Source: Bacillota bacterium (lineage in GTDB: Bacteria; Bacillota; Clostridia; Christensenellales; CAG-138). Taken from it: a stretch of 64,000 bases of DNA. The first letter of the stretch is position 1, and each line of letters begins with the position of its first letter. Shown here piece after piece: positions 1 through 64,000 of this stretch. Location of the stretch: contig JAEEKE010000131.1 of the NCBI GenBank assembly GCA_016282255.1, positions 1 through 64,000 on the forward strand, written 5' to 3'. Position numbers and translations under genes: made by a program. The notes under the pieces were generated by a model, which saw nothing but the letters and a program-made list of their open reading frames with translations, ran no database searches and was not told where the DNA came from.

Positions 1-126
1 CATGGCTCGAGCGACGCCGTATCCTTCGCCGTCTGCATGGATCAGGCTTACCGCATGTTCAAAAGCGGAATGACCGACAGGATCCGCGAGCAGATAGCTG
101 CTCTGGGCGAAAACGCAGCGGAATAA
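1..126 (+). CDS. plsX: C-terminal fragment, probable phosphate acyltransferase PlsX
   Basis: Frame 1 reads HGSSDAVSFAVCMDQAYRMFKSGMTDRIREQIAALGENAAE*; the 'HGSSDA..' motif resembles the PlsX C-terminus. 5' end is outside the window. Confidence 0.5.
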   Translation, partial: HGSSDAVSFAVCMDQAYRMFKSGMTDRIREQIAALGENAAE

Positions 127-174
127 GACTCAGATTACGCTGAAAAATATAATCTGCAAAAGGAAAATAATATC

Positions 175-203
175 TTGACAACCATAGGCTGTTGTGATAT
201 TAT
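175..203 (+). promoter_or_regulatory. Sigma-A type promoter for the rplU operon
   Basis: TTGACA (175-180), 17-bp spacer, TATTAT (198-203). Confidence 0.75.
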
Positions 204-207
204 TTCG

Positions 208-295
208 TTCTGAGCCGCTCCGAAACGGTTTAAAGTTATGCCCCGAATCAGGGCATACACCCCAAGGGCGAGACTGGTAAGAGGAGGAAAAACTA
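208..295 (+). promoter_or_regulatory. Probable ribosomal protein L21 leader (autoregulatory 5' UTR)
   Basis: About 90-nt leader with hairpins AGCCG..CGGTT and TATGCCC..GGGCATA and 'GGGCGAGACTGGTAAGAGGAGG' just before rplU; position matches the Firmicutes L21 leader class. Confidence 0.55.
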
Positions 296-601
296 ATGTA
301 CGCAATCATCGTAACCGGCGGTAAGCAGTACAAGGTAGAGGTTGGCGACGAGATCATGGTCGAGAAGCTCGATAATGAGGTCGGCGAAACCGTCAATTTC
401 GACGTACTGATGACGGCTGAAGGCGAGAATGTCCAGATCGGCAAGCCCGTTCTCGAAGGCATTTGCGCCAAGGCTGAGGTGCTGGAGCATGGCAAGGGCA
501 AGAAGGTAATCGTTTTCAAGTATAAGCCCAAGAAAGATTACCGCAAAAAGCAAGGCCATCGTCAGCCCTATACCAAGGTCAAGATCCTTTCCATCGCCTG
601 A
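296..601 (+). CDS. rplU: 50S ribosomal protein L21
   Basis: [20 protein letters not shown]...; RBS aagaggagg; next to prp and rpmA. Confidence 0.97.
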
Positions 602-616
602 TCGAGAGGTAATCAT

Positions 617-946
617 ATGACCGTGATAACCGTCTTGTACAAACACGGTGCGCTGATCGGGTTTGACGCCAAAGGGCATACCGGCTATGCCGACCGCGGG
701 GAAGACATCGTTTGTGCCGCAGTATCCGCTGTGACGCAGACCGCCGCGATAGGGATAACCGAGCTCGTCAAGGCCGAATGCGCATTCGAAGTTTCGGACG
801 GAGAGCTCCATCTGATGCTTGGCAGCAGCGTTAAAGGCGAGCAGCTAAAGCAGGCGGAGCTGATTCTTGAAACGATGCTCATGGGGCTTCGTTCGATTGA
901 AACAGAATACAGTGATTATCTCAAAATTGAGAAGAGGGAGGTTTAA
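617..946 (+). CDS. prp: Ribosomal-processing cysteine protease Prp
   Basis: '[20 protein letters not shown]' motif with catalytic His/Cys; lies between rplU and rpmA. Confidence 0.93.
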
Positions 947-947
947 T

Positions 948-1238
948 ATGTTCAGGATCGATCTGCAGCTTTTTGCACATAAAAAGGGCGTCGGCAGTTC
1001 CCGCAACGGCCGTGACAGCGAATCCAAGCGTCTCGGGCCCAAGCGTGCCGATGGTCAGTTCGTACTCGCCGGCAACATCCTTGTCAGGCAGCGCGGCACC
1101 CATTTCCATCCCGGCAACAACGTCGGCATCGGTAAGGACGACACTCTGTTCGCAAAGGTCGACGGCATCCTTCGTTTTGAAACGAAGCATGGCGGCAAGA
1201 GGTGCGTCAGCGTCTACCCCGAGGAGATCGCGGGCTAA
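948..1238 (+). CDS. rpmA: 50S ribosomal protein L27 with Prp-cleavable N-terminal extension
   Basis: ATG at 948; [30 protein letters not shown]. The ORF track start (867) is too far upstream. Confidence 0.97.
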
Positions 1239-1257
1239 TCCAACATAATTAAAACTT

Positions 1258-1286
1258 AGCGCTTCCGGAAACGGAGGCGCTTTTTG
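1258..1286 (+). terminator. Rho-independent terminator after rpmA
   Basis: AGCGCTTCCG-GAAA-CGGAGGCGCT followed by TTTTT. Confidence 0.85.
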
Positions 1287-1332
1287 TATTCTCATCTTCC
1301 ATTATTCGACGAATTGCTGTACAATATAAAGC

Positions 1333-2223
1333 ATGAGAACAGAGCTTAAAGACAATACGCTTTATATCCGGGACCTGAACGGTTTCAATCTTAAGAAGAG
1401 CGCCGAATGCGGCCAGGCTTTTCGATGGAAGGCCTGCGACTTCAACGATGCCGCAGGCGAAACAGCGGCCTATACCTGCGTGCTTTCCGGCAGGCCTATA
1501 AGGGCCGCGCAGCTTGGCGACGGTCTTTCCGTCCACCCATGCAAAGAAGGGGAAGAGCGTTTCTTTATTAACTATTTCGATCTTGAACGGGACTACGCAG
1601 GTATCGAGAAGCTTATCGCCGACGACCGTAGGCTTTCGGTATGCCTTCCCGGCGCGTCGGGGATAAGAGTGTTCAATCAGGATCCGTTCGAAGCGCTGAT
1701 CTCATTTATTATCTCGGCAAACAACAATATCAAAAGGATCTCGGGGATCATCGACAGGCTCTGCATGCTTGCCGGACAGGAGATCGAGTTTTGCGGCAGC
1801 CGGATGTTTGCTTTCCCGGAGCCCGCATCGATCGCCGCGCTCAGCGTTAAGCAGCTTCAGGATATCGGCGCCGGGTACAGAGCGCCATACATTATCGATT
1901 CGGCAAAACGGATAGCGGACGGCTACGAGCTTGAAAAGCTTCGCGGGCTTTCACTTTATGAAGCGAGGAAGGAACTGCTTGCTTTCAAGGGCGTCGGCCC
2001 GAAGGTTTGCGACTGCATACTGCTGTTCTCCCTCGGGCACACCGACGCGTTTCCTATCGACGTATGGATCGACAGGGCCATGAAGGAGCTGTTCTTCGAC
2101 AGCATACCGCCCAAACGTTCCGAGATGCAGGAAGCTGTGCTGAGCATAGGAAAGTATTCAGGTATCATACAGCAATACATCTTCTATTATGCCCGCAGCA
2201 TACAGCTTGGGAAAAACAACTGA
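1333..2223 (+). CDS. 8-oxoguanine DNA glycosylase, OGG/HhH-GPD family
   Basis: HhH-GPD motif LLAFKGVGPKVCDCILLFSLGHTDAFPIDVWIDR with catalytic Lys/Asp arrangement; OGG N-terminal-like region (CGQAFRW). Confidence 0.9.
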   Translation: MRTELKDNTLYIRDLNGFNLKKSAECGQAFRWKACDFNDAAGETAAYTCVLSGRPIRAAQLGDGLSVHPCKEGEERFFINYFDLERDYAGIEKLIADDRRLSVCLPGASGIRVFNQDPFEALISFIISANNNIKRISGIIDRLCMLAGQEIEFCGSRMFAFPEPASIAALSVKQLQDIGAGYRAPYIIDSAKRIADGYELEKLRGLSLYEARKELLAFKGVGPKVCDCILLFSLGHTDAFPIDVWIDRAMKELFFDSIPPKRSEMQEAVLSIGKYSGIIQQYIFYYARSIQLGKNN

Positions 2224-2233
2224 AAACCAGATC

Positions 2234-2926
2234 TCATCTGCCTCCGAATAGCTTTTCTATGCGTTCCCGGAGGCTCTTCTTTACCCCGAAGCTGAAATCG
2301 AAGAGCGTTACGGCTGCAGGATCGAGATCCAGTATTATGGCTTCGACTCCGTCGTCGGAATCCGGAGCGCAGACGATTTTAAAGCACTCCTCCTTATCGG
2401 TTATCGTTGTGCTTCCGTCCGGATTGAGCACAACGTACAGTTCCCTTTCTCGAAACTCCTCTCTCCCGCTTTCCAGCTCGGCAAGGCAGACGTCTATCAG
2501 CTCGCTGCGCCGTATCTTCTCCTTACGCAGTCTGAAATCGTAGTAGCCTCCGAGGTCTATCCTTGAGTTTTCCTTAAGATAGCGTATCATGTTGAGCGCA
2601 TATTCTGGCTCGTACTCAAAGTCACTGTCGGCTTCCGCGACTTTTAAAAACAGCTTTTTCTTTTCAGCTTCATCGAGCCGGTAACGCTCTATCATGTCCG
2701 CATAGGAAGAGTAACGGAGATCCAGCAGCAGCACGTCCGTTATCGCAAAAGCAAGCGCGGCCAATTCCCGTTCGTTCTCTATACCGACTGTCACGCAGGT
2801 GGGGAATCCTTTTGAATGTTCGACTGTTACCGGTATACCTTCTGCCTCCCTTGAAGCAAGCCTTCGCTTCAAAAGCTTTTCGATATCGTTGAGGTCAAGA
2901 TCAGATGCGACTGAATAAAGCTGCAT
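2234..2926 (-). CDS. Hypothetical protein (possible distant YtxC-like)
   Basis: Uninterrupted ORF with start MQLYSVASDLDLNDIEKLL; no confident family. Confidence 0.6.
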   Translation of the reverse strand: MQLYSVASDLDLNDIEKLLKRRLASREAEGIPVTVEHSKGFPTCVTVGIENERELAALAFAITDVLLLDLRYSSYADMIERYRLDEAEKKKLFLKVAEADSDFEYEPEYALNMIRYLKENSRIDLGGYYDFRLRKEKIRRSELIDVCLAELESGREEFRERELYVVLNPDGSTTITDKEECFKIVCAPDSDDGVEAIILDLDPAAVTLFDFSFGVKKSLRERIEKLFGGR

Positions 2927-3022
2927 AAACATACTCCATAAAAAAGGTCGCGGCATCATGCCACGATCCTTATTATTCCGCCTGCAGCGAAAACTGTGAA
3001 TGTCAATTAATTGAAGAAAGGC

Positions 3023-3964
3023 TTATTCAAGGAATCCGTTGAATTCGGGGGTATAAAAGCTGTCGGCGGAATCGAGCCTCTGCGTGTAAATGTTCGTGAA
3101 CCCGAGGGACATCGCATAGTCCAAGGCGCGCCTGTATTCGCGCCTTAAGAGCCTTCTGTCAAGGGGTTTCGGCAAAGCTTCGCCGATGGGCGTATACTGA
3201 CTCATAAGGGAAATATGCGTCTCGATCGGAAGCTCGCTGCTTATAAAATCGAGCACTCCGCGCGCCTCGTCGACAGAACCGGGCAGGACAAGGTGGCGGA
3301 TTATCATGCCGCGCACCGCGATGCCGTTATCATCGGTAATAAGCACGCCGCACTGCCTCTGCATCTCGAGCACCGCCTTCGAAGCAAATGCAAAATAGTC
3401 GGCTCTTCCGCTGTACTTGAGCGAAGCGGCGGAAGATACGTATTTAAGATCGGGAAGGTAGATATCGATGAGCCCTTCGAGCCTCTTAAGGGTCTCGACC
3501 TTTTCATATGAATTGGTGTTGTAAAGGATCGGAACGGTCAGCCCGCGCTCCCTGGCTTTCAGAACAGCGTCCGCGATCAGAAGCGTATGAGGTGAAGGCG
3601 TCACAAGGTTGATGTTGTGCGAGCCGAGCTCTTCAAGCCGAAGCATGATATCAGCAAGCTCAGAAGCGTCCGTTGGGACACCCTTGATCTCCTGGCTGAT
3701 GTCATGATTCTGGCAGAAGATGCAGGCCATATTGCAGCCCGAAAAAAAGATCGCTCCACTCCCACGCGTGCCGGAGATCGGAGGTTCCTCATAATAATGA
3801 CGAGCAGCACGGGCTATCAAAGCAGTCCTATAAGGATCCCTGCCCGAAAGCTGCTCGGGTGAAAGCCCCCCGACGCCGCATGCCCCTATTGAAACGGCCC
3901 TGTCGCACCCGCACTCGAGAGGGCAGGCCCTGCATTCGGTTTTTGACTGATCGAAGCCGCACAT
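3023..3964 (-). CDS. Radical SAM protein, PflA/PflX-like activase
   Basis: Radical SAM CxxxCxxC in FSGCNMACIFCQNHDIS; N-terminal CRACPLECGCDR cysteine cluster. Confidence 0.85.
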   Translation of the reverse strand: MCGFDQSKTECRACPLECGCDRAVSIGACGVGGLSPEQLSGRDPYRTALIARAARHYYEEPPISGTRGSGAIFFSGCNMACIFCQNHDISQEIKGVPTDASELADIMLRLEELGSHNINLVTPSPHTLLIADAVLKARERGLTVPILYNTNSYEKVETLKRLEGLIDIYLPDLKYVSSAASLKYSGRADYFAFASKAVLEMQRQCGVLITDDNGIAVRGMIIRHLVLPGSVDEARGVLDFISSELPIETHISLMSQYTPIGEALPKPLDRRLLRREYRRALDYAMSLGFTNIYTQRLDSADSFYTPEFNGFLE

Positions 3965-3965
3965 C

Positions 3966-5771
3966 TTAAATGCTCTCTCCGCTCAGGGAATCTACGGTGA
4001 TCCTGTTTGCAAGCAGCGGGTGATCGAGATCGGTTTCATCACGCTGTACAGTAAAAGTAAACCTGATTATGCCGCCGCTGTACTGAACGCTGATCTTTTC
4101 ATCGAGCAGGTTGAGCACCTCGGAAACGATCGCAAGGCCGAGGCCCGTACCTTCGTTCGAATGCGCGTGATCGGCCTTATAGAATCGCTCGAATATATGC
4201 TCAAGATCGGCGGGATCTACCTCCGCCCTGTTGCTGACGCTGAAAAGATACTTCTCGCCGTCGTCGCTTATACCGAGCTCGATATCGACGAACGCTTCGT
4301 CGGTGCTGTGTTTGACCGCGTTGTCGGTCAGCGCCACGAGCACCTGTTCGACCCTGTCGGAATTCGTGAAGGCATAGTATTCATCCTCTGGAACGAGCAG
4401 TCGAACACCCTTGCCTCGCTGCGAAGCGGTCTCGTTCATCCTGTCCGCAACGTCGTAGAGGATCTCGTAGAGCTCTACCTTAAGCTTGGTAAACGCAACT
4501 CCGCCGCTCTGCAGTCTTGAAAGCTCCAAGAGATCGTCGATAAGTGTTGAAAGGCGGATCGATTCGCGCTGGATATAGCCGTAGTAGCGTTTCTTGTCGG
4601 CTTCATCCTGCACGAGACCGTCCGAAAGCGCGTCGGCAAGGCTGCGGATCGAGGCGAGCGGGGTCCTCAGCTCGTGGCTGACATTGGCGACGTAATCGCG
4701 GCGGGTCTGCTCGAGCCTTTCACTCTCGGTAACGTCACGTATCAAGGCGACAGCGCCGTAGAGCTCGTCGCTGTCCTCATGTATGGGCGTCGCGGTAACG
4801 CAAAGGATATGGTCGCGCAGTGAAACGTCCTGGGATATCATCCTGTCCTCGGAGAGTACCTTTTCGATGATATTGCCGAAGAGCGGATAGTTCTCGAGGC
4901 GCTCGGGCTCGTCGCCGTTCGTTCCGCCGAGCAGCTGCACTGAGCATTCGTTGAAATGCGTGACGTTGCCGTTCTTATCCACGGCGATGATGCCCTCGGC
5001 GATGCCGTTTAGCACCGCGTTAAGCCTGTTCCGTTCGATTATAAGATAATCTATATTGCTCTGCAAAGCCCCGGCAAGCACGTTGAACGATTCGGCAAGG
5101 TGCTGCGATTCGAAGCTGCCCTTTACCTCGGCGCGCGCGGAAAGATCGCCGCTCGCCATGCGGAGCGCCGTTTCGGAAACGCTCTTGATGGGCTTCGTTA
5201 CCGAGCGTACGATCAGCATCGAAGGAATGAGCGCCAGCAGCAGCGCGGCGATCATTATGATGCCGAAGGTTTTCGCTATCGAATTTACCCGCTGATCGAC
5301 GATGCTCGATCGCTGCAGCAGCACGACGGCGCCGATGATCTCGCCGCCGTTCCCGTATACCGGAACGCCGACTGCAACGCCCTGCGAGGAGCGGGGGACG
5401 GTGACCGTTTCACCCTCAATGCATTTCTGTGCATATTTAAGGATGAACTCGGCGCAGCCATCGGCTTCCTCCTGGCTGTCGGTCGTGATCATATTGCATT
5501 CGGTATCGATAACGTATGTGGAAGCATTGATAACTCGGAATTCATCCGAATAGATCATTCGGGCGATCATCCGCCTGTCGGCATTCTCCTGATAGAGCTT
5601 TGAGACCTGCTGCGAGATCATCTTGGCTTTGGGCGTCAGCTCCTCGATCCTGTAGGAAGAGTACATGCTCGTTCCGACAATGGAAAAGAACACGACGATG
5701 AACGCGATAATAAGGATCATCAACGCCGAAAAAGCAAACAGTATTATTCTCAGCAGGCTTGAGCGTCTCAT
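3966..5771 (-). CDS. Membrane sensor histidine kinase (HAMP-PAS-HisKA-HATPase)
   Basis: N-terminal TM segments, HAMP region, PAS, H-box VSHELRTPLASIRS, ATP-binding EGTGLGLAIV. Confidence 0.93.
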   Translation of the reverse strand: MRRSSLLRIILFAFSALMILIIAFIVVFFSIVGTSMYSSYRIEELTPKAKMISQQVSKLYQENADRRMIARMIYSDEFRVINASTYVIDTECNMITTDSQEEADGCAEFILKYAQKCIEGETVTVPRSSQGVAVGVPVYGNGGEIIGAVVLLQRSSIVDQRVNSIAKTFGIIMIAALLLALIPSMLIVRSVTKPIKSVSETALRMASGDLSARAEVKGSFESQHLAESFNVLAGALQSNIDYLIIERNRLNAVLNGIAEGIIAVDKNGNVTHFNECSVQLLGGTNGDEPERLENYPLFGNIIEKVLSEDRMISQDVSLRDHILCVTATPIHEDSDELYGAVALIRDVTESERLEQTRRDYVANVSHELRTPLASIRSLADALSDGLVQDEADKKRYYGYIQRESIRLSTLIDDLLELSRLQSGGVAFTKLKVELYEILYDVADRMNETASQRGKGVRLLVPEDEYYAFTNSDRVEQVLVALTDNAVKHSTDEAFVDIELGISDDGEKYLFSVSNRAEVDPADLEHIFERFYKADHAHSNEGTGLGLAIVSEVLNLLDEKISVQYSGGIIRFTFTVQRDETDLDHPLLANRITVDSLSGESI

Positions 5772-5793
5772 TCAGACTTTATTAGAAAGAATA

Positions 5794-6561
5794 TCAGTCG
5801 GGGTTTTCCTCGCTGTAATCGCTGTCGACGGATGAGGCATCGTTCCTTTCGGCATTCTCGTCGAATGCTTCGAAACGGTAGCCGACGCCGTATACGGTCC
5901 TCAGTTCCCAGCCGTGCTTTTCATGCTGAGCGATTTTTTGGCGGATGCGCTTGATCTGAGTATCGACCGCACGCAGCTCGCGCGTATCGCCGTAAAAATC
6001 ATAGCCCCACACGAGCGAAAGGATCTTTTCGCGCGAAAAGACCTTGCCGGGATGCGAGGCGAGCAGCTGGAATATTTCGACCTCTTTGGGCGTCAGAGGC
6101 AGTCTTTCGCCGTCGATGCGGATATCGTAGTTATTGATATTGATCTCAAGATTGCCGTAGCGGAGAAGCTGGGCGGGCTCGGTCTCCTGAGTGTTGAAAC
6201 GGCGGAGCACGGCCTTGATGCGCGCAACGACCTCGCGTGCGCTGAAGGGCTTAACGATGTAGTCGTCGGCGCCGAGCTCCAGACCGAGCACGCGGTCGAT
6301 CTCCTCGGATTTTGCGGTAAGCATAATGATGGGAACGTTGCTCGTCTGGCGGATGGTCCTGCAGACGTCCATACCGCTCTTTTTGGGCATCATCAGATCG
6401 AGGATCATCAGATTGGGCTTTTTGCGGTTGAATTCATCGATCGCCTGTTCGCCGTCGTATGCCGAGATGTAGTCGAAGCCCTCGTTCTTAAGATAGACGC
6501 CGAGCGTTTCGTGGATTATATGCTGATCGTCGCAGATCAGGATAAGCGGTTTGGTAGACAT
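5794..6561 (-). CDS. OmpR/PhoB-family response regulator
   Basis: Receiver domain ILDLMMPKKSG / IIMLTAK / GADDYIVKPF plus winged-helix C-terminus. Confidence 0.95.
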   Translation of the reverse strand: MSTKPLILICDDQHIIHETLGVYLKNEGFDYISAYDGEQAIDEFNRKKPNLMILDLMMPKKSGMDVCRTIRQTSNVPIIMLTAKSEEIDRVLGLELGADDYIVKPFSAREVVARIKAVLRRFNTQETEPAQLLRYGNLEININNYDIRIDGERLPLTPKEVEIFQLLASHPGKVFSREKILSLVWGYDFYGDTRELRAVDTQIKRIRQKIAQHEKHGWELRTVYGVGYRFEAFDENAERNDASSVDSDYSEENPD

Positions 6562-6796
6562 AATATGCTCCTTTCATCATGTTGGTTTGATTATAGTGCT
6601 TTTATAAAGAACTTTCAATAGTTTTCGCAACTTGTCACGGTCTGTCCCCGTTTTTGCCATAAAGGCAGGATGCGCCTCTGCCATATTTGAGCCATTATTT
6701 GTCAAAGAATGTAACCTTGTTTTGGGGTTTAACTGACACATTCATTTGATATAATTTAAGCATAATAACAAACAGACGGAAAGGAAGCCTGCAAAT

Positions 6797-8044
6797 ATGG
6801 AATACGAAAGAGATAACGATCCGTTTACCGAGCGGGTCCCAGAGGAAAACAAGCAAAGGATCAAGATGCCTTTCGGAGCGATAGCCGCATGCATTCTCGT
6901 TCTCGGATTGGTCATAGGCGCATTAACGATCGGAGTCAAATACGCAAAGAAATACGTTTCCCGGATCAGCGAAAGGCTTGCGCAGAATGAAGTGACCGAA
7001 ACTGTCGCCCCTGTCGACGACGGCAGCAAGGTGCCCGTAAACACCGTGCTCCCGAACGCCAATGAAATCGGGACCGGTTCCTCGGTGAATCCTTCTTCCG
7101 GCCTTCAGTTCGCGTCAAGCACAACACCGGCCGACAAGGAATCCCAGATCATCCAGCACTGCATGGATTCGGTAGTCAGCATCGACGTTATGGTGCGCAG
7201 CGGCTATTCCACCGTTCCCGCCTCGGGCTCCGGCGTCATTATTTCCAGGGACGGATACATCGCCACCTGCAATCACGTAGTCGAAGGCGCAAACAAGATC
7301 TACGTTTACCTTAACGACGGAACAAGTGCCGAAGCAAGGCTTATCGGGCGGGACGTTATCAACGATCTTGCCGTCATTAAAATAGAAGCGACCGACCTGA
7401 CCTATGCCGTATTCGGCGATTCCTCAACGCTCCGGGTCGGTGAAGACGTTTTCGCTATCGGTAATGCGCTCGGCGTACTCTCCAATACCTACACAAAGGG
7501 CTGCATCAGCGGACTCGACAGAGTCCTGCAGATCGACGAACAGGAGATGACCCTCCTTCAGACCGATGCGGCCATAAACCACGGCAATTCGGGCGGCGGA
7601 CTCTTCCGAAAGTCCGACGGCACTCTGATAGGCATAGTCAACGCAAAGAGCGCCGGCGAATCGATCGAAGGCCTCGGCTTCGCGATACCTTCCGTCGTTG
7701 TGGGCAACATCGTAAGCGATCTTATGGATTACGGCTTCGTTACGGGCAGGGCTTATCTCGGCGTTAGCACCGAGGACGTCACGCTCTCCGGCTACGGGTT
7801 CTTCACAAGCTACTATACCTATCCCAAGATAGTTTCGATCGAGGAAAACAGCCCCGCTGCGGCGTCCGAACTGCAGGCGGGAGACATCATCCTCTCCATA
7901 GACGGAACAAGCATCTCCGGTACCGACAGCCTTGTCAGGACGCTGAACTCCTATAAGATAGGCGATACTGTGACGATATCCGTACTCCGCGACAGGCAGA
8001 GCATAGATATTCAGATAACTCTCGGCGAGAGATCCGTTGATTGA
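6797..8044 (+). CDS. Membrane-anchored HtrA/DegP-like trypsin-like serine protease with PDZ domain
   Basis: N-terminal TM helix; GSGVIISRDGYIATCNHVV, INHGNSGGGLF; C-terminal PDZ. Confidence 0.95.
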   Translation: MEYERDNDPFTERVPEENKQRIKMPFGAIAACILVLGLVIGALTIGVKYAKKYVSRISERLAQNEVTETVAPVDDGSKVPVNTVLPNANEIGTGSSVNPSSGLQFASSTTPADKESQIIQHCMDSVVSIDVMVRSGYSTVPASGSGVIISRDGYIATCNHVVEGANKIYVYLNDGTSAEARLIGRDVINDLAVIKIEATDLTYAVFGDSSTLRVGEDVFAIGNALGVLSNTYTKGCISGLDRVLQIDEQEMTLLQTDAAINHGNSGGGLFRKSDGTLIGIVNAKSAGESIEGLGFAIPSVVVGNIVSDLMDYGFVTGRAYLGVSTEDVTLSGYGFFTSYYTYPKIVSIEENSPAAASELQAGDIILSIDGTSISGTDSLVRTLNSYKIGDTVTISVLRDRQSIDIQITLGERSVD

Positions 8045-8202
8045 TCGGCGGATAAAACGATCGTGCAATCGTGACCGTACAGCGCCGATCATACACCCCC
8101 TGTGAAAAGCGCTGTACTTTTCGGTGGTTTCTTCCTGATGTTCGGCCAATAAGGCCGGAGAATACCGCGGCCTTCGCATATTGGGCCGCGGTATTTCTCT
8201 TA
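8042..8202 (+). ncRNA. Candidate structured RNA or 3'UTR element ending in a terminator
   Basis: TGATCGGCG(8042-8050)/CGCCGATCA(8083-8091), competing GTACAGCG(8077-8084)/CGCTGTAC(8110-8117), CGGCC-AATAA-GGCCG, then a 12-bp terminator stem. No ORF accounts for it. Confidence 0.4.
8161..8202 (+). terminator. Rho-independent terminator
   Basis: AATACCGCGGCC ... GGCCGCGGTATT (12-bp perfect stem) followed by TCTCTTAT. Confidence 0.8.
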
Positions 8203-8235
8203 TACGGAATTTCTAAGAAGTGATAACAGCCCGTA

Positions 8236-8264
8236 TTGAACCGGCGCCGATAATGTGTTATAAT
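8236..8264 (+). promoter_or_regulatory. Promoter
   Basis: TTGAAC-N17-TATAAT upstream of the 8296 CDS. Confidence 0.7.
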
Positions 8265-8295
8265 TAGCAAAGTATAAAAATGAAAGGTGAGTATC

Positions 8296-9135
8296 ATGCG
8301 GGGTAAGCTTTCGTCAATATTCAAAACTGCGGTCGTCGCCGTCCTGCTTATGGCGATGGTGTTTGCTTTGCCTGCGTTTGCCGAGGAAGCGACCGACGCT
8401 TCGTTCGAATCACCTTCGCCGACCGAGGTCGGAGAGACCGCCGCTCCTGCAGTCGTCTATTCTGAGGGCTACATAGGCGAGATAATCGTCAGGATACAGC
8501 TTCGGCTCCGCGAGCTCGGATACTTCTGCTTTAAGCCGACCGGCGCGTACAGATCTATGACGGTCAAGGCCATCGAAGTATTTCAGAAGCGCTGCAGCGA
8601 CATTGGAAACAGCCTTGCCGTCGACGGAAGGATAGGCCCCGAAACGATGCGCCGTCTGTTTGAGAAGAACGCGCCCAAAGTACGCATTCCGGACTCCGTG
8701 CATATACCTAAAGGCCCTACTGCCGACCGCGTTAAGCAGACGGGGCAGATCATGCAATGGAGCGAAGTAAAGAAGCTGCTCGTTCCCGGAAGCGTTTTGA
8801 CGGTTACCGACTGCTACACGGGCAAGACCTTCGAGCTTGTCTTTGCGGGCGGGAACAGCCACGCCGAAATGGAGCTTGCGGCCGCCTCCGAAAAGGATGT
8901 TTTCGATACTATCTCGGGCAGCGAGTATAATTTCTTAAAGCGTCCCGTGCTAGTAATGATAAACGGCGTCAACGTTGCGGCGTCGATGCAGTGCTGGCCG
9001 CATGGCTCGGACACTCGCGACAACAACGGTATGGACGGTCACGTTTGCGTATATTTTGAAGGAAGCTGTTCGCACGTGGGCATGCTGCCCGATCTTGAAC
9101 ACGCTGCCAATATAAAGCTTGCTTCGGGCAGATGA
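8296..9135 (+). CDS. Secreted peptidoglycan-binding-domain protein with uncharacterised C-terminal domain
   Basis: Signal peptide; PG_binding_1-like repeat (IQLRLRELGYFCFKPTGAYRSMTVKAIEVFQ...VDGRIGPETMRRLF); ATG at 8296 with RBS aaaggtg (ORF track GTG at 8287 overlaps the RBS). Confidence 0.8.
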   Translation: MRGKLSSIFKTAVVAVLLMAMVFALPAFAEEATDASFESPSPTEVGETAAPAVVYSEGYIGEIIVRIQLRLRELGYFCFKPTGAYRSMTVKAIEVFQKRCSDIGNSLAVDGRIGPETMRRLFEKNAPKVRIPDSVHIPKGPTADRVKQTGQIMQWSEVKKLLVPGSVLTVTDCYTGKTFELVFAGGNSHAEMELAAASEKDVFDTISGSEYNFLKRPVLVMINGVNVAASMQCWPHGSDTRDNNGMDGHVCVYFEGSCSHVGMLPDLEHAANIKLASGR

Positions 9136-9163
9136 GTATTCTCCCGATGATTAAGGAGCTGTA

Positions 9164-9706
9164 ATGAAACATATCCCCAACATTCTATCCGTTTTCAGGC
9201 TGATCCTCGTCGGCGTCTTTATCTTTCTCTTCGTCAAGGAACAGTATCTTTGGTGCATGATAGTCTATATCACCGCTTTCGGCACCGACGTTCTCGACGG
9301 CTATCTTGCCAGGCGCAATAACTGGATTACCAACGCCGGCAAGGTGCTCGATCCGCTTGCCGATAAGCTGATGCTCATTGCGGTGCTTTCCTGCTTTTAC
9401 GCCGTGGGGGAGATACCGCTCTACGTGCTGCTTATCATCGTTGCAAAGGACGTCATCATGATCGTTATCGGCGCGTTCCTGTATTCCAAGAAGGTCGTCG
9501 TGTATGCCGACTGGTTCGGCAAGATCGCGACTGGACTTTTCTGTGCCGCGATAATCCTCACCTTCCTGCATCTTATCTGGGGCATCTTCGGGTTCCATCT
9601 CTACGTATACCTGCTGGCGATAGCCGTCGCCGTCGGCTCGTTCTTCCACTACGGTATAAAGACATTTATCAGGAAGAAGGGCAACGGCAGGATAGAGGAA
9701 AGCTGA
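9164..9706 (+). CDS. pgsA: CDP-diacylglycerol--glycerol-3-phosphate 3-phosphatidyltransferase
   Basis: CDP-alcohol phosphatidyltransferase motif D-VLDGYLARRNNWITNAGKVLDPLADK. Confidence 0.92.
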   Translation: MKHIPNILSVFRLILVGVFIFLFVKEQYLWCMIVYITAFGTDVLDGYLARRNNWITNAGKVLDPLADKLMLIAVLSCFYAVGEIPLYVLLIIVAKDVIMIVIGAFLYSKKVVVYADWFGKIATGLFCAAIILTFLHLIWGIFGFHLYVYLLAIAVAVGSFFHYGIKTFIRKKGNGRIEES

Positions 9707-9728
9707 CAGGCTTTATAACTTGATTTCA

Positions 9729-9755
9729 GGGCATGCGCAAAGCATGCTCTTTTTG
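9729..9755 (+). terminator. Rho-independent terminator after pgsA
   Basis: GCATGC-GCAAA-GCATGC followed by TCTTTTTG. Confidence 0.75.
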
Positions 9756-9815
9756 TTAACATACGGATGGCAGCGGCATATTATAAACAAGATCGAATTC
9801 GGGAGGTTTATTTGA

Positions 9816-10814
9816 ATGAAGAAGATCTTTGCTCTAGTCATCGCCATGCTGATGATAGTTCCCGTTATTGCCGGATGCACGTCAAAAGAGAGCGGCCTGA
9901 GGCACGTCGTGCTCAACGAAGTCACGCGCTCCGTGTTCTATGCGCCGCTGTACTGCGCCTGCGGGCTCGGATACTTTGAGGATGAGGGGATCGAACTTGA
10001 GATCGTGACGGGCGGCGGCAGCGACAAAAGTATGACCGCGCTTATCGCGGGAGAAGCGGATTTTGCCTTGATGGGACCGGAGACAGGAGTCTACGTTGTC
10101 AATGAAGGCAGCAAGGAGCATCCGATGGTCATCGGTCAGCTTACCAAGCGCGACGGCTCGTTCCTGATCGGAAGGGATAAGACGGATAGTTTTTCCTGGG
10201 AGGATCTGCGCGGCAGATCGGTTATCGGCGGAAGACCGGGCGGGATGCCGTTTATGACCCTGAATTACGTCCTCAAAAAGAACGGCCTCATTCCGGGAGA
10301 AGATGTTGAAGTCATATCAAACGTTCAGTTCAACCTCATGGCCGGCGCGTTCGAAGGCGGGACGGGCGATTATGTCACATTATTCGAGCCCACGGCAACG
10401 CTGTTCGAGCGGTCGGGAAACGGCTTTATAGTTGCTAATATCGGGCTTGAATCCGGCGAAGTGCCCTACACCGCGTTTATGACCATGCCGTCTACCATTA
10501 GGAACGACAGAAAACTCGCGGAAAGCTTCATAAAGGCGATCTACCGTGCGCAGCGCTTCGTTGAAACAGCTTCCGACGAGGAAGTGGCCGAAGCCATGAA
10601 GAGCTTTTTCCCGGACGCCGATATCGAGACCCTTGCCCTGGTCGCGCACAGTTATCGCGAGACCGATTCCTGGATGAAAACGCCTGTCATGACCGAGGAT
10701 GCCTTCAACCGGCTTCAGGACATAATGGATTCGAACGGAGAGCTTTCTGCCCGCGTACCGTTCGGTGAACTGATCGATAATTCGTTCGCCGAGAAAGCTG
10801 TCGGCGAAAAATAA
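9816..10814 (+). CDS. ABC transporter substrate-binding lipoprotein (NMT1/SsuA-like)
   Basis: Lipobox VIAGC; NMT1-like fold sequence (VYAPLYCACGLGYFEDEGIELEIVTGGGSDKSMTALIAGEADFALMGPE). No permease or ATPase beside it. Confidence 0.85.
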   Translation: MKKIFALVIAMLMIVPVIAGCTSKESGLRHVVLNEVTRSVFYAPLYCACGLGYFEDEGIELEIVTGGGSDKSMTALIAGEADFALMGPETGVYVVNEGSKEHPMVIGQLTKRDGSFLIGRDKTDSFSWEDLRGRSVIGGRPGGMPFMTLNYVLKKNGLIPGEDVEVISNVQFNLMAGAFEGGTGDYVTLFEPTATLFERSGNGFIVANIGLESGEVPYTAFMTMPSTIRNDRKLAESFIKAIYRAQRFVETASDEEVAEAMKSFFPDADIETLALVAHSYRETDSWMKTPVMTEDAFNRLQDIMDSNGELSARVPFGELIDNSFAEKAVGEK

Positions 10815-10819
10815 AACAG

Positions 10820-10843
10820 GGCGGAGCGTCACTCCGCCTTTTG
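10820..10843 (+). terminator. Rho-independent terminator
   Basis: GGCGGAG-cgtca-CTCCGCC followed by TTTTG. Confidence 0.8.
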
Positions 10844-10902
10844 TACTTGAAAAATCATCGGGAATGCGTCATAATAGGCGCATAAAGCCACGAGAGGTAA
10901 TT

Positions 10903-11397
10903 ATGATAAAGATCGGATTTATGGATAAATCACGCGCGCAGGAGCTGATGCCCGAGCTTTTCGAGCTGCTCTACGCCAACATGAACGAGATCGACCCGGC
11001 GGGAGAGGATCATGATAGCTTTAAGGAAGAATGGCTCACCGAGCTCATCCCGGCTGTAATGAAGCCCGCACGGCGGATAGTTTTGATAGAGGATGAAGAA
11101 AAGCTGATAGGATACTTTCAGTATTATGTCAACGCGGATACGTTCATGATGGAGGAGATACAGTTCGTCAAGGAGCGGCAGGGAACGGGTCTGTTCAGAG
11201 AACTGTACCGTTTCCTGCGCGACGCGGTACCGGCGGACATTGAGTTCGCGGAAGCATACGCCCTGAACGCGAACCTTCGCTCTCAGGCCATCCTTACGCA
11301 CATCGGCCTTGAGCCTATCGGCGAGAGCGCAAACGGCAGATGCATCCACTATCGGGGCGACTGCAGAGCTATGTTCGACAGGATACTGAATACATAA
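10903..11397 (+). CDS. GNAT-family N-acetyltransferase
   Basis: Acetyltransferase-like fold sequence; RBS gagagg before ATG 10903. Confidence 0.65.
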   Translation: MIKIGFMDKSRAQELMPELFELLYANMNEIDPAGEDHDSFKEEWLTELIPAVMKPARRIVLIEDEEKLIGYFQYYVNADTFMMEEIQFVKERQGTGLFRELYRFLRDAVPADIEFAEAYALNANLRSQAILTHIGLEPIGESANGRCIHYRGDCRAMFDRILNT

Positions 11398-11414
11398 TAT
11401 TGATTGCCCGATAG

Positions 11415-11451
11415 ATAAAAGGCGGAACGATGATCGTCCCGCCTTTTATCT
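11415..11451. terminator. Bidirectional terminator between convergent genes
   Basis: ATAAAAGGCGGaACGA-TGA-TCGTcCCGCCTTTTAT, near symmetric. Confidence 0.85.
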
Positions 11452-12147
11452 TTAATCCACTCCGCGCAGCTGCGCTTCCGGTATGTATTCCTGAATGATC
11501 TTTAAATATTCCTTCATTTTTTCATGGGAGGCGGGGGAGTGCCCGTCCTCGATCAAAGCACCGGAATCAACAAACTTCTGCAGGAAGAAATGCTTCTCGC
11601 CTCTAAGCCATTCGCCTATACCTATTATATCATTTTCGGTATGAAGATCGCCGACGACCGTAGTTCTGAATTCATGCTCGATCCCTGAGCTGCGGATCAG
11701 ATCGACGCTTTTAAGTATGGGCGCAACGTCGAATCTCCTGAGCCCAACAAGTTTTGCGTAGTTTTCAGGCGCCGCCTTGATATCCATTGCGATATAATCG
11801 ACGATGCCCTCTTCGATCACGGCACTAAGCTTGTCCGTCAGGAATCCGTTCGTATCAAGCTTGAGAAGAAGGCCGAGCTCCCTGCATCTTTTGATGAACG
11901 GGATCAGGTCCTCCTGAAGCAAAGGTTCGCCGCCTGAAATGCAGATCCCTTCAAGCATGCCTCTGCGTTTGGTGATAAACGAGAATACGTCCTCCTCGGG
12001 AATGGAGGGGTTGAGCCTCGGACTGATAACAAGATCGGAATTCTGGCAGAACGGGCAGCGGAAATTGCAGCCGGCGGTGAACACCGTGCATGCGACGTGT
12101 CCGGGAAAATCCAGCAGAGTAAGCTTTTGAAGTCCTTTGATATCCAT
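11452..12147 (-). CDS. nrdG: Anaerobic ribonucleoside-triphosphate reductase activating protein (radical SAM)
   Basis: MDIKGLQKLTLLDFPGHVACTVFTAGCNFRCPFCQNSDLV, CxxxCxxC motif. Confidence 0.88.
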   Translation of the reverse strand: MDIKGLQKLTLLDFPGHVACTVFTAGCNFRCPFCQNSDLVISPRLNPSIPEEDVFSFITKRRGMLEGICISGGEPLLQEDLIPFIKRCRELGLLLKLDTNGFLTDKLSAVIEEGIVDYIAMDIKAAPENYAKLVGLRRFDVAPILKSVDLIRSSGIEHEFRTTVVGDLHTENDIIGIGEWLRGEKHFFLQKFVDSGALIEDGHSPASHEKMKEYLKIIQEYIPEAQLRGVD

Positions 12148-12229
12148 TATAATCTCCTGGCAGGTTTGGTATGATTATAACTCAATTCACCGAAAACTAA
12201 AATATATTATTGCTGTATCCTGCAAATAC

Positions 12230-12258
12230 TTGACATAACGTCCTAAACGCGGTACAAT
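12230..12258 (+). promoter_or_regulatory. hrcA operon promoter
   Basis: TTGACA-N17-TACAAT directly upstream of CIRCE. Confidence 0.85.
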
Positions 12259-12261
12259 GTG

Positions 12262-12288
12262 TTAGCACTCGAAGAGATTGAGTGCTAA
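12262..12288 (+). promoter_or_regulatory. CIRCE operator
   Basis: TTAGCACTC-N9-GAGTGCTAA, perfect consensus. Confidence 0.98.
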
Positions 12289-12361
12289 TAGTGAACTTAC
12301 GACCTCAGTCCATCGACTGTATGATCGCGAACTCAAGGGTAATGAATAACGGAGGAAAGAA

Positions 12362-13432
12362 ATGACCCAGCTGCTCGACGTTAGAAAAATGAATATCCTT
12401 CGTGCGATCATCGACGACTATATCCTCACCGCCGCACCGGTCGGTTCAAGGACGCTTTCCAAGCGCGACGATATTGAGCTTTCGCCCGCCACGATCAGAA
12501 ATGAGATGAGCGATCTGACCGAGCTCGGTTTCCTCGAGCAGCCCCATACGAGCGCGGGGCGCGTGCCGAGTGAGAAAGCATACAGGCTCTACGTAAGCAA
12601 TATCATGGACAGAGCGCGCATCACCGACGAGGAAGCCGAATACATCCGGCGCCATCTCGAACAGCGCGTCAGCGAAGTGGGCGACGTCATCAAGGAGACC
12701 GCAAGGATGCTCTCCGGCATCACGAAATACACTTCGGTGGTCCAGAGCCCGCATATGAGGAACGCAAGGCTCAAGCATATCAGTCTGATCCCCGTAACGG
12801 ACGGGTCCGCCCTCGCGGTGGTCGTAACGAACTCCGGCTCGACTTCATCGACGATGCTCAGCGTACCCATGGGCATCGGTCCCCAGGATCTTGAGAAGAT
12901 CTCCAAGCTTATGAACGAACGCATTGCCGGCTACAAGTTGACCGACGTTCACAAGACTCTGCTCCCGCTGCTGCGTGAGGAGATCGGCGAGCAGGCCGAT
13001 TCGGTGGCCGAGATGCTCGAGAACATCGATTCCGATCTTTCCAAGCAGAGCGTTGAAGTCGTCGGCGCGTCCAAGATGCTCGATTATCCCGAGTATTCCG
13101 ACGTTTCGAAGGCGCGTTCCTTCCTTACGGAAGTAGAACGCGGCGAGATGCTAAAAGAGGTGCTGGCGGACGATCAGGGCGTTGAGATGACGGTCAGGAT
13201 CGGTGCGGAGAACGATAATCCCGAGCTTAAGGACTGTTCGGTCGTTACCGTCAGTTACAAGGTCGGCGGAGAGCAGGTCGGCTCTATGGGCGTTATCGGC
13301 CCCACGAGAATGGACTACGGGCGCGTCGTTGCGGTGCTCAGATGCATGAGCGAAAGCCTCGGAAAAGTCCTTTCGCAGATGCTCGGAGCTTCGGATGACG
13401 GTGAAGACAATAAAAACGATCCCGTCAAATGA
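12362..13432 (+). CDS. hrcA: Heat-inducible transcription repressor HrcA
   Basis: LRAIIDDYILTAAPVGSRTLSKR..LSPATIRNEMSDLTELGFLEQPHTSAGRVPSEKAYRLYV; next to CIRCE. Confidence 0.98.
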   Translation: MTQLLDVRKMNILRAIIDDYILTAAPVGSRTLSKRDDIELSPATIRNEMSDLTELGFLEQPHTSAGRVPSEKAYRLYVSNIMDRARITDEEAEYIRRHLEQRVSEVGDVIKETARMLSGITKYTSVVQSPHMRNARLKHISLIPVTDGSALAVVVTNSGSTSSTMLSVPMGIGPQDLEKISKLMNERIAGYKLTDVHKTLLPLLREEIGEQADSVAEMLENIDSDLSKQSVEVVGASKMLDYPEYSDVSKARSFLTEVERGEMLKEVLADDQGVEMTVRIGAENDNPELKDCSVVTVSYKVGGEQVGSMGVIGPTRMDYGRVVAVLRCMSESLGKVLSQMLGASDDGEDNKNDPVK

Positions 13433-13471
13433 TTATTCTTATCCGCTCAACAGCGGATGAAGGAGGCAGTT

Positions 13472-14167
13472 ATGGCGAAGCATAAAAACAAGAAGGGAAG
13501 CTTTGGTATGAACGATCAGGAAAAGAACAAGGAAGGCGTCAAGGCTGAGGAAACCGCGGCTGAGACCGAAACCGTCGAAGCTGAGGCTTGCGAAACCGCA
13601 GCCGAAGAAAACGTAGAAAAAGCGGACGGCCGGAACAGTGAAGAGCTTAAAAATGAAGAGACTCCGGACGACGGCAGCGTGACCCTCACGAAAGAGGAAT
13701 TCGAGAAAGCACGCGACGAGATAGCGAGGATGCAGAAGGAGATCGAAACCCTCAAGGCAAACGTCGATTCCTCCGTTCAGGACGCGCAGCGCATACAGGC
13801 GGAGTTCAGCAATTTCCGCAAGCGCAACGCCTCGATCCGTTCCGAAAGCACCGACGACGGTATCCGTGAAGCGGTAAAAGCCCTGCTTCCCGTGCTCGAC
13901 AATTTCGAACGCGCGTTCGCCGCTTCCGACGATTCGCCCTTCGCAAAGGGAGTAGAAAAGATCTACAAGCAGCTTATCGACTGCCTTAAGAAAGTCGGCA
14001 TGGAGGAGATAGAGGCCGAGGGTCAGTTCGACCCGAACATGCACGAAGCCGTGCTCCAGGATACGGACAGCGACTGCGAAGCCGGCACTATCACCGCCGT
14101 TATGCAGAAGGGTTATCGCGTCAAAGGCAAGATAATCCGCCATACAATGGTCAGAGTCAAAGTCTGA
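13472..14167 (+). CDS. grpE: Nucleotide exchange factor GrpE
   Basis: RIQAEFSNFRKR...LLPVLDNFERAF...NMHEAV; the 13457 ATG overlaps the RBS (aaggagg), so 13472 is the likely start. Confidence 0.95.
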   Translation: MAKHKNKKGSFGMNDQEKNKEGVKAEETAAETETVEAEACETAAEENVEKADGRNSEELKNEETPDDGSVTLTKEEFEKARDEIARMQKEIETLKANVDSSVQDAQRIQAEFSNFRKRNASIRSESTDDGIREAVKALLPVLDNFERAFAASDDSPFAKGVEKIYKQLIDCLKKVGMEEIEAEGQFDPNMHEAVLQDTDSDCEAGTITAVMQKGYRVKGKIIRHTMVRVKV

Positions 14168-14233
14168 CAGAAACCGTTTACAATTGCCCGAAAGGGCTTG
14201 ACTAAATAAATAAGCTTTAGGAGGCTATGAACT

Positions 14234-16108
14234 ATGTCTAAGATCATCGGTATTGACCTCGGTACCACCAATTCCTGCGTTGCCGTCCTCGAAGGCGGCG
14301 AACCCGTTGTTATCCCCAATCCCGAAGGCGCGCGCACCACTCCGTCCGTCGTCGCTTTCAAGAACGGCGAGCGTCTCGTCGGCCAGATCGCAAAGCGTCA
14401 GGCCATCAGCAATCCCGACAACACCGTAAGCTCCATCAAGCGTGAGATGGGCACCGACTACCGCCGCACCATCGACGGTAAGTCCTACACTCCCCAGGAG
14501 ATCTCCGCTATGATCCTTCATAAGCTCAAGGAGGACGCCGAAGCTTACCTCGGCGAAACCGTGACCGATGCGGTCATCACCGTCCCCGCTTATTTCTCTG
14601 ATGCTCAGCGCCAGGCGACCAAGGACGCCGGCAAGATCGCTGGTCTCAACGTCCTGCGCATCATCAACGAGCCGACCTCTGCAGCGCTCGCATACGGCAT
14701 CAATAAGGAGCAGAATCAGAAGGTCCTTATCTACGACCTCGGCGGCGGCACCTTCGACGTCTCCATCCTCGACATTGCGGACGGCGTTATCGAGGTTCTT
14801 GCGACCGCGGGCAACAACAGGCTCGGCGGCGACGACTTCGACGAAAGGCTCATGAACTATATCGCCGACGATTTCAAAAAGAACAGCGGCATCGATCTGC
14901 GCAACGACCGTACCGCGAAGCAGAGGCTTAAGGAAGCTGCCGAGAAGGCGAAGATCGAGCTCTCCGGCATGATGAGCGCAAGCGTCAATCTGCCGTTCAT
15001 CTCCCTCGATCCCGTGACCAACAGCCCCGTTCATCTCGATATGAACATCAGCCGCGCCAAGTTCAACGAGCTGATCTCCGATCTGCTCGACAAGACCAAG
15101 GTCTGCGTGGAGCAGGCGCTCCGTGATGCTAAGCTGAAGACCTCTCAGATCGATAAGGTCATCCTCGTCGGCGGTTCGACCCGTGTGCCCGCCGTGCAGG
15201 AGCTTGTTAAGAACATCATCGGCAAGGAGCCCTTCAAGGGCATCAACCCCGATGAGTGCGTAGCCTGCGGCGCAGCCATCCAGGGCGGCGTTCTCGGCGG
15301 CGAAGTCAAGGACGTTCTGCTTCTGGACGTCACACCCCTCAGCCTCGGCATCGAGACCCTCGGCGGCGTGTTCACCAAGCTGATCGACCGCAACACCACC
15401 ATCCCCACCAAGAAGAGCCAGGCACTCCACCCCGCGGCCGACGGCCAGACGAGCGTTGAGATCCACGTGCTCCAGGGCGAGCGCGAGATGGCGCAGTACA
15501 ACCACTCCCTCGGTAAGTTCCAGCTCACCGGCATCGCTCCCGCGCCGCGCGGCATCCCGCAGATCGAAGTCACCTTCGATATCGACGCCAACGGCATCGT
15601 GCACGTCAGCGCCAAGGACCTCGGCACCGGCAACGAGCAGAATATCACGATCACCGCTTCCTCCAACCTGAGCGAAGCCGAGATCGAGAAGGCCGTCAAG
15701 GAGGCCGAGCGTTTCGCGGCTGAGGACAAAAAACGCAAGGAAGAGGTCGAGATCCACAATCATGCCGACACCCTCGTCTACGAGACCGAGAAGACCATGA
15801 AGGAGCTCGGCGATAAGATCGCCGACAGCGACAAGGCCAGGATCAATTCCGAGATCGAGAGCCTCAAGAACCTGCTCTCCGGCAACGATTCCGCTGCCAT
15901 CAAGGCGCAGACCGAGAAGCTCACCGAGGTCTCCTATGAGGTCTTCGGCAAGATCTATCAGCAGGCTCAGCAGAATCAGGGCGCTTCCGGCCAGGGCTTC
16001 GATCCCAACAGCTATAATACCGGCGCACAGGGCGGAGGAACTTCTTCCTCGACTCATGATGACGGCGTTGTCGATGCCGATTATGAGGTCGTCGACGACA
16101 AGAAATAA
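14234..16108 (+). CDS. dnaK: Molecular chaperone DnaK
   Basis: [42 protein letters not shown]... Confidence 0.99.
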
Positions 16109-16244
16109 CGGCATAACGCTGTCAGCGGCATAAGCAGGCATTGCCGACTTGAGATAAAATCCGGGGCGCGGCGAACACCGTGCCCCGAAGCTTGCATATT
16201 TCGGAGCCTGATCCCTGATCGGGATCCGTACATTGGGGGCTGCC

Positions 16245-17441
16245 ATGGCAGATAAGAGAGATTATTACGAAATACTCGGCGTCAGCAAATCGGCGAGCGA
16301 CGACGAGATCAAAACCGCATACCGTAAGCTTGCCAAAAAGTATCATCCGGATATGAACCCCGGTGATAAGGAAGCGGAGGAGAGGTTCAAGGAAGCCAAC
16401 GAAGCGTACGAGGTGCTTTCGAACCCCGATAAGCGCGCTCAGTACGATCAGTTCGGGCATGCCGCATTCGATCCCACCGCGGGCGCCTCAAGCGGTTTCA
16501 GCGGGTTCTCGGGCTTCTCCGGCGGCGGCTTCTCAGGCAGCGGCTTTACCGGCGCGTTCACCGGCTTTGAGGATATTCTCGGTTCGATGTTCAGCGGCGG
16601 TTTTGGCGGAAGCGGCTTCGGGACCGGCGGGCGTACAGCCCGAGCGAACGCCCCCGTTCAGGGCGACGACCTTCGCTATACCTTGACCATAACCTTTGAG
16701 GAAGCCGCATTCGGCTGCAAGAAAGAGATCTCGTATCGCCGTGAGGAACGCTGCTCCGCATGCGGAGGGACCGGCGCAAAGGCCGGAAGCGAAACCAAGA
16801 CCTGCACCAAGTGCAAGGGTACCGGCACCATCAACGTGCAGCAGAACACCATGTTCGGCACGATGATGAGCACGAAGCCCTGCGACGCATGCGGCGGGAC
16901 CGGTAAGATCATAGAGCATCCCTGCGACAGCTGCCGCGGCACCGGGCGTGACAGCAAGATATTAAAGGTTGCCGTCAACATCCCCGCCGGCATCGACGAC
17001 GGTCAGACGATCCGCCTCGGAGGCAAAGGCGACGCGGGATATAACGGCGGGGCCGACGGAGACCTCCTCGTTTCCGTCCGCGTAAAGGATCATAAAAAAT
17101 TCGTCCGCGAAGGCTTCGACCTTTATACGAATATGTCCATACCGATCACCACTGCGGTACTCGGCGGAGAAGTCAAGGTTCCCACGCTTTCGGGCGAGCT
17201 AAAATACAATATCCCCGCCGGCACTCAGAGCAGCACCACCTTCAGGCTGCGCGACCAGGGCATACAGAAGCTCCAGCAGCAGGGGAAGGGCGACCTTTAC
17301 GTGAACGTAACCGTGGATATCCCGAAGCATCTCACCGAGGAACAGCGCAGGCTTTTCGAAGAGCTTGCCGTGACCTTCGGTACGGAACACGGCGAAGGCT
17401 CAACGCTCTTCAATAAGTTCAAGAAGAACAAAAAGAAATAA
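16245..17441 (+). CDS. dnaJ: Molecular chaperone DnaJ
   Basis: J domain [36 protein letters not shown]; four CxxCxGxG-type zinc motifs. Confidence 0.98.
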
Positions 17442-17452
17442 CATAATCTGTT

Positions 17453-17488
17453 TAAGGACGGAAAATTGATTTCTCCGTCCTTTTTTGT
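17453..17488 (+). terminator. Rho-independent terminator after dnaJ
   Basis: AAGGACGGA...CTCCGTCCTT followed by TTTTT. Confidence 0.8.
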
Positions 17489-17494
17489 TATAAT
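17466..17494 (+). promoter_or_regulatory. Promoter of 17524 gene, overlapping the dnaJ terminator
   Basis: TTGATT-N17-TATAAT. Confidence 0.65.
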
Positions 17495-17523
17495 CGTAGA
17501 AGAAAGAAATCAGGAGGCCGATA

Positions 17524-18240
17524 ATGACCGAAAACAGCAGAAAACCAAGGATCGGAATGATAGTTGCCGTGGAGATCGGAGCCGTGGCAAAGAGATATGA
17601 ATCAAAGCTTGTCGATGTTCCCAGCGTCGGATTCGAAGTCAAGCTGTACAGCTGCGCTTCGTATGACATGTATATAGTAAACAGCGGGGCGGGGGAGATC
17701 GCGTCGTCTTCGGCGGCTCAGTTCCTTATCTCGGCTTTTAAAGTCGATATGATCGTCAATTTCGGTGTCGTCGGAGGACTGACCGAGGAGATGACCGTTT
17801 CAAAGCTTGCGGTCATTACAAGCGTCGTACATTACGATTTCGACGTTTCCGAATACATAAGCACGAGGAAAGCGCAGTATGCCAATTATCCTTCGTGCTA
17901 TATCCCCACGAACGAACGCCTCGTTGAGCTTGCTGTCGCGATCGAGCCTACGCTTAAGAAGGTCATATGCGCAAGCGGCGATAAGTTCATCGGCGCTCCC
18001 GAAAGGAAGCAGGCGCTTAACCGCGAATACGGCGCAGATATCTGCGAGATGGAGGCCGCCGGCATAGTGCTTACCTGCAATCGCAGCAGCGTGCCCTGCC
18101 TGCTGATCAAAGCCGTATCCGATTCGATGAGGGGCGGCGCCGAAGAGTTTCAAAAGGAATTCGAGCGCTGTGCCGACATTTGCCTCGATACCGTTGAACG
18201 CATCATCGAGAACGAAAAATTCGATATAATTAGCCGATAG
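17524..18240 (+). CDS. MTA/SAH nucleosidase-like nucleoside phosphorylase superfamily protein
   Basis: IGMIVAVEIGAV...SGAGEIASSSAAQFLI...VNFGVVGGL...DICEMEAAGI. Confidence 0.8.
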   Translation: MTENSRKPRIGMIVAVEIGAVAKRYESKLVDVPSVGFEVKLYSCASYDMYIVNSGAGEIASSSAAQFLISAFKVDMIVNFGVVGGLTEEMTVSKLAVITSVVHYDFDVSEYISTRKAQYANYPSCYIPTNERLVELAVAIEPTLKKVICASGDKFIGAPERKQALNREYGADICEMEAAGIVLTCNRSSVPCLLIKAVSDSMRGGAEEFQKEFERCADICLDTVERIIENEKFDIISR

Positions 18241-18244
18241 GGTA

Positions 18245-18273
18245 TTGACAACCGAATCGAATCAGCATATAAT
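18245..18273 (+). promoter_or_regulatory. Consensus promoter of the metal-efflux cassette
   Basis: TTGACA-N17-TATAAT. Confidence 0.85.
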
Positions 18274-18299
18274 AACACTTGTGCAATAGTTCAAGTGTT
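18274..18299 (+). promoter_or_regulatory. Putative ArsR/SmtB-family operator
   Basis: AACACTTG-N10-CAAGTGTT inverted repeat abutting the -10 box. Confidence 0.7.
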
Positions 18300-18321
18300 T
18301 ACTTTATGTTAGGAGAAGGTT

Positions 18322-18678
18322 ATGAATACCACGATACCGCAATGCGATCACGTCGAATGCCATGAAGAGATCGTTAAGAAAGTGACCGAAGAAATGCCCG
18401 ATGAGGAGCTGCTGTATGACCTTGCAGAGCTGTTCAAGGTGTTCGGAGACAGCACCAGGATCAAGATCCTCTATCTGCTGTTTGAAAGCGAAATGTGCGT
18501 CTGCGATATAGCCGCGCTGCTCAACATGACCATATCCGCGATCTCGCACCAGCTCCGCGTGCTGAAGCAGTCCCAGCTCGTCCGATTCCGCAGGGAAGGG
18601 AAGACGGTCTATTATTCGCTTGCGGACGATCACGTTCGGTCCATACTCGCTCAGGGAATGGATCACGTCTGTGAATGA
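18322..18678 (+). CDS. ArsR/SmtB-family metalloregulatory repressor
   Basis: LAELFKVFGDSTRIKILYLLFESEMCVCDIAALLNMTISAISHQLRVLKQSQLVRFRREGKTVYYSLADDHV (includes ELCVCD-like metal motif). Confidence 0.93.
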   Translation: MNTTIPQCDHVECHEEIVKKVTEEMPDEELLYDLAELFKVFGDSTRIKILYLLFESEMCVCDIAALLNMTISAISHQLRVLKQSQLVRFRREGKTVYYSLADDHVRSILAQGMDHVCE

Positions 18679-18697
18679 CCGGAAAGGAAATGATATT

Positions 18698-18916
18698 ATG
18701 AAGAAGACTTATAAAGTTACCGGCGTTGACTGCGCCAACTGCGCTGCCAAGATGGAGCAGCAGATCTCGAAGCTCGAAGGGGTCAATTCCTGCAGCCTCA
18801 GCTTTGTTCTGCAGAAGCTGACTATCGACGCAGAGGATGAAATGTTTAACAGGATCCTTTCCGACGCTCAAGCGATAGTAAAAAGGATTGACAGAGGCGC
18901 CAAAATAGTCTGCTGA
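18698..18916 (+). CDS. Standalone heavy-metal-associated (HMA) domain protein
   Basis: MKKTYKVTGVDCANCAAKMEQQISKLEGVNSCSLSFVLQKLTID; CxxC. Confidence 0.9.
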   Translation: MKKTYKVTGVDCANCAAKMEQQISKLEGVNSCSLSFVLQKLTIDAEDEMFNRILSDAQAIVKRIDRGAKIVC

Positions 18917-18921
18917 AGGTT

Positions 18922-20790
18922 ATGAAAGAGCGCAGAAAAGAGCTTATCACCATTATCATCGGCGCCGTCCTGCTTTGCGGGGCGGCCGCTGCGGTAAGGC
19001 TCATTCCGGAGCTTCCCGGATGGGCCAAGCTGTTGATCTTCGCAGTTCCTTATCTCGTAGTCGGACTCGAGGTGATCCTTGACGCCGTCCACGGGATAAT
19101 CGGCGGTGAGTTTCTAGACGAAAACTTCCTTATGACCGCTGCGTCGATCGGTGCGCTGCTTATCGGTGAAGGGCTTGAGGGCGTGCTCGTCATGCTGCTC
19201 TATCGCGTCGGGGAGCTGCTGCAGTCTATCGCCGTCGGCAGAAGCCGCGATGCGGTCGCAGCCCTTATGGATATATGCCCCGAGACCGTCAGCCTCGAGA
19301 CCGAGAACGGCGTAGTCGAGACCGATCCCGATAACGTTCATTCGGGCGATGTTTTCATCGTCAGGCCCGGGGAGCGCATTCCCATCGACGGCGTCGTGCT
19401 CGACGGCGTTTCCAGCCTCAATACCGCGGCGCTTACCGGGGAATCCTTTCCCGTAGACGTTTCGGCGGGCGACAGCGTCTCATCAGGCTGCATAAACACG
19501 AGCGGCCTGCTGCGCATAAAATCGAGCTGCGAGTATGAGGATTCCACCGTTGCGAGGATGCTCTCGCTTATAGAAGGCGCGGCGGCGAACAAGGCAAGGA
19601 GCGAGAAATTCATAACTAAGTTCGCCCGCTTGTATACTCCGATCGTCTGCGGGCTCGCGGTGCTTCTTGCGGTGATACCCCCGCTGTTTTTCGGCGGCGA
19701 ATGGAAGGACTGGATCTATCGCGCGCTCAACTTCCTTGTTATCTCCTGCCCCTGCGCGCTTGTGATCTCTGTACCGCTGACCTTCTTTGGCGGCATCGGC
19801 GGCGCAAGCAAAAAGGGCATACTCGTCAAAGGCTCGAACTGCCTTGAGAGCCTCGCAAAATGCGGAACTTTCGTTTTCGATAAGACCGGCACGCTGACAA
19901 ACGGCATTTTCGCGATCTCGGCTATTCACGAAGCGGAGGGCTTTCCTGGAGGCGAATTGCTTCGGTACACGGCCGCTGCAGAGCGCTATTCGACTCATCC
20001 GCTCGCCTTATGCGTTCGCGAAAAATACGAAAAGGAGTTCTCAGGCACTGCATTCCCCGAAGCATCCGACTATGAGGAGCTTGCGGGCCGCGGCGTAAAA
20101 GCAAAAGTCCAAGGCAAGACCGTGCTTGCCGGAAACATCCTGCTGATGAAAGAAAACGGTATAGAAGCAGTGGAAGAGAGCTGCACCGGCAGTATAATCT
20201 ACACCGCGGTCGACGGCAGATTCGCCGGCAGTATCGTTATAGAAGACGCGGATAAGCCCGGCGCACCCGACGCGATCGCCGAGCTGAAGAACAAATGCGG
20301 TATCAAAACCGTTATGCTCACGGGCGACCGCGCGGAGATCGGCAACAAGGTTGCCGAAAAACTCGGGCTCGATGAAGCGTACACAGAGCTTCTGCCGGAG
20401 GATAAGGTCCGTCACGTCGAAAGGCTCATTTCGGAGCAGGATTCAAAGCAGACCACAGCCTTCGTAGGCGACGGCATCAACGACGCGCCCGTTATCGCAA
20501 GGGCCGATATAGGCTTTGCAATGGGCGGGCTCGGGTCCGACGCCGCGATAGAAGCCGCGGATATCGTGCTTATGGACGATCGGATCGAAAAGATCCCTCT
20601 CTCCGTCCGGATCGCAAAGCGTACGGTCGGCATTGCCGTGCAGAATATTGTATTCGCGCTTGCGGTCAAGCTTATAGTACTCGTCCTCGGCGCGCTCGGA
20701 TACGCCGAGATGTGGATGGCGATAATCGCGGACGTCGGAGTGTGCCTGCTTGCCGTGCTCAACGCGATGCGCGCGATGCATGTTGAATAA
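18922..20790 (+). CDS. P1B-type heavy-metal ATPase (Zn/Cd/Pb class)
   Basis: CPC motif ISCPCALVISVPL, DKTGTLT, GDGINDAPVIARADIG. Confidence 0.95.
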   Translation: MKERRKELITIIIGAVLLCGAAAAVRLIPELPGWAKLLIFAVPYLVVGLEVILDAVHGIIGGEFLDENFLMTAASIGALLIGEGLEGVLVMLLYRVGELLQSIAVGRSRDAVAALMDICPETVSLETENGVVETDPDNVHSGDVFIVRPGERIPIDGVVLDGVSSLNTAALTGESFPVDVSAGDSVSSGCINTSGLLRIKSSCEYEDSTVARMLSLIEGAAANKARSEKFITKFARLYTPIVCGLAVLLAVIPPLFFGGEWKDWIYRALNFLVISCPCALVISVPLTFFGGIGGASKKGILVKGSNCLESLAKCGTFVFDKTGTLTNGIFAISAIHEAEGFPGGELLRYTAAAERYSTHPLALCVREKYEKEFSGTAFPEASDYEELAGRGVKAKVQGKTVLAGNILLMKENGIEAVEESCTGSIIYTAVDGRFAGSIVIEDADKPGAPDAIAELKNKCGIKTVMLTGDRAEIGNKVAEKLGLDEAYTELLPEDKVRHVERLISEQDSKQTTAFVGDGINDAPVIARADIGFAMGGLGSDAAIEAADIVLMDDRIEKIPLSVRIAKRTVGIAVQNIVFALAVKLIVLVLGALGYAEMWMAIIADVGVCLLAVLNAMRAMHVE

Positions 20791-20861
20791 ACCGTTTTAA
20801 GCAGGGAGCCGGCAAGGCTCCTTTTTTGTTCATTCGATAGTTCAAAATCGGCCAAAAACGT

Positions 20862-20890
20862 TTGCAATCGTACCCGAATGATGTTATAAT
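20862..20890 (+). promoter_or_regulatory. Promoter of bcd-etfBA
   Basis: TTGCAA-N17-TATAAT. Confidence 0.7.
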
Positions 20891-20952
20891 CAAATAGTGA
20901 GCATATACACAAAAACTATGCTTGAATCGCAGCATGATCGAAAGGAGTAAAC

Positions 20953-22092
20953 ATGGATTTTAAACTTTCCGCACAGCAGGAGCTCATGCAGCAGCTCATG
21001 CGCAGCTTCGCAGAAACCGAAGTCAAACCCCTCGCGGCTGAGATCGACGAGACCGAGCAGTATCCCCGCGCCACCGTCACAAAGATGGCCAAGAACGGCA
21101 TGCTCGGCATCAACATCCCCGCTGAATACGGCGGAGCGGGCGCAGATTCTCTGAGCTACGTTATCGCGATCGAAGAGCTTGCCAAGGTCTGCGCGACTAC
21201 CGCTATCATCATGAGCGCACACACTTCGCTCGCATGCGGGCCGCTGCTTTCCTTCGGTACCGAGGGGCAGAAGCAGAAGTACCTTGTGCCCCTTGCAAAG
21301 GGCGAGAAGATCGGCGCATTCGGTCTCACCGAGCCCAATGCGGGCACCGATTCCGCCGCTCAGCAGACCACGGCCGTGCTTGAGGGCGATCACTTCGTGC
21401 TCAATGGCAGCAAGTGCTTCATCACCAACGGCGGTCAGGCGGACGTCTACATCATCTTTGCCATGACCGACAAGGCCAAGGGCAACCGCGGCATCTCCGC
21501 TTTCATCGTGGAGAAGGATTTCCCCGGCTTCTCCATCGGCAAGATCGAGCATAAGCTCGGCATTCGCGCCAGCGCTACCACCGAGCTGATCTTTGAGGAC
21601 TGCATCGTTCCCAAGGAGAACCTCCTCGGCGAGATGAACAAGGGCTTCAAGATCGCCATGCACACCCTTGACGGCGGCCGCGTCGGCGTTGCAGCGCAGG
21701 CGCTCGGCATCGCGGAAGGCGCGTTCAATGAGACCGTCAAGTACATGAAGGAGAGGACCCAGTTCGGAAAGCCCCTCGCTCAGTTCCAGGGTCTTCAGTG
21801 GATGGTCGCGGATATGAAGTGCGATATCGAATCCGCAAAGCTCCTTCTCTATCGCGCTGCAATGGCCAAGGACAGCGGCAAGCCCTTCTCCATGGATGCC
21901 GCTATGGCCAAGCTCCGCTGCGCTGAGACCGCTATGAGCGTCACCACCAAGTGCGTTCAGCTCCACGGCGGCTACGGCTACAGTCGCGAATATCCCCTTG
22001 AGCGCATGATGCGCGACGCCAAGATTACCGAGATCTACGAAGGCACCTCTCAGGTCCAGAAGATGGTCATCTCGGGTCAGATCTTCAAATAA
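20953..22092 (+). CDS. bcd: Acyl-CoA (butyryl-CoA type) dehydrogenase
   Basis: GAFGLTEPNAGTDSAAQQT...IEGTSQ-type C-terminus EIYEGTSQVQKMVISGQIFK; followed by etfB-etfA. Confidence 0.92.
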   Translation: MDFKLSAQQELMQQLMRSFAETEVKPLAAEIDETEQYPRATVTKMAKNGMLGINIPAEYGGAGADSLSYVIAIEELAKVCATTAIIMSAHTSLACGPLLSFGTEGQKQKYLVPLAKGEKIGAFGLTEPNAGTDSAAQQTTAVLEGDHFVLNGSKCFITNGGQADVYIIFAMTDKAKGNRGISAFIVEKDFPGFSIGKIEHKLGIRASATTELIFEDCIVPKENLLGEMNKGFKIAMHTLDGGRVGVAAQALGIAEGAFNETVKYMKERTQFGKPLAQFQGLQWMVADMKCDIESAKLLLYRAAMAKDSGKPFSMDAAMAKLRCAETAMSVTTKCVQLHGGYGYSREYPLERMMRDAKITEIYEGTSQVQKMVISGQIFK

Positions 22093-22105
22093 GGGAGGAA
22101 CTAAA

Positions 22106-22891
22106 ATGAAAATCATCGTTTGTATCAAGCAGGTTCCCGATACCACCGAAGTAAAGCTCGATCCCAAGACCGGCCGTCTGATCCGCGACGGCGTGCCCTC
22201 CATCATCAATCCCGATGATAAGAACGCGCTCGAGCAGGCCCTCGCCATCAAGGACGAGAACCCCGGCACCACCGTCACCGTCGTTTCCATGGGTCCTCCG
22301 CAGGCGGACGTCGCGATGCGCGAAGCGCTCGCAATGGGCGCCGATGAAGCTATCCTGATCAGCGGACGTGAGTTCGGCGGCTCCGACACCTGGGCCACCA
22401 GCTATATCATCGCGACCGCGCTCAAGAAGATCGGCGATTTCGATATCATCTTCTGCGGCCGTCAGGCCATCGACGGCGACACCGCGCAGGTCGGTCCCCA
22501 GATCGCCGAGCAGCTCGGGATCCCTCAGATCACCTACGTGCAGTCCCTAAAGATCGAAGGACGGAAGGTCATCTGCGAGCGTCAGCTTGAGGACGGCTAT
22601 ACGGTCGTCGAAGCCAATATGCCCGTGCTCCTCACCGCGATCAAGGAGCTCAATACGCCCCGTTATATGACCCCCAAGGGCATCTACGATGCGTATAAGC
22701 AGACCGTTAAGATCTGGGGCTTCAATGACGTTCCCGTCGACGCCGAGAAGATCGGCCTCAAGGGTTCGCCCACAAACGTCAACAGGACTTTCAGCCCCGA
22801 GCCGAAGGGCAAGGGCGAAATGCTTGAGGGTGCCGACCGTAACACCGTCAAGACCCTTGTTGACAAACTCGTTGAAAAGCATCTGCTGTAA
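22106..22891 (+). CDS. etfB: Electron transfer flavoprotein subunit beta
   Basis: [57 protein letters not shown]. Confidence 0.96.
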
Positions 22892-22905
22892 GGGGAGGGA
22901 AAACA

Positions 22906-24087
22906 ATGGTTAAAGTAAACAGCGAAAAATGTATCGGCTGCGGCGTATGCGAGTCTTCCTGCCCCGTTGGTGCGATAAAGGTCGACGGCGTAGCCAAGAT
23001 CGACTACGATACCTGTATCGGCTGCGGCGCCTGCGCCGGCAACTGCCCCTGTGAGGCGATCGACGCTGATGCGGTCGAGAAGGACGAGCCCGATATCTCC
23101 GATTACAAAGGCGTTTGGGTCTATGCCGAACAGCGCCAGGGCGAGCTGATGCCCACCGTTTTCGAGCTTCTCGGCGAAGGCCGCAAGCTTGCCGATGACC
23201 TCGGCGTCGAGCTTTCCGCGCTGCTGCTCGGCGATGGCGTTGAGGGTCTCTCGGACAAGCTCGGTGCCTACGGCGCCGACCGCGTCATCCTCGCGGAGAG
23301 CCCGCTCCTCAAGGATTACAATACCGAGGCCTATGCAAAGGTCATCTGCGACCTCGTTCGCGAGCGCATGCCCGAGATCATACTGATCGGCGCGACCAAT
23401 ATCGGCCGCGACCTCGCTCCGCGTCTCTCAGCAAGGCTCTACACCGGCCTTACCGCGGACTGCACCGGCCTTGCGATCGATCCCGAGACCAAGGGCCTGC
23501 TCCAGACCCGTCCCGCTTTCGGCGGCAACGTCATGGCAACGATCGTGACCCCTAACCACCGCCCTCAGATGTCGACCGTTCGTCCGGGCGTTATGAAGAA
23601 GGCCGCTTACGATCCCTCGCATAAGGCGATCGTCGACCGCGCCCGCTTCGAGCTTGCCGATTCCGACATCCACACCAAGGTCGTTGAGACCGTCAAGGCC
23701 GTTAAGCAGGTCGTCAACCTCGTTGAGGCGGACGTTATCGTTTCCGGCGGCCGCGGCGTGGGCAGCAAGGAAGGTTTCAAGCTCATCGAGGAGCTGGCTG
23801 AGGTCATGGGCGGCGTTGTAGGCGCGAGCCGTGCGGCAGTCGAAGCCGGCTATATCGACGCAGATCATCAGGTCGGCCAGACCGGTAAGACCGTTCGTCC
23901 AAAGATCTACGTTGCCTGCGGCATCTCCGGCGCGATCCAGCACCGTGCGGGCATGGAGAAGAGCGAGTGCATCATCGCGATCAACAAGAATCCCGATGCG
24001 CCCATCTTCACCGTTGCCGATTACGGCATCGTCGGCGATCTCCACAAGGTCATCCCGATGCTGATCGACGAGCTTAAAGCAAGATAA
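22906..24087 (+). CDS. etfA: Electron transfer flavoprotein subunit alpha with N-terminal 2[4Fe-4S] ferredoxin domain
   Basis: [16 protein letters not shown]...[16 protein letters not shown] followed by ETF alpha; FAD motif [15 protein letters not shown]. Confidence 0.96.
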
Positions 24088-24102
24088 GTACTCTTAATAC
24101 CG

Positions 24103-24138
24103 AAAGCACGGGGCGTCACGCTTCGTGCTTTTCCTTTT
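24103..24138 (+). terminator. Rho-independent terminator after etfA
   Basis: AAAGCACG...CGTGCTTT followed by TCCTTTT. Confidence 0.7.
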
Positions 24139-24202
24139 GGATAAGTTGCCATCGGATGAAAAAACGTGTATAATACCACCTTGAAGAGAGGGAAAGAGCG
24201 GC

Positions 24203-25180
24203 ATGAGCAGGAGCACAAAGAAAGCAAAAAAGAAGAACGACAGCCGACGATTCATACGCTTTTCGATCGCAGCGCTTTTGGTCCTGCTCGTCCTCGCAGT
24301 GCTGATAATCGCGTGGCTGTTCAAGCAAGGCTTCTTTTCCTCCTGCGGCCGAAAGGTCAGCGCTTACCGTTACGAGCCGCCTCGGTCCGATTGCCTCAGC
24401 GTATATGTGCTCGACGTCGGGCAGGGAGACGCCGCGATACTCGTTTCACCCTTCGGAAAGACGATGCTGATCGACAGCGGAGACAGCTTTTGTTTCCCTG
24501 TCGTCAAGGATGCGATGGAGCAGCTCGGTATCGAAAGGCTTGACGCCGTCGTAGCGACGCATCCGCATTACGACCATATCGGCTCCATGCCCGCGGTGCT
24601 TGATTATGCGGCAATCGGCACCTACTATATGCCCGAAGTTCCATTTGAATGCTTAGCGCAGTTCCCCGTTGATGAAGCGCTGAAAGAAAAAGGACTAGCG
24701 CCGGAGATACTTTGGTCGGGCGATACCGTCGATTGGGATGAGGAATGCACCGTTGAAGTGCTGTCTCCGGTAATATCCTGCGATTACAGCGACTATGACG
24801 CAAACGACTACAGTCTAATCCTCAGGATCTCTTATAAGGATACCGCTATTATGATGACCGGCGACGCGACGGTAAGATCCGAGCAGCTCTCGATGTTCCA
24901 TAACGAGAAGGAGAGCTTCAAGGCAATCGTGCTTCACGTCGCGCACCACGGCTCTACCACAAGCTCTTCCTATGGATTTCTTGAGACCGTAGGCGCCGAA
25001 TATGCCGTGATCTCGGTCGGAGCCGACAACGAATACGGCCATCCCGATTTCGACATCCTGAACAGGCTCAATGCCGTAGGATCCCAAACATACAGGACCG
25101 ACGTCTCCGGCGCGATAACTCTGTTTCTAAACGGAGCATCCGTCGAGATATTGACCGAAAAACAGGCTGGCAAAAAGTAA
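24203..25180 (+). CDS. Membrane-anchored ComEC/Rec2-like metallo-beta-lactamase-fold hydrolase
   Basis: N-terminal TM; VYVLDVGQGDAAILVSPFGKTMLIDSGD, ATHPHYDHIGSM, HVAHHGSTTSSS. Confidence 0.87.
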   Translation: MSRSTKKAKKKNDSRRFIRFSIAALLVLLVLAVLIIAWLFKQGFFSSCGRKVSAYRYEPPRSDCLSVYVLDVGQGDAAILVSPFGKTMLIDSGDSFCFPVVKDAMEQLGIERLDAVVATHPHYDHIGSMPAVLDYAAIGTYYMPEVPFECLAQFPVDEALKEKGLAPEILWSGDTVDWDEECTVEVLSPVISCDYSDYDANDYSLILRISYKDTAIMMTGDATVRSEQLSMFHNEKESFKAIVLHVAHHGSTTSSSYGFLETVGAEYAVISVGADNEYGHPDFDILNRLNAVGSQTYRTDVSGAITLFLNGASVEILTEKQAGKK

Positions 25181-25192
25181 AGGGAAAGATAA

Positions 25193-26077
25193 TTGTATTG
25201 TCCGGACTGTAAAATAACCGTTGAATCCGGTTCATACTGCCCCTTATGCGGCAAAAAGATGAGCGCCGACCGCCACAATATCGGCACCCTTGTTGACCCA
25301 AGCTGTTATGATGACGATCGGCCCGTTCCGCGCAAGGGCATCCGGTTCAATTTCAGCAAGCCGCTGTGCCTCGTGTTCGCTTTGATCCTTATCGGATTCG
25401 CGCTGCTGCCGTGGTTCACTATCAGTTTCTCTGCGGCCTCGCTCATCGGCATCAGCGGCAAGGAGCTGACAATAGTATCGTTTAGAACGTATCTTCTCGA
25501 TACCTTCGGCACGATAGTAAAGCTGCTCAGCCCGATCGCCGTGATAGACGATTCGGTCAGGGCCGCAGTCGAGAGCGCCAACACGGCCATGCTGCTTATC
25601 CAGCTCTATTTCGCGGTTGCCCTTTTGAATATCGCGCTGTTCGGCATTATAGGACTGCTTTCGAAGGGAAGGGCAAGGTACTTTTTCGCAAGGGTCGGCG
25701 CGGCGCTGTATTCAATAGGATCGATCCTGGTTATCGCAGGCATCTGCATCGGCCGCGAGGTTTTAAAGAACATGCTTGAAAGAAACGCAGGCAATCTTGC
25801 AGTACCGATAAGCGTGGATATAAAGCCCTGCGTCTGGCTGTTCATCGCCCTCGCCGCCTGTCTGCTCTTCCGGTTCGGAGGGATTAGGCTTTTAAGGTAT
25901 CTTAACGGCATAAGCTCCATGAACCGCGGCGATTACAGAACGGCCGAAAGGGAATTCGAGATAATAAACTGCGTCAATAAGCTTCCGAAGAACTTTTCAA
26001 AAAGCAAATTCAAACGCGGTGCAAGGCATAACCGTTACGGCGACAGCGGCAAGGACTACGGCGACGGGGTCCTGTGA
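25193..26077 (+). CDS. Membrane protein with N-terminal zinc ribbon
   Basis: TTG start; YCPDCKITVESGSYCPLCGKKM then four predicted hydrophobic segments. Confidence 0.7.
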   Translation: MYCPDCKITVESGSYCPLCGKKMSADRHNIGTLVDPSCYDDDRPVPRKGIRFNFSKPLCLVFALILIGFALLPWFTISFSAASLIGISGKELTIVSFRTYLLDTFGTIVKLLSPIAVIDDSVRAAVESANTAMLLIQLYFAVALLNIALFGIIGLLSKGRARYFFARVGAALYSIGSILVIAGICIGREVLKNMLERNAGNLAVPISVDIKPCVWLFIALAACLLFRFGGIRLLRYLNGISSMNRGDYRTAEREFEIINCVNKLPKNFSKSKFKRGARHNRYGDSGKDYGDGVL

Positions 26078-26100
26078 CGGCGCATCACAAAGGAGAAATA

Positions 26101-27291
26101 ATGGCAAAGAAGAAGAATAACGATAATCGCTCCGCCTCTAAAAACGAGCGCAGGGCGGCAAGAAGAGAGAATAAGTACACCTGGAAGCATCAGCTTCTTA
26201 AGCTGCCGCTTCTGCTGCTTATACCGCTCGGGCTCTTTCTGCCCAAGCTCGCGGCGAAGTTTCCCGATACCGTCGAAAGCGTCTATTCCGAGAAGATCTA
26301 TCCGGTGATAGCGAAGGCGCTCGGCTTTTTAAGCTCGCTCTGCCCGCTTTCGGCCGCCGAGCTTATAATACTGTTCCTGGGCGTGCTGCTTGTACTGATC
26401 CTTATCATTCGCATCCTGAGGGTCCTTTTCGGGAAGCTCGCCAACAGGAAGCACAACAGGATACGCTGCATCAGCTATATCCTTTCGCTCTGCGTATTCG
26501 CGGGCGTCATGCTGAATCTGTTCTACTGCCTGTGGGGCTTCAATCATTACAGATACCCTGTTTCAAAGCTTATGGACCTTGAGGTCAGGAAGTATTCGGT
26601 CGAGGAGCTCGAATCCCTTTGCCGTAGCCTTGCCGCTGACGCGAATGAGCTTCGCGGTTCCGTAGCCGAGGATGACAGGGGAGTGTTCACCATCGGCGAC
26701 AAGGCGACCGTAATGAACAGCGTGGTGAACGCCTATGAGCGTCTCGGTGCGGAGAACAGCCTGTTCGGCAACAGCGTTTATCCCGCAAAGACCGTGATCC
26801 ATTCCACCGCGCTTTCAAAGCTCGATATCGTCGGCATCTATATCCCCTATACCGCCGAAGCGAACGTCAACATCGAGCAGCCCGATCTCTACGTCCTTTC
26901 CGGCGCCGCGCATGAGACCGCGCATTATTTCGGCTTTGCGCGCGAGGATGAGGCAAACTTCCTCGCCTATCTCGTTTCGCTGTATTCAAGCGACGTGTCG
27001 CTCAGGTATTCGGCCGCGATGTTTGCGCTCAGCCACGTTGCCAACCAGCTCTATTCCGCAGACGCGGATAAGTATTTTGAGATACATGCTGAATTATACT
27101 CCGATGGTATGAAAAGAGATCTTTTGGATTATAGAGCCTACTACCAAAAATACGAGGATCATCCTGCCAAGAAGGTGAACGACACCATCAATGATTCCTA
27201 CCTCAAATACAACGGACAGAACGACGGTATCCGGAGCTACGGCCGCATGGTCGATCTGCTGCTCGCGTACTATCTGTCAAATCAACAGTAA
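26101..27291 (+). CDS. DUF3810-like membrane protein with HExxH motif
   Basis: N-terminal TMs; SGAAHETAHYFGFAREDEANFLAYL. Confidence 0.8.
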   Translation: MAKKKNNDNRSASKNERRAARRENKYTWKHQLLKLPLLLLIPLGLFLPKLAAKFPDTVESVYSEKIYPVIAKALGFLSSLCPLSAAELIILFLGVLLVLILIIRILRVLFGKLANRKHNRIRCISYILSLCVFAGVMLNLFYCLWGFNHYRYPVSKLMDLEVRKYSVEELESLCRSLAADANELRGSVAEDDRGVFTIGDKATVMNSVVNAYERLGAENSLFGNSVYPAKTVIHSTALSKLDIVGIYIPYTAEANVNIEQPDLYVLSGAAHETAHYFGFAREDEANFLAYLVSLYSSDVSLRYSAAMFALSHVANQLYSADADKYFEIHAELYSDGMKRDLLDYRAYYQKYEDHPAKKVNDTINDSYLKYNGQNDGIRSYGRMVDLLLAYYLSNQQ

Positions 27292-27308
27292 GCCAAAAGC
27301 GCAATAAT

Positions 27309-27356
27309 ACACAGAAAAACAGGGCTCCTTACACGGGAAGCCCTGTTTTGTGTTGC
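27309..27356. terminator. Bidirectional terminator
   Basis: ACACAGAAAAACAGGGCT...AGCCCTGTTTTGTGT between convergent genes. Confidence 0.85.
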
Positions 27357-27364
27357 TTAAGCTA

Positions 27365-28453
27365 TCAGTCCTTGTCGATATCGGTTACCCAGCCGTGGGT
27401 ATCGGGGATGCGGCCCCACTGCAGCCCGGTCAGGGTGTTGTAGAGCTTCATGGTCAGCTCGCCGATGCCGTTGTTGACGCTCTTGTCGCCGATGTAGATG
27501 TGCTTATCACGGTATGCAAGCTCGCCGACGGGGGAGACGACGGCAGCGGTGCCGGTGCCGAAGGCCTCCTGGAGTTTGCCGCTTTCGCCGGCCTCGAAGA
27601 GCTCGTCGACGGAGAGGGGACGCTCCTCGACCTCGATGCCCATCTCGCGGGCGAGGGTCATGACGCTGCGGCGGGTGATGCCGGGCAGGATCGTATCCTC
27701 AAGGGGAGCGGTAATGAGCTTGCCGTCGATGAGGAACATCATGTTCATTGCGCCGACTTCCTGAACGTACTTCATGTACTCGCCGTCGAGCCAGAGCACC
27801 TGGCTGTAGCCTTCCTTCTCGGCCTCCGCGCCGGCAAGGATGGAGCAGGCATAGTTGCCGCCGGTCTTTGCGAAGCCGGTGCCGCCGCGGACCGCACGGA
27901 CGTATTTGTCCTCAACGCGGATGCGGATGGGGGCGAGGCCCGCCTTGTAGTAAGCGCCGGAGGGAGCGCAGATCACGTAGTAGATGTAGTGCTTTGCGGC
28001 GTGTACGCCGAGCGCTTCATCGTTCGCGATCATAGTGGGGCGGAGATAGAGGCTGGTCCCGGGGCTGTGGGGCACCCAATCGCGCTCGACCTGTACGAGC
28101 TGACGCATGGCCTCGTAGTTGAAATCAACGTCGACAGTGGGCATGCACATACGCTCGGCGGAGGTGTTGAGACGCCTTGCGTTGTCCTTTGCGCGGAACA
28201 TGAGGATGCGGTCGTCATCGGTGCGATATGCCTTCAGACCCTCGAAGATCTCCTGTGCATAGTGGAAAACAGAGCTTGCAGGATCCATGGAGAACCTGTG
28301 ATAGGGAACGATGCGTGCATCATGCCATTCACCGTCATCATAGTTCATGATGAACATATGATCCGTGAAGCGTTTACCGAAACCGAGGGAAGCTTCTTCT
28401 TCAAGCGTGGGTTTCTGCTTTAGTTCGGTTGCCTTGGTGATCTTGATATCCAT
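27365..28453 (-). CDS. ilvE: Branched-chain amino acid aminotransferase
   Basis: GFGKRFTDHMFIMNYD..WHDARIVPYHRFSMDPASSVFHYAQEIFEGLKAYR.. Confidence 0.95.
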   Translation of the reverse strand: MDIKITKATELKQKPTLEEEASLGFGKRFTDHMFIMNYDDGEWHDARIVPYHRFSMDPASSVFHYAQEIFEGLKAYRTDDDRILMFRAKDNARRLNTSAERMCMPTVDVDFNYEAMRQLVQVERDWVPHSPGTSLYLRPTMIANDEALGVHAAKHYIYYVICAPSGAYYKAGLAPIRIRVEDKYVRAVRGGTGFAKTGGNYACSILAGAEAEKEGYSQVLWLDGEYMKYVQEVGAMNMMFLIDGKLITAPLEDTILPGITRRSVMTLAREMGIEVEERPLSVDELFEAGESGKLQEAFGTGTAAVVSPVGELAYRDKHIYIGDKSVNNGIGELTMKLYNTLTGLQWGRIPDTHGWVTDIDKD

Positions 28454-28526
28454 GTTTTTTCCTCCTGAAGATTTGTTCAGTATTTATAATTCTGCGTGCG
28501 AAGGGAACCTTCGTGCGTTAGATCGA

Positions 28527-29147
28527 TCAAAGCGGCAAGTATTCCTCGCCGATAACATTCGGGGCCGCTCGTCCGTCCGTCCTCTCAATGATATCCGAAA
28601 CGAATGCATCGCATCGCTCATTTTCAACAAGGCATTCGAAGCGGATCCTGTCGGTGAACTCAACGTCCTTCACGGTGGCGTTGGCCCTTACAAAGCCCTC
28701 TATCGCGCCGTAGCGCGTGTAATCGATGCTGAACTCAATAACACTGCACGGCGTCATGGTCCTTATCTCAGAGGCGCTGAGAGCGTCTGAAGCGGACTTG
28801 GAATAGGCTCTTACGAGCCCGCCGCTGCCGAGCAGGATGCCGCCGAAATAGCGCGTTACTACTATCAGCGCATTCTCGGTCCCGCTTCTTATCAGCGTAT
28901 CCATGATCGGCATGCCCGCGGTGCCGCCGGGTTCGCCGTCATCCGAAAAGCGCCTTACTCCGCCGACGAGGCTGTATGCATAACAGTTGTGCGTGGCGTC
29001 GTAATGAAGCTTGCGGACAGCTTCGAGCTTTTGGAGCGCATCCTCCTCTGATTCAACGGGGAAGCATCTGCCAATAAAGCGCGAACGGTTGATTATGAAC
29101 TCCGTTTCCGACGAAACGGAAGGGGTCTTATAGGGCTTAAGCGTCAT
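28527..29147 (-). CDS. YigZ/IMPACT family protein
   Basis: NRSRFIGRCFPV...HNCYAYSLVGGVRRFSDDGEPGGTAGMPIMD...TRYFGGILLGSGGLVRAYSKS. Confidence 0.93.
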   Translation of the reverse strand: MTLKPYKTPSVSSETEFIINRSRFIGRCFPVESEEDALQKLEAVRKLHYDATHNCYAYSLVGGVRRFSDDGEPGGTAGMPIMDTLIRSGTENALIVVTRYFGGILLGSGGLVRAYSKSASDALSASEIRTMTPCSVIEFSIDYTRYGAIEGFVRANATVKDVEFTDRIRFECLVENERCDAFVSDIIERTDGRAAPNVIGEEYLPL

Positions 29148-29153
29148 CGAAGC

Positions 29154-30341
29154 TCAGAGCTCAGCGGCCATTTCGCGAAGGAGATCGCCGAGGCGGCGGA
29201 TGCCCTCAACGATCCTCTCCTCGGGCTCGGCGGAGAAATTGAGGCGGAAGGTGTTCTTGCCGGCGCCGGGATTGGTGTGGAAGGGCTCGCCGGGAACAAA
29301 AGCGACCTTGCGCTCAACGGCGCGGCGGAAGAGTGCATCCGCCTCCCAGCCCTCAGGCAGCGTGCACCAGATGAACAGACCGCCGACGGGACGCTCGTAT
29401 TTCACGAATTCGGGAAAATACTTGTCCATCGCTTCGATCATGCAGTTCGCGGACCTGGCGTAAACACCGGAGATGTATTCGATGTGTTTCTCCATGCAGC
29501 CGCGATTGATGAATTCGGCAACTATCGCCTGATTAAGGTTGGGGGAGTGAGTATCGGAGCCCTGCTTTGCGATGGTCATCTTGCGGATGAGCTCCTTATT
29601 GCCGAAGCAGAGTGCGACGCGGAGGCCGGGGGAGATGGTCTTGGAAAAGCTTGAGAGCACGATCACGTTGTCGCTCGTATCGAAGCTCTTGATAGTCGGC
29701 AGCTTTTCGCCGCTGAAGCGGAGCGCCGCATAGGGATCATCCTCGATGACGAGCATATTGTGCTCGGCTGCAAGCTCGGCTATGCGCTTGCGCGCCTCAA
29801 CGCCGGTAACATAGCCGGAGGGATTCTGGAAGGTGGGGATGCAGTAGAACACCACGGGATGATGCTCGTTTACTACCGCCTCGAGCTCGTCGATGTGGAT
29901 GCCGTCGGCATGGATGGGGACGGTAACGAGCTTGGCCTGTGCAACGTGGAAGGTCTGCAGCGCGCCGAGGAAGCTGGGCTCCTCAACGAGAACGACGTCG
30001 CCGGGGTTGATGACGGCCTTGCAGATAAGGTCGAGGCCCTGCATAGAGCCTGTCAGCGCAAGCACGTTTTCAAGCTCGCCGTGAAGACCGTTTGAAGGCA
30101 GGATATAGTCGAGATAGGCGCGGCGCAGGGGCATATAGCCCTCGGTTGCTCCGTACTGCAGGAGAACGTCAGCCTTTTCGCTGAGAAGCTCGTCGGTGAT
30201 CTTATGGATCTGCTCCTTCGGGAAGCAGGCCTTTGATGGATTGCCGCCGCCGAAGGAAATGATCGCAGGGTCGCCGAGAAGCTTAAAAAGCTCTCTGATG
30301 GCGCTGCCGGAAACACCTTGCATTCTGTTTGCGATTTGCAT
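29154..30341 (-). CDS. PLP-dependent aminotransferase (class I/II, 2-aminoadipate/MocR-like)
   Basis: ISFGGGNPSKACFP, YGATEGYMPLRRAYL, SSFSKTISPGLRVAL. Confidence 0.9.
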   Translation of the reverse strand: MQIANRMQGVSGSAIRELFKLLGDPAIISFGGGNPSKACFPKEQIHKITDELLSEKADVLLQYGATEGYMPLRRAYLDYILPSNGLHGELENVLALTGSMQGLDLICKAVINPGDVVLVEEPSFLGALQTFHVAQAKLVTVPIHADGIHIDELEAVVNEHHPVVFYCIPTFQNPSGYVTGVEARKRIAELAAEHNMLVIEDDPYAALRFSGEKLPTIKSFDTSDNVIVLSSFSKTISPGLRVALCFGNKELIRKMTIAKQGSDTHSPNLNQAIVAEFINRGCMEKHIEYISGVYARSANCMIEAMDKYFPEFVKYERPVGGLFIWCTLPEGWEADALFRRAVERKVAFVPGEPFHTNPGAGKNTFRLNFSAEPEERIVEGIRRLGDLLREMAAEL

Positions 30342-30468
30342 AGTTCGACCTCCGTACAATGATAGGATTCTATACGTTCATTTTAGTCCTTTAGGGCTTT
30401 GGTTGCAAATATATTTGCCTTGTTTCGGCCGTGAATCGGCAGAGACGGCCGAATATACCAAATGCGGC

Positions 30469-31101
30469 TCAAAACAGGCTCTTTTCACTGTCGGCAAGCA
30501 AGTTCAGATACTCCCTTTGGAGCATTGCGTACTGTTTTTCGCTGCGCCACTGAAGCCTGCCTTTGAGGCGCATATAGCGCGATGATTTAAACTCGCCTTC
30601 TTTACGCATGCCGATGCGCTGCATCACTCTTTCGGAAGCCGCATTCTCGCTGTCACAGCGGGCATAGATACGGTGAAGGTCGAGGCATGTGAAGCCGAAG
30701 CGGAGCAAGCCTTCTGCTGCTTCGGCGGCATACCCAAAGCCCCAGTACTTCTTGTCGAGGATGTACCCCAGCTCCGCCTGAAGGCGATCCGTCGATAGAA
30801 AAAGCCCGGCCGATCCGATCATTTCGCCTGTTTCGCGCAGGCAGATCGCGAAATCATAGAGCCTTCTTTCGGACGTGAGCTGCTCCTTGAGCCTTGAAAA
30901 TACGAAGTTCTCGGCGTCCTCACGGTTTTCGATACCCAGATCCATATAAACGGTGTTTTCGGGGTCGCAAACGTACGCGGATACGGATTCGAAGTCATCG
31001 GCGTTGAATTCGCGTACGATAAGCCTTTCGGTTTCAAACACAATGAAATCGATAGCTGTTTCGCCGTCATAGATCATATCGTTCGCTTCGGTACTGTTCA
31101 T
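30469..31101 (-). CDS. GNAT-family (RimJ/RimL-like) acetyltransferase
   Basis: FETERLIVREFNADDF...LGYILDKKYWGFGYAAEAAEGLLRFGFTCLDLHRIYARCDSENAASERVMQRIGMRKEG. Confidence 0.88.
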   Translation of the reverse strand: MNSTEANDMIYDGETAIDFIVFETERLIVREFNADDFESVSAYVCDPENTVYMDLGIENREDAENFVFSRLKEQLTSERRLYDFAICLRETGEMIGSAGLFLSTDRLQAELGYILDKKYWGFGYAAEAAEGLLRFGFTCLDLHRIYARCDSENAASERVMQRIGMRKEGEFKSSRYMRLKGRLQWRSEKQYAMLQREYLNLLADSEKSLF

Positions 31102-31113
31102 TAAGCCGCAGTA

Positions 31114-32250
31114 TCACATAAAATCGATCAGCACTTCGTTTTGAAAATCGAGGCCCTTTTCGGTAAGAAGCATTGCTTCGTCGGTAACGGTCATATTTCC
31201 GTTCAATATCGCCTGGTTCACTGCCTGGGCGTACTGCAGTACCGGATCGACGCCGAACCTTTTTTCAAACGCGGCGCGATCCACGCCGTCGATCTTGCGC
31301 AGGCCGAGCATTACGCTTTCGAACATCTCTTCCTTTAGCGGTACGTCCTCGGTCTCGGCGATCGGCAGCCTGCCGTTGGCGGTATCGCTTATGTATTCGG
31401 AAAGCGAGGTTTTATCGGAGAACCGGACCCATTTACCGTTTGCGTGCAGTGCGGAATGTGCGTTGACGCCAAGGCCCAGATAATCGCCATTGTTCCAATA
31501 GTTGAGGTTATGCCTGCACCTAAAGCCCGGCTTTGCGAAATTGCTGATCTCGTATCTTTCATAGTCCAGGTCCTTCAACAGCCTGAAGCCGGCGTCCTCC
31601 ATATCGGCCGTTTCATCATCATCGGGCAAAGTTACTCGTCCCGAAGAAACGTCTTCATAAAGCTGCGTTCCTTCTTCAAGAATAAGGGCGTATGAGGAGA
31701 TATGCGCAGCTCCGAGATCGGAAGCGAGCCGGATCGAATCCAGATAGGAATCGACAGTCTGCAGCGGCAGACCGTGCATTACGTCTACGTTTATATTCGT
31801 GAATCCGGCGCCCAGGGCAAGCTTGAAAGCTTCTATGAAGTTTTCCTTATTATGGATCCTGCCGATCGCTTCAAGCACGCGGTCGTCGGCGCTTTGCATC
31901 CCGATCGATATCCTGTTGACTCCTGCAGAAGCATAGTCGCTAAGTTTGGGGGAAGTAAGCGATTCCGGGTTGCATTCGATCGTTATCTCCGCGTCCGGCG
32001 CTATCGTAAAGCACGAGCGCGCTTCGGAGAGGATCCTTCCGATAAGGCCTTCGGGCAGCAGGGAAGGGGTGCCGCCTCCGATAAAGACGGTCTCAAACGT
32101 CCTGCCGCTCATGAGAGGGGAATGGAGCCGCATCTCCGTTATAAGCGCTGCGGTATATGGAAAGAAGTCGTCGTGACTCGCAAAGCTTACGAAGTCACAA
32201 TAACGGCATTTCCTCTTGCAGAAAGGTATGTGGATATATAGACCTGCCAT
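31114..32250 (-). CDS. hemW: Radical SAM heme chaperone HemW (HemN-like)
   Basis: AGLYIHIPFCKRKCRYCDFVSF; overlaps lepA by 1 nt (TGATG). Confidence 0.93.
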   Translation of the reverse strand: MAGLYIHIPFCKRKCRYCDFVSFASHDDFFPYTAALITEMRLHSPLMSGRTFETVFIGGGTPSLLPEGLIGRILSEARSCFTIAPDAEITIECNPESLTSPKLSDYASAGVNRISIGMQSADDRVLEAIGRIHNKENFIEAFKLALGAGFTNINVDVMHGLPLQTVDSYLDSIRLASDLGAAHISSYALILEEGTQLYEDVSSGRVTLPDDDETADMEDAGFRLLKDLDYERYEISNFAKPGFRCRHNLNYWNNGDYLGLGVNAHSALHANGKWVRFSDKTSLSEYISDTANGRLPIAETEDVPLKEEMFESVMLGLRKIDGVDRAAFEKRFGVDPVLQYAQAVNQAILNGNMTVTDEAMLLTEKGLDFQNEVLIDFM

Positions 32251-34052
32251 CAGTTTATGCGCAGCACGCTCATGAACGCTTCGCTCGGCAGCTCGACCGA
32301 ACCGATCTGCCTCATGCGCTTCTTGCCTTCCTTCTGCTTTTCAAGCAGCTTCTTCTTTCTGGTGATATCGCCGCCATAGCATTTGGCAAGAACATCCTTT
32401 CTAAGTGCGCGAACGGTCTCCCTTGCGATGATCTTGCCGCCGATAGCCGCCTGGATGGGTATCTCGAACTGCTGGCGCGGGATGACCTCCTGCAGCTTTT
32501 CGGCGACGGCCCTGCCCTTTGCATAGGCCTTATCGCGATGGACGATCGTCGAAAGCGCGTCGCACATATCGCCGTTGAGCAGGAAATCGAGCTTGACGAG
32601 TTCGGAGGGCACGTAGCCGCTGATCTCGTAATCGAAGGAGGCATAGCCGCGGCTGCGGCTCTTGAGGCTGTCGAAATAGTCGAAGATGATCTCGTTGAGA
32701 GGGATCTGATATGTGAGCTTGACGCGCGTCTGCTCAAGATAGCTCATATCCTGAAAGATACCGCGCTTTTCCTGCGAAAGCTCCATTATGGTGCCGACGT
32801 ATTCGGGCGGAGTCATGATATGCGCCTCGCACATCGGCTCCTCCATATGCTCTATATCATTGACGGAGGGGAGGTTTGCGGGGTTGTCGATCATCAGCAC
32901 GCGGCCGTCGGTCATGATGACCTTATAGACGACGCTCGGCGCAGTCGTGACGAGGTCGAGATCGAACTCGCGCTCGAGCCTTTCCTGTGCGATCTCCATG
33001 TGCAGCAGACCGAGGAAACCGCAGCGGAAGCCGTAGCCAAGGGCCTGGCTCGTCTCGGGCTCGTAGCTGATGGAAGCGTCGTTGAGTATCAGCTTTTCAA
33101 GCGCATCGCGCAGGTTCTCGTACTCCGCGCCGTCGGCGGGATAGATGCCGCAGAACACCATCGGGCTTGCCTGCTTGTAGCCGTGCAGGGGCTCCTTTGC
33201 GGGATTCAGCGCCAGCGTTATCGTATCGCCGACCTTCGTTTCCGCGACGGATTTGATCGAGGCGGAGATATAGCCGACCTCGCCTGCGGAGAGCTCCGCG
33301 ACCGGCTTGAGGGAGGGGGAGAACACGCCGACCTCAGTGACGTCGAATTCATTTCCGGTATGCATGAAACGGATCCTGTCGCCCGTTCGTACGACGCCGT
33401 CCATTATCCTGACGTAGCTGAGCGCTCCCTTATAATTATCGTAATAGCTGTCGAAGATAAGCGCGCGCAGCGGAGCGCCCGGATCGCCCTTGGGGGCGGG
33501 GAAGTCCGTCACTATGCGCTCGAGCACGTCGCGCACGTTGAGCCCGGTCTTTGCCGATACCTGCGGAGCGTCCTCCGCGGGAAGGCCGATGATGTCCTCG
33601 ATCTCGCGGATAGCGTTCTCGGGGTCGGCGGAGGGCAAGTCGATCTTATTGATGACCGGCAGGATCTCAAGCCCGTTGTCGACGGCGAGGTAGACGTTTG
33701 CAAGCGTCTGCGCCTCGATGCCCTGCGTTGCGTCAACGATAAGCACCGCGCCGTCGCATGCGGCCAGCGCGCGGCTCACCTCATAGGTAAAGTCCACGTG
33801 GCCGGGAGTGTCTATAAGATTCAGCATGTAGCGCTTGCCGTTCGAATGGTTATAGAACATCTGAACGGCGGTGGATTTTATGGTTATACCGCGTTCACGC
33901 TCGATATCCATCGAGTCCAGAAGCTGGTCGGCCATATCGCGGCTCGACACGGTTTCGGTTATCTCCATAAGGCGGTCGGCAAGGGTCGATTTGCCGTGGT
34001 CGATATGCGCTATTATGCAAAAGTTTCTGATCAGTTCCTTGGGGTATGGCAT
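32250..34052 (-). CDS. lepA: Elongation factor 4 (LepA)
   Basis: [25 protein letters not shown]..., full LepA domain series. Confidence 0.98.
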
Positions 34053-34175
34053 TTATCCTCCGATGCCCTTTATGCATCCGTTATCGTTTTATGCTTTGCC
34101 GGAAATGGGGTCAGCCCGTCCCGCAGTATTTCCATTGAATTATACCATAACAGGGCGCCTTCGGCAAATAGATTA

Positions 34176-34209
34176 TCTGCAAAAGGAAAGAGACGGCCCA
34201 GGCCGTCTC
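34176..34209 (-). terminator. Rho-independent terminator of rpsU
   Basis: Minus-strand GAGACGGCC-TG-GGCCGTCTC followed by TTTCCTTTT. Confidence 0.8.
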
Positions 34210-34227
34210 CTGTGTTTCTGTATTAGA

Positions 34228-34398
34228 TTAATACTTGCGCTTCCTTGCAGCTTCGGCTTTCTTTTTACGCTTTACGCTGGGCTTCTCATAATGCTCGCGC
34301 TTTCTTGCATCGGCAAGGATACCGGAACGGGCGCATTTACGCTTCCAACGCTTGATGGCGCTCTCCAGAGATTCATTTTCGCCAACTCGAATTTCCAT
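34228..34398 (-). CDS. rpsU: 30S ribosomal protein S21 (56 aa; absent from the supplied ORF list)
   Basis: Minus-strand translation [59 protein letters not shown] gggggg upstream. Confidence 0.96.
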
Positions 34399-34588
34399 TT
34401 ACAGTTTCCCCCCTCTCTCACGCGGGAATTACAGCTTACTGCCGAAAACGGCTTAAACCATTCGACAACACATTATAACCGCATCTTTGGTAATAGTCAA
34501 TATCAAAACCGGGATTTTACGGAAATAGTTCAAATATACTATCAAAGCGGAACGAGTATTGAGAGGGTTCGAAAAAGGCTGTTGAGAA

Positions 34589-34617
34589 TTGACAATAATG
34601 CGCTGAATTGTTATAAT
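34589..34617 (+). promoter_or_regulatory. Promoter
   Basis: TTGACA-N17-TATAAT upstream of the 34674 CDS. Confidence 0.85.
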
Positions 34618-34673
34618 CTCTCTGTTTGCGGGCCCCAAAAAACAATCCTATCGGTCCGCAGGGGGAGGTTCAT

Positions 34674-35558
34674 TTGGAAACAGAAAGAAAACGCAGGCGC
34701 GGAGACCGCAAGGATGCATACCTTCTTCGTGATCTCGATTCGATGCACAAGTTCATGGCCTATCTGCTTCCCAACAGATGCGATAACGAAGCGGTCATGA
34801 GCGAGCTTGTCGATCTGACGGCGATAAACGAATACCTTGAGATGAAGAATGCCTCTGATCCGGAATTCAAATACACGCTGTTCCACGTGCTGTGCGCGGC
34901 GATCGTCAAGACCATCGCACTGCGGCCGAGCCTTAACTGGTTCATCGCGGGCAACAGGATCTACGAACGCAAGGCGCTCAGCATATCTTTTATCGTAAAG
35001 AAGCAATTTGAAGATCACGCATACGAAGCGCTCGCGATCTTTGACATAGATAAGGAAGGCGCTTCTCCCATCGACCAGATCCACGATAAGGTCGAGAAAT
35101 TCGTCACCGACGTCCGCAAAAACAACGTAGTCGACGGCACGACCGACACCATGGACACGCTCACCAGTCTGCCAAGGCCTATCCTAAGGCTTGTCGTCAA
35201 GCTTCTGATGTGGCTCGATTATCACGGCTGGGTACCCCGCAGCATCACGAAGGACGATCCCTATAACTCCTCCGTCTTCGTTACTAATCTCGGCAGCATC
35301 AAGATGCACGCAAGCTATCATCACCTCACGAACTGGGGCACGAATTCGCTGTTCGCGATCATCGACGAAAAGCATCTGCATCCGTTCTTCGGTCCCGACG
35401 GCAGTGCCAATATGCGTGAGGCGCTTCGCCTCGGACTGACGGCCGACGAAAGGATAGCCGACGGCGTTTATTTCGCAAAGAGCGTCCGGCTGCTTAAAAA
35501 ACTGACCGAGAACCCCGAGCTGCTCGATCTTCCGATCGAAACACCCGTTGATTATTGA
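34674..35558 (+). CDS. Freestanding 2-oxoacid dehydrogenase E2/CAT-like acyltransferase-fold protein
   Basis: TTG start with RBS GGGGGAGG; E2 catalytic-domain-like LRPSLNWFIAGNRIYERKALSISFIVKK and C-terminal TADERIADGVYFAK; no lipoyl domain. Confidence 0.75.
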   Translation: METERKRRRGDRKDAYLLRDLDSMHKFMAYLLPNRCDNEAVMSELVDLTAINEYLEMKNASDPEFKYTLFHVLCAAIVKTIALRPSLNWFIAGNRIYERKALSISFIVKKQFEDHAYEALAIFDIDKEGASPIDQIHDKVEKFVTDVRKNNVVDGTTDTMDTLTSLPRPILRLVVKLLMWLDYHGWVPRSITKDDPYNSSVFVTNLGSIKMHASYHHLTNWGTNSLFAIIDEKHLHPFFGPDGSANMREALRLGLTADERIADGVYFAKSVRLLKKLTENPELLDLPIETPVDY

Positions 35559-35599
35559 TCATTATCATTCATCATAATTATTTATAAGGAATCATAACA

Positions 35600-37339
35600 A
35601 TGGAAGCCATTCATATCAACAAGCCCGAACCCGAAGCGCCGTGGCTTAAATACTACGGCGAAGTACCTTTTCACCTTGATTACCCGGACTACAGCATCAG
35701 CGACGCTGTTATAGAATCCTCGAAACGTCTGCCTGATTTCACCGCTGTCTCCTTTATGGGGAAGAAGTTTTCCTATAAAACGCTCGCTAAGAAGATCGAC
35801 GAAGCCGCCGCCGGTTTTATTGCGCTCGGCGTCAGGAAGGGCGACGCCGTCACCATCTGCATGCCGAACGTTCCTCAGGCGGTCTTCTGCATGTATGCGC
35901 TGAACAGGATCGGAGCTATCGCAAGCATGATCCATCCGCTTTCGGCTGTGGGCGAGATCGTTCATTATCTCGGCGAAGTCAACAGCAGGATCATAATGAC
36001 GCTCGATCAGTTCTATTCCAAGATCGCCGAAGTCGAGGAGCAGTATGAGCTCGATAAGGTGCTCATCACCTCTGCGGCCGATGAGCTCGGTTTCGTCAAG
36101 AGCACCGCCTTCAAAGCTATGAATGCAAAGAAGAACAGGGTCGATAAGGCCGACGCAAGAGTCGTGCTCTGGAACAGCTTCATCAAGGCAGGCAGATCCG
36201 TCGAGCTTGAAAAGCACCTTGTTAAATCAAAGGGAAACGACCCTGCCGTCGTACTGTTTTCCGGCGGTACCACCGGCGTGACCAAAGGCATATCTTTGAG
36301 CAATCTCAATTTCAATGCCCTCGGCCTGCAGACCGGCGCGATGTGCCACAAGGAGATCCTCAAATCCCGTATGCTGGCCGCGATGCCCATCTTCCACGGC
36401 TTCGGCCTGGGCGTTTGTATCCATACCATGCTCGAGGTCGGAGGCACGAGCATACTCGTTCCGCAGTTCAACGTCAAGAAATACGCCGATCTTATCAAAA
36501 AGGAGAAACCGCATTACATCGCCGGCGTACCCACCCTGTTTGAAGCGATCACGCGCAATCCGTATCTTGACGGCGTCAAGCTCGATTTCCTGCGCGGCGT
36601 CTTTTCGGGCGGCGATTCGCTTTCTGTAGAGCTCAAGCGCCGTTTCGACGCCTTCCTTGAGGCGCACGGAGCAACCGTTCATGTGCGCGAGGGGTACGGC
36701 ACCACCGAATGCGTCACCGCCAGCTGCCTGACCCCCTATACCGAGGAGCGCGAAGGGAGCATCGGCCTGCCTTTCCCGGACACCTATTACAAGATCTGCG
36801 CCGTAGGATCAAACGACGAGGTCAATTACGGCGAGCTCGGTGAGATCTGCCTGCGCGGACCTTCGGTCATGCTCGGGTATCTCAACCATCCCGAGGAAAA
36901 CGCAAATACCCTTCGCATGCACTCCGACGGCTATATCTGGCTGCATACGGGTGATCTCGGCAGTATGGATCCCGATGGCTTTATCTATTTCAAGCAGAGG
37001 ATAAAGCGAATGATCGTCACGAGCGGATACAACGTGTATCCTTCCCAGCTCGAGAATATAATCGACGGCCACGAGGCGGTCCAAATGAGCTGTGTAGTCG
37101 GCGTCAAGGATTCGTACAAGATGCAGAAGGTGCTTGCCTTCGTCGTTCCGAAGTCCGGATACGAGCCCTCCGAGGAGCTTAGGCAGCAGATACTCGCTTA
37201 CTGCAGGAAGCATATTGCAAAGTACGCAATGCCCTATACCATAGAATTCCGGTCTGAGCTCCCCAAGACTCTGGTCGGTAAGATAGCCTATACCGTCCTC
37301 GAAAAGGAAGCGAACGAAGCTGCGGAGCAAAATGTATAA
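35600..37339 (+). CDS. AMP-dependent acyl-CoA synthetase/ligase
   Basis: VVLFSGGTTGVTKGISLSN, YGTTEC, GYIWLHTGDLG, RIKRMIVTSGYNVYPSQLE. Confidence 0.93.
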   Translation: MEAIHINKPEPEAPWLKYYGEVPFHLDYPDYSISDAVIESSKRLPDFTAVSFMGKKFSYKTLAKKIDEAAAGFIALGVRKGDAVTICMPNVPQAVFCMYALNRIGAIASMIHPLSAVGEIVHYLGEVNSRIIMTLDQFYSKIAEVEEQYELDKVLITSAADELGFVKSTAFKAMNAKKNRVDKADARVVLWNSFIKAGRSVELEKHLVKSKGNDPAVVLFSGGTTGVTKGISLSNLNFNALGLQTGAMCHKEILKSRMLAAMPIFHGFGLGVCIHTMLEVGGTSILVPQFNVKKYADLIKKEKPHYIAGVPTLFEAITRNPYLDGVKLDFLRGVFSGGDSLSVELKRRFDAFLEAHGATVHVREGYGTTECVTASCLTPYTEEREGSIGLPFPDTYYKICAVGSNDEVNYGELGEICLRGPSVMLGYLNHPEENANTLRMHSDGYIWLHTGDLGSMDPDGFIYFKQRIKRMIVTSGYNVYPSQLENIIDGHEAVQMSCVVGVKDSYKMQKVLAFVVPKSGYEPSEELRQQILAYCRKHIAKYAMPYTIEFRSELPKTLVGKIAYTVLEKEANEAAEQNV

Positions 37340-37440
37340 AAAAGTATATACATTTTCGGCTGCCTATGCTATAATATTATAAACCGAATCCGGCGAGCCG
37401 GAATCGGCTGCCGAAATATAAACGAAAGGATAATACGAAC

Positions 37441-37938
37441 ATGAAGTGTCCCATCTGCGGAAAGGAAAGCGAAGGGAACGAGCGTTTCTGCACCGAATGC
37501 GGCGCTAAGCTCGAACCGTCAGCAGAACCCAAACCTCCCGAGAAGACCGAACCGGTCGTAAAGCCCGAACAGCCCCCCGCAGCGCCCACCGCGCCCAAGC
37601 CCGTTCCGGCACCCTATGTCAACACCGCAGCCGCCGGTACCAAGCCCGTTAAGGAAAAGGTCAAGAGGGATATGTCCCCGTGCAAGCCCCTTTCCACTTG
37701 GTCCTTCGTCTGGCGCAGCCTGCTCTTCATGATCCCCGTCATCGGCATCATATTCATGTTTGTCTTTGCATACTCCAAGGGCATCAATGAAAACAGCAAG
37801 TCGCATGCAAGGTCCTGGCTCATCTTCCTGCTCATCGCCGTGATCATTCTGATAGCGGGCGGCGTGCTCTGCTATATCTTCCGTGAGCCCGTGCTTGAGT
37901 GGATCAGGACTTTTCTCAGGAACTTTTTAAGCGAATAA
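37441..37938 (+). CDS. Zinc-ribbon membrane protein
   Basis: MKCPICGKESEGNERFCTECGAKL, Pro-rich linker, two TMs. Confidence 0.75.
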   Translation: MKCPICGKESEGNERFCTECGAKLEPSAEPKPPEKTEPVVKPEQPPAAPTAPKPVPAPYVNTAAAGTKPVKEKVKRDMSPCKPLSTWSFVWRSLLFMIPVIGIIFMFVFAYSKGINENSKSHARSWLIFLLIAVIILIAGGVLCYIFREPVLEWIRTFLRNFLSE

Positions 37939-37954
37939 ACCGATAAGACCGAAA

Positions 37955-37984
37955 GCGCCGGCGCAAAACCGGCGTTTTCTTTTA
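37955..37984 (+). terminator. Rho-independent terminator
   Basis: GCGCCGG-cgcaaaa-CCGGCG followed by TTTTCTTTT. Confidence 0.75.
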
Positions 37985-38074
37985 TATTACCTCCCGACGG
38001 TTTACACGGATATTCGTTTATGTTATAATGCAGTGGATAAAGAAGCACATCGCTTTCATAAACGGAGGAAATAC

Positions 38075-39292
38075 ATGAGCGGCTTTATAAACGTTAAGTC
38101 CGAGATAGGCAGGCTCAGGCGCGTCATGCTGCACCGTCCCGGCATAGAATTGAGCAATCTTATTCCGGATTATCTCGAGCGCATGCTCGCAGAGGACACG
38201 CCCGACGTAAGAAGGGCCGGGGAAGAGCACGACGTATTCGCAAACATACTTCGCTCCAACGGCGTTGACGTCGTCTATATCGAGGATCTGTTCACGGACG
38301 TCGTGAAGGATCCCGAAGTCAAGAACGCGTTCATTGACGATTTCGTTTCCCTCGGCGTGCCCGGGCTCAGCCTTGCAGCTGCTATAAGGGAGTATCTTCG
38401 CTCCGTTCCGGCCGAGATGCTCTTTGATACGGTCGCTAAGGGCATAACCAGGAACGACCTTGACGGGCTTGATAAGAAGCCGATCCAGTACTACGTTAAG
38501 GAGGATTATCCCTTCCTTACCGATCCTCTGCCGAATATCTATTTCACCCGCGATATAAGCTTCAGCCTCGGCACCGGCATCGCCATATCCGCCATGTGCA
38601 TGCCCGCCAGAATGAGGGAGACGCTCTTCATCCGCTATATCCACAAGCATCATCCGCTGTTCGGCAAGGGCAGCGTCGATCTGCTCTATGACTATAACTG
38701 CGGCGACGGCATCGAGGGTGGAGACGTCCTGTCCCTTTCGGATAAATGCGTCGCCATAGGCAGCGGCGAGAGGACGACCGTAGCGGCTGTCGAGAGGCTT
38801 TCCAAGACACTGTTCGATCGCGGGTACGAGAATGTCCTGCTCTTCAAGAACCCCAACACGCGCACCTATATGCATCTCGACGTGCTTATGACGCATATAG
38901 ATTATAATAAGTTCCTGGCGCACCCCTGCATCGCTCACAAGTGGTTCGACGTTTACGAGATCACTCCTTCCGCCAACGGTGAACTGAAGGTCTCGCTGAC
39001 TACCGATCCTGTAGAAAAGATCCTCGAGCGCGCGCTCGGCTTGGATGAAGTCAGGTTCGTTGAAGTCGCAGGCGGCGATCCGATCCAGTACAGGCGCGAG
39101 CATTGGAACATGGGTGCGAATTCGCTTGCGATGGCGCCCGGCAGCATCATAACCTATGACCGCAACGTCATCACCAACGAGCTTATCGATAAAGCGGGCG
39201 TCAAGGTCAGTCCTATCCCCGGCGGCGAACTGAGCCGCGGCAGGGGAGGCCCCCGCTGCATGAGCATGCCGATGCTCAGGGACGATATCTGA
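38075..39292 (+). CDS. arcA: Arginine deiminase
   Basis: EIGRLRRVMLHRPGIELSNL, IEGGDVLSL, C-terminal GGELSRGRGGPRCMSMPM with catalytic Cys. Confidence 0.96.
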   Translation: MSGFINVKSEIGRLRRVMLHRPGIELSNLIPDYLERMLAEDTPDVRRAGEEHDVFANILRSNGVDVVYIEDLFTDVVKDPEVKNAFIDDFVSLGVPGLSLAAAIREYLRSVPAEMLFDTVAKGITRNDLDGLDKKPIQYYVKEDYPFLTDPLPNIYFTRDISFSLGTGIAISAMCMPARMRETLFIRYIHKHHPLFGKGSVDLLYDYNCGDGIEGGDVLSLSDKCVAIGSGERTTVAAVERLSKTLFDRGYENVLLFKNPNTRTYMHLDVLMTHIDYNKFLAHPCIAHKWFDVYEITPSANGELKVSLTTDPVEKILERALGLDEVRFVEVAGGDPIQYRREHWNMGANSLAMAPGSIITYDRNVITNELIDKAGVKVSPIPGGELSRGRGGPRCMSMPMLRDDI

Positions 39293-39306
39293 TCCGGCCA
39301 TGATAC

Positions 39307-39341
39307 CGGGCCGCTGCCATAAGGAAGCGGTCCGTTTTTAT
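39307..39341 (+). terminator. Rho-independent terminator after arcA
   Basis: CGGGCCGCT...AGCGGTCCG followed by TTTTTAT. Confidence 0.7.
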
Positions 39342-39390
39342 GCCCTAAAACGCATAAAAAGCAGAAAAAAGGCAAATAACATTTTGGTTA

Positions 39391-39419
39391 TTGTATTGAT
39401 CCTGCTGTTTTGATATAAT
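39391..39419 (+). promoter_or_regulatory. sdaAB promoter
   Basis: TTGTAT-N17-TATAAT. Confidence 0.65.
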
Positions 39420-39456
39420 AATTTCAATGGTATTTTTCAAAACAACGAGGCGTCGG

Positions 39457-40122
39457 ATGAAGGATTTCAGCGTATTCGATATCATAGGACCCAGAATGGT
39501 CGGGCCGTCAAGCTCGCATACCGCCGGCGCGGTAAGGATCGGCAGCGTCGCGCACAGGCTTATAAGCGGCGAACATATCAAGCAGGCCGATATAATCCTT
39601 TACGGCTCTTTCGCCGAAACGGGTTACGGTCACGGCACCGACAGGGCCGTGCTGGCAGGTATCCTCGGGATCGAGCCCGACGACCCGCGCGTGCGCTATT
39701 CCTTCCTGCTTGCGAAAAGCGAAGGCATCGAATTCAGCGTCTGTAGAAGCGAGGAGGATACGAATCATCCCAATACCGCAAGGATCAAAGTCGTTTCCGA
39801 AAGCGGCCGGAGCTTCTCTCTGCTCGGCGCATCGGTCGGCGGAGGCAATATAGAGATACAGGAGATCAATGGGATGCAGGTATCGTTTACCGGCGATTAT
39901 CCCACGCTGATCATGTTCTATAAGGACGCGCCCGGCGCCATATCGTCCGTTACGGCGATACTTGCCGAAGAACAAATAAACGTTGCGTTCATGAAAGTGT
40001 TCAGAAACGCTAAGCGCATGGACGCATGCATGGTCATTGAGACCGACGCGCCGATCCCCGATGAAACGGTCGCCAGGATCAGGAGCCGCGTAGGCAGCAC
40101 GAAGGAGATCTGCACGCTATGA
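39457..40122 (+). CDS. sdaAB: L-serine dehydratase, beta subunit
   Basis: MKDFSVFDIIGPRMVGPSSSHTAGAVRIG; C-terminal ACT domain. Alternative upstream ATG at 39427. Confidence 0.95.
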   Translation: MKDFSVFDIIGPRMVGPSSSHTAGAVRIGSVAHRLISGEHIKQADIILYGSFAETGYGHGTDRAVLAGILGIEPDDPRVRYSFLLAKSEGIEFSVCRSEEDTNHPNTARIKVVSESGRSFSLLGASVGGGNIEIQEINGMQVSFTGDYPTLIMFYKDAPGAISSVTAILAEEQINVAFMKVFRNAKRMDACMVIETDAPIPDETVARIRSRVGSTKEICTL

Positions 40123-40994
40123 GTTACGCATTCACAACGGGAGAGGAGCTTATCGCGCTCTGCGAAAATGAAAAGCTGACCATCGCCGAGGTCATGATCC
40201 GGCATGAGATGGAGACCAGCGAGAGGGACAGGAACGATCTTGTCAACGAAATGTTCCTCAACCTTATGACGATGCAGGAATCCATCAAGATCGGCTTTGA
40301 AGAGGATCAGGAAACGATGACCGGGCTTGCGGGGAACAATGCCGAAAAGCTGCTCGCCTATGCCGATAAGGCCAATATGGGCCCCGCGATGGCCAGGATC
40401 TGCGCCGCTGCGATCGCGGTCGCAGAGGTCAACGCTTCAATGGGAAAGATCGTCGCTGCGCCGACAGCGGGTTCGAGCGGAGTCATTCCCGCAGTGCTCG
40501 TTATGTGCTGCGAGAAACACGGTTTTACCGACAGGGACCTTGTAAACGGCCTGTTCACAGCCGGCGCCGTCGGCGTCATAATCGCGAGGAACGCAAGCAT
40601 CTCCGGCGCGGAAGGCGGCTGTCAGGCCGAGATCGGCACCGCATCCGCAATGGCCGCCGCTGCTTTGACCGAGATGTGCGGCGCATCCCCGCGCGCGGCG
40701 CTCTCCGCCGCCGCTATGGCGCTCAAAAACATTCTCGGCCTCGTTTGCGATCCGGTCGCCGGACTTGTGGAATGCCCGTGCATCAAACGCAACGCTATGG
40801 GCGCCGCCAACGCAGTGCTTTGCTCGGATATGGCGCTTGCCGGAGTTGAGAGCATAATCCCATTCGACGAAGTAGTTTCCGCTATGCGCAGCGTCGGCAG
40901 AATGATGAACGTAGATCTGCGCGAGACCGCTAAGGGCGGCCTTGCCGTCACTCCCACTGCGCTTGAAATAGCAAAGCGCATTCACGTTGAGTGA
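40119..40994 (+). CDS. sdaAA: L-serine dehydratase, alpha subunit
   Basis: APTAGSSGVIPAVLV...GAEGGCQAEIG...NALGLVCDPVAGLVECPCIKRN-like [4Fe-4S] cysteines; ATGA overlap with sdaAB. Confidence 0.96.
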   Translation: MSYAFTTGEELIALCENEKLTIAEVMIRHEMETSERDRNDLVNEMFLNLMTMQESIKIGFEEDQETMTGLAGNNAEKLLAYADKANMGPAMARICAAAIAVAEVNASMGKIVAAPTAGSSGVIPAVLVMCCEKHGFTDRDLVNGLFTAGAVGVIIARNASISGAEGGCQAEIGTASAMAAAALTEMCGASPRAALSAAAMALKNILGLVCDPVAGLVECPCIKRNAMGAANAVLCSDMALAGVESIIPFDEVVSAMRSVGRMMNVDLRETAKGGLAVTPTALEIAKRIHVE

Positions 40995-41020
40995 AAAGTA
41001 AAAAGCAAACCTGCTGAGAT

Positions 41021-41842
41021 TTGGAAAACAAAGAGATAAAACGGAATAAACTGCTGAAGATACTGATCCAGGCGATATTGATCATCACCGTTGTGGTGCT
41101 CGTTTATATCGCCGTAGAGAGCGTTCTTCCCGGTATCATTCCCGCCGTAGTAAACGGCACCAAGGAGGACGTGCAGGCCTATCTCGAGCGTTTTCACGAC
41201 TTTCATGGCTATGCAGTCTGCTTTGTGCTCCAGTTCATTCAGATCATAACGATCTTTCTGCCCAGCATCCCTATACAGATCTCGGCGGGTATCGTTTTCG
41301 GCGTAATAAAGGGCTTCCTCGTCTGCTTTCTCGGATACGTGGCGGCTAACGCCGTCGTCTTCTTTGCAGTCAGAAAGCTGGGCGCGAGTCTTGAAAAATG
41401 GCTGCCTTCTCCAAAGCGCAAGAACGAAAAGCAGGAGAAGCGCCGCAACGCAATTCTGGCGTCGGACCACCCTGCCTTTATGGTATTTCTTGCGACCACC
41501 TTCCCGATACTTCCCAACGGTCTTATTCCTTACATCGCCGCAAAGACGAGGGTGAGATTCATCCCGTATATGCTCGCTTCAAGCATCGGTTCGATACCCA
41601 CGATCCTCACGCTCTGCTCGGTCGGCCGCCGTATCGTGCGCGGCGATTTCCTTTCCGCGGCCCTTATCACCCTGCCGCTGCTCGCGTTCTTCCTTATAAT
41701 GTTCTGGCAGCAGAAGAATATCACGAAACTGTACAGCAGCATTGCAAACAGGATCAGCGCCGGAAAAGAAGAAAAACACAAACCGCATGAAGAGGAGCCT
41801 AGCGAGAGCGGGGGAGTGCCTGAAGAAACACAGACGGAATAA
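41021..41842 (+). CDS. TVP38/TMEM64 (VTT-domain) family membrane protein
   Basis: LQFIQIITIFLPSIPIQISAGIVFGVIKGFLVCFLGYVAANAVVFFAVRKLG. Confidence 0.85.
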   Translation: MENKEIKRNKLLKILIQAILIITVVVLVYIAVESVLPGIIPAVVNGTKEDVQAYLERFHDFHGYAVCFVLQFIQIITIFLPSIPIQISAGIVFGVIKGFLVCFLGYVAANAVVFFAVRKLGASLEKWLPSPKRKNEKQEKRRNAILASDHPAFMVFLATTFPILPNGLIPYIAAKTRVRFIPYMLASSIGSIPTILTLCSVGRRIVRGDFLSAALITLPLLAFFLIMFWQQKNITKLYSSIANRISAGKEEKHKPHEEEPSESGGVPEETQTE

Positions 41843-41849
41843 AACAACA

Positions 41850-41885
41850 GAAGCTGCGGCGTCTGCCGCAGCTTCGTCTTTTTGT
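41850..41885. terminator. Terminator between convergent genes
   Basis: GAAGCTGCGGC-GTCT-GCCGCAGCTTC followed by GTCTTTTTG. Confidence 0.85.
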
Positions 41886-41890
41886 TCAGC

Positions 41891-42871
41891 TTATAAATGC
41901 GCTCTAAGATTTTCGGTATTGACCGCTTTGACCGAGGCTCTTCTCGGATCCATGATCCTCGAGAGGAACCTTTCTCCATACCTGTCCTGAATGGGAAGCG
42001 GCTTGTTTTCGATCTTCAATGTATCGTCGCCTATCAGATCGAGATTGCTCGCAAAGAGCGTCGGCTTGTTCTTCTCCTGCCTTTCGTTGAGGATCGACAG
42101 CAGCGTTTCAACGGTTATGTTCCTTATCATAGGTTCGGTACCGAGGTCGTCGATTATCAAAAGATCGGGAAGCAGAAAGTCGGGTTTATCCTCCGGTTCG
42201 CTCCTTAGGCTGTCCACGGTCATCTGTATCAGGCGGGAGGCGTTGAGCTTGAGTACCGAATAGCCGCGTTCGAGCACGCGTACGCCGATGCAGTTGAGCA
42301 AGAAAGTCTTGCCGACTCCGGTCTCGCCGTAATAGAGCATATCGGGCTTTTCGACGTTCGGAAAACGCTCCGCGTATTCGACCGCATCGGTAAACAGCTT
42401 CTTCATGCGCCTTCTGTTCTTCTCGTCGCGCTGCAGGTCGATATCGAACCGTTCAAAACACTGTGCGCGGTTCAGTCCCGAATCTTCAAACGCGATTTCG
42501 AACGCAAGATTGGTGACACAGTGACAGAGCTCGCCGTTTATCCGCCCCGTATCGCGGCAGTCGGCGCAGATGTATTTCGGCTCAAGGTAATCCTCGGGGT
42601 ATCCGTTCTCTATCAGCAGGCGCTTTATCCTTGCATTCTTTTCTTCCAAAGCGCTCATTGCCGCTGTATCGGAGAAAGCGGCTTCACCGCGGATCATCAT
42701 CTTTCCGAGATCGAATGCGATGTCGTTCGTTTCGGTCAACAGCGTTTCAATTTCGGGCACGGCGGCGCCGACCTCTTCTCGGCGCTGCTTTTTCAGGCGC
42801 GCGATGCGCAGCCTGCGGTCCGCAAGCTCGTTTTTCAATGCCGTAACAAACGCGGCCGACTTAATCCTCAT
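41891..42871 (-). CDS. DnaC/DnaI-like helicase-loader AAA+ ATPase
   Basis: CADCRDTGRINGELCHC zinc motif; YYGETGVGKTFLLNCIG Walker A; LLIIDDLGTEP Walker B. Confidence 0.92.
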   Translation of the reverse strand: MRIKSAAFVTALKNELADRRLRIARLKKQRREEVGAAVPEIETLLTETNDIAFDLGKMMIRGEAAFSDTAAMSALEEKNARIKRLLIENGYPEDYLEPKYICADCRDTGRINGELCHCVTNLAFEIAFEDSGLNRAQCFERFDIDLQRDEKNRRRMKKLFTDAVEYAERFPNVEKPDMLYYGETGVGKTFLLNCIGVRVLERGYSVLKLNASRLIQMTVDSLRSEPEDKPDFLLPDLLIIDDLGTEPMIRNITVETLLSILNERQEKNKPTLFASNLDLIGDDTLKIENKPLPIQDRYGERFLSRIMDPRRASVKAVNTENLRAHL

Positions 42872-44078
42872 CGTCATCCTCCCCGAAATCAACGCCTATG
42901 CGCTTAAGATCTTCCTTCGTGTATTTCCTTTGCTTATACCGGAGCGCTGGGTTGACGCTTTTTCCCGCGGATTCCTTTTCGTTCTTTCTGTGCTCGGCGT
43001 CTTCCTTTGCCGCGGCATATGACGCGATCCCGCGCTTATGCCAGTCCTCTATCAGCTTTTTCATCTCCGCAAAGGGCGTGCCTTTTGTTGATGAGAGCTC
43101 TGCGGCATACATGATAAGCTCGGCGTTCATGCCGTATTCCTTGAGCCAGAACTCGAATTGACGCCGATCGTTCATATTCGCATTACGTTTCATACCGGCG
43201 CGGACGAAAGCCTGCCTGGCGAGCTCGCGGATCATGTCCTGCTCCCGCATGGCTTCCTTGATGCCCTCGGAAGTGATGCTTCCTCGCTCATGATAGCCCG
43301 AGAGCACGGCGTCAAGGAATTTGAAATTGGGTCTGTCAACGGCGACCATCTCTCCCAACGCGATGTCGATCGCTTCGTCAGTGAAGCCCCAACCCTTTGT
43401 CCACTTCTCGTATAGAGCGATCTCATCGTCGGTCGGTCTTCTTGAGATATGCCAGCGCTTCAGTATCGAGGCGGCGCCGCCCGAGATAAGCTTCTCGTTT
43501 TCAAAGCTGCGGATAACGTCGCCGTGCGAAAGGATCGAATCGGCGGCAAGCCGCTTCGCGACGGAATCCATATAGTTGATGTGAACGCGCGCGCCCTTGA
43601 TCGCGATGCAGTGGGCAACGATCTCGGCAGCGGCGTCCTCATCGAAATGATAGACTTCTATCCAATCGTAGATGCGCCGCAGTTCCGCGCCGGAGAGGTT
43701 CCTTGTCCCCAGCACCGCGCGAAGCTTTTCAACAAGCGAGGCATATCTTTTCTCGTTTGCGGCGGAGGGGATGACGTTTGCCGGGGAAGGTATGCTTAAG
43801 TAGCGGACGGCGATATTGCCGTTCTCTCCCCTGTCGATATGAACGAGGCCGGCTTTCTCCCAATAGAAATAGGCTTCATCCACGTCCTCCTGCGTAAGCG
43901 AAAGCGCGGACGCTATATCATCCGCATCGCCGCCGCTCCTTGAGAGCAGCATAAGGCCGAAAAGATAAACTTTAACTGCATGCTCGGGAGCCTCGGGCAT
44001 GTAGTTTTCGATAAAGCGATTGTCGATTATTGTTGATGTGCAGAGAGCACTGTCCTTAAGTATTGCGGTGGTCGGCAT
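42861..44078 (-). CDS. DnaD-domain replication protein
   Basis: DnaD-like repeats (FEFWLKEYGMNAELIMYAAELSSTKG...); likely start MPTTAILKD at 44078, not 44354. Confidence 0.85.
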   Translation of the reverse strand: MPTTAILKDSALCTSTIIDNRFIENYMPEAPEHAVKVYLFGLMLLSRSGGDADDIASALSLTQEDVDEAYFYWEKAGLVHIDRGENGNIAVRYLSIPSPANVIPSAANEKRYASLVEKLRAVLGTRNLSGAELRRIYDWIEVYHFDEDAAAEIVAHCIAIKGARVHINYMDSVAKRLAADSILSHGDVIRSFENEKLISGGAASILKRWHISRRPTDDEIALYEKWTKGWGFTDEAIDIALGEMVAVDRPNFKFLDAVLSGYHERGSITSEGIKEAMREQDMIRELARQAFVRAGMKRNANMNDRRQFEFWLKEYGMNAELIMYAAELSSTKGTPFAEMKKLIEDWHKRGIASYAAAKEDAEHRKNEKESAGKSVNPALRYKQRKYTKEDLKRIGVDFGEDDDED

Positions 44079-44147
44079 ATCCTGTGTTTCCTCTTTTGGG
44101 TGATTTGATTTTATCACCACAGGGAGGCTGATGTCAATTGAAAGGTA

Positions 44148-44177
44148 AATAAAAACTGCCCCGAAATATCGGAGCAG
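44148..44177 (-). terminator. Rho-independent terminator of 44203-44541 gene
   Basis: Minus strand CTGCTCCGA-TATT-TCGGGGCAG followed by TTTTTATTT. Confidence 0.75.
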
Positions 44178-44202
44178 CCGTAATGCTTTGGAATGCTTTA
44201 GT

Positions 44203-44541
44203 TTACTCCTTATCGGAGCAGCCGCAGTCGCAGTCGTCTTCGCCGCAGCAGCATCCGCCGTCTTCGAAAAGGCTCTCGACCAGCTTGATGAGCTCGGGCA
44301 TATCCTCGTCGGCGGGGGGTACGAACTCCTCGGTATCGTCCGCTTCATTGACAACGATTTTCATGATATAGAGGCCCTGCTCGTAGTCGCATTCCTCTTC
44401 GTTCTCGCAGTCGCACTGCTCGTTGGTGTCGATAAGGACGGCGTACTCATCACCGTTGTAATCAAAATACTCGATAACATCGAGCTCGAATTCGTTACCG
44501 TCGTCATCGGTAAACACAACAAAATCTCTTTCTTCTTCCAT
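44203..44541 (-). CDS. DUF1292-family acidic protein
   Basis: ERDFVVFTDDDGNEFELDVIEYFDYNGDEYAVLI...EEECDYEQGLYIMKIV. Confidence 0.85.
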   Translation of the reverse strand: MEEERDFVVFTDDDGNEFELDVIEYFDYNGDEYAVLIDTNEQCDCENEEECDYEQGLYIMKIVVNEADDTEEFVPPADEDMPELIKLVESLFEDGGCCCGEDDCDCGCSDKE

Positions 44542-44700
44542 GATGGATCTCCTTAGAATGTTCTATTCCGTACAGCTTCCGTGTACCTGTTTATTCTACT
44601 ACATCGCATTCGATATTGCAAATGCAATTTTGATTTGATTTTATCGAAACGGTCTGAATAACGCCTGAAGATTATATTCGGCGGATGCTTTAACCATATG

Positions 44701-44729
44701 TTGACAAACCGAATGCTTGCTGATACAAT
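44701..44729 (+). promoter_or_regulatory. pyr operon promoter
   Basis: TTGACA-N17-TACAAT. Confidence 0.85.
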
Positions 44730-44743
44730 ATGCATGATCTTTA

Positions 44744-44766
44744 AGGCGGTCCAGCGAGGCCGCAAA
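44744..44766 (+). promoter_or_regulatory. PyrR-binding RNA stem-loop
   Basis: GGUC-CAGCGA-GGCC; loop matches the PyrR consensus CNGNGA. Confidence 0.85.
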
Positions 44767-44832
44767 CGGTACATTGATGCCGGCAAGATGAAATGAACAC
44801 AGTAAGCGGTCTTTTGCCGCGGTTTATTCTGT

Positions 44833-44857
44833 CTTGCCGAAAGGCAAGCTTTTTTAT
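44833..44857 (+). terminator. Attenuator terminator in pyr leader
   Basis: CTTGCC-GAAA-GGCAAG followed by CTTTTTTAT, upstream of pyrC. Confidence 0.85.
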
Positions 44858-44877
44858 ACCCTGAAAGGAGAGCTGAA

Positions 44878-46134
44878 ATGAACGCCGCATTCAAACAGAA
44901 AACAGCAGCAAAGCTTAAAGCGCTCAGTTCCTCCCGTGATTTCATTTCCTCCCGTTTTTCCACGGCAGCGATCGATTCCCTGATCGAAAGAGCCGACGAT
45001 CTCGTTTTTCTTCCCGGTCTCGTTGATGTCCACGTACATCTTCGCGAGCCGGGTTTTTCTTATAAGGAGACGATAAGAACCGGCACTCTGGCGGCTGCGC
45101 ACGGCGGTTACACGGCCGTCTGCCCGATGCCGAATCTTTCTCCCGTGCCCGACAGCCTTGAAAACCTCGGTAAAGAGCTTGCGCTTATTGAGCGGGACGC
45201 CTGCATAAGGGTGCATCCTTACGGTTCCGTTACCGTCGGCGAAAAAGGCGAGCTCCTTTCCGATATGGAAGCGATGTCGCCGTTCGTAATAGGTTTTTCT
45301 GACGACGGCAGGGGAGTGCAGGCGGATGAGATCATGGAGCAGGCCATGCTGACGGCAAAGCGGCTCGGGAAGCCTATCGCCGCGCACTGCGAGGTCAATT
45401 CGCTCCTTCACGGCGGGTATATCCACGATGGCCGCTATGCTTTTGAGCACGGTCACCGCGGCATCTCTAGCGAGAGCGAATGGAGGCAGATCGAAAGGGA
45501 TATCGGATTGGTCAGGAAGACCGGCGCAAGCTACCACGTCTGCCATATCTCATGCAAGGAATCGGTGGAGCTTATCCACCGCGCTAAGGCGGAAGGGCTT
45601 GACGTCACCTGCGAGACCGCGCCTCATTATCTTGCCTTCACCGATAACGATCTTATTGAGGACGGCCGCTTTAAGATGAACCCGCCTTTAAGGTCCGAGG
45701 CTGACCGTGCGGCACTTGTTGAGGGGATAATCGACGGCACGGTCGATATGATCGCAACGGACCACGCCCCGCACTCTTTGGAAGAAAAGAGCCGCGGCCT
45801 TGAAAGAAGTGCGTTCGGGATAGTCGGGCTCGAGACCGCGTTCCCCGTGCTCTACACCAAATTTGTCAGGACCGGTTTGATCACTCTCGAACACCTCATT
45901 GAACTTATGAGCTTCAATCCCTCTTCAAGATTCGAGATAGATATCGAAGACGATTTCACGGTGTTCGACTGCTCAAAAGCCTACAGGATCGATGATTCCG
46001 AGTTCCTTTCCATGGGCAAAGCCTCGCCGTTCATCGGAATGCAGGTCTTCGGAAAATGTCTGCTCACGGTCTGCCGCGGCAGGATCGCATATACAGATCC
46101 CTCTCTCGCAGAAAACGGAGGAAACAACTGTTGA
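44878..46134 (+). CDS. pyrC: Dihydroorotase
   Basis: FLPGLVDVHVHLREPGFSYKETIRTGTLAAAHGGYTAVCPMPNLSP; ATDHAPHS. Confidence 0.96.
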   Translation: MNAAFKQKTAAKLKALSSSRDFISSRFSTAAIDSLIERADDLVFLPGLVDVHVHLREPGFSYKETIRTGTLAAAHGGYTAVCPMPNLSPVPDSLENLGKELALIERDACIRVHPYGSVTVGEKGELLSDMEAMSPFVIGFSDDGRGVQADEIMEQAMLTAKRLGKPIAAHCEVNSLLHGGYIHDGRYAFEHGHRGISSESEWRQIERDIGLVRKTGASYHVCHISCKESVELIHRAKAEGLDVTCETAPHYLAFTDNDLIEDGRFKMNPPLRSEADRAALVEGIIDGTVDMIATDHAPHSLEEKSRGLERSAFGIVGLETAFPVLYTKFVRTGLITLEHLIELMSFNPSSRFEIDIEDDFTVFDCSKAYRIDDSEFLSMGKASPFIGMQVFGKCLLTVCRGRIAYTDPSLAENGGNNC

Positions 46135-46871
46135 AACAGGGCATTTTCATAATCATAGCCAATGAGCGGATCGCCGAAAACACTTTCCGGCTCATCGTCG
46201 AGGGCGACGCCTCCGCGCATACCCGCCCGGGTCAGTTCGTCAATATCAAGCTCGACGGTTTCTTCCTTCGCCGCCCGATTTCCGTCTGTGATCATACCGC
46301 GGGCAGCTTTACTCTTATCTATAAGACCGTCGGAAGCGGCACCGAAAGGCTCTCTTTTATGCGGGCTGGCGAAACGATCGACCTCCTGACCGGTCTCGGC
46401 AACGGCTTTGACGTCGAAAAATGCGGTGCTCGGCCCCTGCTCATTGCCGGCGGCGGGGGAGTGCCTCCGATGCTCGATCTCGCAAAAGAATTGAATAAGC
46501 GCGAGATCAGACCTATCGCAGTCATCGGTTTCAACAAAGCCCCGGAAGTTTACCTTGAAGACGAGCTCTCTCGATTCTGCGAAAAGGTCTATGTAACAAC
46601 GGCCGACGGTAGTTTAGGCATAAAGGGTTTTGTGACAGACGTCGTTAAGACGCTTGACCATACCTTCTTTTACACCTGCGGCCCGAAGCCTATGTATAAA
46701 GCGCTTTCATCGGTCGTCAAAACCGAGGGTCAATACAGCTTTGAGGAGCGTATGGGCTGCGGCTTCGGCGCCTGCATGGGCTGCTCGATCTTGACGAAGA
46801 ACGGCGCGAAACGCATCTGCAAGGACGGTCCCGTATTCGGTTCCGAAGAGATCATTTGGGAGGCACTGTGA
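46131..46871 (+). CDS. pyrK: Dihydroorotate dehydrogenase electron transfer subunit
   Basis: FNR-like fold; LIAGGGGVPPM; C-terminal 2Fe-2S ERMGCGFGACMGCSIL. TTG start at 46131 overlapping the pyrC stop. Confidence 0.94.
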   Translation: MKQGIFIIIANERIAENTFRLIVEGDASAHTRPGQFVNIKLDGFFLRRPISVCDHTAGSFTLIYKTVGSGTERLSFMRAGETIDLLTGLGNGFDVEKCGARPLLIAGGGGVPPMLDLAKELNKREIRPIAVIGFNKAPEVYLEDELSRFCEKVYVTTADGSLGIKGFVTDVVKTLDHTFFYTCGPKPMYKALSSVVKTEGQYSFEERMGCGFGACMGCSILTKNGAKRICKDGPVFGSEEIIWEAL

Positions 46872-47791
46872 TGGATAACAGGCTTTCGGTCGACCTTTGC
46901 TCGCTGCATCTCGATAATCCGATCATCCCCGCGAGCGGCACCTTCGGTTACGGCTATGAGTTTGCCGAGCTGTACGATATAAACATGCTCGGTTCCTTCT
47001 CGTTTAAAGGCACCACGCTTGAGCCCCGCTTCGGAAACAGGACGCCGCGCATAGCCGAGACCCCCTCCGGCATGCTCAACTCGATCGGTCTGCAGAATCC
47101 CGGGGTACACGCCGTTATTGAAAACGAGCTGCCTAAACTCGAAAAGTACTTTCAAAAAAAAGTTATCGCAAATATCGGCGGCTTTTCCGTTGAGGAATAC
47201 GCAAGGACCGCGGAGCTGCTCGATAATTGCGAACAGGTCGGCCTGCTTGAGATAAACATCAGTTGCCCGAACGTCCACAACGGCGGAATGGCGTTCGGCA
47301 CGGACTGCGCTGCCGCCGCGGAGGTCACGCGCGCGGTCAAGGCGGTCACGACGAAGCCGGTCTTCATGAAGCTGAGCCCGAACGCTGCCGATATCGCTTC
47401 GATTGCAAGGGCGTGTGAGGAAGCCGGCGCCGACGGAATCAGCCTTATAAATACGCTTCTCGGTATGCGGATCGATCTTAAAACGAAGAAGCCTATCCTT
47501 GCGAACCGAATGGGCGGTTTTTCCGGACCGGCCATCCTGCCGGTCGCGCTGCGGATGGTGTATCAGGTATATGAGGCCGTCAGCATACCGATCATCGGCA
47601 TGGGCGGCGTCTCGTCCGCAAACGACGTTATAGAGATGATGCTTGCCGGCGCAACTGCTGTCGAGATCGGCGCGGCGAACCTCGTCGATCCCTATATCTG
47701 CCCGAAGATCATCGCCGAATTGCCGGCAGTTATGGAAAAATACGGTATCGATAGCATAAAAGATATTATTGGAGGTGCTCATATTGGGTAA
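46871..47791 (+). CDS. pyrD: Dihydroorotate dehydrogenase (class 1B catalytic subunit)
   Basis: [66 protein letters not shown]. Confidence 0.96.
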
Positions 47792-48482
47792 GGACGTTAT
47801 AGTCGCATGCGATTTTTCAAGCAAAGCCGAGGTTTTGGGTTTTCTCGACCGTTTCACCGGCGTCAAACCCTTCGTAAAGATCGGAATGGAGCTCTACTAT
47901 GCGGAAGGCCCTTCGATCGTTCGCGAGATCAAAAAAAGGGGCCACAGGATCTTTCTTGACCTCAAGCTCCATGATATCCCGAACACCGTTATGAAGGCTA
48001 TGAGAGTCCTTTCAAGGCTCGACGTCGACATGTGCAATCTGCACGCCGCAGGCACGCGTGCCATGATGGAAGCCGCTCTTCAGGGACTGACGCGCGAGGA
48101 CGGAACAAGGCCCATCCTGATAGCCGTCACGCAGCTGACTTCCACGAGCCAGGAAGCGATGACGAACGAACTTCTTATCGACAGGCCCATCGACGAGGTC
48201 GTTATGAGCTATGCGCTGAACGCAAAGCTCGCCGGTCTAGACGGCGTGGTCTGCTCGCCGCTCGAGGCGCGCAAGGTCCACGAGAACTGCGGCTCCGATT
48301 TCATAACCGTGACTCCGGGCGTGCGGTTTGCCGACGGCGAAAAGGGCGACCAGGTAAGGGTCATGACCCCCGCACAGGCGAAGGAGATAGGTTCCGACTA
48401 TATCGTTGTCGGCCGGCCGATAACGGCGAGTCCAGATCCCGTGGCGGCATACGAAAGGTGCCTTAAAGACTTTATCGGATAA
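47784..48482 (+). CDS. pyrF: Orotidine 5'-phosphate decarboxylase
   Basis: [13 protein letters not shown]...[22 protein letters not shown] start 47784 with RBS ggaggtg. Confidence 0.96.
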
Positions 48483-48497
48483 TAAAAGGAGGAAGAT

Positions 48498-49163
48498 ATG
48501 GAAAACAACGAAAGGATCCGATCGATCAAGGAATTGATAGCGAACGATCTGCTTTCGATCGGGGCGGTGTTCCTTCGTCCCAACGAACCGTTCACCTGGG
48601 CAAGCGGCATCAAAAGCCCTATCTACTGCGATAATCGTTTGACGCTCACAGCGCCGCAGGTCCGCACCGACGTTGAGACCTCGCTTGCCGAAACGATCCG
48701 CAGGGAATACCCCGGCGCCGAGGTCCTTATGGGAACGAGCACCGCCGGCATCGCTCATGCCGCGATAACCGCGCATATAATGGGCCTGCCGATGGGCTAC
48801 GTGCGTTCCGGAAACAAGGATCACGGCCGCCAGAACAGGATCGAGGGCAAGCTCGAGCCCGGTCAGAGGGTCGTCGTGGTAGAGGATCTTATCTCGACCG
48901 GCGGAAGCGCCATCGAGACCGTAGAGGCGCTGAGGGAAGCAGGAGCGGAGGTGCTCGGCATCGCGAGCATCTTCACCTACGGGATGCAGAAGGGTATCGA
49001 CCGCCTAAAGGCGGCAGGCGTCAGAAACGTCAGCCTTTCGGATTTCGATACGATAGTCGTCGCTGCCGCTCAGAGCGGCTATATAGAGCAAGCGGACGTT
49101 CAGAGGCTGATCGCCTTCAGGAACGATCCTTCCGACGAAAGCTGGATAAATAAAGACAAATAA
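48498..49163 (+). CDS. pyrE: Orotate phosphoribosyltransferase
   Basis: FTWASGIKSPIYCDNR; VVVVEDLISTGGSAIETVEALREAGAEV. Confidence 0.96.
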   Translation: MENNERIRSIKELIANDLLSIGAVFLRPNEPFTWASGIKSPIYCDNRLTLTAPQVRTDVETSLAETIRREYPGAEVLMGTSTAGIAHAAITAHIMGLPMGYVRSGNKDHGRQNRIEGKLEPGQRVVVVEDLISTGGSAIETVEALREAGAEVLGIASIFTYGMQKGIDRLKAAGVRNVSLSDFDTIVVAAAQSGYIEQADVQRLIAFRNDPSDESWINKDK

Positions 49164-49181
49164 CCAACAGGAGGAAATAAG

Positions 49182-50102
49182 ATGAAGAACCTGATAGACA
49201 TTCTCGACCTTACCGTTGAAGAGATCGATCAGATGATAACCGTCGCAAACGATATCATCGATCATCCCGAAAACTACCGCGAGGCATGCAAGTACAAGAC
49301 CCTTGCAACGCTTTTCTTCGAGCCTTCCACCCGTACGAGGCTCTCCTTCGAAGCCGCCATGCTCGAGCTCGGAGGTAGGGTGATCGGCTTCTCCGAAGCA
49401 AGCTCCAGCTCCGCCGCTAAAGGCGAGAGCGTTGCAGATACCATCGCCGTGGTAAGCGGCTATGCCGACATCATCGCCATGCGCCATCCCAAGGAAGGCG
49501 CCCCGATCGTCGCCCTCAGCAAGGCCACCGTGCCGATAATTAACGCGGGCGACGGCGGTCACAACCATCCCACCCAGACGCTTACCGACCTTATCACGAT
49601 CAAGCGTGAGAAAGGGCATTTCGACAATCTCACCGTCGGCCTCTGCGGCGACCTTAAGTTCGGCCGCACCGTGCATTCGCTGATCGCCGCCATGAGCCGT
49701 TATGCGGGCATCAAGTTCGTGCTCATCTCGCCTGAGGAATTAAAGGTCCCCAGCTACGTCAAGAACGCCTATATCAAGGCGAAGGGCATCCCCTATGAGC
49801 AGACCACCGCGCTCGAGAACGTGATCGACAAGCTCGACGTGCTCTATATGACGCGCGTCCAGCGTGAGCGTTTCTTCAACGAAGAGGACTACCTGCGCCT
49901 GAAGGACTGCTATGTGCTGACCCCCGAAAAGATGGCCATGGCCAAGAAGGATCTTATCGTGCTGCATCCGCTCCCGAGGGTGAACGAGATCTCCGTCGCC
50001 GTGGACAGCGACCCCCGCGCATGCTATTTCAGGCAGGCGAGATACGGCAAATTCATTCGTATGGCATTGATCATGAAACTGCTTGAGGAGGCAAACAAAT
50101 GA
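49182..50102 (+). CDS. pyrB: Aspartate carbamoyltransferase catalytic subunit
   Basis: [33 protein letters not shown]. Confidence 0.97.
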
Positions 50103-50518
50103 ATATCGATTCGATCATCAACGGTATCGTTATAGACCATATCACGGCCGGCAAGGCTATGCAGATCTACAGTATGCTCAATCTCGATAAGCTCGACTGC
50201 CAGATCGCCATTATCAAGAACGCGCCGAGCACCAAGAAGGGCACCAAGGACATCATCAAGATCGCCTCTGAGGTCGACATCGATCTTGGCATCCTCGCGT
50301 TCATCTGCCCGACCGCGACGATCAACATCATTCGCGACAGCAAGGTTATTGAAAAGCGCGATCTCAAGCTCCCCGAAAAGATCGAGGGCGTGCTTCGCTG
50401 CAAGAACCCGCGCTGCATCACGACGACCGAGCAGGAGATCCGCCATATCTTCGTGCTCACCAATCCCGAGACCGCCGAGTATCGCTGCATGTACTGCGAT
50501 ACGAAGGCAAGCAACTGA
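50099..50518 (+). CDS. pyrI: Aspartate carbamoyltransferase regulatory subunit
   Basis: [19 protein letters not shown]; Zn site [31 protein letters not shown] overlap with pyrB. Confidence 0.96.
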
Positions 50519-50530
50519 CCCTAAAGCTTC

Positions 50531-50566
50531 ATGCGCTGCGCTTCGGTGCGGCGCATTTTTCCTTTC
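50531..50566 (+). terminator. Terminator of the pyr operon
   Basis: ATGCGCTGC-GCTTCGGT-GCGGCGCAT followed by TTTTCCTTT. Confidence 0.75.
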
Positions 50567-50623
50567 AGGCATTCTTGAAAGCATGAGCTCATCATGGTAT
50601 ACTGAAAAAGAGGTGAGTGTTCT

Positions 50624-51586
50624 ATGAAAATTTTGGGTTCTTTATTCTCTAAAAGACTGTATGACAGCAAGCATAAGCTTAAGAAGAACGTTAAGCTGAG
50701 TGAGATTCTCGGCATTAAGGCCGAACACGGGCAGCTTAAGAGAGCCGAGTTTTACCGCGGCGGCGGTATGAACGGCGAACGGTACGAGGTCTCTCTCGAG
50801 AATAAGGACGGGGAAGTGAGGGCCAAAGTTCTGAACAGTCCAGAAATCGGTATTCCCGAAAGGGTTTGGGTCTATTCCGCCGAAGCTTCCGCTCTTAACG
50901 AGGCAAAGGAATACATCGATAAGTTCAACCTCACCGTCTGGGCGGACCTTCCTTTCAACGATGAGTTCATAGCGCTGGATGCCCCCACAAGCAGCCTTCG
51001 CTTCGTTTTCAACGACGAATCGGTCGGAGGCAGCGCCTACGAATCCTTTTCGGTCAGCTTCGACAACGTCGTGCCTGAAAACCGTTTCGATATTCTGCAC
51101 GGTTTTCATAAGCTGCTTCTTTCATTTGTCAGACCCGAAAAGCTTATCGAGACCTATCTTGAGGAGGACGGCCGCCGGATCAAAACGGGCAGGGACGTTT
51201 CGAACACCGACGAGGATATCGATTTGCTGTTAAGAGGCTACTGGAGGCATGCGGAAGCTAGCATTATCGACAAAGCGTCCCGCGCGGAACTCGGCGGCAT
51301 ACCGATCGATCCCGATAACGATTATGCCTTTTGTTTTTCGGGCTTCGACCGTGAGGACGGTTTAAGCTTTAACGAAACGACGCCCGACGGCAGAAGGACG
51401 GTCGATCTGCATTTAGACGGTACCGAGCATACGCCGTATGCCGATTATGACTGCTCGTGGCATATAAAGCTGCTTTCGGAGGAAAACAAGCCATACGTGC
51501 TTACGGCTGAAAACGATTCCCTGTTCATCGAATGCGATGAAAACGACGGGAACATCAGGAAGACCCGACTTTACCAGCGCTGTTAA
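50624..51586 (+). CDS. Hypothetical protein
   Basis: ORF with RBS agaggtga and -10 TATACT; no recognised family. Confidence 0.65.
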   Translation: MKILGSLFSKRLYDSKHKLKKNVKLSEILGIKAEHGQLKRAEFYRGGGMNGERYEVSLENKDGEVRAKVLNSPEIGIPERVWVYSAEASALNEAKEYIDKFNLTVWADLPFNDEFIALDAPTSSLRFVFNDESVGGSAYESFSVSFDNVVPENRFDILHGFHKLLLSFVRPEKLIETYLEEDGRRIKTGRDVSNTDEDIDLLLRGYWRHAEASIIDKASRAELGGIPIDPDNDYAFCFSGFDREDGLSFNETTPDGRRTVDLHLDGTEHTPYADYDCSWHIKLLSEENKPYVLTAENDSLFIECDENDGNIRKTRLYQRC

Positions 51587-51598
51587 GAGGAGTGCATC

Positions 51599-52642
51599 AT
51601 GTCGTTTATCATAGAAGATTTCGGAAAACTGAACGGTACGGAACAGGTCAAAAGGATCACCCTTTCTTCGGATGCGATCGAATGCTCGTTCATCACCTAC
51701 GGCGCCTGTATCCAGTCGATCAAGGTGCCTTCTAAGGATGGGCTTATTGATATCGCGCTCGGCTTCGATACGCTTGAAGGCTACGTACATCAGGATAAAT
51801 ACATGGGGGCGACGGTCGGACGCTTCGCGAACAGGATCTCCGGCGCCGCGTTTACGCTGAACGGAAAGGAATATCTGCTTGCTCCCAACGAGGGGCGAAA
51901 CACGCTCCACGGCGGGCTGTGCGGCTTCGACAAGAAAAACTGGGCCATTGAGGACGCCGACGTTAATTCGGTCACATTCTTTTACATAAGCCCTGACGGC
52001 GAGGAGAGCTTTCCCGGCTCGCTTTCGGTCAGGGTACGTTATACTGTCGATGGCAATCGTCTTGCCGTCAGTTATTCCGCGGTTTCCGATCAGGATACCG
52101 TCGTAAACATAATAAACCATTCCTATCTGAACCTCAGCGGCGGAGGGGCCGTCGGCGATCATTTTGTAAGGATAGATTCCGACCTTTATCTTCCAACCGA
52201 TAAGGAGAGCATACCCATCGCCGCAGCGCCTGTAGCTGGAACGCCTATGGATCTAAGACAAGTTTCTATCTTAAGCGAAAGGCTTGATTCCTCCTTCGAT
52301 CAAATAAAAAAAGCGCGCGGCTTTGACCACTGCTTTATCCTTAATCCGTCGGATTTTTCGGCGTCCAAGATCACCTGCTGTTCGGATGCATCCGGCGTCA
52401 TTATGAAGCTGTTCACCGACGCGCCCGCCGTGCAGTTCTATACCGGCAACTTTTTAGAGGGCTGCCCGGCCGGCAAAGGCGGCGCCGTTTATTCCGACCG
52501 CTCCGGCCTTTGCTTTGAGACCGGAGGCTGCCCGGACTCCCCGAACAGGCCGGAGTTCCCGTCCGCGCTGCTCAAAGCGGGAGAGCGCTTTATACAGAGC
52601 ACGGTCTTTGAATTCGGCCTGCTTCCCGATTCCAGGAAATGA
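51599..52642 (+). CDS. galM: Aldose 1-epimerase
   Basis: YGACIQSIKVPSKDG...YMGATVGRFANRISGAAFTLNGKEYLLAPNEGRNTLHGG; NHSYLNLSGGG. Confidence 0.95.
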   Translation: MSFIIEDFGKLNGTEQVKRITLSSDAIECSFITYGACIQSIKVPSKDGLIDIALGFDTLEGYVHQDKYMGATVGRFANRISGAAFTLNGKEYLLAPNEGRNTLHGGLCGFDKKNWAIEDADVNSVTFFYISPDGEESFPGSLSVRVRYTVDGNRLAVSYSAVSDQDTVVNIINHSYLNLSGGGAVGDHFVRIDSDLYLPTDKESIPIAAAPVAGTPMDLRQVSILSERLDSSFDQIKKARGFDHCFILNPSDFSASKITCCSDASGVIMKLFTDAPAVQFYTGNFLEGCPAGKGGAVYSDRSGLCFETGGCPDSPNRPEFPSALLKAGERFIQSTVFEFGLLPDSRK

Positions 52643-53494
52643 TCAGAGCCGGATATCGCATTCCATACTGATGACCGCATTCCCGCCGGTATAGACCTTA
52701 ACGTCTTTACCGGTTTTTTCGATCCTGCTTTCTATGATGCACGGACGCGCCATATGCTCGCCCTGAAGGAAACGGTCGACGGCTTGAGGTTCGATGATCC
52801 CTTTCTCATACAGATAATAGGTCAGCGCTCCGTTCGAGGTGCCGGTCGCGCATTCCTCGGGGATCCCGTATAAAGGAGCAAAATTGCTGCATGCGGCCGT
52901 AAAGCCCTCGCAGTCCAAGGTAAACATGTGGACGCCGACGCAGTCAAGCTCCCGGCATATGGCCGAAACCTCGCTTTCATTCTGAGACGCCCGCATCAGC
53001 GCTTCATGAGTGCTCACAGGCATAAGGATGTCCTTTAGGCCGCAGGAGGCAAGGCAGGGCGTCATCCCCGGCGCAATATCCTTCGGCTGCAAACCGTATG
53101 CCTTATAAAGCCTGTCCGTCAAGTCCTTATCCGGGTATGAAATGATAGAAGGCGCAGCCATCTCCATAAGGATGCTTTTGCTGCCTATAATGATCTCAAG
53201 CTCTCCCGCAGGGGTGAAAGCGGTGCTTCTGTCATTAACAAGTCCAAGCTCCCTGAGTACGCGAAATGCGCTGACCGTCGCGTGGCCGCAGAGCTCCACC
53301 TCGGAGACCGGAGTGAAATACCTCAGTTCAAAGCCTTCCGGTTTTTCAGTAACGAAAACCGTCTCCGAATGCTTGAACTCGGCCGCTATCTTCTGCATCA
53401 GATCCGCCGAAAGCGCAGTATCCGGAATTACGACTCCCGCCTGATTGCCGCGGAATATCTCATCTGCAAAAGCGTCAACAACAAAGGCTCTCAT
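52643..53494 (-). CDS. PhzF-family epimerase/isomerase
   Basis: FVVDAFADEIFRGNQAGVV...HSETVFVTE...RYFTPVSEVELCGHATVSA. Confidence 0.92.
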   Translation of the reverse strand: MRAFVVDAFADEIFRGNQAGVVIPDTALSADLMQKIAAEFKHSETVFVTEKPEGFELRYFTPVSEVELCGHATVSAFRVLRELGLVNDRSTAFTPAGELEIIIGSKSILMEMAAPSIISYPDKDLTDRLYKAYGLQPKDIAPGMTPCLASCGLKDILMPVSTHEALMRASQNESEVSAICRELDCVGVHMFTLDCEGFTAACSNFAPLYGIPEECATGTSNGALTYYLYEKGIIEPQAVDRFLQGEHMARPCIIESRIEKTGKDVKVYTGGNAVISMECDIRL

Positions 53495-55746
53495 AGCATC
53501 TCCTGTGGGTTGATCTCCACGCCCCTAAAGCACTCATCATTGAATGAATCGGAATACCTGTAGACCGCGTTAATTGCTTCGGCCGTGTGAGCGGTCCTGG
53601 CAAGCTTGATGATGACGGCATATCTGTATTCGTTATCACGCCGCCTTATAGGCGCAGCGCCGGGCATGACGAGTATCAGCTCGCCCTCCGCCTGAAACGC
53701 TTTTAGGCAGCTTAGCAGCGCGTCCGTGACGCCCTTTGAAAAGCGCTCCGAGGCGTCCGCAGCGGCGAATTCATCGGGAGAAGTGAACATCGCTCTTATA
53801 AAGACCGCGAAGGGCGGGAAGAGCGTATGCATCCGGTCCTCTATCTCGAATTTATAAAACGTTTTGTAATCGTGATTCTTCGACAGCGCGATGGCCCTGT
53901 GGTTCGGGGCGTTGGTTTGGATGACCACCGTGCCCTCTTTGTCGGCGCGTCCCGCACGGCCCGCGACCTGCGTAAGCAGCTGAAAGGTCCTTTCGCTGCT
54001 CCTGTAATCCGAATGGAAGAGCGTTGAATCGGCAAACACCACGCCGACTAGCGTTACGTTTGGGATATCGAGGCCCTTCGCCACCATCTGCGTACCTATC
54101 AGCACGTCCGCATCGCCCGCGGAGAAAGCGTCGAGGATATCTCTGTGCGCGTTCTTATGGGTCGTGGTGTCGGTATCCATGCGAAGGCAGCGTATCTCGG
54201 GGAAGAGCTTAATTAGCTGCTCCTCTACCTGCTGAGTGCCGATGCCTGAATACTTGATGAACGGGCTTCCGCACGCAGGGCAGCGGTCGGGCATATCGTA
54301 TCTTGCGCCGCAGTAATGGCATCTGACCGAGTTATCGAACTTGTGATAGGTCATGGAAACGTCGCAGTTCGGGCAGGTGAGCACGAAGCCGCAGGCCTTG
54401 CACTCGGCATGCGAAGAATAACCGCGGCGATTAAGGAAAAGGATCGCCTGCTCGTGCCTTTCAAGGCATTTTTTAAGCTTTTCGGTCAAGACCGAAGAGA
54501 AAACGCTGTTATTGCCCGAAAGGAACTCCTGCCTCATATCCACTATCTCAACGCTTGGAAGAGGAACGCCGTTTATCCTCTCCGGCATTTCAAGCAGCTG
54601 ATAGCGGCCGCGCTTCGCCCTGTAATAGCTCGTAAGCGAAGGCGTGGCGCTGCCGAGCACCAGCCTTGCGCCCGTTAAGGCGGCCCTTCTTTGAGCGACC
54701 TCGATCGCGGAGTATTTGGGGGTGATCTCCGATTGATAGCTCGGTTCATGCTCCTCGTCGATTATGATCAGCATCAGCTTTTCAACGGGCGCAAAAACGG
54801 CGGATCGTGCGCCGACTACGACGCGCGCCTTGCCGAAGCGTATACGCCGCCATTCGTCAAAGCGCTCGCCGTCCGAAAGATGACTGTGCAGAACGGCCAC
54901 ATTGTCCCCGAAACGGCTTCTGAAGCGGTCGGTGGTCTGCGGCGTCAGCGATATCTCCGGGACCAATACGACGGCGCCTCCGCCGTTTGAAAGCACGTCA
55001 GCGATCGCCTGCATATATACCTCGGTTTTTCCGCTTCCTGTAACGCCGTGAAGGAGCAGTACGCTGCCGGGAGCCGCCGAAATTATGCTGTTGAGCGCTT
55101 TTTGCTGCTCGGGTATCAGGGGGAGCGGGGAAGAGGGCTCGGGATCCGAACCGGTAAACGGGTCCCTGTAATACTCCCGGTCGGTTTCGATCAATATCCC
55201 TTTTTTGATCAGTGCGGCAACAGCGCTTGAGGCATTTGGAATAAACGCGTTTATATCGGCGGCGGAGTATTCGGCGCCGGGAGCGTTCAAAAGGTCGAAT
55301 ACCTCAAGCTGCTTCGGCGCTTTGGGACTGCCGTCCGGCTTTAGAAGACTTGCTCTGAGCGCATCTGGATCCGCGGAATCAGTAAGCCGGAGCGTGCGTA
55401 TGTGCTTTTCCTTAACCTGCGATCCGCGCAGCTTCGCCGGTATCATAACGCGCAGAGCGTCCGCCTTGGTGCAGTGATAGGCCCTGGTGATCCAGTCGGA
55501 AAGCCGGAGCTGATCCTCGAGCAGAACTGTATAGGGCTCGAGCAAGCGGATAATGCTTTTGAGCTCCCGGTCCGTATTCGCCGAATCGCTTACGGACATA
55601 ACAAAACCCTCGATCGGCTTGTTGCCGCGCCCGAAGGGCACGAGTACACGCTGACCGGGGGAGATGCTGAGTTCATCCGGCACTTCATAGGTGAACAGCT
55701 TGTCTACATTGGAATTGGAAATATCTACAATGACCTTTGCAAACAT
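53491..55746 (-). CDS. priA: Primosomal protein N' (PriA helicase)
   Basis: LLHGVTGSGKTEVYMQAI; DEEHEPSYQSE; zinc cysteines CKACGFVLTCPNCD...CHYCGARYDMPDRCPACGS. Confidence 0.96.
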   Translation of the reverse strand: MFAKVIVDISNSNVDKLFTYEVPDELSISPGQRVLVPFGRGNKPIEGFVMSVSDSANTDRELKSIIRLLEPYTVLLEDQLRLSDWITRAYHCTKADALRVMIPAKLRGSQVKEKHIRTLRLTDSADPDALRASLLKPDGSPKAPKQLEVFDLLNAPGAEYSAADINAFIPNASSAVAALIKKGILIETDREYYRDPFTGSDPEPSSPLPLIPEQQKALNSIISAAPGSVLLLHGVTGSGKTEVYMQAIADVLSNGGGAVVLVPEISLTPQTTDRFRSRFGDNVAVLHSHLSDGERFDEWRRIRFGKARVVVGARSAVFAPVEKLMLIIIDEEHEPSYQSEITPKYSAIEVAQRRAALTGARLVLGSATPSLTSYYRAKRGRYQLLEMPERINGVPLPSVEIVDMRQEFLSGNNSVFSSVLTEKLKKCLERHEQAILFLNRRGYSSHAECKACGFVLTCPNCDVSMTYHKFDNSVRCHYCGARYDMPDRCPACGSPFIKYSGIGTQQVEEQLIKLFPEIRCLRMDTDTTTHKNAHRDILDAFSAGDADVLIGTQMVAKGLDIPNVTLVGVVFADSTLFHSDYRSSERTFQLLTQVAGRAGRADKEGTVVIQTNAPNHRAIALSKNHDYKTFYKFEIEDRMHTLFPPFAVFIRAMFTSPDEFAAADASERFSKGVTDALLSCLKAFQAEGELILVMPGAAPIRRRDNEYRYAVIIKLARTAHTAEAINAVYRYSDSFNDECFRGVEINPQEML

Positions 55747-55779
55747 AGCCTGCACCAATAAAGCGGTTTTGTTGTACGG

Positions 55780-55998
55780 TTATTTCTCCGAAGTGGAAAG
55801 ATATTCGCTGGGGAACTTGACCTCGAGCTCGTCGTTATAGAGCTCGTCGATCGCCTGCGCAACGGGCTTGAGCTCGTGGGGCTCCTTGTTGAGCATGATC
55901 TGGCGCGCGCGCTTTGCAACGGTCGTAACGAGCATATAGCGGCAGCCCGCCTTGCTCTCAAGCTCGAAAACGGGGGGATGGTTCATTTGACGCTTCAT
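55780..55998 (-). CDS. rpoZ: DNA-directed RNA polymerase omega subunit
   Basis: MLVTTVAKRARQIM...ELKPVAQAIDELYNDEL; next to gmk and priA. Confidence 0.85.
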   Translation of the reverse strand: MKRQMNHPPVFELESKAGCRYMLVTTVAKRARQIMLNKEPHELKPVAQAIDELYNDELEVKFPSEYLSTSEK

Positions 55999-56027
55999 TT
56001 TATGCCTCCTGAAAGGGATTGCTTTTA

Positions 56028-56660
56028 TTATTCAGCCTCTTCGGCTTCGTTTAAACAGTTATAAACGGCGGATTTATATCTATCCGAAGAAAGCTCCGCC
56101 GCGCGGATGACCGCTTCAACGTCTTCTATCGCTTTATTGAGGTCATCGTTGACCACTACATAGTCATAGTTTTTAACGTAGGTGAATTCGGTCTTGGCCT
56201 GGGCAAAGCGCTTGTTTACCGCTTCGATCGTCTCGGTGCCCCTGCCGATGAGGCGGCGATAGAGCTCCTCATTCGAGGGCGGCGCAAGGAAGATGAGGAC
56301 CGCGTCGGGATAATTCTTTTTGACTACCATGGCGCCCTGAACGTCGATATCGAGGAGCACGTCCATGCCTTCCTCAAGCTTCTGCTCCACAAAAGCGCGG
56401 GGAGTGCCGTAATAGTTTTGATTAAAGACCTGCATGTATTCAAGAAATTCGTTGTTTCGGATCATCTCCTCGAACTCTTCGCGGGTCTTGTAGAAATAAT
56501 TGACGCCCTCTGCCTCGCCGTCGCGGATAGCACGCGTCGTCGCCGAAACGGAGAAACACATATCTTCATGCGAATTGAGCAGGAAATTGCCGATAGTTCC
56601 CTTGCCCACGCCGGAGGGGCCGGAAAGCACGATGAGGGAACCTCTTTTCTTAATGTCCAT
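56028..56660 (-). CDS. gmk: Guanylate kinase
   Basis: GSLIVLSGPSGVGKGTIGNFLL...SVSATTRAIRDGEAEGVNYFYKTREEF. Confidence 0.97.
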   Translation of the reverse strand: MDIKKRGSLIVLSGPSGVGKGTIGNFLLNSHEDMCFSVSATTRAIRDGEAEGVNYFYKTREEFEEMIRNNEFLEYMQVFNQNYYGTPRAFVEQKLEEGMDVLLDIDVQGAMVVKKNYPDAVLIFLAPPSNEELYRRLIGRGTETIEAVNKRFAQAKTEFTYVKNYDYVVVNDDLNKAIEDVEAVIRAAELSSDRYKSAVYNCLNEAEEAE

Positions 56661-56690
56661 TTTAAACCTCCGGGATCAATTAAATACGGG

Positions 56691-57569
56691 TTATTCTATG
56701 TTCTGGACCTGCTCGCGGATCTTTTCGATCTCGGCCTTGCCGTCGATAACGAGCTTGGCTATCGCGTCGTCGTTCGCCTTGGAGCCGATGGTGTTGAACT
56801 CGCGGTTCATCTCCTGCACGAGGAAATCGAGCTTTCTGCCCACGGCCTCGTCGCTCTCAAGCATCTGACGCATGGATTTGAAGTGGCTCAGGAGCCTCAC
56901 CAGCTCCTCATCGATATTCGCCTTATCGGCAAACAACGCGATCTCCGTCGCGAGCCTCGCTCTGTCGACCTCGACCTCGGAGAGCAGGGAAGCGATCCTT
57001 AAATCGAGCTTCTGTCGGTAATCGTCAACGACGATCGGGGCGCGCTCTGCTATACGGTCGCGAAGGGAAGCGAGCTTATCGACCCTTGAGATAAGGTCCT
57101 GCGCGATGTTCTCGCCCTCACGCATACGCATGGCGATCAATTCGTCGGCCGCCCTGCAGCAGGCTTCGGTCATTAGGGCTTTGAGCGCGTCGGTGTCCTC
57201 GTCATTCTCGGTAACCGTCAGTACGTCCTGAAAATGCAGCGCCTTAGTGGCCGTAAGGTCGCAGCCAAGCTCATACTCCGAAGCTGCGGTTCTGACTGCT
57301 TTGATATAGGCGTCGAGCAGCGCTTTATCGACGGTAAGGGTCTTCGCGTCCGTTCTGGTATTCCTGTAATACGCGTACACGTCTATATGCCCGCGGGAAA
57401 GCTTTTGAGAAAGGACTTTCCGCACCGTGTCCTCAAGGAAGGAGAGCGAACGGGGCATTTTAAACGAAAGATCAAGGAAACGGTGATTGACCGACTTAAG
57501 CTCAAGCGTCAGCTCGCGGCCGTCGGCGGCACAGGTGACGCGTCCGAATCCCGTCATGCTGCGGACCAT
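56691..57569 (-). CDS. YicC-family endoribonuclease
   Basis: MVRSMTGFGRVTCAADGRELTLELKSVNHRFLDLSFKMPRSL; C-terminal DUF1732 KLDFLVQEMNREFNTIGSKANDDAIAKLVIDGKAEIEKIREQVQNIE. Confidence 0.95.
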   Translation of the reverse strand: MVRSMTGFGRVTCAADGRELTLELKSVNHRFLDLSFKMPRSLSFLEDTVRKVLSQKLSRGHIDVYAYYRNTRTDAKTLTVDKALLDAYIKAVRTAASEYELGCDLTATKALHFQDVLTVTENDEDTDALKALMTEACCRAADELIAMRMREGENIAQDLISRVDKLASLRDRIAERAPIVVDDYRQKLDLRIASLLSEVEVDRARLATEIALFADKANIDEELVRLLSHFKSMRQMLESDEAVGRKLDFLVQEMNREFNTIGSKANDDAIAKLVIDGKAEIEKIREQVQNIE

Positions 57570-57649
57570 ACTCAGTTCCTCCGCTGATAGTACATATTTA
57601 ATTTATTATAGCACATTCCGCCGTGAAAAGAAACCCCAATTTTACATAA

Positions 57650-57688
57650 AACAGTATAAAAAGAGTCGGCTTTCCTAAGAAAGCCGAC
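57650..57688 (-). terminator. Rho-independent terminator of the serpin gene
   Basis: GTCGGCTTTC-CTAA... GAAAGCCGAC stem; minus-strand T-run TCTTTTTATA. Confidence 0.8.
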
Positions 57689-57708
57689 CGTGTATCTATG
57701 GTCTGTTA

Positions 57709-59040
57709 TCAGTTTGCGGGAACGTCGTTGACGGTGGAAGCGAACAGCACCGATCCGGAGGAGTGCATAATCAGCATTGCATACGGCCTGTCGCACACCA
57801 TGGTGTATTCGCCAAGGCCGACGGGTGCTGCGTTCTTCGTGCCGGTAACGCCGGTTGCGGCCGCAGCTTCGGTGCCGAATTCGGTGACTTTCAGCACCGC
57901 CGCGTGCACGAACTGCGTCAGGAATACGGTCCCGTTCTCAATGATGCCGGGGAACAAAGTGGTGCCGTTGGCAATACCCTCAAGCCCGAGCTTTGCAAGC
58001 AGCGGCATCGCGTCGAACTTGGAGGAAACGCTGACCTGCGGCATCATGATCGACACCATGGCCGACTGCGCGGTATCGAGCTTATCGATAACTTCGCCCA
58101 TCGCCTCTGCGGGGGAGGTGCTCTTCTCGGGCAGTATGAGCGCCATATAGTAGTCGCCGCCCTTATACGGGATCAGAACGAATTGATTGCCGTTTACGTT
58201 TCCGTAGCGGTAATCCGAATAGCTTGAAAGCATGGTCACAGCGCTGTCGCCGTTTACACCGTGAAAGATCGAAGTATCCTTGAAGGCGGTGAAAGGTTTC
58301 TGCCATTCCGAATTGAAATACAGAGCGTTGACAAGCGCCATCACCGTATCACCGGCTATATCGTCGAACAGCTCCGGGATCAGTCCTTCGGTATTCTCGC
58401 TGACCCACCCGTTTATAAGGCGCAGGGCTTCTTCGGTGTTTCTGAAATCGACCTCGCCGATCGAAGCGTTATAGTAATCGGCGGCATCGTGTTCAAAGGA
58501 TTCGAGGAAGCGGTCGCCCGCGCCGACCAGTATGGTGCTAAGCAGCTTTACCTTGGAGATCGGTTCGGTCGCTTTGCCGCTTTGATCCGTGGCCTTTGAG
58601 GTCAGATTCTGAACGGATTTGTTGAGCGCGTTGATGAGCTTAGCGGCGTTTTCATTGGTCTCTTCAAGCCCGAGCTCGGTCATGAGCGCCGAAAGGATGG
58701 TACTCGAAGTCTCTTCATCCGCGCCGTTTGCGAGCAGCTCGAGCATCAGTGCAAAGGACAGCGGCGAAACGACACCGGTCCAGTCTTCGCCCATATTCTT
58801 TACGAGTTCGACGGAGAAAGCGTTCAGCGAGTAAATATAGGCCTTCTCCACGTCGCCCTTATTGATCATGCCGGTACCCTGTGCAAGATGGATAGTGCCG
58901 GCATTACCGCTCTGGCCGTTGTCCGGCGCGGGCGTTGTGTTCGTATCGCCGGCGGGTTTAACGCAGGCTGTGACAGCGCACGAAAGCATTACGATCGCAA
59001 GGATCATGGATATGGTTTTGATCAGCTTTTTGCTTTTCAT
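57709..59040 (-). CDS. Serpin family lipoprotein (serine protease inhibitor)
   Basis: Lipobox AVTAC; ALYFNSEWQKPF; reactive-centre hinge TEFGTEAAAATGVTGTKN; DRPYAMLIMHSSGSVLFASTVNDP-like C-terminus. Confidence 0.95.
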   Translation of the reverse strand: MKSKKLIKTISMILAIVMLSCAVTACVKPAGDTNTTPAPDNGQSGNAGTIHLAQGTGMINKGDVEKAYIYSLNAFSVELVKNMGEDWTGVVSPLSFALMLELLANGADEETSSTILSALMTELGLEETNENAAKLINALNKSVQNLTSKATDQSGKATEPISKVKLLSTILVGAGDRFLESFEHDAADYYNASIGEVDFRNTEEALRLINGWVSENTEGLIPELFDDIAGDTVMALVNALYFNSEWQKPFTAFKDTSIFHGVNGDSAVTMLSSYSDYRYGNVNGNQFVLIPYKGGDYYMALILPEKSTSPAEAMGEVIDKLDTAQSAMVSIMMPQVSVSSKFDAMPLLAKLGLEGIANGTTLFPGIIENGTVFLTQFVHAAVLKVTEFGTEAAAATGVTGTKNAAPVGLGEYTMVCDRPYAMLIMHSSGSVLFASTVNDVPAN

Positions 59041-59128
59041 ATGAATACTCCTAACTGCTTCTTTATTCTTCTTATCGCCGAAAACTGAAATCGTTTTCAT
59101 TTATACAACGATTTAAACGCTCAAACGG

Positions 59129-59157
59129 TTCACTTTTTACCGTAAATCGATTATAAT
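59129..59157 (+). promoter_or_regulatory. uvrC promoter
   Basis: TTCACT-N17-TATAAT, 6 nt before the uvrC ATG. Confidence 0.65.
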
Positions 59158-59163
59158 ATAAAT

Positions 59164-61047
59164 ATGGACCGAAGGATAGAGGAAAAATTGAAGCTACTGC
59201 CGGACAAGCCGGGCGTTTACAAGATGTACAACGAACGGCACGAGCTGATCTACGTCGGAAAAGCCGTCAGCCTTAAAAACAGGGTCAGGCAGTATTTTCA
59301 GTCATCGCGGAATCACACCGAGAAGGTCCGCGCGATGGTCGCCAATATCGCCGACTTCGATTTTGTCATAGTCGGCAACGAAACGGAAGCGCTTAATCTT
59401 GAGTGCAACCTTATTAAGCAGAATCAGCCGTATTACAACATACTGCTCAAGGACGACAAGCATTTTCCCTATATCCGCATAGATATGCGGCAGGATTTCC
59501 CGAGGGTAGAGATCGTCAGGCGCTTTCGGAAGGACGGGGCAAAGTATTTCGGGCCCTATCTCAGCGCATCCGCCCTGCGAGAGACTATCACCGCGGTCCG
59601 CGATAATTTCCCGGTCCGTCAATGCAAGAACGATATCTCGAAGATGATCCTGAAGCATGAAAGGCCCTGCCTTTTGTACCACATCGGCAAATGCTGCGGG
59701 CCCTGCACGGGCAGCGTTTCAAAAGAGGAGTATCACGAACTCATCAATGAGATCTCTGCGCTGTTCCAGGGAAACGGCAAGCCCTATATCGGGAAGCTGA
59801 CGGAGCAGATGCTCGAAGAATCCTCAAAGATGAACTTCGAGAAGGCGGCCAAGCTGCGCGATATGATAAGGGCGATAGAAAGCGTATGCGCAAGGCAGAA
59901 CGCTTCGTTTGCAAGCGACAGGAGCTACGACGTCTTTGCGCTTGCAAGGGACGAGCTGCAAACGCTGGTTTACGGCCTATTCGTGCGCGGAGGCAGCGTC
60001 ATCAAAGCCGAAAGCTTCAAGCTCGATGCCATGGACGAGCCGTTCTCCGAGGTCATCTCGCAGTTCCTGATGCAGTTCTATATCGATTCGGGCAGCATTC
60101 CCGGCGAGATCTGCATAATGAACGAGGCAGATGAGCGCGCTGAGATAGAGAAGCTGCTTTCCGAACAGAGCGGCCATGCCGTTCATATCCATGTGCCCCT
60201 GCGCGGAGACAAGCTCTCACAGGGCAAGCTTGCACAGCTTAACGCCGAGCAGACGCTTGCGCGCAACCGCGAGCTCGCTCACCGCGAGTGGGAGCGCACC
60301 GAGGGCGCTCTTGCGGAGCTCACGAATGCGATCGGGATGGACTTCCTGCCTCACCGGATGGAATGCTTCGACAATTCGCACACACAGGGACGCGACGCGG
60401 TCGGCTCGATGGTTGTCTTTATCGACGGTAAGCCCGAGAAATCGCTTTACAGGCGCTTCCGAACCAAGCAGGACGTCAACGGGGACGACTATCTCGCCAT
60501 GCGCGAGCACCTTCAGCGCAGGTTCGAGCGGACGCTTTCGGGCGACGAAAAGTTTGCCGAGCTGCCGGACCTTTTGGTCGTTGACGGCGGAAGAGGGCAG
60601 CTGAACGTTGCGCTCGAAGTGCTTGAAGGACTTGGCCTTGGGCATATAAACGCTATAGGTCTTGCCGAAAGGAATGAGGAGATAATCCTTCCCGGCAGGG
60701 AGGATCCCCTCGTTCTTGAGAGAAGCAATCCCGCGCTGCAGCTGCTGCAGCGGATAAGGGACGAAGCGCACCGATTCGCGATCACCTATCACAGGAGCCT
60801 AAGGGCAAAGAGCTCCCTTTATTCACGGCTCTCCGAGATCAGCGGAATAGGCGACGCCAGAAAGCGGGCGCTTTATGAACATTTTCTTACCATCGACGCG
60901 ATATCGAACGCGTCCGTTGAACAGCTCAGAGATGTCCCCGGAATGAATATTACGGCAGCAAGAAGCGTGCACGCATATTTTCATCCGGAGATCGATACCA
61001 CACCGACCGATTCGGATAACCCTCATTCAGCTGCGGAGGAACGATGA
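59164..61047 (+). CDS. uvrC: Excinuclease ABC subunit C
   Basis: EEKLKLLPDKPGVYKMYNERHELIYVGKAVSLKNRVRQYF..., full GIY-YIG/UvrC/HhH domains. Confidence 0.98.
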   Translation: MDRRIEEKLKLLPDKPGVYKMYNERHELIYVGKAVSLKNRVRQYFQSSRNHTEKVRAMVANIADFDFVIVGNETEALNLECNLIKQNQPYYNILLKDDKHFPYIRIDMRQDFPRVEIVRRFRKDGAKYFGPYLSASALRETITAVRDNFPVRQCKNDISKMILKHERPCLLYHIGKCCGPCTGSVSKEEYHELINEISALFQGNGKPYIGKLTEQMLEESSKMNFEKAAKLRDMIRAIESVCARQNASFASDRSYDVFALARDELQTLVYGLFVRGGSVIKAESFKLDAMDEPFSEVISQFLMQFYIDSGSIPGEICIMNEADERAEIEKLLSEQSGHAVHIHVPLRGDKLSQGKLAQLNAEQTLARNRELAHREWERTEGALAELTNAIGMDFLPHRMECFDNSHTQGRDAVGSMVVFIDGKPEKSLYRRFRTKQDVNGDDYLAMREHLQRRFERTLSGDEKFAELPDLLVVDGGRGQLNVALEVLEGLGLGHINAIGLAERNEEIILPGREDPLVLERSNPALQLLQRIRDEAHRFAITYHRSLRAKSSLYSRLSEISGIGDARKRALYEHFLTIDAISNASVEQLRDVPGMNITAARSVHAYFHPEIDTTPTDSDNPHSAAEER

Positions 61048-62861
61048 ACATCAAACTGCTCGTTTTGGATATAGACGATACCCTTGTGTTTAAGGCGGGA
61101 CCCGTATCCGATGAAAACTTAGCCGCCATCACCGCCGCAAGAAAAGCCGGCGTCTACGTAACGCTTGCAACCGGCCGCGGCTACTACGGCTCGTCAAGGG
61201 TCGTTAAGCAGCTCGGACTCGACACATATGTTATAAACTACGGCGGCGCGATGATCACCGATTCGAGAACCGGCAGACCGATCTTCACCACCGAGCTCGA
61301 CAATGCCTATGTTCAGGAGATCATGGCTTTGGCGGGGGATATGGGCCTTCACGTGCATCTGTATCAGGGCGACTGCATCATCTATGAGCGTCCGCACGAG
61401 TATGCGGATCTGTACTGCGCGGCTCTGAACCTGCCCCACATGCTCGACCCGGATCTGCGCAGCAAAACGTGGAAGAACGTTCCCAAGGTACTTATCATAA
61501 CCGAGCCCGAACGCGTTCCCGAGCTGCTGCCGTTCTTCAAAAAGCATTTTGAGGGCAGGGTAGCGGTATCCGGTTCGTCCCCCGGCTTTATAGAATTCAA
61601 CAGGATCGGTGCAAATAAGGGCACCGCCGTTGAACACCTGGCAGGGCTCCTCGGCATCGATCGGGAAGAAGTCTGCGCGGTGGGCGACAACACGCTCGAT
61701 TATGAAATGATCGAATACGCCGGCCTCGGCGTCGTAGTGGAGAACGGGAACGAGCAGCTCAAGAAGATCGCAAACCTGATCGTCCCTTCATGCACCGAGA
61801 ATGGCGTTGCGTATCTTATAAATAACTACATACTCGGCTCCGCTCCCTTGTCGGGCAGCGCCGAAAAAGCAATTGAAAACGGAAAGAGGAAAGAGAGAAT
61901 GTACAGAATTGGATTCGATATCGGAGGCACGAATATCGTTGCCGGTCTTCTTGATGGAGAATACAGGATAATCCGCAAGCTGAGCCGCCCCTTCAGGCGC
62001 AATGCGACCGGAGAGGAGGCGGGGGATGCGCGTTTTATAGCTGAGGATCTTTATAACTTAGCAAAGGACGTATGCGAGGCGGAGGGCGTGCCGTTCGATT
62101 CCGTACCGAATATCGGCATCTGCATCCCCGGCAGCGTGGATACCGCTAAGGGCATCGTTATAGACGCTCATAATCTTGGGCTTCACGATTCACCGTTCCG
62201 CAGCGTTTCGGAGGAGGTTTTCGGCAAGCCCTGCGCGCTGCTCAACGACGCGGATGCGGCTGCGCTCGCGGAGTTCAGGCTCGGCGCGCTCAGGGAACAT
62301 CCCAATTCCATGCTCGTGACCATCGGCACCGGTATCGGCGTCGGAATAATCATCGGCGGAAAGCTGTTTCACGGCGGACGCGGCTACGGCGTCGAAGCCG
62401 GGCACGCGCAGATGGATCTTCACGGTTCATATTGCACCTGCGGAAGGCGCGGCTGTATCGAGACGCTCTGCGCCGCGACCTGGCTCAATCACCGTGCGGC
62501 GGAGCTGTATGAAGCCGCGGAAGGGCCGATAAAGGCGCTCTATGAAACCTATTCCTCGCACGGCAAATTCGACGCGCGCGGCCTTATCGAGTGTTCCAAG
62601 ACCGGCGAAAAGAACTGCGTTGCCGTTTGGAACGAGTATCTCGAGTCGCTTTCGAACGCGCTCGCATCCTACGTCAACATCCTCGATCCCCAGCTGATCG
62701 CCATCGGCGGCGGCGTCAGCGGTGCGGGCGATTACCTCATAAAGCCGCTTATCGAGCTTACCGCGAAGCAATCCTTCTTCCGCGAACCCACGCCGATAAT
62801 CCGTGCAGCGCTCGGCAACGACGCGGGGCTTGTGGGCGCCGCCATGTATACAGATCAATAA
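61044..62861 (+). CDS. Fusion protein: Cof-type HAD-IIB hydrolase + ROK-family sugar kinase
   Basis: MNIKLLVLDIDDTLV...ATGRGYYG...CAVGDNTLDYEMIEYAG, then in-frame MYRIGFDIGGTNIVAGLLDG...CTCGRRGCIETL. Confidence 0.92.
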   Translation: MNIKLLVLDIDDTLVFKAGPVSDENLAAITAARKAGVYVTLATGRGYYGSSRVVKQLGLDTYVINYGGAMITDSRTGRPIFTTELDNAYVQEIMALAGDMGLHVHLYQGDCIIYERPHEYADLYCAALNLPHMLDPDLRSKTWKNVPKVLIITEPERVPELLPFFKKHFEGRVAVSGSSPGFIEFNRIGANKGTAVEHLAGLLGIDREEVCAVGDNTLDYEMIEYAGLGVVVENGNEQLKKIANLIVPSCTENGVAYLINNYILGSAPLSGSAEKAIENGKRKERMYRIGFDIGGTNIVAGLLDGEYRIIRKLSRPFRRNATGEEAGDARFIAEDLYNLAKDVCEAEGVPFDSVPNIGICIPGSVDTAKGIVIDAHNLGLHDSPFRSVSEEVFGKPCALLNDADAAALAEFRLGALREHPNSMLVTIGTGIGVGIIIGGKLFHGGRGYGVEAGHAQMDLHGSYCTCGRRGCIETLCAATWLNHRAAELYEAAEGPIKALYETYSSHGKFDARGLIECSKTGEKNCVAVWNEYLESLSNALASYVNILDPQLIAIGGGVSGAGDYLIKPLIELTAKQSFFREPTPIIRAALGNDAGLVGAAMYTDQ

Positions 62862-62882
62862 ACCATCGGAGGAAACAAAGCC

Positions 62883-63602
62883 ATGTCAATAATGTGCGCC
62901 GTATTCGTGCCCGACGGCATCGTCCTTGCAGCGGACAGCCGTCAGACCATCGGCATTTCCAAAATGCCGAATCCATCCCAGCAGACCCACGGTCAGCCCC
63001 GCGTTTTGAACCGCATGGACAGGCCGAATCAGCCCCCGGTGCAGATGATCTCCCAATCGGACAACGCGCAGAAGATCATGCTTCTGAGCAAGGTAAAAGT
63101 CGGCATTTCCGCCTGCGGCATAGGTATTCTAAACGGCAAGACCGTTTCCGATTTCATCCGCTCCTTCGAGATCGACGTGATCGAAAAGACCGACTCCGTC
63201 ACGGACGTTGCCCATAAGCTGCAGAAATACGCCGCGTCGTTCTTCCCTCAGGTCAATTTCTTCGTCTGCGGGTATGAAGAGGAGGAGCCCTTCGTTTACA
63301 GCGTGAACAAGGAGATAAACCGCAGCAATATGGATAACGGCAAGCTCCGTTACGCTTCCATCTGGTCCGGCGAACAGGCTACGATCTCCAAGCTTCTCAA
63401 CGGCAATCCGCCCATGATAGTCAACCACGCGCTGATGCCGCTCAAGGATGCGATCGATTTCGCGGATTTCCTCATTGATTCCACCATCAAATCCCAGCGC
63501 TTCGAGATGAAGGTCGCGACCTGCGGCGGGCCGATCGATCTGCTCGTTTTGACTAAGGACGAGGCCTTCTGGTACAGGCACAAGATCTTCAAGCCGGCCT
63601 GA
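62883..63602 (+). CDS. Proteasome-beta-like Ntn hydrolase
   Basis: MSIMCAVFVPDGIVLAADSRQT... resembles proteasome beta/HslV N-terminus; DNAQKIMLLSKVKVGISACGIG. Confidence 0.7.
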   Translation: MSIMCAVFVPDGIVLAADSRQTIGISKMPNPSQQTHGQPRVLNRMDRPNQPPVQMISQSDNAQKIMLLSKVKVGISACGIGILNGKTVSDFIRSFEIDVIEKTDSVTDVAHKLQKYAASFFPQVNFFVCGYEEEEPFVYSVNKEINRSNMDNGKLRYASIWSGEQATISKLLNGNPPMIVNHALMPLKDAIDFADFLIDSTIKSQRFEMKVATCGGPIDLLVLTKDEAFWYRHKIFKPA

Positions 63603-63633
63603 AATAAGCTATACCGTTTCATTCATAATAAGG

Positions 63634-63672
63634 ACCTTCATGCGTAGAATTTGGCATGAAGGTTTTGTTTTG
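63634..63672 (+). terminator. Rho-independent terminator
   Basis: ACCTTCATGC ... GCATGAAGGT followed by TTTTGTTTT. Confidence 0.8.
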
Positions 63673-64000
63673 CAAGAGCAGGAAATATTGCGGTCGGTCG
63701 GAAGAGAAATCAAATTGTAAAGCGGCGTCGGACAGGTCCCTTTTAGGCAAGGTCGGCATACTCGCTCTTTCCAACTTGGCGCTGCAGGTATTATGGTTCT
63801 TCTATCGCTCCATGCTCACAAGGCTTGCGGGCAGCGAAGCGCTCGGCCTTCAGTCGCTCGTTATGCAGATCTATTCGATCATCGTTTCGGTATGCATAAC
63901 GGGTCTCGACGTCGCGATCGTCGCTTTAGGCGCAAAGCTGAAATCAGGCTGCGGGGACAATTCTTTATCCGAATCGGCGGCATACAGAAGGCTGTTCTCG
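63656..64000 (+). CDS. Partial SpoVB/MurJ-like polysaccharide flippase (start uncertain, runs off window)
   Basis: Frame reads ...DRSLLGKVGILALSNLALQVLWFFYRSMLTRLAGSEALGLQSLVMQIYSIIVSVCITGLDVAIVALGAKLKS... Confidence 0.7.
   Translation, partial: MKVLFCKSRKYCGRSEEKSNCKAASDRSLLGKVGILALSNLALQVLWFFYRSMLTRLAGSEALGLQSLVMQIYSIIVSVCITGLDVAIVALGAKLKSGCGDNSLSESAAYRRLFS

Follow-up and report, generated by a model that had tools for sequence, protein, structure and literature searches.

An open reading frame at positions 62883-63602 (+) of the window, i.e. the 64,000-nucleotide stretch of a gut/rumen Clostridia contig analysed here, very probably encodes a cytosolic Ntn hydrolase that is proteasome-like, stand-alone and of the group II homolog kind, with catalysis predicted to depend on Ser2, Asp18 and Lys64. 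This assignment is based on sequence conservation and structural models. The Glu residue found at position 18 in three homologs, the moderate TM-scores and a Pfam score of the 239-aa protein (P0001) below the gathering score weigh against it. The observation that had drawn attention to this gene, a proteasome beta-like N-terminus, was confirmed in the translated sequence, and its interpretation is supported by the conservation pattern and the modelled fold.

The ntn gene and its conserved residues

The gene, hereafter ntn, was delimited by its ORF and orthologs, with further support from Foldseek matches and dN/dS values. It starts with ATG, ends with TGA and is preceded by a GGAGG Shine-Dalgarno sequence (62868-62872, +) located 10 nt upstream; comparable purine-rich sites are found 5' of most orthologs. 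The start position is conserved across orthologs, and there is no propeptide. The translated ORF begins with Met1-Ser2, and loss of Met1 would place Ser2, Asp18 and Lys64 at positions 1, 17 and 63, respectively, so that the Asp residue falls at position 17 as originally predicted. Asp18 and Lys64 are 46 residues apart, compared to 16 in the proteasome (D17-K33). The roughly 30 extra residues that had been noted ahead of Lys64 are therefore real and correspond to the quoted insert at residues 26-55.

Among 100 related genomes sampled, 17 from the same GTDB family carried a full-length ortholog (41-84% identity), and one further genome from the same order carried a distant relative only. Species-representative genomes contained 28 loci, 27 of them in Clostridia MAGs (mostly ruminant where the record title gives the source) and one in Bacillus sp. 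7884-1. The latter harbours a truncated copy of ~91 aa (L049:5001-5276), with intact genes in its close relatives L075-L077, as in a decaying gene. Comparison of the window gene with its congeners yielded dN/dS ratios of 0.09-0.16 at dS values at or above 1, and these low ratios indicate purifying selection.

In an alignment of 19 sequences, M1, S2, K64, G215, G216 and D219 were invariant. Conservation was also scored in a set of 56 sequences that comprised every full-length homolog collected, including host, prophage, Bacillaceae and long 430-aa forms. Position 2 (codon 62886-62888, +), the T1 equivalent, is occupied by Ser in 38 and Thr in 18 sequences and by nothing else. Position 18 (codon 62934-62936, +), the D17 equivalent, is Asp in 53 and Glu in three cases, and the K33 equivalent at position 64 (codon 63072-63074, +) is Lys throughout (56/56). 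Gly79 is present in 55 of the 56 proteins, as are G215 and G216 of the GG-P-I-D motif (residues 215-219; 63525-63539, +), the counterpart of the S-G-G sequence in beta subunits, whose D219 is retained in 52. Once Met1 is removed, S/T2, D/E18 and K64 correspond to the T1-D17-K33 triad. Such a pattern is expected if methionine aminopeptidase, whose action on Met1 we infer, uncovers an N-terminal nucleophile. The prediction of a Ser nucleophile thus stands for P0001 but not for the family, in which Ser or Thr is found at position 2, with at least five changes between these states on a tree of homologs up to 300 aa. S2 (or T2), D18 (or E18) and K64 are kept in the homologs, as the original prediction had anticipated.

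P0001 is very unlikely to be a catalytically dead or purely structural protein with a proteasome fold, in the manner of the alpha subunits. The positions of beta D166 and S169 are replaced, by V and C in P0001, and are not conserved in homologs, which makes catalytic competence uncertain and would fit such a role, as would the behaviour of the related BPH, which has an intact triad yet is inert on standard substrates (PMC5777263). However, strict conservation of S/T2, D/E18 and K64 over very divergent homologs fits selection for catalysis rather than structure, and alpha subunits have N-terminal extensions instead (PMC8665760).

Long proteasome-like proteins of ~430 aa, featuring S/T2, D18 and a Lys that is conserved, are encoded at L019:505-1800, L051:1429-2736 (-) and in L081-L083. 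PHROG 5990 (427 aa, unknown function) weakly matches P0001 in the C-terminal GG-ID region shared with these ~430-aa proteins. Another proteasome-like homolog (MSLIICTYVPTGIVLSGDSR...) from Bacillaceae (G501, L098:7800-8501, -) adjoins a DUF4062 protein.

Modelled fold, insert and proposed mechanism

AlphaFold2 models based on two alignments reached pLDDT values of 81.7 and 83.5. In both models, most of residues 27-46 scored below 50, as did residues 50-59 in the second. In Foldseek searches against the PDB, the two models gave top E-values of 9e-8 and 6e-8 (probability 1.00) and 409 and 381 matches at E<=1e-3, the best 50 listed being all proteasome entries, mostly beta subunits. The anticipated proteasome-type Ntn fold was thereby recovered. 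TM-scores were up to 0.71 when normalized by target and a moderate 0.48-0.59 by query length for the listed matches, and structural matches to the 20S proteasome showed ~12-18% identity. The models contain strands 2-9, 12-20 and 22-27, the insert, strands 54-59, 63-68 and 73-79, helices 88-99 and 106-116 and, further on, helices 166-172 and 187-205 and strands 219-223 and 228-232. As modelled, this order matches a beta subunit that has H1-H4 but lacks a C-terminal coiled coil, and the beta sandwich S1-S11 flanked by H1-H4 is present in the AlphaFold2 models as matched by Foldseek. A viral structure library gave as its best match a siphovirus protein whose existing name is 'Proteasome beta type-2 subunit' (E 3e-10).

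When the single sequence was searched against Pfam, NCBIfam and PDB sequences, all matches were sub-threshold and some were spurious (F-actin capping protein, Ureide permease); P0001 alone scored 16.1 bits against Pfam Proteasome, below the gathering score of 22.4. At the family level, 14 of 19 members matched this model at E<=1 (best 4.9e-5). The family profile detected proteasome beta chains among PDB sequences (4e-4, 4e-5) and, weakly, an alpha chain (alpha3, ~0.02). In the alignment at E 4e-5, D18-S-R is placed on VDSR/ASDSR of proteasome beta and K64 on the Lys of S.N..K in beta5 chains, a register that also supports the assignment of Ser2.

The genome draft (91% complete) contains a single PF00227 match above threshold, a canonical HslV on contig C19 (TTIVAV...GDG...K, T1/D17/K33) with the HslU gene immediately downstream; no alpha subunit was found in this draft. 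The absence of alpha subunit and HslU genes noted in the original prediction thus holds for the neighbourhood examined, but not genome-wide for HslU, which sits with HslV on another contig. We considered P0001 as the organism's HslV, a CodW-like protein with Ser1 acting together with HslU, given its proteasome-type fold, the lack of an alpha subunit and the presence of Ser1 in CodW (PMC5777263). This assignment is strongly disfavoured and was dropped in view of the separate canonical HslVU pair and of a profile-profile comparison (hhalign) with the lineage's HslV, which was not significant, the HslV set being shallow. Moreover, an HslV occurs in 54 of 61 relatives irrespective of the window gene, the PDB sequence matches listed for the family profile include no HslV chain, and the NCBIfam HslV model did not match P0001.

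The insert (residues 26-55; 62958-63047, +) lies between strands S3 and S4 in a region of low pLDDT. Its core, PRVLNRMN.P.QPP, is partly conserved within the genus. The other genera of the family have a much shorter insert or none, and prophage homologs a much shorter one, so that the insert is mainly a genus-level, lineage-specific loop extension rather than a defining feature. The same site carries a helical (two-helix) insertion in connectase and PMI-6, with a gating role in connectase (PMC8665760). By analogy, P0001 could be a specific peptide ligase or transpeptidase instead of a protease, with the insert gating a single substrate. The shared position of the insertion and the conservation of parts of it within the genus speak for this alternative, which we nevertheless judge unlikely, since both models show the insert as disordered, other genera have a short one or none, and the P0001 model includes H1-H2, which are missing in connectase.

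For the favoured hydrolase, the following mechanism is proposed. Methionine aminopeptidase would take off Met1, with no need for propeptide cleavage, and Ser2, activated by Lys64 (K33) and Asp18 (D17), would then act as the N-terminal nucleophile and attack the carbonyl of a peptide or amide. The oxyanion hole may be provided by the glycine around position 79, as judged from conserved positions. Assembly into an HslV- or BPH-like ring is possible because the model has H1-H4. Since the neighbourhood examined holds no gene for a dedicated ATPase, the substrates are probably small or unfolded peptides or one specific partner, and the insert may limit access in the window genus. We infer both the activity and the oligomeric state of P0001.

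Genomic contexts in hosts, prophages and a restriction locus

In the window, ntn is located 21 bp downstream of a single ORF encoding a HAD phosphatase fused to a ROK kinase (61044-62861, +; Pfam Hydrolase_3, ROK), which follows uvrC (59164-61047, +), the first gene of the putative transcription unit. A promoter-like site precedes uvrC (59129-59157, consensus match only), and ntn is followed by a strong terminator-like hairpin whose tail is U-rich (63631-63666, +; -18.5 kcal/mol, z -5.4). Spacing and terminator suggest that ntn ends a uvrC - HAD/ROK - ntn unit and would be expressed together with its other members. The usual order in related loci is serpin (-) / uvrC - HAD - ROK - ntn. Of 27 related loci, 21 have a ROK-kinase gene ending 3-89 bp 5' of ntn. 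Most related loci show hairpins with T-rich tails 3' of ntn. HAD and ROK, a single ORF in the window, are adjacent or overlapping separate genes in L022, L023, L026 and L027. One genome (G032, L127) lacks ntn but retains uvrC-HAD-ROK, which makes ntn an optional last member of the unit.

A serpin gene with a lipoprotein-like N-terminus (57709-59100, -) is conserved 5' of uvrC in 19 related loci. We weighed a role for this serpin as a protease-inhibitor partner; uvrC intervenes, however, the gene lies on the opposite strand and its adjacency may be plain synteny.

Homologs were also found outside this locus. By tblastn, IMG/VR contigs carry full-length homologs with identities of up to 44%, the closest showing 41-48% in the multiple alignment. 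In at least five distinct prophages, ntn follows a PHROG structural or tail gene and precedes holin and endolysin genes (L056, the near-identical L057/L058, L062, L067 and L088, the copy in L088 having an interrupted N-terminus). In L053, an endolysin gene lies ~3 kb downstream and the upstream genes have no PHROG match; the homologs in L054 and L055 are situated between tail genes and beside a terminase gene, respectively. L067 contains a second, divergent proteasome-like gene (6104-6685, -). INPHARED phages yielded no match in tblastn searches with P0001 or with a prophage homolog.

Close copies in non-phage surroundings lie on the chromosomes of three Bacillaceae genomes. P0003 (258 aa; L021:1501-2277, G048:C2), a more distant copy, is encoded between hsdM and hsdS in a type I restriction locus. 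Among plasmids, six partial, weak matches to P0001 and none to P0003 were obtained. Since PADLOC had no model matching P0001, P0002 or P0003, membership in a defence system is not claimed. A further homolog (L045:5001-5669) has as neighbours a DUF6273/TPR protein of 976 aa and a DUF3644-like protein with a weak match to PADLOC PDC-S19; it lies near recombinase-like genes, possibly in a mobile defence island.

The prophage homologs, with their 41-48% identity and their recurrent position between structural/tail and holin/endolysin genes, raise the question of whether the window gene was acquired recently from a phage, as a moron, and is not a housekeeping gene of the host. This origin appears improbable, as the gene of the window lineage sits in a locus that is non-phage and conserved across several genera and is under purifying selection, and the window clade is separate from the phage clade on the tree and not nested inside it. 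Recent phage origin is hence unsupported by context or tree; ancient host-phage exchange is possible. More tentatively, and with considerable doubt on our part, the homologs may form a Bacillota-wide clade of small enzymes with Ser/Thr nucleophiles that is shared by hosts and tailed phages and has been recruited to uvrC-HAD/ROK, prophage tail-to-lysis and hsdM-hsdS modules. If true, it would point to a portable function in processing or conflict that is independent of an ATPase and undescribed for proteasome homologs.

Comparison with known proteasome-like proteins

The class of proteasome-like proteins is defined by Thr1/Ser1, Asp17, Lys33 and Gly47, and its members other than proteasome beta and HslV are without propeptides (PMC8665760). 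The original prediction of a divergent Ntn hydrolase is upheld by the model fold and the conserved triad, but the label 'orphan' is not, as the protein belongs to this wider class. The nearest published home for the family, likened by published description rather than by sequence, is the group II firmicute clusters FC1-FC5 (Fuchs, Alva and Lupas 2021, PMC8665760), which like P0001 are stand-alone Bacillota proteins with no propeptide, a Thr1/Ser1-Asp17-Lys33 triad and no known AAA+ partner. Several group II proteins resemble both proteasome beta and alpha, as does the family profile (beta 4e-5; alpha3 weak, ~0.02). For FC1-FC5, no informative gene context is given and no phages are listed (PMC8665760), whereas a ROK-adjacent locus, prophage copies and a copy in a type I restriction-modification locus were found here.

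P0001 shares the fold and triad register of 20S proteasome beta, but has no propeptide, does not conserve D166/S169 and comes from a genome draft in which no alpha subunit was found. With HslV/CodW it has the proteasome beta fold in common, and with CodW in particular the N-terminal Ser nucleophile (PMC5777263); unlike for HslV, there is no HslU gene adjacent to it, and its genome contains a separate canonical HslVU pair. BPH likewise lacks a propeptide and an ATPase partner and has Ser1 in members outside Betaproteobacteria (PMC5777263), but it is described as an HslV descendant (group I), whereas the family profile of P0001 has proteasome beta and, weakly, alpha chains but no HslV chain among its listed matches. 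Connectase is also a stand-alone proteasome-like protein with an S3/S4 insertion; it is, however, archaeal, lacks H1/H2 and has a helical insertion (PMC8665760), as opposed to the helices at 88-99 and 106-116 and the disordered insert in the P0001 models. Anbu has a C-terminal helical extension (H5) for coiled-coil contacts, whereas the P0001 models end in strand 228-232 and a short tail.

The proteasome-like class including FC1-FC5 (Fuchs 2021) and its Ser1 variants are thus already described, with precedents for a Ser1 nucleophile in BPH outside Betaproteobacteria, CodW and Amb0901 (PMC5777263). New are the full-length relatives in prophages, at least five of them at the position between structural/tail and holin/endolysin genes, and the one hsdM-hsdS copy, so that the interest lies in these contexts rather than in the Ser nucleophile. 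For most proteasome-like homologs besides the proteasome and HslV, no function is known. The ROK partner gene, the recurrent prophage position, the restriction-locus copy and the natural Ser/Thr swap offer handles on their substrates and on how they work without an ATPase.
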